This document shows, one piece after another, positions 1 to 33,164 of a DNA stretch of 33,164 bases (position 1 is its first letter; each line of letters opens with the position of its first letter). The notes under the pieces were generated by a model. The model saw only the letters and a program-made list of their open reading frames with translations. It was not told the origin of the DNA and made no database searches. Source of the stretch: Planctomycetota bacterium (lineage in GTDB: Bacteria; Planctomycetota; SZUA-567); NCBI GenBank assembly GCA_016936955.1, contig JAFGWW010000024.1, positions 1-33,164 of the forward strand, in the 5' to 3' direction. A program made the translations under genes and the position numbers.

Positions 1-738
1 TCCGAGGGCGATGGGATTGACCGCCATGATGAGAAGCGCCTTGTTAGCGGCGCAGGTTTCGGCGAGTTTGGTAAAGTCTGCCACGCGCCCGAAAAAGTCG
101 GGGTATTGGACAATCACTGCCGCCGTTTCCTTATCAACCTTCGCGGCGAGGGCGGCGATATTACCGTCATTCTCGGGGCTGTAGTCGAGGCATTCCATCT
201 CAATAAGGGCGTTGCGGCTGTAGCTCTGGAGCACCTCGCGGTAATGCGGGTTGAGGGATTTGTCGTAAACGATCTTGCCGCACTTGGTCTGGAGGACGGC
301 CATGACGCAGGCTTCGTAAATCGCGGTGCCGCCGTCATAGAGGCTGGCGTTGCTCACATCCATCCCGGTAATGCGGGCGATTGCGGTCTGGTATTCGAAA
401 ATCGCCTGCAGCATGCCCTGGCTGATCTCGGCCTGATAGGGGGTGTAGGCGGTATAGAATTCAGAACGGGCAACCATCTCGATCGCCGCGCTTGGGATGT
501 GGTGGTTATACGCTCCGCCGCCGATAAAATAACTACCGCTGCGGACGGGATAAAGGTTGAGCGCCTCAAGGTCGCGCATGTGCTCAAGCAGTTCCATCTC
601 GGAGAGAGCCTTGGGCAGGTTTATTTTCGGATCGCGGATACTCTCGGGGATATCGGCAAAAAGCTCGGCCGCTGAAGCAACCCCGATTTTGGAAAGCATC
701 TCGCTCGTGTCTTTTTCTGTGTGCGGAATATATGACAT
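1..738 (-). CDS. gcvPA: Glycine dehydrogenase (decarboxylating) subunit 1, partial (3' end outside window)
   Basis: This is the N-terminal half (246 codons) of the first subunit of the split P-protein of the glycine cleavage system, the PLP enzyme that decarboxylates glycine and passes the aminomethyl group to lipoyl-GcvH. It is absent from the ORF track because it runs off the left edge, but the frame is open from the ATG at 738. The translation begins MSYIPHTEKDTSEML and contains the family blocks GSYFIGGGAYNHHIP, EFYTAYTPYQAEISQG and SNASLYDGGTA. In split systems subunit 2 carries the PLP lysine; it would be expected just beyond coordinate 1. gcvH lies immediately upstream, so the two genes form a gcvH-gcvPA unit, although an intrinsic hairpin sits between them. 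The Shine-Dalgarno (SD) sequence before the ATG is weak (GGGAAAAGAAG). Identification is secure. Confidence 0.95.
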   Translation of the reverse strand, partial: MSYIPHTEKDTSEMLSKIGVASAAELFADIPESIRDPKINLPKALSEMELLEHMRDLEALNLYPVRSGSYFIGGGAYNHHIPSAAIEMVARSEFYTAYTPYQAEISQGMLQAIFEYQTAIARITGMDVSNASLYDGGTAIYEACVMAVLQTKCGKIVYDKSLNPHYREVLQSYSRNALIEMECLDYSPENDGNIAALAAKVDKETAAVIVQYPDFFGRVADFTKLAETCAANKALLIMAVNPIALG

Positions 739-760
739 CTTCTTTTCCCATTAAATTAAA

Positions 761-790
761 AAGGCAATCCCCGTTTTTCAGGATTGCCTT
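761..790 (-). terminator. Perfect 10-bp stem hairpin with U-tract between gcvH and gcvPA
   Basis: AAGGCAATCC and GGATTGCCTT form a perfect 10-bp stem around a 10-nt loop. On the minus strand the stem is followed by TTTTTAATTT, as in an intrinsic terminator. It lies 24 nt after the gcvH stop and about 22 nt before the gcvPA start. It would therefore reduce read-through into gcvPA, or protect the gcvH 3' end, so that more GcvH than P-protein is made. That role is inference. Confidence 0.7.
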
Positions 791-814
791 ATTTTCGTCA
801 ACTTTCGCTTTGCG

Positions 815-1213
815 TCAACTATTGTCGGCTAATTCTTCCAGATAAGATTCATATTCTTCGCTGTCCATGAGGTAATCGAGCTCGGAGGGGTCTTTCATCT
901 CGATCTTGAAGATCCAGCCCGAGTCGTAGGGGTCGTGGTTGACGTTCTCGGGGGATTCTTCGAGATCGCCGTTGACCTCGACGATCGTGCCGGTTACGGG
1001 GGCGTAAACCGGGCTCGCGGCCTTGACCGATTCGATGTTGGCCGCTTCGTCGCCGCCGTTGAATTCGGCGTCTTCTTCAGGGAGTTCAATAAAGGTTATA
1101 TCACCAAGCTCTGACTGGGCGTGGTCGGTAATACCGACGATGGCGATCTCCTCTTCAACCATGACCCATTCATGATCTTTCGTATAACGCAGATTGGCTT
1201 GAACTGATGACAT
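815..1213 (-). CDS. gcvH: Glycine cleavage system H protein
   Basis: GcvH is the lipoyl carrier protein that shuttles the aminomethyl group between the P, T and L proteins. The ORF track starts at 1249, but the ATG at 1213 has a strong AGGAGG 7-8 nt upstream and gives the standard start MSSVQANLRYTKDHEW, so 1213 is preferred (132 aa, normal length). The lipoylation motif GDEAANIESVKAASPVYAPV is present, with Lys64 as the lipoyl acceptor. The C-terminal half has the expected NHDPYDSGWIFKIE block. A good sigma70-type promoter lies about 70-100 nt upstream and gcvPA follows. No gcvT is visible on the upstream side, where an unrelated lipoprotein gene lies. Confidence 0.96.
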   Translation of the reverse strand: MSSVQANLRYTKDHEWVMVEEEIAIVGITDHAQSELGDITFIELPEEDAEFNGGDEAANIESVKAASPVYAPVTGTIVEVNGDLEESPENVNHDPYDSGWIFKIEMKDPSELDYLMDSEEYESYLEELADNS

Positions 1214-1285
1214 AAACCGATTCCTCCTGATAAATCCCCGTGGAAACAACGGAGACCGGACAAGTTGTTGTAAAGCTTATGATGT

Positions 1286-1315
1286 GATATACCGTTAAAT
1301 ACAGGGTCTTGTCAA
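1286..1315 (-). promoter_or_regulatory. Predicted sigma70-type promoter for gcvH
   Basis: Read on the minus strand, TTGACA (1315-1310) and TATATC (1291-1286) are separated by 18 bp. They stand about 70 nt upstream of the gcvH start, in the only gap before it. The -35 hexamer is a perfect consensus match. I looked for a glycine riboswitch between this promoter and gcvH and found none; the leader is too short. Confidence 0.6.
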
Positions 1316-1347
1316 TAAGAGGATTCAAAAAAACTATTATTTTTTTA

Positions 1348-2154
1348 TTATTCCGAAACGCCTACGTCGGCGGAAATAATTATCGCCATATTTTTACGCT
1401 TTTTCCCGTCCATGTAGCCGAGAAAAGATCTGGAGAAATTATCTGACGATTCCTCGTTTCCGGCAATTATATAGGGCACTCCCGGCCGCAGGTTGAGAGA
1501 GGTGCGAAGCTCGTTTACCTCGATGCGCCCGCGCCTCTCGGCCCTGTTGAAATATGGCAGAAGCTCGACCGAAACGTTATTGCTGTTGGCTGAATTAACC
1601 CGCACGTTCATCCCGGTTCCCGTAACCCGCTCCTCAATGGTACTCACCAGAACCGACCCGCGCCACACCGGCACCACCACCGCCCAGTATATCCTCTTCT
1701 CCTCCACCGCCTGCATGCTCGCACTGCTTCCCGGCATGAGGACCATGAACTGTTTTGTCGTTTTGGAATGGGTATAGCTTTTTGATGAACGCTTGAAGCC
1801 GTTGAAGAATCCGTCCTTCAGGGCAAAAACCTCGCTCCCGTTGCGGCCGCCAAGATGTCCCGTCTTTACCGAGATATTATTATCCTTATAACCCACGGCA
1901 AACCGGGTCAGGTCAACCTGCCCCTCCTCCGCTTCGATACGCGTGATGTTTATCCGCACATTCCCCTTCGGCACAGGCGCGCTCTTGAGCCGCTCCAGCT
2001 CGCGCATGGTGGCGTCAATCGAATCCTCTTCGCCGGTCCCGCCTTTTGAAAATCCAACATAGCCCCCGGTCTCGTAATCATCATCGCAGCCGCAGAAAAG
2101 GCACGCCTGCAAAACCAGCATCACGCAAAGTAAAACAGAGCCCGCCTTTTTCAT
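1348..2154 (-). CDS. Putative lipoprotein of unknown function
   Basis: 268 aa. The N-terminus is a lipoprotein signal: MKK, a hydrophobic stretch, then LFCGC with Cys23 as the likely lipidated residue, followed by three Asp. Asp at +2 would favour inner-membrane retention by the E. coli rule. A low-complexity Gly/Glu stretch follows, then a mostly beta-rich domain. Its last third (ELRTSLNLRPGVPYIIAGNE ... NMAIIISADV) resembles the beta-strand pattern at the end of secretin cores, but there is no secretin signature and no homology is claimed. A strong GAGGAGA precedes the ATG at 2154. The DUF3592-like gene is upstream on the same strand (51 nt), so they may be co-transcribed. I do not recognise a family. 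Confidence 0.75.
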   Translation of the reverse strand: MKKAGSVLLCVMLVLQACLFCGCDDDYETGGYVGFSKGGTGEEDSIDATMRELERLKSAPVPKGNVRINITRIEAEEGQVDLTRFAVGYKDNNISVKTGHLGGRNGSEVFALKDGFFNGFKRSSKSYTHSKTTKQFMVLMPGSSASMQAVEEKRIYWAVVVPVWRGSVLVSTIEERVTGTGMNVRVNSANSNNVSVELLPYFNRAERRGRIEVNELRTSLNLRPGVPYIIAGNEESSDNFSRSFLGYMDGKKRKNMAIIISADVGVSE

Positions 2155-2205
2155 CTTTCTCTCCTCATTAACTTTCGCGTTCGCGTATTCTCTGGTACGT
2201 GTGTC

Positions 2206-2652
2206 TTACCTCTTTTTCTTGCCCGTCTTTTCGTTTACGTGCTTTATAAACATGAAGGTAAAGCATCCGAAAAGTACTGACATTATACAGAATAATACGA
2301 CCCAGAAGACTGTTCCCGTTCCCACAATTCTCGAATCGTAAATATCTCCGCCGATATATTCGACCGTGATGTTCTGGCCCCTGCTGTACTGGCCAATATC
2401 ATTATCACTTACGATTATCGAGCCAGCAACACGCTTGCCGGAGTTTTCGTTTTTGAATCCATACCAGACCGTATAGCTGACCAGACGCCCGTATTTATCG
2501 TGGTTTTCCGTAATCTTGTCGATTTTTGTCTCGTCCGTTTTTCCACCGGTCTTGTACCTGATTTCCTGACACGACTGGAAACCTGAGATACAAAACAGAA
2601 TGAAAATAAAGATCACCCCCTTGAAACTATCCATCCCGGAATTTTCAGCCAT
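2206..2652 (-). CDS. Two-TM DUF3592-like membrane protein
   Basis: The track ORF starts at 2733. The Met at 2652 (MAENSGMDSFKG) has GGGAAGG upstream and removes an implausible extension, so 148 aa is preferred. It shows a hydrophobic helix near residues 12-27 (VIFIFILFCISGFQSC), a soluble beta-rich segment, and a second helix (VFWVVLFCIMSVLFGCFTFMFI) before a Lys-rich tail. The segment GQNITVEYIGGDIYDSRIVG matches the pattern of DUF3592 proteins (short TM-beta domain-TM proteins with a G..V.V.Y motif before the second helix). Function is unknown. The protein probably sits in the inner membrane with the central domain outside the cytoplasm. Confidence 0.7.
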   Translation of the reverse strand: MAENSGMDSFKGVIFIFILFCISGFQSCQEIRYKTGGKTDETKIDKITENHDKYGRLVSYTVWYGFKNENSGKRVAGSIIVSDNDIGQYSRGQNITVEYIGGDIYDSRIVGTGTVFWVVLFCIMSVLFGCFTFMFIKHVNEKTGKKKR

Positions 2653-2731
2653 CCCGCCTTCCCTTTGATATGAAATATGAAAATGAATCCTGCCTGCAGA
2701 TATTATAAATATTAACCACGTCCCCTTCGAC

Positions 2732-2764
2732 AAAAAAAAGCCCCCCGCATCTGCGAAGGGCTTT
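2732..2764 (-). terminator. Intrinsic terminator downstream of gyrA
   Basis: On the minus strand, AAAGCCC-TT-CGC ... GCG-GG-GGGCTTT folds into an interrupted GC-rich stem followed by a run of T. It lies 28-60 nt after the gyrA stop and closes the gyrase end of the dnaA-gyrA cluster. Confidence 0.75.
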
Positions 2765-2791
2765 GTGATTCATCTGTAACGCCGGGGGCTT

Positions 2792-5362
<2,571 letters not shown>

Positions 5363-5428
5363 TTACTGATCAACTCCTCTATTATTGCCGCGGCCTTTAT
5401 TCCCCGCCGTGCGGCTGAAGCTTTTTTA

Positions 5429-7921
<2,493 letters not shown>

Positions 7922-8024
7922 TTATTTCTCCTAACGGAATTCAAAACCACCGGAAATAATCAGAATCCCTCTGTGCCTGTGCCCGATTGTTTTTATAAGG
8001 CAGAACGATAAACGCGGATTGTGG

Positions 8025-8498
8025 TTATTCCCTTGTCCCCAGTTTAAATTTAATGTCTCTCAAAGGCGTCTTGCCAAGTTCCTTGTTCATGCTCTGTATA
8101 AGCTCGGCCTTGAAAAAATTCTCAAGCTCATGCTTGAGGGCGTTGCTGAAAACTTCTATGGTCAGAATCCCCTTGGCGAAGGATACCGGCATGGTGTTTT
8201 CCGATATTTCAGGACCTACGGTATTATACCAAATTTCCGAAAAATGTTGATGCTTTTTAACCCAATTCATCCCCGATTTTTTCAGGAATTTTTTGACTGA
8301 TTCGGCAAACTTTTCAGGGTCTGGAAGGACGTTTCTGGTGACCCTGCTGAAATTGCTGTCCTTGCCAACCAGGGAAGAGCGCACCCTGGCGGCTTCTTTC
8401 TCTTTTCTCTCGACTACGGTTCTTTTACGCCAGACTTCGAGAGCCTCGAATTCCTCGTCGCTCATCCCTTCCGGATTGTTGCGCGGGAGGCCGGTCAT
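8025..8498 (-). CDS. dciA: DciA/DUF721 family protein, replicative helicase loader
   Basis: 157 aa. DciA is the ancestral protein that helps load DnaB helicase in bacteria lacking DnaC/DnaI. The DUF721 domain occupies about residues 60-155, with the W..TVGPEISENTMPVSFAKGILTIEV..NALKHELENF block and the end MNKELGKTPLRDIKFKLG. The N-terminal 50 residues are charged and probably flexible. The ATG lies 2 nt after the dnaN stop (TAAtcATG), so translation is likely coupled. It sits where many bacteria have recF followed by DUF721; here recF is missing. Family assignment rests on the motif pattern. Confidence 0.85.
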   Translation of the reverse strand: MTGLPRNNPEGMSDEEFEALEVWRKRTVVERKEKEAARVRSSLVGKDSNFSRVTRNVLPDPEKFAESVKKFLKKSGMNWVKKHQHFSEIWYNTVGPEISENTMPVSFAKGILTIEVFSNALKHELENFFKAELIQSMNKELGKTPLRDIKFKLGTRE

Positions 8499-8500
8499 GA

Positions 8501-9595
8501 TTAACCGCGCGGCCTGATCGGCATTATTATATGGGTGAAATCCCCGATATCTAGCCGGGCCGGGCTCTCCGAATCGCGGAAACGAATGGTGATCTTTTCG
8601 TCAGAAACGGTCTTGAGTACATCGAGAAGGTATACAAAGTTGAAGCTTACGCTTATCCCCTCTCCGTCCACCTCGGCCGGGATCTCGGTGCGACCGTCGC
8701 CGCTCTCGCTTCCGGATGAATTGATAACAAGCTTGTCCGCCTCGGCGGAGATGCAGACAGAACGGGTCTCCTCGTTTGTGACCTGACCGCTCAGGCGCAG
8801 GGTCTTGATAAGAAGTTCGCGGTTTACGCTGACGCTCTTCTCAAGATCTTTCGGAATTACGTCTTTATATCTCGGGAATTGTCCATCAACCAGGCGCGCC
8901 ATCATTGTGGCCGAGCTGGTCTGGGCAATAAGTTCATGGGCGGTAAGGAATATTTTTACCGTCTCCTCATTGTCTGCAAGACGGGCAAGACTGTTCATAC
9001 CCTTGGTGATGACAATCGCTTCCACATTCTTTCCGCCGGTCCTGCTCTCTTTCTTCACCAAAGAGAGGCGGTGGGTGTCGGAAGAGACAAATTCCACGGC
9101 TTTCTTTTCAATATGAAGAAGAATACCGTTGAGGGCGTAGCGCGTGTCGCCTTTGGCGGTGGAGAACATGGTCTTGCTTACAGCGTCGACTATTGCCGCG
9201 CCTGACATCTCAATCACCCCTTCAGTCGGCATATCGCTGATCGCGGGGAAATCATCGCTGCTCTGGCCCACAAGATGGAACTTGCCGTTCTCGCTGGTTA
9301 TTTCCGCCTTATCGTTTTCAATATTGAAATTGATGGTATTAGCCCAGTCGTCACGGACAAGACCGTTGAGCCTTGAACCGGGCAGCAGAACCGTATCCGG
9401 ATCCTGCAGGCCGTCAACCTCCATCTCATAACGCATCCCGATCTCAAGGTCGGTAGCGGAAAGAGTAATGGTGCCGTTGTCGTTGCCCTTGATCTGGATA
9501 TTCTGCAGAACCGGCTTCGCACTTCTGCTTGGCACAACATCCATCAGCAAACCAAGAACTTCACACAATTTAGATCTTGAGCAGGAAAAACGCAT
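8501..9595 (-). CDS. dnaN: DNA polymerase III beta subunit (sliding clamp)
   Basis: 364 aa, the usual length. It forms the ring-shaped dimer that tethers polymerase III and clamp-binding factors to DNA. Three clamp domains can be traced: MRFSCSRSKLCEVLGLLMDV with the SAKPVLQNI block, the middle domain with DTRYALNGILLHIE and SSDTHRLSLVKKE, and the C-terminal domain ending FTHIIMPIRPRG, where most clamps have VIMPMRL. The SD GGGGAGA lies 9 nt before the ATG. An AT-rich 306-bp gap separates it from dnaA; dciA follows with a 2-nt gap. Confidence 0.97.
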   Translation of the reverse strand: MRFSCSRSKLCEVLGLLMDVVPSRSAKPVLQNIQIKGNDNGTITLSATDLEIGMRYEMEVDGLQDPDTVLLPGSRLNGLVRDDWANTINFNIENDKAEITSENGKFHLVGQSSDDFPAISDMPTEGVIEMSGAAIVDAVSKTMFSTAKGDTRYALNGILLHIEKKAVEFVSSDTHRLSLVKKESRTGGKNVEAIVITKGMNSLARLADNEETVKIFLTAHELIAQTSSATMMARLVDGQFPRYKDVIPKDLEKSVSVNRELLIKTLRLSGQVTNEETRSVCISAEADKLVINSSGSESGDGRTEIPAEVDGEGISVSFNFVYLLDVLKTVSDEKITIRFRDSESPARLDIGDFTHIIMPIRPRG

Positions 9596-9632
9596 CTGGT
9601 CAACTCTCCCCGTCTATTAGATAATTAATTAG

Positions 9633-9649
9633 GTAATAATACTACTAAT
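9633..9649 (-). promoter_or_regulatory. DnaA-trio-like triplet run
   Basis: On the minus strand the sequence is TTAGTAGTATTATTAC, i.e. TAG-TAG-TAT-TAT-TAC. DnaA-trios are tandem triplets (5'-TAG/TAA type) from which DnaA filaments grow on single-stranded DNA at bacterial origins. The position in an AT-rich gap beside dnaA fits, but no DnaA box flanks it directly, so this is a candidate only. Confidence 0.35.
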
Positions 9650-9814
9650 ATGATACCAACAATTGTTAATCTGACTGGTTATATTAATATAAATCATTTC
9701 ATAATAAAGATTTATATATTTATGGTGCTTGCTGTAAAGGTGCTTGTATATTATCGGAACCATGTTGATTAGGGGTTGATATGGTTCTTGCGCTTATCAT
9801 CTCCCTGATCAATT

Positions 9815-9898
9815 GTGTTGAAAACATACCCAATATTCAACACTATAATAACATCATAACTTCAGCTTACAGACATTGAATTCAACAGGAATTCAACA
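9815..9898. repeat. Clustered TTCAACA motifs: inverted pair plus 11-bp-spaced direct repeat
   Basis: GTGTTGAA (9815) faces TTCAACAC (9836) as a perfect 8-bp inverted repeat with a 13-bp centre, and AATTCAACA occurs at 9879 and 9890, one helical turn apart. All four copies share TTCAACA and sit just past the dnaA stop codon. Phasing and inversion suggest a protein-binding array. The binder is unknown. Confidence 0.5.
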
Positions 9899-9901
9899 AC
9901 C

Positions 9902-11188
9902 CTATTTATTTACCGTCTTTCTGAAATCAGCAACCAGCGCGCGCAGGGTTGAATCATTCTTCATCTGTTCGCGAACCTTCTCTGCTCCATGCTTTACCGT
10001 GCTGTGGTCCCTGCCGCCGAAATGCCTGCCGATTTCTTCGAGGCTGGCGGAGGTCATGGTCTGGGCAAGGAACATCGCAACCTGTCGAGGAAAGGCGATC
10101 GAGCGCATGCGGGTTTTGCTTACCATATCTTCATGGGAGATTGAAAAATGGGCGCAGATAAACTTCTCGACCTGTTCGAGGGTAATTGTGCTCGACGGCC
10201 TTCTCGAAGAGGTTTTGAGCAGTTTCTGAACCAGGCTTATATCAATATTTTCATTAAGAAGAACAGCCCTGCTCCGGAGTGAATTCAGAAGCCCTTCAAG
10301 TTCACGGACCGGGCCGAATGTATTATTGGCGATAAATTCAATCGCATTTTCCGGAACCTCAAAGCCTGCCTGCTCTGATTTCGATTTTATAATGCTTTTG
10401 CGCATATTGGCGCTCGGGTTATCCATCTCCACCACCAGACCCCACTGCAACCTGCTTGCAAGCTCATTTGAGAGGAAAGGAATGGACGAGGGTTCGAGCA
10501 GGGAGGAGAAGACAAGCTGGGCGTTTTTATTATGAAGCTGGTTGAATATATTGATAAATTCCATCTGGCAGCTTTTATGCTCGGCAAAATGATGGAAATC
10601 GTCAATTATAAGGATATCGCTGGAGAGGATGGTGTCTCTGAATTTTGCAAGGTTATTGCACTCTACCGCGCGCATGAAATTGTGGAGATAATACTTTGCT
10701 GAGAGGAAGAGGATATTTTTATCAGGCGAGGTTTCCTGAATTTTATTGGCAATAGCATTAAGAATGTGGGTTTTTCCTATCCCGATCCCCGCATGTATAA
10801 AGAGGGGGTTATAAGTGCCGGGATTGACCGAAACCTCTTTTGCTGCGGCGATTGCAAGCTTGTTTGACCCGCCCACATAAAGGTTATCAAAATGAAGGGC
10901 CGAGTTCGGCTCCTGGCTTTTGAGAGAATAAGTGGAAAAGAGATCTATTTTTACAAAAGGCTTTTTCTCGGAATTGTGGTGTACAGCTTCCTGGAGAAGA
11001 TTCTTGATATCTTCCGTAAAGAGGTCATTGAGGCTAGAATCGAGCAAAGAGAAGGTAATACTCTCGTCGTTGTGGCTGACTACTGAAAGACGGTTGAGCC
11101 AGGGGGAGAGGGGCTTGAATCTGGAAGATTCCGAGACCACAGATTTGAGTTTCAGAGAAACACCGGCATCGGGAAGATTTGATGACAA
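9902..11188 (-). CDS. dnaA: Chromosomal replication initiator protein DnaA (TTG start)
   Basis: 428 aa from the preferred TTG at 11188. DnaA is the AAA+ initiator that melts oriC. The track ORF starts at 11281, but AGGAGG lies 5 nt before an in-frame TTG at 11188 and the upstream extension (MFLLFFSGKRLG...) has no support, so the shorter start is chosen. Visible features are a divergent, shortened domain I (around SRFKPLSPWLNRL), Walker A GIGIGKTH (about residues 134-141), Walker B LIIDD (about 193-197), the sensor region with VRELEG, and the domain IV signature GRHFGGRDHSTVKHG (about 388-402), which contacts DnaA boxes. A consensus-like promoter and two DnaA-box-like sites lie upstream, consistent with autoregulation. 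Confidence 0.96.
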   Translation of the reverse strand: MSSNLPDAGVSLKLKSVVSESSRFKPLSPWLNRLSVVSHNDESITFSLLDSSLNDLFTEDIKNLLQEAVHHNSEKKPFVKIDLFSTYSLKSQEPNSALHFDNLYVGGSNKLAIAAAKEVSVNPGTYNPLFIHAGIGIGKTHILNAIANKIQETSPDKNILFLSAKYYLHNFMRAVECNNLAKFRDTILSSDILIIDDFHHFAEHKSCQMEFINIFNQLHNKNAQLVFSSLLEPSSIPFLSNELASRLQWGLVVEMDNPSANMRKSIIKSKSEQAGFEVPENAIEFIANNTFGPVRELEGLLNSLRSRAVLLNENIDISLVQKLLKTSSRRPSSTITLEQVEKFICAHFSISHEDMVSKTRMRSIAFPRQVAMFLAQTMTSASLEEIGRHFGGRDHSTVKHGAEKVREQMKNDSTLRALVADFRKTVNK

Positions 11189-11193
11189 ACCAA

Positions 11194-11199
11194 CCTCCT
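11194..11199 (-). promoter_or_regulatory. Strong ribosome binding site that fixes the dnaA TTG start
   Basis: AGGAGG on the minus strand, 5 nt upstream of TTG (11188-11186), following an AT-rich leader (AATATATATA). No comparable SD stands before the ATG at 11281. Confidence 0.75.
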
Positions 11200-11324
11200 T
11201 ATATATATTAACCGGCAATGTTAAAACCGGGAAATAATCTTCAATACCCAGCCGCTTCCCGCTGAAAAAAAGTAGGAACAAAAAACAGATTGATTATAAA
11301 TCGTTCCCGGGAAACAAAAGGGTG

Positions 11325-11344
11325 GTATCCACAGTTTATCCGCA
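11325..11344 (+). promoter_or_regulatory. Two DnaA-box-like sites one helical turn apart
   Basis: GTATCCACA (11325-11333) and TTATCCGCA (11336-11344) each differ by one base from TTATCCACA. Their starts are 11 bp apart on the same strand. They lie just downstream of the predicted dnaA promoter, where DnaA binding could repress its own gene. Confidence 0.6.
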
Positions 11345-11362
11345 ATCAACTATAATCGAAAA

Positions 11363-11390
11363 ATTCTATTAATATAGGCATATAAGTCAA
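11363..11390 (-). promoter_or_regulatory. Predicted dnaA promoter
   Basis: On the minus strand TTGACT (11390-11385) and TAGAAT (11368-11363) are separated by 16 bp; each differs by one base from the sigma70 consensus. The dnaA TTG start is about 175 nt downstream, giving a long leader that contains the two DnaA-box-like sites. Confidence 0.6.
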
Positions 11391-11417
11391 AAGAAAAAAG
11401 TTTTAATAAAAAATAAA

Positions 11418-11433
11418 TGTTTCACGTGAAACA
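11418..11433. promoter_or_regulatory. parS centromere site 1
   Basis: TGTTTCACGTGAAACA is an exact match to the 16-bp palindromic ParB-binding parS consensus; the flanking A/T extends the palindrome to 18 bp. parS sites nucleate ParB for chromosome segregation and usually cluster near oriC. parA and parB themselves are not in the window. Confidence 0.95.
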
Positions 11434-11566
11434 TATGCCTGCCCCGTAAATACCACCAATCCCATATGAGTATTGGTTCCTCTAGGAGATATATATTCCA
11501 TGGGGGCGGTATCCGGATAATGCCTGTTTCCCGCAAAGTATGCTTTCCCGGAAATAGCTACCTCAA

Positions 11567-11582
11567 TGTTTCACGTGAAACA
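11567..11582. promoter_or_regulatory. parS centromere site 2
   Basis: A second exact TGTTTCACGTGAAACA, 149 bp from the first, with the same outer A/T extension. Two perfect copies in one intergenic gap make chance occurrence very unlikely and support an origin-proximal partition locus. Confidence 0.95.
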
Positions 11583-11726
11583 TTAAATCAGAAAAAAATA
11601 TAAAAGTTGGTTATGTTCTGGTTTATGGTGGCGTAGAAAGAGGTAATAACCTGATCTTTTTTACCATTAAATCTTTTTATTATTGAAATAATGGATTTAT
11701 AAGTTAAATACTGTAATTTCCACAAG

Positions 11727-11735
11727 TTATACACA
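11727..11735 (+). promoter_or_regulatory. DnaA box TTATACACA beside the secretin start
   Basis: An exact match to TTATNCACA. A weaker neighbour, ATTTCCACA (11716, two mismatches), lies just upstream. The site ends about 10 nt before the secretin ORF start, so DnaA bound here could also affect that gene. Confidence 0.55.
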
Positions 11736-11744
11736 TGTTGATAG

Positions 11745-13118
11745 ATGGATAACTCAATGAAAATTAAACCACAATCCAAAGCCTCCTTAATCCTCTTCTT
11801 TGCCTTCATATCAATGGTTGTAAGTAACATGGCTGTTGGTGGTGAGGAAGGAAAGAAAAGGGAGAGGGGAAATAAACCCGCCAAAGCTTCCGGCATTAAA
11901 GACTCGGATCAGGTCAAGGCTCAGGATGTAGTTACCGAAGAAAACGGTAATATACCAACCGAAAGCCCTGAGCTTGGGGATACCACAGTATCGGATGACA
12001 ACTATACCAAGCTGATAGAATCCATCAGCATGGACAAGGAAGAGGAAAAGGAGATTGTCTTCCATAACTGCCGTAACGTAAGTTCGACCAATCTCAAAGA
12101 TATCCTTAATGACTTCATAACCGCCAAAGGCAGGGTGGCGGCGAGTGAAGAGTCTGACATAGTAATTATATCGGACGTCAAATCTAATATTGATAACCTT
12201 AAAAAGATCGCAGATACTGTAGATACCAGGGTTCCACAAATTCTTGTAAGCGCCCAGATTGTAGAGGTAACCCTCGATAACGATTTCGAGAAAGAGGTCA
12301 ACCTTTCCTTTGTCCACACCGGAAACCAGTCGTTTATCAAGGAAATAACCTCGGTTCTCACCACCCCCGGCGCCAGCCCAACCATCGGCGAGGGTAGTAA
12401 TATAAGCTTCCGCCCTTATGTCAAAAACTACGAGAACGGCAAGCGCAATGAGCTCTCCTCCTTCTTCCGCTACCTCGAAACCAAGGGCAAGGCCAAAATA
12501 TTATCGGCCCCCAACCTTATTCTGCGCCGCGGGACAGAAGGCAGCATTATTACGGGCGAAGAAGTGCCGATCCAGCAGCAGACAGTCGTCTCCGGCTCAC
12601 TCAGCACCTCCACCGTGTTCAAGGAAGTCGGCATCCGCATGAAGGTCACCCCCACCATGATCTCTCCCGACTCGGTAAGGATCAAGGTCAACCCGGAAGT
12701 ATCGACAGTAACCGGTTACTCCTCTTCCGGCGAAGGCGGGGTTGAAAACCCGATCATTGCCGTCCGCAAGGCGACGACCGAACTGGAAGTCAAGGACGGG
12801 CAGCTGATCTCGATCGGCGGGCTTTTGAGAAATGAAGAGCGTGAGGTCAAGAAGCGGGTTCCGGTGGCGAGCGATATTCCAATTGTTGGTGAACTCTTCA
12901 ACGCAAGGCGCACCGAGACGGTAAAAACCCAGCTTGTGATCTTCCTCCATATCAAGATTCTCAATGAAGGCGAGAAGGGGGGAGTAAACATTTTCCACCC
13001 CATGGACTTCCCTGATACCGTAAACCAGGAAGTTGAGAAAATACAGAAAGATATGCAGGAAAACAAGAAGCAGGTTCTCATGGATTTCGAGGAACCAAAG
13101 AAAGACGCTGATAAATAA
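11745..13118 (+). CDS. Stand-alone secretin (type II/III secretion secretin domain) protein
   Basis: 457 aa. Secretins form gated outer-membrane rings for type II/III secretion or type IV pili. An N-terminal signal sequence is visible (KASLILFFAFISMVVSNMAVGG); translation may start at 11745 or at Met5 (11757), and neither has a clear SD. A charged linker is followed by one short N-domain (about 105-165, EIVFHNCRNVSSTNLKDILN...). The secretin core then runs from VDTRVPQILVSAQIVEVT to VPVASDIPIVGELFNARR, with the family end signature, and finishes with TQLVIFLHIKIL. The C-terminus is a charged helix (VEKIQKDMQENKKQ), possibly a pilotin-binding segment. It has one N-domain instead of the several in full T2SS GspD, and no secretion genes are adjacent. 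It ends at a strong terminator. Confidence 0.85.
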   Translation: MDNSMKIKPQSKASLILFFAFISMVVSNMAVGGEEGKKRERGNKPAKASGIKDSDQVKAQDVVTEENGNIPTESPELGDTTVSDDNYTKLIESISMDKEEEKEIVFHNCRNVSSTNLKDILNDFITAKGRVAASEESDIVIISDVKSNIDNLKKIADTVDTRVPQILVSAQIVEVTLDNDFEKEVNLSFVHTGNQSFIKEITSVLTTPGASPTIGEGSNISFRPYVKNYENGKRNELSSFFRYLETKGKAKILSAPNLILRRGTEGSIITGEEVPIQQQTVVSGSLSTSTVFKEVGIRMKVTPTMISPDSVRIKVNPEVSTVTGYSSSGEGGVENPIIAVRKATTELEVKDGQLISIGGLLRNEEREVKKRVPVASDIPIVGELFNARRTETVKTQLVIFLHIKILNEGEKGGVNIFHPMDFPDTVNQEVEKIQKDMQENKKQVLMDFEEPKKDADK

Positions 13119-13143
13119 GCTCTATTCTTAAAGACAACCAATT

Positions 13144-13180
13144 AAAAACAGGCAACCCGCAAAAGGCTGCCTGTTTTTTT
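13144..13180 (+). terminator. Intrinsic terminator after the secretin gene
   Basis: AAACAGGCA ... TGCCTGTTT forms a 9-bp stem, followed on the plus strand by a run of seven T. It begins 26 nt after the secretin stop and separates it from the convergent sulfatase gene. Confidence 0.85.
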
Positions 13181-13203
13181 GTAAGTATATGTTTTATATA
13201 GTT

Positions 13204-14676
13204 TTATTTGAATTCGCGTGGGTGGCGGGCTTTGAGGAGTTCTATCTTGTCCTCACGCCCCGATGCCTTAAGCCTCTCCACATACTTTTTCAGCGCGCCC
13301 CGGGCATGGAAGGGGCCGCCTTCATCAAGAACAATTCGCATGGGGTCGGTAACCCTTCCGCTCGGCATGGTTGACATCATATTATCATGCCAGTTCATCA
13401 GCCGCCATGCACCTTCGCGGCAGAGCTCGGGCTTGCTTTCGGCGAGGTTGAACTGCTCAAACGGATCGTCCTTGAGGTTGTAAACCTGCTCTTCGTCGAA
13501 GAGGTGGAACCCGTCGTGATAGGTGCGGATGTAAAGGTAATCATCCCACCTGACCGAACGCTGGCAGACGTGGCAGCACTGAGAGATAATCAGCTGCTCA
13601 TGTCCGCAGTCTTTCTGCTCGAGGAGGGCGGGGGCGAAGCTGGAACCATCCCAGTAATCCTTTTTCGGACGGTCAAGCATATCGGCATAGGTCGGGCAGA
13701 TATCGGTATTATAATGGAGACCCTCGTCGGCGGTGCCTGCCTTGACCCTGCCGGGCCAGCGTATAATCATGGGGATGCGGCAGGTAATATTATCAGCCGT
13801 GCCGTGTTCGCCGTAAATGCCGAGCTCTCCCATATTCTCGCCGTGATCTGAGCTGACCATGATTACCAGGTCATCCAGAACGCCTTTCTTGTCGAGGGCG
13901 TCGAGAAGCTGGCCGATATGGCCGTCCATGTAACGGATGCCGCAGTCGTAACCGTCGATCATGGTGCGGAAGCCATCAAGCCCCTTGGCCTCGCCGGGGT
14001 GGCGCGGGAAAGCGGGGCTGGTGCTGTTGTCATACATGGCAATATCCTGGGCCGAGTGGGGGCCGGCTTTCTGCCAGTGTTTAGCCGAGGTTTCTTCGGT
14101 CATCCAATCGGGCAGGGGATCGTCCTTGAAAGGATTGCCGAAGTCTTCGGGCGCGCGGTAAGGCGTGTGCGGATCCCAGTAATTGACGTGGAGATACCAG
14201 TTGTCGCAATCGGCGTTTTTGTCTATCCAGTCGAGAACGGTAGGGGTGACGTCTTCGGCCGATTCCATGCCGCCCTTGGCTGTGTCGTGTATTTCATGGA
14301 AGCCGGCATAATACCAGTAAGCAGAGTGGCGCTCGCCAAAACCGCCAATATAACAGGTGTGGAGTTTCGAGTCGCGCAGAATATTGATAAAGCTGCCGCC
14401 CGTGGCGAGGGAGTCGCGGAAGCTGCGCATGGTGCCGTCAGCCGGACGGTCAGCGCAGGTTCCACCGTGGTTGATAACTCCATTATGAATACCGAAGCGG
14501 CCGCTCATCATCGCAGCGCGGCTGGGAAGGCAGGGGGCGTCGGAGGTATAGAAATTATCAAACCTCATTCCTTCCGAAGCGATGCGGTCAATGTTGGGGC
14601 TGGTGTTGCGGTGGTAGCCGTAGCAGCCGAGGTGGTCAGGGCGCAGTGTGTCAAGGTCAAGGTAAAGAACTCTCAT
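13204..14676 (-). CDS. Sulfatase, formylglycine (Cys) type
   Basis: 490 aa. Sulfatases hydrolyse sulfate esters using a Cys converted to formylglycine. The signature CLPSRAAMMSGR begins at Cys49, and the metal-binding LDLDTLRPDHLGCYG is at the N-terminus. A second metal/active-site block is SSDHGENMGELGIYGEHG. The substrate cannot be read from sequence. Unlike most sulfatases of this family the protein has no signal peptide: the alkaline-phosphatase fold starts at residue 3. A good AGGAG lies 8 nt before the ATG, so the start is sound and the enzyme may be cytoplasmic. An IclR regulator lies 67 nt upstream on the same strand. An anaerobic or FGE-type maturase would be needed; none is adjacent. 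Confidence 0.93.
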   Translation of the reverse strand: MRVLYLDLDTLRPDHLGCYGYHRNTSPNIDRIASEGMRFDNFYTSDAPCLPSRAAMMSGRFGIHNGVINHGGTCADRPADGTMRSFRDSLATGGSFINILRDSKLHTCYIGGFGERHSAYWYYAGFHEIHDTAKGGMESAEDVTPTVLDWIDKNADCDNWYLHVNYWDPHTPYRAPEDFGNPFKDDPLPDWMTEETSAKHWQKAGPHSAQDIAMYDNSTSPAFPRHPGEAKGLDGFRTMIDGYDCGIRYMDGHIGQLLDALDKKGVLDDLVIMVSSDHGENMGELGIYGEHGTADNITCRIPMIIRWPGRVKAGTADEGLHYNTDICPTYADMLDRPKKDYWDGSSFAPALLEQKDCGHEQLIISQCCHVCQRSVRWDDYLYIRTYHDGFHLFDEEQVYNLKDDPFEQFNLAESKPELCREGAWRLMNWHDNMMSTMPSGRVTDPMRIVLDEGGPFHARGALKKYVERLKASGREDKIELLKARHPREFK

Positions 14677-14743
14677 TGCAATAACTCCTTATAGTCTTAT
14701 ATAGTAATACTTTAGAAGATATTATCTTCTCGGATAATTAATT

Positions 14744-15571
14744 TCAGGTGAGGGCTGAGATATCCCTGTTCGAGAGGCGGGAGGCGGTTTCCATAACCGC
14801 TTCCATAATTTCCCCAGACTTATCAACCCCGCCGGGAACGAAATATTCAGCAACTGCCACAACCCCCACAGGCATATCATTCTCAAAAACAATGGCCGCG
14901 CTGCGACGCACGCCGTTATCATTCAGAATCTCATCGGCGAGGCATTTCTGTTCCCGGGCGAGGGCAACCTTCGCTTTCGCCTCGGCTGCACTGAGTTTTG
15001 CCCTGACTCCGTTATTCTTGAAGAAATTGAAACCGCTGAAGGAAGAGACTTTCTCTTTCAACCACGCAAGCCCCAGAGCGGCCACAGAATCAAGCTCCTC
15101 ATTCCAAAAGCGGATAAAGCCGATTTTGGCGCGGACGTGGACAATGCTCTCGGGAGATTCAACCTGTCGCACCAGCATGAGCCCCGCATCGCCGGGAATA
15201 TACCACTCCGAGCTATGGCCGGTATTTTTCGCAAGCCGGGCAAGCTCGTTGTCGAGGATCTGCTGTAGGTTGTGGTTCTTGTTGAGGGGGAGCATGGCTA
15301 CGGAGCAGCTGTATTTCTTGCTGACCGGGTTGCGGCTGACCGTATTCAGTTCAACGAGGGTTTCCATAATGCGTGTTAGGGAAGATTTTGGATAACCCGT
15401 GGTGCGCGAGATATCCTCAAGCGACATGGGCGGGTTGTCCTGCATGATTCTCAAGATTGTAATCCCTCTTGCAAGGGCGGGCGCAGAGTGGTCCACAAGG
15501 GGCCTCCATCCATATTCCATATATAGAACATAATCCTTATACGGGATATTGTACTTCACATAACTTCCCAT
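14744..15571 (-). CDS. IclR-family transcriptional regulator
   Basis: 275 aa. The N-terminal winged helix (APALARGITILRIMQDNPPMSLEDISRTTGYPKSSLTRIMETLVEL, about 30-75) is followed by an effector domain (about 95-270) with the IclR-type ends GVRRSAAIVFENDMPVGVVAVA. IclR proteins usually sense small aromatic or carboxylic metabolites and control catabolic genes nearby. The start is uncertain. The first ATG has no SD, while Met18 (15520) has AGGA about 13 nt upstream and would give a normal short lead before the helix-turn-helix. It is divergent from the radical SAM gene and upstream of the sulfatase on the same strand, so either could be a target. Confidence 0.87.
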   Translation of the reverse strand: MGSYVKYNIPYKDYVLYMEYGWRPLVDHSAPALARGITILRIMQDNPPMSLEDISRTTGYPKSSLTRIMETLVELNTVSRNPVSKKYSCSVAMLPLNKNHNLQQILDNELARLAKNTGHSSEWYIPGDAGLMLVRQVESPESIVHVRAKIGFIRFWNEELDSVAALGLAWLKEKVSSFSGFNFFKNNGVRAKLSAAEAKAKVALAREQKCLADEILNDNGVRRSAAIVFENDMPVGVVAVAEYFVPGGVDKSGEIMEAVMETASRLSNRDISALT

Positions 15572-15747
15572 GCAAGGGGCTTGTGCAGATTTTTTGTTAT
15601 AGTTGATATATTACGCTGATTTTCCCGCCTCTGCGGGGCTTGGCGAAGCATGAGCGGAATCTGCGGTAACAACGAGATAATCATCGATCGGCCTTATTGA
15701 AGCTTGCATATAATAGGCTGGTTAATAAGATATTTATAATTGAAAGG

Positions 15748-15770
15748 CCCATTCAACTCTTCAGAATGGG
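15748..15770 (+). promoter_or_regulatory. 5'-UTR hairpin overlapping the SD of the radical SAM gene
   Basis: CCCATTC and GAATGGG form a 7-bp stem with a 9-nt loop, ending 9 nt before the ATG at 15780. The only SD-like sequence (GGGA, 15768-15771) overlaps the right arm, so the fold could limit ribosome access. There is no T-tract, so it is not a terminator for incoming transcripts. Confidence 0.4.
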
Positions 15771-15779
15771 ATCAGTATA

Positions 15780-17063
15780 ATGAAGATACTTTTCATTCGT
15801 CCGCCCCGTTCGCAAAATGGTCCTCCCGGCCAGGCGCTAGGCCTACTCGACCTTGGCGCGTGTCTGGAACGCGATGGCCATCATGTCCGCATCCTCGACC
15901 TTATCCAAAAACCTGAAATAACAATCAGGGAATTTATCCGCACCGAGATGGACGGCGTCCCCGATGTTGTCGGCTTCAGTTGCCTCACCGTAAACGCGGC
16001 GGAATCTAAAAAACTCGCTGATGAAGCTCGGGCTCTGGGGGTTAAGACAATTATCGCGGGCGGCATCCATTATTCCGTCTATCCCGAAAAAGCTCTCGAA
16101 TATGCGGACTATGTTTTTCTCGGCGAGGCCGAGATATCTCTTGCCAATGCGATGCGTGACGGATTTCCCGAAGAGAAGATCATACCCTCCATCCACCTTG
16201 ATAATCTCGACGACATTCCGGAGCCTTCCGACATTCTGCTGAAAGATGTTTACGAACCGTTGACAGATGGGATGGCGATGGTGATGACGAGCAGGGGCTG
16301 CCCTTTTTCGTGCAGTTTCTGTCTCGATTCGAAATACCGTTCAAGAAAAATCAGGCGTTACTCCCCCGCCAGAATAGCGCAGAAACTTCATCGTCTGAAC
16401 GATCTCTTTCATCCACGCCTGATTTTTATCGTGGACGATATTTTCACGACCGACCGGGAAGGGGTTATCAAATGCTGCGACGAGATAGATCGTCTCGGCA
16501 AGCTTCCGCCCATGAGTTTTCATCATCACGTAAAATTCGGCGACGTTGCGCTCTTCAAAAGAATGCGGCGGAGCGGATTTTTCTCAAGCGGCGTGGGGAT
16601 GGAATCGGGCAACGACCAGATTCTGAAAGCGACGGGAAAATCGATAACCACCGATGATATCCGTAAAAGCGTGAGAGAACTCAAGAAAGCCCGCATCGAG
16701 GTTCTCGGTTTTTTCCTCCTCGGCCTGCCGGGAGAGACAAAAGAAACCCTGCGCGAAACGCTGAACTTTGCCAAAGAACTCAACGTCAGGTGCAGTTTCC
16801 ATTTCGCCATTCCCTATCCGGGTAGCCGTTTGCATGAACAGGCGCAGGAACTCGGAAGCCTCACGACCGACAACTTCGCTTTCTATTCGATAGAATCCCC
16901 GATCTTCATTCCCGAAGGAACGACCGAAGAAGAATTGCTGGCGATGATGGAAGAGGCGAGGAAGGTTGAGAGATGTCTTCGGAAAAGGCAGCAGAGGAAA
17001 ATCGCTTTCTACCGTTTCATCAACCCGCTGGTAAGGCTTTATAAAAAACTGCGTGGCCGTTGA
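15780..17063 (+). CDS. B12-binding-domain radical SAM protein
   Basis: 427 aa. The N-terminal cobalamin-binding-like Rossmann domain (about 1-135: MKILFIRPPRSQ, VVGFSCLTVNAAES, GGIHYSVYPE, DYVFLGEAE) is followed by a radical SAM core with the [4Fe-4S] motif CPFSCSFC (Cys174, 178, 181). The motif GMESGNDQILKATGKSIT and the RCSFHFAIPYPGS strand complete the barrel. This is the class B methyltransferase/tailoring architecture (BchE/P-methylase group). The classical DxHxxG cobalamin-ligating His motif is absent, so base-off B12 binding is expected, as in that group. The C-terminus is basic. The SGNH hydrolase follows 56 nt downstream, possibly co-transcribed. The substrate is unknown. Confidence 0.9.
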   Translation: MKILFIRPPRSQNGPPGQALGLLDLGACLERDGHHVRILDLIQKPEITIREFIRTEMDGVPDVVGFSCLTVNAAESKKLADEARALGVKTIIAGGIHYSVYPEKALEYADYVFLGEAEISLANAMRDGFPEEKIIPSIHLDNLDDIPEPSDILLKDVYEPLTDGMAMVMTSRGCPFSCSFCLDSKYRSRKIRRYSPARIAQKLHRLNDLFHPRLIFIVDDIFTTDREGVIKCCDEIDRLGKLPPMSFHHHVKFGDVALFKRMRRSGFFSSGVGMESGNDQILKATGKSITTDDIRKSVRELKKARIEVLGFFLLGLPGETKETLRETLNFAKELNVRCSFHFAIPYPGSRLHEQAQELGSLTTDNFAFYSIESPIFIPEGTTEEELLAMMEEARKVERCLRKRQQRKIAFYRFINPLVRLYKKLRGR

Positions 17064-17119
17064 ATCATCCCACCATTACAGTAACCTATCCCTGATAATT
17101 ATGACTAATGGAGAAAAAC

Positions 17120-18112
17120 ATGAACATCCTTGAACTGCCCGAAGCCAAAGACTTTTTCAGCGGCATTCTGAAACTTGAAAAATGCGAAACTGGCTGGATG
17201 ACGCAGCGTTTTACGGAAAAGCAATTGGAATATTATTCAAACCGCAGTGAAGGGGCAATGATCCGCGCCAGATGCTCGGCCGGGGTGATACTGCAGATAC
17301 AAACCGATTCGCCGTGGCTGGATCTGGAGTTTGAATCTCTGGGAGGAGCCAGAAAATATCTCGGCATCGACATCGAGGTCGACGGGAAGGTAATAAAGTC
17401 ATTCCGGGAGGATGAGTTTGAAGGAACCTTTTCTGAAGGGCCACAGGATTTAGGATCCTGTGGTGATAAGAGCAGCCGGAAGGTAAAGGTCTACTTTACC
17501 TACGCCATGATAACACGACTGAAGCGGATCGAGATCGCGGACGGGTCGGAGTATGCGCCAGTTTCGAAACCGGACAAAAAACTCCTCTGTCTCGGCGATT
17601 CCATCACCCAGGGCATGAGCACCATAAGCCCGCTCTCGGCCTATACCACCCAGCTCGGCCGCCTGCTCGGGGCGGAGATGCTTAATCAGGGGGTGGGCGG
17701 CCATGTATTTGATGCCGACTCTCTCGACCAGATTGAAAATTACCGACCTGATTATATTACCGTCGCCTACGGCACAAACGACTGGAAGAAGGGGCTTACC
17801 CGGAAAGAGATCAGGGCGAATGTGGAAGCTTATCTCGAAAAGCTCCAGACAATTTACGCCGGTTCGCCGGTCTGGATCATAAGCCCGATCTGGAGAAGCA
17901 TAGGTAATGAGGCTATGGGGGAGGAGGGGATGAAGCTTGACGAATTCAGCGCTGTCATCCGTGAGACAGCCAATACCTTCGAGAACGTATCGGTCATCGA
18001 CGGCCTGACCCTCGTGCCCCATCAGGAAATGTATTTCAAAGACGGAACCCATCCCGACGAACTCGGCTTTATGCACTACGCCGTCAACCTTTACAAGGCT
18101 ATGGGGGTGTAA
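17120..18112 (+). CDS. SGNH/GDSL-family hydrolase with N-terminal beta domain
   Basis: 330 aa from the preferred ATG at 17120, which has GGAG 6 nt upstream; the track start at 17108 overlaps that SD. Residues about 1-150 form a beta-rich domain (DSPWLDLEFESLGG..YLGIDIEVDG) like the jelly-roll found before some carbohydrate esterases. The hydrolase blocks are GDSITQG (Ser161), NQGVGGH, YGTNDW (Asn220) and DGTHPDELG (Asp308/His311), so the catalytic set is complete. There is no signal peptide, so cytoplasmic action is likely. An ester or acetyl-sugar substrate is an inference. A bidirectional terminator follows. Confidence 0.88.
   Translation: MNILELPEAKDFFSGILKLEKCETGWMTQRFTEKQLEYYSNRSEGAMIRARCSAGVILQIQTDSPWLDLEFESLGGARKYLGIDIEVDGKVIKSFREDEFEGTFSEGPQDLGSCGDKSSRKVKVYFTYAMITRLKRIEIADGSEYAPVSKPDKKLLCLGDSITQGMSTISPLSAYTTQLGRLLGAEMLNQGVGGHVFDADSLDQIENYRPDYITVAYGTNDWKKGLTRKEIRANVEAYLEKLQTIYAGSPVWIISPIWRSIGNEAMGEEGMKLDEFSAVIRETANTFENVSVIDGLTLVPHQEMYFKDGTHPDELGFMHYAVNLYKAMGV
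17441..17463. repeat. Perfect inverted repeat inside the SGNH hydrolase gene
   Basis: CCACAGGAT-TTAGG-ATCCTGTGG is a 9-bp perfect stem with a 5-nt loop in the linker between the beta domain and the catalytic domain. It encodes residues around GPQDLGSCG. It looks incidental or like a linker insertion. Confidence 0.6.
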
Positions 18113-18138
18113 GGGCGGGTATTCAAAGAGAATTAAAG

Positions 18139-18166
18139 AAAGGGGGATGGTTTGCCGTCCCCTTTT
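18139..18166. terminator. Bidirectional terminator between the SGNH hydrolase and enolase-superfamily genes
   Basis: AAAGGGGGATGG-TTTG-CCGTCCCCTTTT forms a GC stem (one G-T pair) flanked by A and T runs. It can stop plus-strand transcripts of the SGNH gene and minus-strand transcripts of the convergent gene ending at 18180. Confidence 0.75.
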
Positions 18167-18179
18167 GCTATGGACTGAA

Positions 18180-19400
18180 TCAATCCAGCACCTTGCGGCG
18201 GACGGTGACGGCGTTGAGTTTGCTCTCTATGAGCCGTACTCCGAGGCCGGGGGCGGAGGAGAGGGGGTGGCCGGTTCCGAAGTAGCCGCCCGGGCCGCCG
18301 CGGAAGGGATCGTTTTTGAGAAGCACCCGGGGGAAACCGTATTCGACATGCGCGAATTTCGCCGTGCCGAGGCAGGCCCGCCCGGCTGCGGCGAGGCAGG
18401 AGGTCTCGCCTACCAGCACGCCGAGGTGGAGGCGTACAAAATTATCGCGCGCAAGCCTGATCATCTCCAGCATTCCCGAAAAACCGCCGACCTTCGCAAG
18501 CCTTACATTCCAGATTTTAGATGCTCCCGCTTCGGCAAGTTTCTCCGCATCCTGCCGGGTGCAGAGGGATTCGTCCGCCATCAGGGCAACGCCGGTCTCT
18601 TCCTGAATACGGGCAAGCTCGCTCGCCTCGATCTCGGCCGGGACAGGTTGCTCGACCGAACTGATGCGGTGTTCCTTGAAACGCTTGATCATGGAGATGG
18701 CCTGGGTAACATCCCACGCCGCGTTGGCGTCAACCCGGAGGTCGCGGTTGTAGCCGATTATTTTACGCACCGTGGCAAGGCGGTTGTGGTCGTTATTCTC
18801 ACCGACCTTGAGCTTGAAATGTTTGAAGCCGAGCCATTTGAAAATATGGGCAAGCCTGCGCGCGCTCCTGACCGAGCCGCCGGTGATGACGGCCGAGAGG
18901 TCGGCCTGCGCGGGGGGCTGGCCGAACATGCTGTTGCCGGGGCGGTTAGTGGCGCGGCACCATGCGTCGAAAGCGGCGATGTCGAGTCCGGCGTATGAAC
19001 CGGTGCGGCGGGCGTGGTCGGCTTCGTCGTAAATGGGGCGGATGGTGTTGAAATAATCGCGGGTCGTGCCGGGGCGCATGATCCACGCGCCGGCGGGGGT
19101 GTCGTCTTTCTTATATTTCTCGTTAAAGAAATTGCTCGCCGGGTTGCGGGCTTCGAAAGAGAGCTCGCGGAGCTTTGGCCACCACAGCAGCTCAAGATCG
19201 TCCCAGGCAGAGGCGACGGTTTCGCCAGTCAGGTACGGCCGGGGCAGAATCTCGCCATAGCCGATGTGTCCGGTGCTGGTGTGGAGGATTACAATAATAT
19301 TGTTCGCCTCGCGCCGTTCGGCGAGGTTGTGTTTGAAAGAAAACCGGAAAGGTATTTTTACTTCAACAAGTTCGCACCTGGTGAATTTGAGTATTTTCAT
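18180..19400 (-). CDS. Enolase-superfamily protein, muconate-lactonizing subgroup
   Basis: 406 aa. Enzymes of this subgroup use two lysines and a Mg2+ site to abstract a proton next to a carboxylate (cycloisomerases, o-succinylbenzoate synthase, N-acylamino acid racemases, dipeptide epimerases). The full active-site set is visible: KxK (Lys196, Lys198 in FKLKVG), metal ligands Asp224 (RVDANAAW), Glu250 (VEQP) and Asp276 (ADES), and the second base Lys303 (AKVGG). The N-terminal capping domain has RFSFKHNLAERREANNIIV. The precise reaction cannot be read. It starts 6 nt after the stop of the upstream membrane-protein gene, so the pair is co-transcribed. SD is weak. Confidence 0.88.
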   Translation of the reverse strand: MKILKFTRCELVEVKIPFRFSFKHNLAERREANNIIVILHTSTGHIGYGEILPRPYLTGETVASAWDDLELLWWPKLRELSFEARNPASNFFNEKYKKDDTPAGAWIMRPGTTRDYFNTIRPIYDEADHARRTGSYAGLDIAAFDAWCRATNRPGNSMFGQPPAQADLSAVITGGSVRSARRLAHIFKWLGFKHFKLKVGENNDHNRLATVRKIIGYNRDLRVDANAAWDVTQAISMIKRFKEHRISSVEQPVPAEIEASELARIQEETGVALMADESLCTRQDAEKLAEAGASKIWNVRLAKVGGFSGMLEMIRLARDNFVRLHLGVLVGETSCLAAAGRACLGTAKFAHVEYGFPRVLLKNDPFRGGPGGYFGTGHPLSSAPGLGVRLIESKLNAVTVRRKVLD

Positions 19401-19406
19401 GCCGGG

Positions 19407-20309
19407 TTATTGTTTATCCTTCGCCTGCGGCGCAGCCAACAGTTTGAGCAAAGCTTCAGCTTCCGGATTTGCCCCATAAGTTTTGATATACCACTCCAGC
19501 TCGCCTTTTGCGTAATCTTTGGCGCCCGGAAAATCGAGCTCGATCCACGCGCGGATTTTCGCCATCTCCGCCTTTTTCCAATCGTCCCCTTCCCGCCCCT
19601 CGCGGCGCGACATGGCCCAGTAATACAGAACCTGATACCATTCTTTTTTCATCATCGCGTCATTTGCAAGTGCATGGTAAGTAAGGCGGCCGGAATCGGG
19701 CTTGGCCTTGAGATAGCCGAGAACTTCTGCAATGCCGTATTTGCTTATACCACGGGCATATTTGGCTTCATCACAGACACGGCATTTGGGATTGAAATAA
19801 AGGCCGTCGCAGTTGGAGTCGTATAAAGCCTGTTCAAGAAGGGTGTCCGGATTGATAGTCATAAAGGTAAAGCCGGGTTTGATGAGGGAGGAGTCGGTGA
19901 AGCAGGTCAGGAAGATATAGGTCTTGCCATTCTGCTCCTGCTCGACGTAAAGGTATTTCGGTTTGAAGTCCTGGGCCTTCACATTACCGTAGCCTTTTTC
20001 CTTGAGCGCCTGATTGAGGGATTCGATACCGAAGGCGGGGAGGAAGATCTGCTCGCCGTCCTTGAACCCCGACCACATCTCATCCATGGTGCCATCAATA
20101 ACGGGTGGGACAATCTTGAGAGGCTTGACCTGATCCTTTTGCGTACCGTCCGGGTTCTGATATGACTGGTCGACCGGTGCGTTTTCGGTTCCGTCCATGA
20201 TCTTCTGGTAATCCTCTTCCTGTATATTCTGCATCTCCTGCTGGAAATAATAGGCAATGAAAACGCAAAGGAGAAAGACAAGAACAAGGCAGCCTTTGAG
20301 TACGCGCAT
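19407..20309 (-). CDS. Membrane-anchored protein of unknown function
   Basis: About 300 aa from the preferred Met at 20309 (MRVLKGCLVLVF), which has GGGAGA 5 nt upstream; the track ORF adds 11 unsupported residues. A single N-terminal hydrophobic helix (about 4-22) anchors a hydrophilic domain probably outside the cytoplasm. There is an acidic/Gln linker, a segment KIVPPVIDGTMDEMW reminiscent of carbohydrate-binding family 9 domains (IDG..DE.W), and a Cys cluster NPKCRVCDEAKY that could bind a metal. The rest is helical with many Trp/Tyr. I do not recognise a family. The coupled downstream gene is an enolase-superfamily enzyme, so a link to that pathway is possible. Confidence 0.72.
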   Translation of the reverse strand: MRVLKGCLVLVFLLCVFIAYYFQQEMQNIQEEDYQKIMDGTENAPVDQSYQNPDGTQKDQVKPLKIVPPVIDGTMDEMWSGFKDGEQIFLPAFGIESLNQALKEKGYGNVKAQDFKPKYLYVEQEQNGKTYIFLTCFTDSSLIKPGFTFMTINPDTLLEQALYDSNCDGLYFNPKCRVCDEAKYARGISKYGIAEVLGYLKAKPDSGRLTYHALANDAMMKKEWYQVLYYWAMSRREGREGDDWKKAEMAKIRAWIELDFPGAKDYAKGELEWYIKTYGANPEAEALLKLLAAPQAKDKQ

Positions 20310-20453
20310 TATCTCTCTCCCGTAAAAATCATATGCCCGCAATTCATACGAATCTATTTTTACAGGTCTGTATTTTCAAGGCAAAGAAAAAAGGGGGCGA
20401 AAGGAATTCCGCACAGGCCACAATCCCGGAACAATGGAAAAGAGGGGAGGCTT

Positions 20454-21635
20454 TTACTTTGCGGTAAGCATTCCCACGAGCTTGGTAGCCTTGACCCTCT
20501 CCTTGCCGACAGCAGCTTTTTCGGTGAAGGCCGCGCCCGAGCTCTTTTCGAGGCCGGGGCCCCAGAGAGCGAAGGGGACCGGGTCGGAAGAGTGGGTGCG
20601 GATCTCAATCGGCGTGGGGTGGTCGGGCAGGCAGAGAATACGGATATCGCCCGAGCGGTCCGCCTCTTCAAGGAGGGGGCCGAGGATATGGCGGTCGATA
20701 TTCTCAAGAGCCTTGATCTTGTTTTCGAGGTCGCCGTTATGCCCGGCTTCATCGGGAGCTTCGACGTGAATGGCGACAAAGTCGCTGCGGGAGAGGCATT
20801 CAAGAGCAGCCTCGCCTTTGCCTTTATAATTGGTGTCGTAATATCCGGTCGCGCCGGGAACGTCGATCACTTCAAGCCCGGCGAGGACGGCAATGCCTTT
20901 GAGTAAGTCGACGGCGCTGATAAGTCCGCCCTTGATTCCGTAAAGCTCGGAGAATTTCCTGAGCGAAGGCATGACGCCACCGCCCCAGAGCCAGAGCTGG
21001 GTTACGGGATTCTTGCCCTCCGACACGCGACGGATGTTTTCTTCATACGCGGGCAGAAGCTCGCGGCTGCGCTTTTCAATCTCTTCGATAATCGCGGCGT
21101 GCCTGCCTTGGGGGTGGTGTTCGTCCACCGCCTTGCCGGTGATATCATGGGGCGGCGTGCGGCCGGGAATCTCGTCAGCCACACCGGAGATAATGCAGGC
21201 GTGGCGGTACTGGATACCAGGGTGGAGCTTGACCCCGCCGATGCCGAGATCTTTGGCAAGACGCGAGACGATAGCATGCGATTCCGGCGTGGTGATATGG
21301 CCGGCGGAATAATCTTTCATCATCCCGTCTTCGACAGTTACGGTATTGGCGCGGAAAACGGCTTCGCCTTCTTCGAGGGTAAGCCCCATACTTGCGGCTT
21401 CGAGAGGTGCGCGGCCGGTATAGACATCGGCCGGGTCGTATCCGAGGACGGAGAGGTTGGCCACGTCTGATCCAGGCTTCATTCCGGCGGGAACCGTTTC
21501 GGCAAGGCCGAGGCGGCCTTCCCGGGCGAGGCGGTTCATGTTGGGAATATCAGCCGCTTCGAGGGCGGTCTTGCCGTCGATTGCGGGGTGCGGCCTGTCG
21601 GCCGCGCCGTCGGGGATAAGAATGGCATACCTCAA
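20454..21635 (-). CDS. Proposed homoserine kinase of the archaeal-type phosphoglycerate mutase (ApgM) fold
   Basis: 393 aa from TTG at 21635. The track ORF starts at 21737 inside hom. The sequence with family character begins (M)RYAILIPDGAADRP, and GAGGAG lies 7 nt before that TTG, so the TTG is chosen. The protein has the cofactor-independent phosphoglycerate-mutase/alkaline-phosphatase metal fold: IPDGAADRP, PGSDVANLSVLGYDP, YSAGHITTPES, EAPDEAGHNGD and CLPDHPTPI. In bacteria, relatives next to homoserine dehydrogenase are annotated as proposed homoserine kinases replacing ThrB. Here it starts 4 nt after the hom stop, which supports that role over phosphoglycerate mutase. The alternative is a true ApgM. 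Confidence 0.88.
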   Translation of the reverse strand: MRYAILIPDGAADRPHPAIDGKTALEAADIPNMNRLAREGRLGLAETVPAGMKPGSDVANLSVLGYDPADVYTGRAPLEAASMGLTLEEGEAVFRANTVTVEDGMMKDYSAGHITTPESHAIVSRLAKDLGIGGVKLHPGIQYRHACIISGVADEIPGRTPPHDITGKAVDEHHPQGRHAAIIEEIEKRSRELLPAYEENIRRVSEGKNPVTQLWLWGGGVMPSLRKFSELYGIKGGLISAVDLLKGIAVLAGLEVIDVPGATGYYDTNYKGKGEAALECLSRSDFVAIHVEAPDEAGHNGDLENKIKALENIDRHILGPLLEEADRSGDIRILCLPDHPTPIEIRTHSSDPVPFALWGPGLEKSSGAAFTEKAAVGKERVKATKLVGMLTAK

Positions 21636-21639
21636 AAAA

Positions 21640-22953
21640 TTACTCCTCGATGCGCAGCGAGATGGGCTGGCCATGCATAAAGTCCATCTCCGAAATTTCG
21701 GCGAGGGCGGCAAGGATATCCCCTTCGCGCGCCACATGGGAAACCATGACTACGGTGACCGCTTCGTCGTCGCCCTCCTCCTCGTCGGGAAGTTCGAGCT
21801 GCATCATGGATGCGATGCTGACCTCGTGTTTGCCGAGGGCGGTGGTGATCAGGCCGAGAACGCCGGGGCGGTCGGCGAGGCTGAAGCGCAGATAATAACG
21901 GGTGCAGTAATCGTTGCTGTCAGCAAGTTCGTACTTGTTACTTTCATCAGGCGTCCATGCCGGGCTGGCCGCGCCCGCGAGGGAACGGGCAACCTGCACG
22001 ATATCGGCGACCACCGCATTGGCTGTAGGCTCGCGACCCGCGCCGCGACCGTAATACATCGATTCCTTGACCACGTCGCCGTAAAGGGAGACAGCGTTCA
22101 TGCTGCCGAGAACATTGGCGAGGGGGTGCTCCATGCTGAGCAATGCCGGATGAACCGAGAGGAAAAGTTTCTTCTCTTCCGGAACGGGGCGCGCCACGGC
22201 AAGAAGCTTGACCGTATAACCCATGGTCTGGGCGAAGTGGATGTCGATAAGGTCGATGCCTGTAATGCCCTGAATTTTCAGCTCGGGGAAATCAACCCAG
22301 GTTCCGAAAGCGAGAGCCGAGAGCAGGGCGAGCTTGTGGCCCGTGTCGATGCCCTCGACATCAAAGGTCGGGTCGGCTTCGGCATATCCCAGGCGCTGCG
22401 CTTCGGCGAGGCAGCTTTCGTAAGGCACGCCCTTGTCGATCATCTCGGTAAGGATGTAATTGCAGGTTCCGTTCATGATGCCGAGGAGGGACTCGATATT
22501 GCTTGCCACCAGTCCTTCGCGGAGGGCGATGATAATCGGGATGCCGCCAGCCACCGCCGCCTCGAAAGCGAGGGGGATCTGGTTTTTCTTGGCGATATCA
22601 AAGAGGGGCCTGCCCTTCTCGGCGAGGAGGGCTTTATTGGCGGTTACCACCGCCTTGCCGTTTTCAAGGGCTGACTTGACGATATCGTTGGCAATGCCCA
22701 TTCCGCCCACCAGCTCGACCACGATATCAATATCCGGGTCTTCGGTGATTTTCCGGAAGTCGTCTACATACATATCTTCGCTGGCGCCGGCGGCAAGGAC
22801 GGCTTCCTTGTTGAGGTCCGCAACCTTGGCGAGCTTGATCGATACTCCGCCGCGGCTCTCGAGGAGGTCGGCGCGGTTGATAAGTATGTCTATGGTACCG
22901 CCGCCGACAGTCCCGGCTCCGACAATACCCACGCGGCAAACAGCCTTGTTCAT
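21640..22953 (-). CDS. hom: Homoserine dehydrogenase
   Basis: 437 aa from Met at 22953; AAGGA lies 10 nt upstream, and the track extension to 23043 has no support. The enzyme reduces aspartate semialdehyde to homoserine in the Thr/Met branch. The NAD(P) Rossmann motif is GIVGAGTVGGGT, the catalytic block has DPTFDVEGIDTGHKLALLSALAFG, and a C-terminal ACT domain (RPGVLGLITTALGKHEVSIASMMQ) suggests allosteric control by an amino acid, usually threonine. The proposed homoserine kinase follows after 4 nt. No threonine synthase is in the window. I saw no Thr-rich leader peptide. Confidence 0.97.
   Translation of the reverse strand: MNKAVCRVGIVGAGTVGGGTIDILINRADLLESRGGVSIKLAKVADLNKEAVLAAGASEDMYVDDFRKITEDPDIDIVVELVGGMGIANDIVKSALENGKAVVTANKALLAEKGRPLFDIAKKNQIPLAFEAAVAGGIPIIIALREGLVASNIESLLGIMNGTCNYILTEMIDKGVPYESCLAEAQRLGYAEADPTFDVEGIDTGHKLALLSALAFGTWVDFPELKIQGITGIDLIDIHFAQTMGYTVKLLAVARPVPEEKKLFLSVHPALLSMEHPLANVLGSMNAVSLYGDVVKESMYYGRGAGREPTANAVVADIVQVARSLAGAASPAWTPDESNKYELADSNDYCTRYYLRFSLADRPGVLGLITTALGKHEVSIASMMQLELPDEEEGDDEAVTVVMVSHVAREGDILAALAEISEMDFMHGQPISLRIEE
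21643..21648 (-). promoter_or_regulatory. SD inside the hom 3' end that sets the TTG start of the downstream gene
   Basis: GAGGAG (also the last two Glu codons of hom) stands 7 nt before the TTG at 21635. The overlap implies translational coupling of hom and the proposed homoserine kinase. Confidence 0.7.
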
Positions 22954-23082
22954 CTTATTCATGTCCTTTCGTGCAACTGATCCGCAAAGAGCGGTTAAAA
23001 TACACCACGGTTTCTTCATGGGCCTGCGACGGGCATGAAGCAAATATCAGCAGGGATATATATACGAAACGAAGGTCAAATA

Positions 23083-23117
23083 AAACAGGCTTTTTCCGAG
23101 GTTTCGCACGCCTGCTT
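23083..23117 (-). terminator. Possible terminator after the 81-aa gene
   Basis: On the minus strand AAGCAGGC and GCCTGTTT pair (8 bp with one G-T) and are followed by TTATTT. It lies 13 nt after the stop of the small gene and upstream of hom, so the small gene may be a separate transcript. Confidence 0.45.
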
Positions 23118-23129
23118 TAGGGCTTGGCG

Positions 23130-23375
23130 TTATTCGCTGAAAAGGTCCAGGAATTTCTCGGCCCTGTCCGCGCCGGAACCCTTTAAAATATCCAGAGCCG
23201 CGAGGAGTTTCGCAGTCCGCGGGTCGGCGAGGGCATCCGCCCCGCCATCGGCGCGCTCGATCCTGTCCAGCGTGGCCGCCGCTTCGAGAAGGTTACACCT
23301 GATGTCGAGGAAATACATATCCAGTAGCTCGGCGGCTTTCTTCGGAGCGGGAAGGCTTTTTTTATTTTCAGACAT
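23130..23375 (-). CDS. Small hypothetical protein (81 aa)
   Basis: An all-helical acidic protein with the centre AAELLDMYFLDIRCNLLEAAATLDRIERADGG and an Ala/Leu/Asp-rich C-terminus (RTAKLLAALDILK). Evidence that it is real: GGGGAA 7 nt before the ATG, good codon use, and a following hairpin. It has no signal or membrane segment. I recognise no family. It sits upstream of hom on the same strand, separated by about 176 nt with a possible terminator. Confidence 0.6.
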   Translation of the reverse strand: MSENKKSLPAPKKAAELLDMYFLDIRCNLLEAAATLDRIERADGGADALADPRTAKLLAALDILKGSGADRAEKFLDLFSE

Positions 23376-23680
23376 AACAGTTCCCCTTACATGAACCGGA
23401 CAGCCGGAATCCTCTCAACATATTATCAGGAAAGCCTGAAAAAGAGAAGGAAATCGGCTTTTTATTATCCATAACCTTATATTCTTACGGGAGTTGCCTC
23501 CAAGAGCAACCCAAAAGGGAGAAAAAAGGGAAAAGTTATATTAAATGAAACCACCATGTTCGGCAGAAGCACCGCCTTTTAATTCTAAATATCATCATAA
23601 TGAAACTGATATTTTATGTTTGACTATATTACTCCGAATTAGGTAGGCTTATATATATTCTGAAACCGGAGGTAGGCAAA
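23376..23680. other. Divergent intergenic region upstream of birA leader
   Basis: About 305 nt between the 81-aa gene and the birA leader ORF. It is AT-rich near 23560-23660. A short inverted repeat GTTGC...GCAAC occurs near 23490-23512. TTGACT (23620) and TATATATATT (23651-23660) are present, but their spacing does not make a good promoter. I see no other gene. Confidence 0.4.
23668..23673 (+). promoter_or_regulatory. Strong SD of the birA leader ORF
   Basis: GGAGGT, 7 nt before the ATG at 23681. No SD is found directly before the birA ATG at 23722, so this is the only good ribosome entry site for the unit. Confidence 0.7.
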
Positions 23681-23725
23681 ATGTATTATCCGGTGAGCCT
23701 TTTCCAGCGTGATATACAACAATGA
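23681..23725 (+). CDS. 14-codon leader ORF overlapping the birA start
   Basis: ATG to TGA encodes MYYPVSLFQRDIQQ. It is too short for the ORF track. A strong GGAGGT precedes it, and its stop overlaps the birA start as ATGA (a 4-nt coupling overlap). birA has no SD of its own, so ribosomes probably reach birA by reinitiation after this leader. Whether the peptide has a function is unknown. An alternative is that birA translation truly starts elsewhere, but the birA frame carries no better start. Confidence 0.55.
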   Translation: MYYPVSLFQRDIQQ

Positions 23726-24471
23726 AATTTGAAAAGACAACGTGGCTTGATTCAGTCGATTCGACCAACACTTATCTTCGGGCGATGCTCGAGGCTGACC
23801 CTTCCATTCCTTCCGGTACTGTTATAGCAGCAAAAGAGCAGACAGCCGGGCGGGGGCAGTTCGGCCGGACATGGCTTGCAACCCCGGGACAGAACCTGAC
23901 CTTTTCATTCCTTCTTAAAACAGAAGTCGATCTTGCGTGGGTGCCCTCATTGCCCATGGCGATTGCCCTTGCGGTGAGCGAGACCCTCTCGGCTTTCGGG
24001 GTGAACGCACAGGTGAAGTGGCCCAACGATGTTCTGGTAGGCAACCGGAAAATCTGCGGCATTCTGGTGGACAACATCTACTCGAAAAACCAGATTGTGC
24101 TGATCAGTGGGATCGGGCTGAATGTAAACATGCCTGAGGAAGAGGCGGAGAAGATTGACCGCCCCGCAACCTCAATCCTGATCGAGACCGGCGTGACGCA
24201 ACAGGTGGAGGTTGTGCTTGATGCCCTTCTCAAACGCCTTCCGTCCTGGATCGGGCGTTGGAGCGAAGGGGGCTTTCCTGAAATCAAGAAAGACTGGATC
24301 GCCTGCGCCGCCGGGCTCGGACACAGGGCGATAGTCCGCCAGCGCCTGAGAAAACTCGAGGGTATTCTCGAAGATTTCGGCGAGAACGGCGAACTGATCC
24401 TCAAAGAGGAAAACGGCCAGCGGCGCATGGTCTGGACCGGTGACCTCGAGACCAACGGCTCGGTTGCATAA
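23722..24471 (+). CDS. birA: Biotin--[acetyl-CoA-carboxylase] ligase, no DNA-binding domain
   Basis: 249 aa. BirA activates biotin with ATP and transfers it to the carboxylase carrier lysine. Motifs seen are the SVDSTNTYL start, the biotinyl-AMP loop GRGQFGRTW (43-51), KWPNDV (99-104), K110-ICGIL, GIGLNVN, and a C-terminal SH3-like domain (AAGLGHRAIVRQR..EGILEDFGENGELIL). It lacks the N-terminal winged helix, so it is a group I enzyme that cannot repress biotin genes itself. Translation is probably coupled to the 14-codon leader. Confidence 0.95.
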   Translation: MKFEKTTWLDSVDSTNTYLRAMLEADPSIPSGTVIAAKEQTAGRGQFGRTWLATPGQNLTFSFLLKTEVDLAWVPSLPMAIALAVSETLSAFGVNAQVKWPNDVLVGNRKICGILVDNIYSKNQIVLISGIGLNVNMPEEEAEKIDRPATSILIETGVTQQVEVVLDALLKRLPSWIGRWSEGGFPEIKKDWIACAAGLGHRAIVRQRLRKLEGILEDFGENGELILKEENGQRRMVWTGDLETNGSVA

Positions 24472-24551
24472 AAACCGGGATAAGGCTATCTCCCGAATAA
24501 CCCGAATATCCTGAATACCTCAGCCATTTCAATAAACACCTATACACGAAA

Positions 24552-24605
24552 GGCACAAATAAGGATTATAATTCCTTTAAGGAATTTATTTATTTGACCT
24601 GTGCC
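24552..24605. promoter_or_regulatory. 54-bp nested palindrome upstream of the ferritin-like gene
   Basis: The outer arms GGCACA/TGTGCC enclose A/T-rich arms and a perfect 17-bp core palindrome AATTCCTT-T-AAGGAATT (24570-24586). The right arm contains the -35 TTGACC of the predicted promoter for the next gene, the arrangement of an operator. No regulator is assigned. As there is no T-tract right after the outer stem it is not a standard terminator. Confidence 0.55.
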
Positions 24606-24623
24606 GAATAAGGTGCATATATA
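24594..24623 (+). promoter_or_regulatory. Predicted promoter of the ferritin-like gene
   Basis: TTGACC (24594-24599) and TATATA (24618-24623) with an 18-bp spacer, about 80 nt before the ATG at 24702. It overlaps the right side of the 54-bp palindrome. Confidence 0.5.
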
Positions 24624-24701
24624 AATACAGAGGGAATCCTCGCAGCTTGGGAGGTATTGTAACAAGTGGGAAATGAAAACACAGAGAGAAGGAAAAGCGT
24701 A

Positions 24702-25202
24702 ATGGGCGAGACGCTCCCCCTGAAGGAGGCGTTGCCGGATCTTCTCAGCATCCAGCTTCTGGCTTCGGATGTTTATGCCACCTTTTTCAAATGTGCCGAA
24801 GGCGAGGAGAAGGAGGTCTGGGCAAATATGCTGCAGCAGGAGTTGGGGCATGTGAAGTTTGTGGCCATGATGATGGAGGAGAAGAACGTTCCCGACATCG
24901 TACTGCCGGTGGTGAAGACCGAGGTTTTCCGCGACCTCTGCCTCCGCGCCCGCACTTACGCAACCGAATCGGCTTTCGAGCGTACCCTCTGGGCCCTTCG
25001 TCTTGAACACGCGCAGATCGACTTCGGGGTCGAGGCCCTCGCGGTCCGTAGCATCGGTGACGCCCCGAATACACCCGTTTATCCGGGGCCGGTGGAGAGC
25101 CATTACGCCGATCTTCTCAAGTGGGCGGCAAGATACCGCGGCGCCCGCGAGATCTCGGTTCAGATTGCCAGAATCGAAGAGCACCTTCCGCACAAGAACT
25201 GA
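24702..25202 (+). CDS. Ferritin-like (rubrerythrin-type) helical protein
   Basis: 166 aa from ATG at 24702, which has GAGAAGGA upstream; the track start is a GTG at 24666 that lacks an SD. The four-helix pattern has ExxH (QQELGHVKFV) in helix 2 and Glu-His (ALRLEHAQIDFG) in a later helix, as in ferritin-like diiron proteins. The first-helix position where Glu is usual appears to be Asp (LLASDVYATFF), so metal binding may be altered. There is no rubredoxin Cys4 domain. A role in iron or peroxide handling is inference from fold. A strong bidirectional terminator follows. Confidence 0.7.
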   Translation: MGETLPLKEALPDLLSIQLLASDVYATFFKCAEGEEKEVWANMLQQELGHVKFVAMMMEEKNVPDIVLPVVKTEVFRDLCLRARTYATESAFERTLWALRLEHAQIDFGVEALAVRSIGDAPNTPVYPGPVESHYADLLKWAARYRGAREISVQIARIEEHLPHKN

Positions 25203-25226
25203 GAGCGGGAAACAGGGATGATAAAT

Positions 25227-25257
25227 TAAAACCCCGGCTTTAAGGGCCGGGGTTTTT
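25227..25257. terminator. Bidirectional intrinsic terminator
   Basis: ACCCCGGC ... GCCGGGGT (8 bp) flanked by AAAA and TTTTT. It stops the ferritin-like gene on the plus strand and the convergent gene ending at 25285 on the minus strand. Confidence 0.9.
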
Positions 25258-25284
25258 CATACTTTCAAAAAAGTACGGGGCGCA

Positions 25285-26658
25285 TCAACTCTCGCCTTCC
25301 AGAACAAGGGCGGCCTTGGCGAAATATTCGTCGCAGAGCATACCGAGGTGGGAGTCGATAAGGCCGGAGGAGGATTTTCTGATGGTATTGAACTCAAGAA
25401 GATAATCCCGCGCCTTCTTCTCCGATTCGAGCCGCTTGGCCAGAGCGACAGCGAGGAAATATGTATAGAGGAACTGGGCGCCGCTGAAAGAGCCGATGTT
25501 CTGCTTCACGATATCGTAAGCCCGGCCGAGATAAATCTTCTCCGTATCGACGGTGCGGTAGCGACGCTGGATCTGGGCGAGTTTTAGGTTGTAGATTATC
25601 AGGCGGAAACCCCAGCTCGAGAACATTGCCCGGTCGCTTTCATAAAAAGTACGGGCTGTCATGAGGGCGAGTTCATAACTCACCATGGCTTCGCGCACGC
25701 CGCGTTCGTGGGAGAAAAGAAGTTCCTGATCCGGCAGGGTGGCAACAAGGGCCTTTCGCACGTCGAGGCCGAAAGCCAGCATCTCTTTCACGCTTTTCCG
25801 GATGGTGAAAAAGCCGGTGGTTTTGGAGCGGTTGGCACCGGGTAAAAAGTTCTCCGGCGAATTGGTTGCAAAACAGCACTCCGGGCAGACATGAACCTCT
25901 TGCAGCGTATAGTCGATCGGGGCGTATCCGTTCTGCCCCCTTTCATAAACAGTTATGCCGAACTCGTCGCGCCCAAAAACCTGCGCACCCTTTTTCAGGA
26001 AGAAGAGGGGGAAAGCCTCCTTGCAGTCATGGGCGGGGCAGAAAACATTACGGACGAAAAGGGGCTGCTTGCCCTCTGGCAGGCTTTCCGGAAGAGAGAC
26101 CGCAGGCTCGATCTCTTTGGTGGCATCGTCCTGCTTTGGGTCTTCAGGCTTGCGGTTGAACATGGTCTCGATAATTTCGGCCGGCCGGTCCATGACGATG
26201 GTGGCGGAATTGAAGAGGCCAGTCTCGTCGGTATCCATGACCGAACCGCTGTTCATTTTATTATAAAGCTGGTCATAGCTGTTCTCGAGATCGGCGATTC
26301 TCCGGTTGGCCTTCTCGAGACGGCGGGCCAGAGTGCGCATCAGCATGGTGGGGAATTCGGGAATTTTTTTGGTGATAAGGTTGACCTCGGCGCGGGGGAT
26401 TACAATAAGCTCCGCCTCGGTTGTGGTAGCGACGGTTGTGGTATGGGGGGAATTCAGGATCAGTGCCATCTCGCCAAGGATGGAGCCCGGCTCGGTTACA
26501 TCGCCCACAAGGAAACCGTCTTTCGAGACTTCCAGCGTGCCGCTGATAAGGATGCTGATATTACCGTCATGGCCGCCCTGATTATAAACGTGTTTACCCT
26601 TCGGAAAAACTTTCCGGAAAGGGATAAAGGCGGTATCTTCGTAAAAAGGCAGCGACAT
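25285..26658 (-). CDS. Cyclic-nucleotide-binding-fold protein fused to DUF2225
   Basis: 457 aa. Residues about 10-125 form a cNMP-binding beta-barrel (FPKGKHVYNQGG, ILISGTLEVSKDG, GSILGEMALI). The phosphate-cassette Arg is missing: the sequence after GEMALI reads LNSPHTTTVATT, so cAMP/cGMP binding is doubtful. A linker of about 75 residues with a coiled coil (LARRLEKANRRIADLENSYDQL) follows. Then comes a DUF2225-type domain with Cys207/Cys212 (CPAHDC) and Cys258/261/262 (VCPECC), probably binding zinc, and a helical TPR-like C-terminus. There is no DNA-binding domain, so it is not a CRP-type transcription factor. It converges with the ferritin-like gene. Function is unknown. Confidence 0.85.
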   Translation of the reverse strand: MSLPFYEDTAFIPFRKVFPKGKHVYNQGGHDGNISILISGTLEVSKDGFLVGDVTEPGSILGEMALILNSPHTTTVATTTEAELIVIPRAEVNLITKKIPEFPTMLMRTLARRLEKANRRIADLENSYDQLYNKMNSGSVMDTDETGLFNSATIVMDRPAEIIETMFNRKPEDPKQDDATKEIEPAVSLPESLPEGKQPLFVRNVFCPAHDCKEAFPLFFLKKGAQVFGRDEFGITVYERGQNGYAPIDYTLQEVHVCPECCFATNSPENFLPGANRSKTTGFFTIRKSVKEMLAFGLDVRKALVATLPDQELLFSHERGVREAMVSYELALMTARTFYESDRAMFSSWGFRLIIYNLKLAQIQRRYRTVDTEKIYLGRAYDIVKQNIGSFSGAQFLYTYFLAVALAKRLESEKKARDYLLEFNTIRKSSSGLIDSHLGMLCDEYFAKAALVLEGES

Positions 26659-26814
26659 AAATTATCTCTGAAAAAACGAATTACCCGGAAGATATTTTAT
26701 AGGGAGCGCCCATGGCAGGCAAGCCATAATCTTGCGGTTTGCGTGTAAGAACGCGGCAGCCGGTCAAACCGCTATATTTTCCTGTACGGAGGTATGTTAC
26801 GCCATCGCGGTTTT

Positions 26815-26887
26815 CCGTTCGTGCTGAGTTTGTCGAAGTACTTGGCGGAAAACTCTGTTCACCCTTCGACAGGCTCAGGGCGAACGG
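26815..26887. repeat. REP-like palindromic element, copy 1
   Basis: CCGTTCG...CGAACGG are outer arms around CTGAGTTTGTCGAAG (26824-26838) and CTTCGACAGGCTCAG (26864-26878), which pair with two G-T wobbles. It shares its core with the copy at 32417. It lies directly 3' of the hybrid kinase stop codon, the usual place for REP elements. The sequence resembles a REP-like palindrome I recall from many unrelated bacterial genomes. Confidence 0.8.
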
Positions 26888-26915
26888 GAAAGGCGCTCCA
26901 CTTTTGCGGCGGCGG

Positions 26916-29786
26916 TTATCTGTTAAGGTTGGCAGAGAGTTTCTGGGAAAGGTCGAGGAAGCGGAAAGGCTTGTGGATAAAGCCCAGCGCCCCGGCGTCG
27001 ATCACATCTTGGGCTTCGCCGTTTATGGTATACCCACTGGCAATAATGACCTTAACCTCCGGGTTGATCTCCCGGAGAAGGGAAAACATCTTCTTCCCGC
27101 CGTATATGGGCATGATCATGTCGAGAATGATAAGATCGATTGTCTGGTAATTATCCCTGTAAAAAGCGAGGGCTTCATTCTCGTTGTTGAAAGAACTTAC
27201 CTTGTAGCCAAGCTCGTCCAGCATCTCGCAGCCAAGCTCGCGGATCATCTCTTCATCATCAATCAGGAGCAGGTGGTACTCGGCGGTAGCTTTTGTAATT
27301 TCCGGAACCAGGGAAGCTCTATTCTCCCCGCCTTTCTTATGGGGGAGATAGATATTGAAGGTGGTGCCGTGCTGTTCTTCGCTGTATACGTTGATAAAAC
27401 CGTTATGGCTTTTGACCGTGCCGTAAACCGCGGCAAGACCCATGCCGGTTCCCTTCCCGCTCGGTTTGGTGGTGAAGAAGGGCTCGAAGATATGGGGCAA
27501 ATTGTTTTTTGAGATACCGCTTCCCGTATCGCTTACGCATATTTTCAGATACTCGCCGGAGAGGACCTGATACGACTTGGCTTTCGCGAATTTCTCGTCG
27601 AGGTAGACGTTCTCCGTCCAGAACATAAGCTTGCCACCGTCGGTCATGGCGTCGCGGGCGTTGATAGCGAGATTGAGGATTGCGTTCTGGATCTGGGTGG
27701 AGTCGGCAAGGGTGATGGGGTCGGTGGCATCCAGCCTGCTCTCGATCTGAATACGCTTGTCGATGCTGCGGGAGAGGATGCCGATTACCTCGTCTATAAT
27801 ATCGTGCATATTTGTTGGCAACAGAACCAGATTGCCTTTCCGGGAAAAGGCGAGAAGCTTTTCAGTAAGGTCACCCGCGCGTTTTGAAGCCAGCAGTATA
27901 TTGTTTGCGTATTTTTCTATTCTCGAATCGGTGGAGTGGTTGACGATCATCTCGGAATAGCCCATGATGCCGGCGAGTTGGTTGTTGAAGTCGTGGGCAA
28001 TGCCGCCCGCGAGCTGGCCGATTACCTGCATCTTCTCCGATTGCAGGAGCTGGGCTTCCATCTTCTTTCTCTCGGAGATGTCCATTGCCGAGAAGGTGAC
28101 GCCTTTCTCCCAGTCATCGGGGTCGATTGGGGTGGAGCTGAGGATGAGATCAATGATTTCACCATCCTTCTTTCTCCATTTCGTTTCTACCGTTCCCGTG
28201 CCGAATTCCTTGATCTGGGCGTATTTTTCCTTTCCAACGTATTCATAATCCTCGTCGGTGGGATAGAAAATGCGGGATGACTGGCCGATAAGTTCTTCTT
28301 TGGAATAGCCGGTCATTTTACAGACCAGGCTGTTTACCTCCTGAATAACGCGGTTTGTCACCACGCCGATTCCGACAGGGGCGGCGGCGAAGATGCTTTC
28401 CAGCCGGTTGCTTTTTTCCCGGGCTTCGTTCTGCGCATCTATCATCCCGGTTATGTCGTTGAAAATTACGGCAAACTTTCCGGGTTCGGTTCTGAAGGCG
28501 CTGACCCTGAAATATTTTCCGATCTCGGCCGAAAGCAAATCAAACTGTATCGGCTCGCCGCTTAATGTAACGGCTCCGTAACGTTCGATCCATTCCTTCT
28601 CGGTGTTAGGCAAAATCTGACGAACCGTCTTGCCGATAATTTCCTCAGCCTTCAGCCCTGTCATTTTCTCGAAAGCGGGATTGACCCTCAGAAAGCGGTA
28701 GTCTTTCGGCTTGCCGGCTTCGTCTACTATAAGTTCGTGCAGGGCGTAGCCGGAAACCATATTGGTGAAAAGGCTGTGGTACTCGCCCTCGCTTTTCCTT
28801 ATGGCATCCTGCATGGCATATTCTTCCGTAACGTCACGGAAGACAAGCACCACCCCGGCGATCTTGCCTGAGTCGGTCATAATGGGTGCGGCGCTGTCGG
28901 CGATCTGTTTTTCCTCGCCGGTTTTGGAGATCAGAATGGTGTGGTTGGCGAGGCCGACTATCTTGCCGGTCTTCAAAACCCTGAAGATCGGGTTTTCAAC
29001 CGTCTGGCGCGTGTCAGCATTTACGATATTGAAGATCATGGTCAGGGGCAGGCCGAGAGCTTCTTCCATGCTCCACCCGGTAAGGTGCTGGGCGACCGGA
29101 TTGAGATTGGCCACCCTTCCCTCAAGATCGGTCGCGATAACCCCGTCGCCAATAGAACTCAGGGTTGTACGGAGTTGTTCTTCGCTGTTTTTGAGGGCTT
29201 CCAGGATGGAGTTGCGCTCCTGGGTCTGCTGGTGCGAGTGGATTACAAAAGAAAGGCACTGGGCGATTTCAGTGAAGATCATCTGTTCGAGAGGGGTCAG
29301 AACCTTCTGGGGAATCGCCGCGCAGAGCGCGCCCAGAATTTTACCGTTATATTCCAGGCGCATGGAGAGGCCTGTCATATCACTGTAATATCCCGCAAGG
29401 GGGCAGGTGGTGCATTGTTCTTCCGGATTGGTCATGGTAAAGAGTTCACCGGATTTGATTGTGCTTCTGCAACAATTGACCAACCCGTCTTCGACAATAT
29501 GGCCCTCAAGCGGCGAAAACCAGCTTCCGGAACCGGAATGGTACGTTTCCTTTACCCTGAGATTATCATCAACAAGCACAACCCATGTGTTGTAATACCC
29601 GTGGTTGGTATTCATCAGATCACAGGCTTCGGTGAGGAAGGTGGCCTTGTCGGGGCGGCTGGCTATGAGTTTGTTCAGGGCCCGGAAAATTTCCATGATA
29701 GCCCCCTGCCGTTCAGGGTGCAGACTGCTATCATGATCCGACAGTTTTTTACGCATGCCGTGGTAGCCCTGTGGTTTGTTATTCAT
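26916..29786 (-). CDS. Orphan hybrid sensor histidine kinase (GAF-PAS-PAS-PAS-HisKA-HATPase-REC)
   Basis: 956 aa from Met at 29786 (MNNKPQGYHGM); the track adds 22 residues to 29852, and neither start has a strong SD. Domains in order (numbered from 29786) are GAF about 25-185, three PAS about 200-325, 330-450 and 460-575, HisKA with phospho-His598 (GGIAHDFNN), and HATPase with N box NLAINARDAM, G1 VSDTGSGI and G2 GTGMGLAAVYG. A receiver follows, with Asp889 (LIILDMIMP) and the conserved Lys in HKPF. It has no membrane segment, so it senses in the cytoplasm. The GAF domain has Cys pairs (VNCC and CTTCPL). No output regulator is adjacent. The C-terminal REC suggests a phosphorelay partner elsewhere. 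Confidence 0.93.
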   Translation of the reverse strand: MNNKPQGYHGMRKKLSDHDSSLHPERQGAIMEIFRALNKLIASRPDKATFLTEACDLMNTNHGYYNTWVVLVDDNLRVKETYHSGSGSWFSPLEGHIVEDGLVNCCRSTIKSGELFTMTNPEEQCTTCPLAGYYSDMTGLSMRLEYNGKILGALCAAIPQKVLTPLEQMIFTEIAQCLSFVIHSHQQTQERNSILEALKNSEEQLRTTLSSIGDGVIATDLEGRVANLNPVAQHLTGWSMEEALGLPLTMIFNIVNADTRQTVENPIFRVLKTGKIVGLANHTILISKTGEEKQIADSAAPIMTDSGKIAGVVLVFRDVTEEYAMQDAIRKSEGEYHSLFTNMVSGYALHELIVDEAGKPKDYRFLRVNPAFEKMTGLKAEEIIGKTVRQILPNTEKEWIERYGAVTLSGEPIQFDLLSAEIGKYFRVSAFRTEPGKFAVIFNDITGMIDAQNEAREKSNRLESIFAAAPVGIGVVTNRVIQEVNSLVCKMTGYSKEELIGQSSRIFYPTDEDYEYVGKEKYAQIKEFGTGTVETKWRKKDGEIIDLILSSTPIDPDDWEKGVTFSAMDISERKKMEAQLLQSEKMQVIGQLAGGIAHDFNNQLAGIMGYSEMIVNHSTDSRIEKYANNILLASKRAGDLTEKLLAFSRKGNLVLLPTNMHDIIDEVIGILSRSIDKRIQIESRLDATDPITLADSTQIQNAILNLAINARDAMTDGGKLMFWTENVYLDEKFAKAKSYQVLSGEYLKICVSDTGSGISKNNLPHIFEPFFTTKPSGKGTGMGLAAVYGTVKSHNGFINVYSEEQHGTTFNIYLPHKKGGENRASLVPEITKATAEYHLLLIDDEEMIRELGCEMLDELGYKVSSFNNENEALAFYRDNYQTIDLIILDMIMPIYGGKKMFSLLREINPEVKVIIASGYTINGEAQDVIDAGALGFIHKPFRFLDLSQKLSANLNR

Positions 29787-30126
29787 TGAATAAAGATATC
29801 CAAAGCCCTTCCCCGCAGTTACTAACATACAGGGCATTTGCACATTGCGCAAGTTTTGTTTATATCATATAAGCGCCAGAAGATCGGTGGATTATCTGGT
29901 GATAACCTGCGTTGAAAAGGAAAGTCATTTCAAAGCGCTAACTTGAATCTAGCAGAAAGACAGGATACGCTATGGATAATCGGTATAAACATTCCAAGGG
30001 CAAGGACTACAACAATATCTGATCCGCGTAAGTTACATATATGGATGTAGTTGCAAGAGAGGAAAGAAGCCGGAAAATAAAATCCGTATCATATATTTCA
30101 AGACATTTATCCCGGAATTATTTTAG
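29787..30126. other. Intergenic region between hybrid kinase and AraC gene
   Basis: About 340 nt upstream of the hybrid kinase and downstream of the AraC gene. It is likely to hold the kinase promoter, but I see no clear hexamers, terminator or repeat. A 16-codon ORF at 29972 was considered and rejected. Confidence 0.4.
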
Positions 30127-31011
30127 TCACTTCTTACCGTAAATGCTCCTGTAACGCCCCGGGTTCATGCCTGTATATTTCCTGAAACAGTTAGCAAAAT
30201 ACTGGCTGCTGGAATAGCCAAGTTCCATTGCAATATGGGTTATAGGCAGCTTGCTGTTCCTTAACATGTGGCGCGCCCGTTCACAACGCATGCGGTTTAT
30301 ATAGTCGGCCGGGGTCTGGCCCGTTTCCTTGCGGAAAAGCTCGTAAAACCTGCTCGGCCGCAACCCAGCCTGGCTGGCCACCTCTTCAACCTGCAAAGGG
30401 GAGTCGAGATGGGCGGCAATATAATCAAGAATATCGGCAATCGCCGCGTTTCCAGTTCGAGAGCGGTGAGTGTCGAAAGCGGAAACCATGTCCACAAGGA
30501 ACTGAAGCAGAAGCAGGCGTAGCCGGTGGGTGTAAAGGCTGTTTTTTTGGTTATTGGCGTATTCCCGGCAGATTTTCCATAATTCCGCAAAACGGGCTTC
30601 CATCTCCGGATCGGCCGGGAGGACACAGTTTCCCGCCTTCTCCATCTTGCCCTTGAAATCGGCAAGGTCTTTTCTGGAGAAGGTGGTATGGCATTCGGCC
30701 TTTGGCGCCAGAGGGTCGACCACCATCCAGAAAAGCTTGCAGGGGCGGATGATATTGAATTCTCCCGAATGCCTGACCCTGTCGGCCATAATGGAAAAAT
30801 CCCCACCGCTAAGGCGCAGATCCGGACCGTTGACCACCTTCCAGCAGACCTCGCCTGAATAAACATAAGTGAACTCAAAGCCGGGGTTGTGGTGCTCACC
30901 CAGAGGGTTGGGCAGGAGGATATTATTGATTCCCGCCTCAGGAATCAGGGGCAGGCCTAAAGCTTTGGTGCCGAGAAAGTATTTCTCCTCGGATTGCTTT
31001 TTTGAAGGCAT
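30127..31011 (-). CDS. AraC-family transcriptional regulator
   Basis: 294 aa from Met at 31011 (MPSKKQSEEK), which has GGAGG 9 nt upstream; the track start is 24 nt earlier. The N-terminal cupin-like sensing domain (about 30-130: NPGFEFTYVYSGEVCWKV, LRLSGGDFSIMADRVRHSG) is typical of sugar-responsive AraC proteins. The C-terminal double helix-turn-helix is complete (about 190-290): PLQVEEVASQAGLRPSRFYELFRKETGQTP and ITHIAMELGYSSSQYFANCFRKYTGMNPGRYR. It is divergent from the URO-D-like gene, with about 120 nt between start codons, so it probably regulates that gene and perhaps the transporter beyond. Confidence 0.93.
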   Translation of the reverse strand: MPSKKQSEEKYFLGTKALGLPLIPEAGINNILLPNPLGEHHNPGFEFTYVYSGEVCWKVVNGPDLRLSGGDFSIMADRVRHSGEFNIIRPCKLFWMVVDPLAPKAECHTTFSRKDLADFKGKMEKAGNCVLPADPEMEARFAELWKICREYANNQKNSLYTHRLRLLLLQFLVDMVSAFDTHRSRTGNAAIADILDYIAAHLDSPLQVEEVASQAGLRPSRFYELFRKETGQTPADYINRMRCERARHMLRNSKLPITHIAMELGYSSSQYFANCFRKYTGMNPGRYRSIYGKK

Positions 31012-31132
31012 GTGTAAAATCCTCCGGCGGATCATTACGGACGCATTAGCCGGATTTCATAATATACTCCAGTCGTGCAGGAACAAGAAAAATCCCGACC
31101 GGGAAAACTTCAGACACAAGCGGAGATAAAAA

Positions 31133-32371
31133 ATGATTACCAGCGGCGACAGGGACATATTGCGGAATCTGGCCGATAAAATACGCAAAATATCGGAGAG
31201 TGAAGAAAATTGCGCGAAGCGCGAAGCGTGGTATCTCCATGACGAAGGGAGAGGGGAGAAGCCCCTGTTGCTGGTGCCGGAAGGGTATCGCCTCGCCGCT
31301 CCGGAATGGAAGCCCGCGTGCGAGAGCGAGCTTGGCAAGAATATCGAGAGACAGCTATATGACAATATTATCCGGAGCGAGATCATCGGCGACGACCTCC
31401 CCATAGAGGCGGTAGTCAAGACCAACTGGGACGTGACGATCAGCGATTACGGGGTGGAGGTGAAACGGGAACATCACACAGACAGCAAAGGCGGCGTGAC
31501 TGGCTTTCACTGGGATAACCCGATCAAGGATCTGGAGCGCGATTTCCATAAGCTCAAACCCAGAACATGCAGCGTAAACCGTGAAACCACCCTCGCGCGG
31601 CAGGCGGAGCTGGCCGGAATTTTCGACGGGATCATGGAGGTGAAAATCCGCGGGCAGCACTGGTGGACCTTCGGTTTGACCCAGACCGCAATTTATCTGA
31701 TCGGCCTTGAAGAGCTGATGCTTTACATGTATGACGAGCCCGAGATGCTGCACAAGCTGATGGCTTTTCTGCGGGACGACCATATTGCGGTGCTTGAATG
31801 GTTCGAGCGCGAAGGGTTGCTTAGTCTCAACAACAGCAACGACGCAATCGGCAGCGGTTCGATCGGTTATACAAAAGCCTTCTCCGCCGAAGAGGGGAAG
31901 GTCAGAGCGAAGGATATCTGGGCCCTTCTGGAGAGCCAGGAAACGGTAGGGGTGGGGCCGGAGATGTTTGACGAATTCATCTTCCCTTACCAGCTTGAGG
32001 TTGCGGAAAAATTCGGGCGTACATATTACGGCTGCTGCGAACCGGTGGACAACCGCTGGCATATTTTGAAACGCATCCACAACCTGAAGCGCGTCTCCGT
32101 CTCGCCCTGGGCGAACGAGAAATTCATGGCGGAAAACATGGGCAGGGATTACGCCTACAGCCGCAAGCCTAACCCGACACTCGTAAGCACCGAGAAATTC
32201 GATGAGAAACTGATCCGCAAGGATTTGCGCGGTACGCTGGAAGTAACCAAAGCCAACAATTGCCCCACCGAGATCATAATGAAAGACGTGCACACCCTGA
32301 ACAACAAACCCGACCGCCTGCGCCGCTGGGTCGAGATTGCGCGTGAGGAGATAGACAAGGTTTATTCATAA
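31133..32371 (+). CDS. Uroporphyrinogen decarboxylase (URO-D/MtaA)-superfamily protein
   Basis: 412 aa. The C-terminal two-thirds looks like the URO-D/cobalamin-methyltransferase barrel: ARQAELAGIFDG, GLTQTAIYLIGLEELMLYMYDEPEMLHKLMAFL, PEMFDEFIFPYQLEVAEKFG..YYGCCEPVDNRWHILKRI, and a C-terminal TLNNKPDRLRRWVEIAREEI. True HemE is about 350 aa with conserved N-terminal Arg residues; this protein has a longer, different N-terminus. It is more likely a zinc/corrinoid-type methyltransferase relative (Cys301/Cys302 as possible zinc ligands) or an enzyme of unknown substrate. SD: GGAG 8 nt before the ATG. Divergent from an AraC regulator and followed by a symporter, it fits a catabolic unit. Confidence 0.8.
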   Translation: MITSGDRDILRNLADKIRKISESEENCAKREAWYLHDEGRGEKPLLLVPEGYRLAAPEWKPACESELGKNIERQLYDNIIRSEIIGDDLPIEAVVKTNWDVTISDYGVEVKREHHTDSKGGVTGFHWDNPIKDLERDFHKLKPRTCSVNRETTLARQAELAGIFDGIMEVKIRGQHWWTFGLTQTAIYLIGLEELMLYMYDEPEMLHKLMAFLRDDHIAVLEWFEREGLLSLNNSNDAIGSGSIGYTKAFSAEEGKVRAKDIWALLESQETVGVGPEMFDEFIFPYQLEVAEKFGRTYYGCCEPVDNRWHILKRIHNLKRVSVSPWANEKFMAENMGRDYAYSRKPNPTLVSTEKFDEKLIRKDLRGTLEVTKANNCPTEIIMKDVHTLNNKPDRLRRWVEIAREEIDKVYS

Positions 32372-32416
32372 TAGATGTTCCGGAAAGGTTCCCGGTAAAA
32401 GCAAAAATTACACCTT

Positions 32417-32487
32417 CCCATTCGTGCTGAGCTTGTCGAAGTATGAACGCGGAATACCGCCCTTCGACAAGCTCAGGGCGAGCGGGG
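32417..32487. repeat. REP-like palindromic element, copy 2
   Basis: CTGAGCTTGTCGAAG (32427-32441) and CTTCGACAAGCTCAG (32462-32476) form a perfect 15-bp stem with a 20-nt loop. The flanks (ATTCGTG / GGCGAGCGG) match copy 1 at 26815. It lies about 46 nt 3' of the URO-D-like stop. The rest of the 219-bp gap to the symporter gene shows no gene or clear promoter. Confidence 0.85.
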
Positions 32488-32590
32488 GAAGTTCTAAATG
32501 TTGTTTTACTGCGTCTATTCCCATTACTTATTCCGGATTCACTATTCCTTATTCAAAAGCATATTGCATTGACCGTCGAATCAGATACAA

Positions 32591-33164
32591 ATGTCTTTTA
32601 TGACAAATCTGCTGAATAATATCGCTTTCTTCGGTTATCTTGTGGGCATACTTCTGATCGGCCTCCACTTCCGCAGGAAGGAGAGGAGCGACCGGGAGTA
32701 TTTTCTCGCCGGGCGTTCGATGGGCTGGCTGCCGGTCGGACTTTCGGTAATGGTGACCGCCTTCAGCGCGATCAATTTTGTGGCCTTCCCCAACGAGATT
32801 TTTGTAAACGGCCTCGCTGTGACGGTGGCGCTGCCGGTGTTTGTGCTGGTGGCGTGGCCGGTGACGCGGTATTTCATCCCCATTTTTTACAGGCTTGAAA
32901 TTACGAGCGCTTACGAATATCTCGAACGCCGCTTCGACAGGCGCGTGCGCTCCCTTGCCTCGGGGCTATTCATTTTCTGGCGGCTATCATGGATGGCTGC
33001 CGCGCTTTTCGCTTCCGGCAAAATCATGTTCGCCGTCTCCGGTTATCCTTTGCCGCTTATCATTATTCTTGCGGGGGTGGTGGCTACAATCTATACGTCT
33101 TTCGGCGGTATCAAGGCGGTGATGTGGACCGACGTCTGCCAGTTCTGCATTCTCTTCGGCGGAA
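32591..33164 (+). CDS. Sodium:solute symporter (SSS family), partial (3' end outside window)
   Basis: The first 191 residues of a transporter cut by the window edge. It is missing from the ORF track because it has no stop here. It starts MSFMTNLLNNIAFFGYLVGI (an alternative Met is at 32600). The SSS hallmarks follow in order: TM1, the DREYFLAGRSMGWLPVGLSVM block before TM2, TM3 with a Pro/aromatic-rich stretch, and the YEYLERRFDRRVRSLASGLFI motif, ending in IYTSFGGIKAVMWTDVCQF, the conserved SSS segment. It would import a solute with Na+ across the inner membrane; the solute is unknown. The SD is weak. The URO-D-like gene is upstream on the same strand, separated by the REP element. Confidence 0.92.
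   Translation, partial: MSFMTNLLNNIAFFGYLVGILLIGLHFRRKERSDREYFLAGRSMGWLPVGLSVMVTAFSAINFVAFPNEIFVNGLAVTVALPVFVLVAWPVTRYFIPIFYRLEITSAYEYLERRFDRRVRSLASGLFIFWRLSWMAAALFASGKIMFAVSGYPLPLIIILAGVVATIYTSFGGIKAVMWTDVCQFCILFGG

Follow-up and report, generated by a model that had tools for sequence, protein, structure and literature searches.

Two copies of a parS-like palindrome lie in the gap upstream of dnaA in a contig of an uncultured Planctomycetota bacterium, which raises the question of whether these sites belong to the replication origin, as a centromere, or to the dnaA promoter, as a control element. The window, that is the whole stretch analysed (33,164 nucleotides), is the entire contig C23 of the source genome (G000), a MAG of 3.66 Mb in 506 contigs with an estimated completeness of 61 %.

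The parS pair and its origin neighbourhood

The first-pass annotation had described two exact parS sites 149 bp apart in the dnaA-upstream gap, sharing it with DnaA-box-like sites, and had added that parS often lies close to the origin. Both sites match the 16-bp palindrome TGTTNCACGTGNAACA of chromosomal parS exactly and their coordinates and start-to-start spacing of 149 bp are as described (Table 1). Perfect palindromy continues past the 16-mer, for 1 bp on either side of one site and 2 bp on either side of the other. No further parS-like site was found in the window at up to three mismatches, with 0.11 expected by chance. We scanned the whole assembly and found the pair to be its sole exact 16-mers, so that no exact copies are scattered away from the locus; two sites with 2 mismatches occur on other contigs, roughly as many as chance would yield (estimate about 0.9). 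The two 16-mers are very probably true parS.

Table 1. Features of the window that bear on the parS pair and the putative origin
Feature	Position	Strand	Basis
dciA and gyrB, conserved origin-region neighbours	5429..8498	-	
dnaN, DNA polymerase III beta clamp	8501..9595	-	Pfam
dnaA1-dnaN intergenic region, candidate origin core	9596..9901	-	inferred from conservation
DnaA-trio-like tract TATTAGTAGTATTAT	9636..9650	-	
Third TGTTGAAT box	9835..9842	-	
TGTTGAAT box pair, 11 bp apart (TGTTGAATTCCTGTTGAAT)	9880..9898	-	sole such pair in the assembled genome
dnaA1, canonical dnaN-linked DnaA, 428 aa	9902..11188	-	Pfam Bac_DnaA and Bac_DnaA_C, TIGR00362, tree
DnaA-box-like GTATCCACA, 1 mismatch	11325..11333	+	
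DnaA-box-like TTATCCGCA, 1 mismatch	11336..11344	+	
parS site 1, TGTTTCACGTGAAACA	11418..11433	.	exact match
parS site 2, TGTTTCACGTGAAACA	11567..11582	.	exact match
DnaA box TTATACACA, exact to TTATNCACA	11727..11735	+	
Secretin-family gene bordering the gap	11745..13118	+	Pfam Secretin

On the minus strand the genes run in the order gyrA, gyrB, dciA, dnaN and dnaA, followed by the gap (about 11189-11744) and the plus-strand secretin gene. The dnaA1 product scores 364 bits against TIGR00362 (cut-off 343.9). As read from the sequence, its likely start is a TTG at 11188 with AAGGAGG ahead, in an open frame that extends to 11281; parS sites 1 and 2 lie 230 and 379 bp upstream of this start. Scanning the window against Rfam and for tRNA genes gave no matches.

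The cumulative GC skew of the window reaches its minimum at 10039, 1.4 kb from parS, and this minimum together with the dnaA-dnaN-gyrBA neighbourhood bears out the origin-proximal position typical of chromosomal parS. The gap holds three TTATNCACA-type boxes for 0.48 expected, as the first-pass annotation had sensed, and with the unique phased TGTTGAAT pair these provide the box cluster expected of a DnaA-dependent oriC. The trio-like tract follows the motif definition of PMC8287927; TAGTAGTA is found once in the window, where the 16 bp on either side of the tract hold no clear box.

Among the relatives, contig-wide skew minima lie about 0.25 kb from the sites in G004 (36238 versus 35954-35997), 0.25 kb in G009 (9674 versus 9310-9433) and 1.0 kb in G010 (29256 versus 30270), and in G007 the skew is strongly positive over 87 kb from the parS site onward. 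The minimum falls away from the sites in G002, G006, G008, G013 and G005, where the plot rests on a join of two contigs (C106 and C70). The skew is weak and the window contig short; taken by itself, GC skew was rejected as a test of the origin, being weak and noisy in several relatives.

Conservation of the parS position and the adjoining box array

To compare the same gap, we used 15 further genomes of the family of the source organism (f1), with dnaN loci gathered by a DnaN profile; a DnaA-based contig scan gave no matches. Within the family the position is conserved: no fewer than eight genomes besides the source have parS, or sites resembling it, in the gap upstream of dnaA/dnaN. There are three sites in G007 (TGTTTCATATGAAACA twice, TGTTTCATGTGAAACA once), two each in G002, G006 and G013, one in G010, TGTTCCACGTGGAACA plus two one-sided variants in G008 and only degenerate copies in G015. 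In G004 and G009, variant sites of the TGTTTCATAAGAAACA type lie farther out, some 3.6-3.9 kb upstream of dnaN. No parS was found in G012 and G014, nor in G011, whose contig ends 435 bp upstream, and dnaN was not found in G001 and G003. Outside the family, about 75 dnaN loci, some of them incomplete, showed no parS within 2.2 kb of dnaN, and ParB-linked parS is present elsewhere in the phylum in G018, G019 and G029. The parS variants TGTTTCAYAAGAAACA of G004 (C79) and G009 (C17) sit at the GC-skew minimum and possibly reflect a shift in ParB specificity.

In G005, four parS lie at the end of contig C106 and dnaA1 at the end of contig C70. An exact 85-bp overlap between these contigs was rejected as proof of adjacency because this 85-mer is part of a dispersed repeat, matched 55 times in G005. 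In favour of adjacency, the G005 sequence retrieved contains the 16-bp flank TGAAACATTCCCCAGG just twice, with one copy on each side of the repeat. The repeat itself (C106:83480-83564 and about 55 other places) has inverted ends GGGCTATCGCATTAAAA; its insertion next to the fourth parS seems to have duplicated a 16-bp flank. The same genome carries nine more exact parS as single copies on nine other contigs, for a total of 13 versus two in the source assembly.

Both dnaA1 and the secretin gene are missing from the gap in six genomes (G002, G006, G008, G010, G013 and G015), and parS is still beside dnaN in all of them, in degenerate form in G015. Where it was read, the gene upstream of dnaN in these genomes is a different, divergently transcribed one. 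Because parS is kept beside dnaN after the loss of dnaA1, the sites belong to the origin and not to dnaA: the conserved association is that of parS, origin and dnaN rather than of parS with a dnaA promoter.

Between dnaA1 and dnaN, the TGTTGAAT boxes of the window, placed at -303, -292 and -247 relative to dnaN, form an array that is common to the dnaN-upstream region of sister genera. In the six genomes without DnaA1, only 2-12 bp separate the end of the last parS-like site from the first TGTYGAAT-type box. Box spacing is 11 bp in four of the six and 10-20 bp in the other two, and TAGTAG or GTAGTA tracts follow the boxes in most of them. We searched 199 genomes for the exact 11-bp pair and found it at the dnaN-upstream locus once each in G000, G006, G008, G010 and G015; elsewhere there were nine scattered matches in eight genomes, versus five for a reversed control. 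TGTYGAAT arrays outside the family were discarded as isolated matches near the background rate. The array is likely to bind an initiator. In the simplest history, the window would keep an older order of parS, dnaA1, boxes and dnaN, and loss of dnaA1 would have joined parS to the boxes.

It is conceivable that parS and the initiator boxes make up a composite element in which ParB clamps slide through the boxes or compete there, tuning initiation. Such an element would be compatible with a centromere and finds support in the short parS-to-box spacing just described, in the presence of the same array in the window, and in V. cholerae chromosome II, where ParB2 spreads into an initiator site (PMC3688505). 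In the window, however, dnaA1 and a distance of about 1.5 kb separate the boxes from parS, and the adjacency elsewhere could be a mere by-product of dnaA1 deletion. We consider the composite element rather unlikely, and a direct influence of ParB on how the initiator binds possible by analogy with the published precedents (PMC3688505, PMC6399470).

The first-pass annotation had further suggested that ParB bound here may influence transcription of dnaA and the secretin gene. If ParB at the pair chiefly regulated transcription of dnaA1, and of the secretin gene, it would link segregation to initiator supply. Both parS do lie inside the divergent dnaA1/secretin promoter gap, and 28 bp from site 1 begins a sequence on the minus strand (11390 to 11363) that resembles a promoter of dnaA1. 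A P. aeruginosa study reports repression by excess ParB of the promoters adjoining parS3 and parS4 (PMC5521831). Promoter-like matches in the region are nevertheless not above chance (8 versus 5.6 +/- 2.1), and no fewer than six genomes without dnaA1, in which another gene flanks the gap, keep parS in the same position. Since parS outlasts both genes in those genomes, regulating their promoters is not the conserved purpose of the sites. The suggestion is left unsupported, and we find this reading improbable.

ParB, ParA and the two DnaA paralogues

The reading of the first-pass annotation was to be given up, on its own terms, if the genome had no parB. Profile searches with TIGR00180 and with a family-specific profile indeed found no ParB in the 61 % complete source MAG, and ParA/Soj gave only weak AAA_31 matches there. 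This absence is nonetheless a weak refutation, since the MAG is so incomplete and ParB is encoded by 27 of the 29 relatives searched; the searches found none in G003 (82 % complete) and G016 (64 % complete). The relatives' ParB has a chromosomal layout, the GERRLRA motif (GERRWRA in one member) and a conserved C-terminal segment, and 17 of 18 relatives have a strong Soj-like ParA match. As parA and parB occupy separate contigs in the relatives checked, their absence would amount to two independent gaps in the MAG, with a chance of roughly 0.15 (~15 %) at 61 % completeness, which calls for caution and is not a refutation.

The same searches bear on whether the palindromes, in an organism lacking ParB, have become inert relics or serve another regulator, as the missing ParB of the source genome, G003 and G016 could suggest. 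Perfect 16-mers are however unlikely to survive, if not selected, across lineages whose DnaN identity has dropped to 42-56 %, and with ParB in nearly all relatives and about 39 % of the expected genes missing from the MAG we judge such relics very improbable.

Two further observations concern the relatives' parB. The gene stands without an evident adjoining parA-sized ATPase gene (L081, L085, L092, L231-L243). In addition, ParB of G013, G002 and G001 carries small insertions in the helix-turn-helix (L238:362-1267, L237:1101-2108 and L232:8081-9079), and in G002 and G013 the core of parS varies as well (CATATG, CACATG). This is suggestive of a possible case of ParB-parS co-evolution.

A second DnaA (DnaA2), 28 % identical to DnaA1, is encoded in the source genome on another contig (C47; L077:8957-10390); it has all DnaA domains and scores above the TIGR00362 cut-off. 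Both paralogues also occur in G005, G007, G017 and G029. Within the family DnaA1 is the canonical, dnaN-linked protein and DnaA2 is unlinked. In a maximum-likelihood tree, DnaA1 of G000, G005, G007 and G017 clusters with dnaN-adjacent DnaA from other phyla, and DnaA2 and the sole DnaA of other class members form a separate group with modest support (83/62). The box-reading motif is RDHST in DnaA1 and R[SN]HAT or a near variant in the DnaA2 of the family. The idea that the contig is a plasmid, a chromid or a contaminant rather than part of the main chromosome of the MAG, prompted by the 506 contigs and by this second DnaA elsewhere, is scarcely credible against its gyrA, gyrB, dciA, dnaN and housekeeping genes, a DnaN closest to that of the family member G005 (56 %) and a DnaA1 that groups with those of G005, G007 and G017, each of which also has both DnaA types.

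Only DnaA2 was found in G002, G006, G008, G010, G013 and G015, and the dnaN-linked DnaA appears to have been lost in many family members. Canonical DnaA boxes number three in each gap of the DnaA1 genomes G000, G005 and G007, for about 0.5-0.65 expected, and are absent from the gaps of the genomes without DnaA1. We tentatively hypothesize that the divergent DnaA2, with RSHAT or RNHAT in domain IV, is replacing DnaA1 and reads the new TGTYGAAT box, with parS fused to the array as an element shared by ParB and the initiator; the window would then be transitional, with the two initiators and the two origin arms still in place. This scenario is possible, if on the doubtful side.

A proposed role and its relation to known systems

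We are confident that the pair is a genuine chromosomal parS, an origin-proximal centromere where ParB would load within a putative bipartite origin for segregation and, probably, for SMC loading. In established ParABS systems, parS nucleates ParB, which then spreads in clamp form and brings in ParA. By extension, we infer that ParB would bind here, load as a clamp at both parS and spread over the surrounding DNA, marking the newly replicated origin for ParA-driven segregation. SMC would probably be recruited or loaded through ParB at parS, and the duplicated origins would thereby be separated first. Should replication fire at this locus, as its architecture suggests, the outer arm of the origin would consist of the canonical DnaA boxes and parS upstream of dnaA1, and the second arm, between dnaA1 and dnaN, of the 11-bp-phased TGTTGAAT boxes and the trio-like tract as a putative unwinding site.

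Origin-proximal parS is in itself expected: parS at a replication origin is an ordinary kind of element, in a setting that is here unusual and informative. We found little on parS or oriC of Planctomycetota in the open literature. A parS that lies in the origin, is kept after loss of dnaA and then touches a box array offers a natural genome series for asking whether a mechanical coupling links segregation with initiation. With two DnaA paralogues, one of them lost in several genera, the family would also allow study of how initiator and box change without loss of the origin.

The bipartite origin of the B. subtilis type has dnaA between two box clusters and a trio just upstream of dnaN. The window likewise has dnaA1 between two box clusters and a trio-like tract just upstream of dnaN, but its inner cluster is made of TGTTGAAT boxes and the tract has no clear box at its side. 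The pair also resembles the chromosomal ParABS of that type (Spo0J/Soj-parS) in its 16-bp palindrome and origin-proximal position, with a chromosomal-type ParB and a Soj-like ParA in the relatives; unlike that system, parS is here inside the dnaA gap and not in or near parB, and parA and parB are apart.

A small parS cluster is also known from P. aeruginosa (parS1-4), whose ParB complex is reported to overlap oriC (PMC10419367), whereas here the sites are within the dnaA-upstream intergenic region itself. On V. cholerae chromosome II (parS2/rctA and oriII), centromere sites lie among initiator-binding sites, as they putatively do here, and spreading of ParB2 affects initiation (PMC3688505, PMC6399470). 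The initiator there is RctB and here DnaA. As in Caulobacter, finally, where parS is linked to Cori and has boxes nearby at which DnaA acts (PMC6399470), parS is here linked to the origin, but in this family it is accompanied by family-specific TGTYGAAT boxes beside standard DnaA boxes and by two DnaA paralogues.
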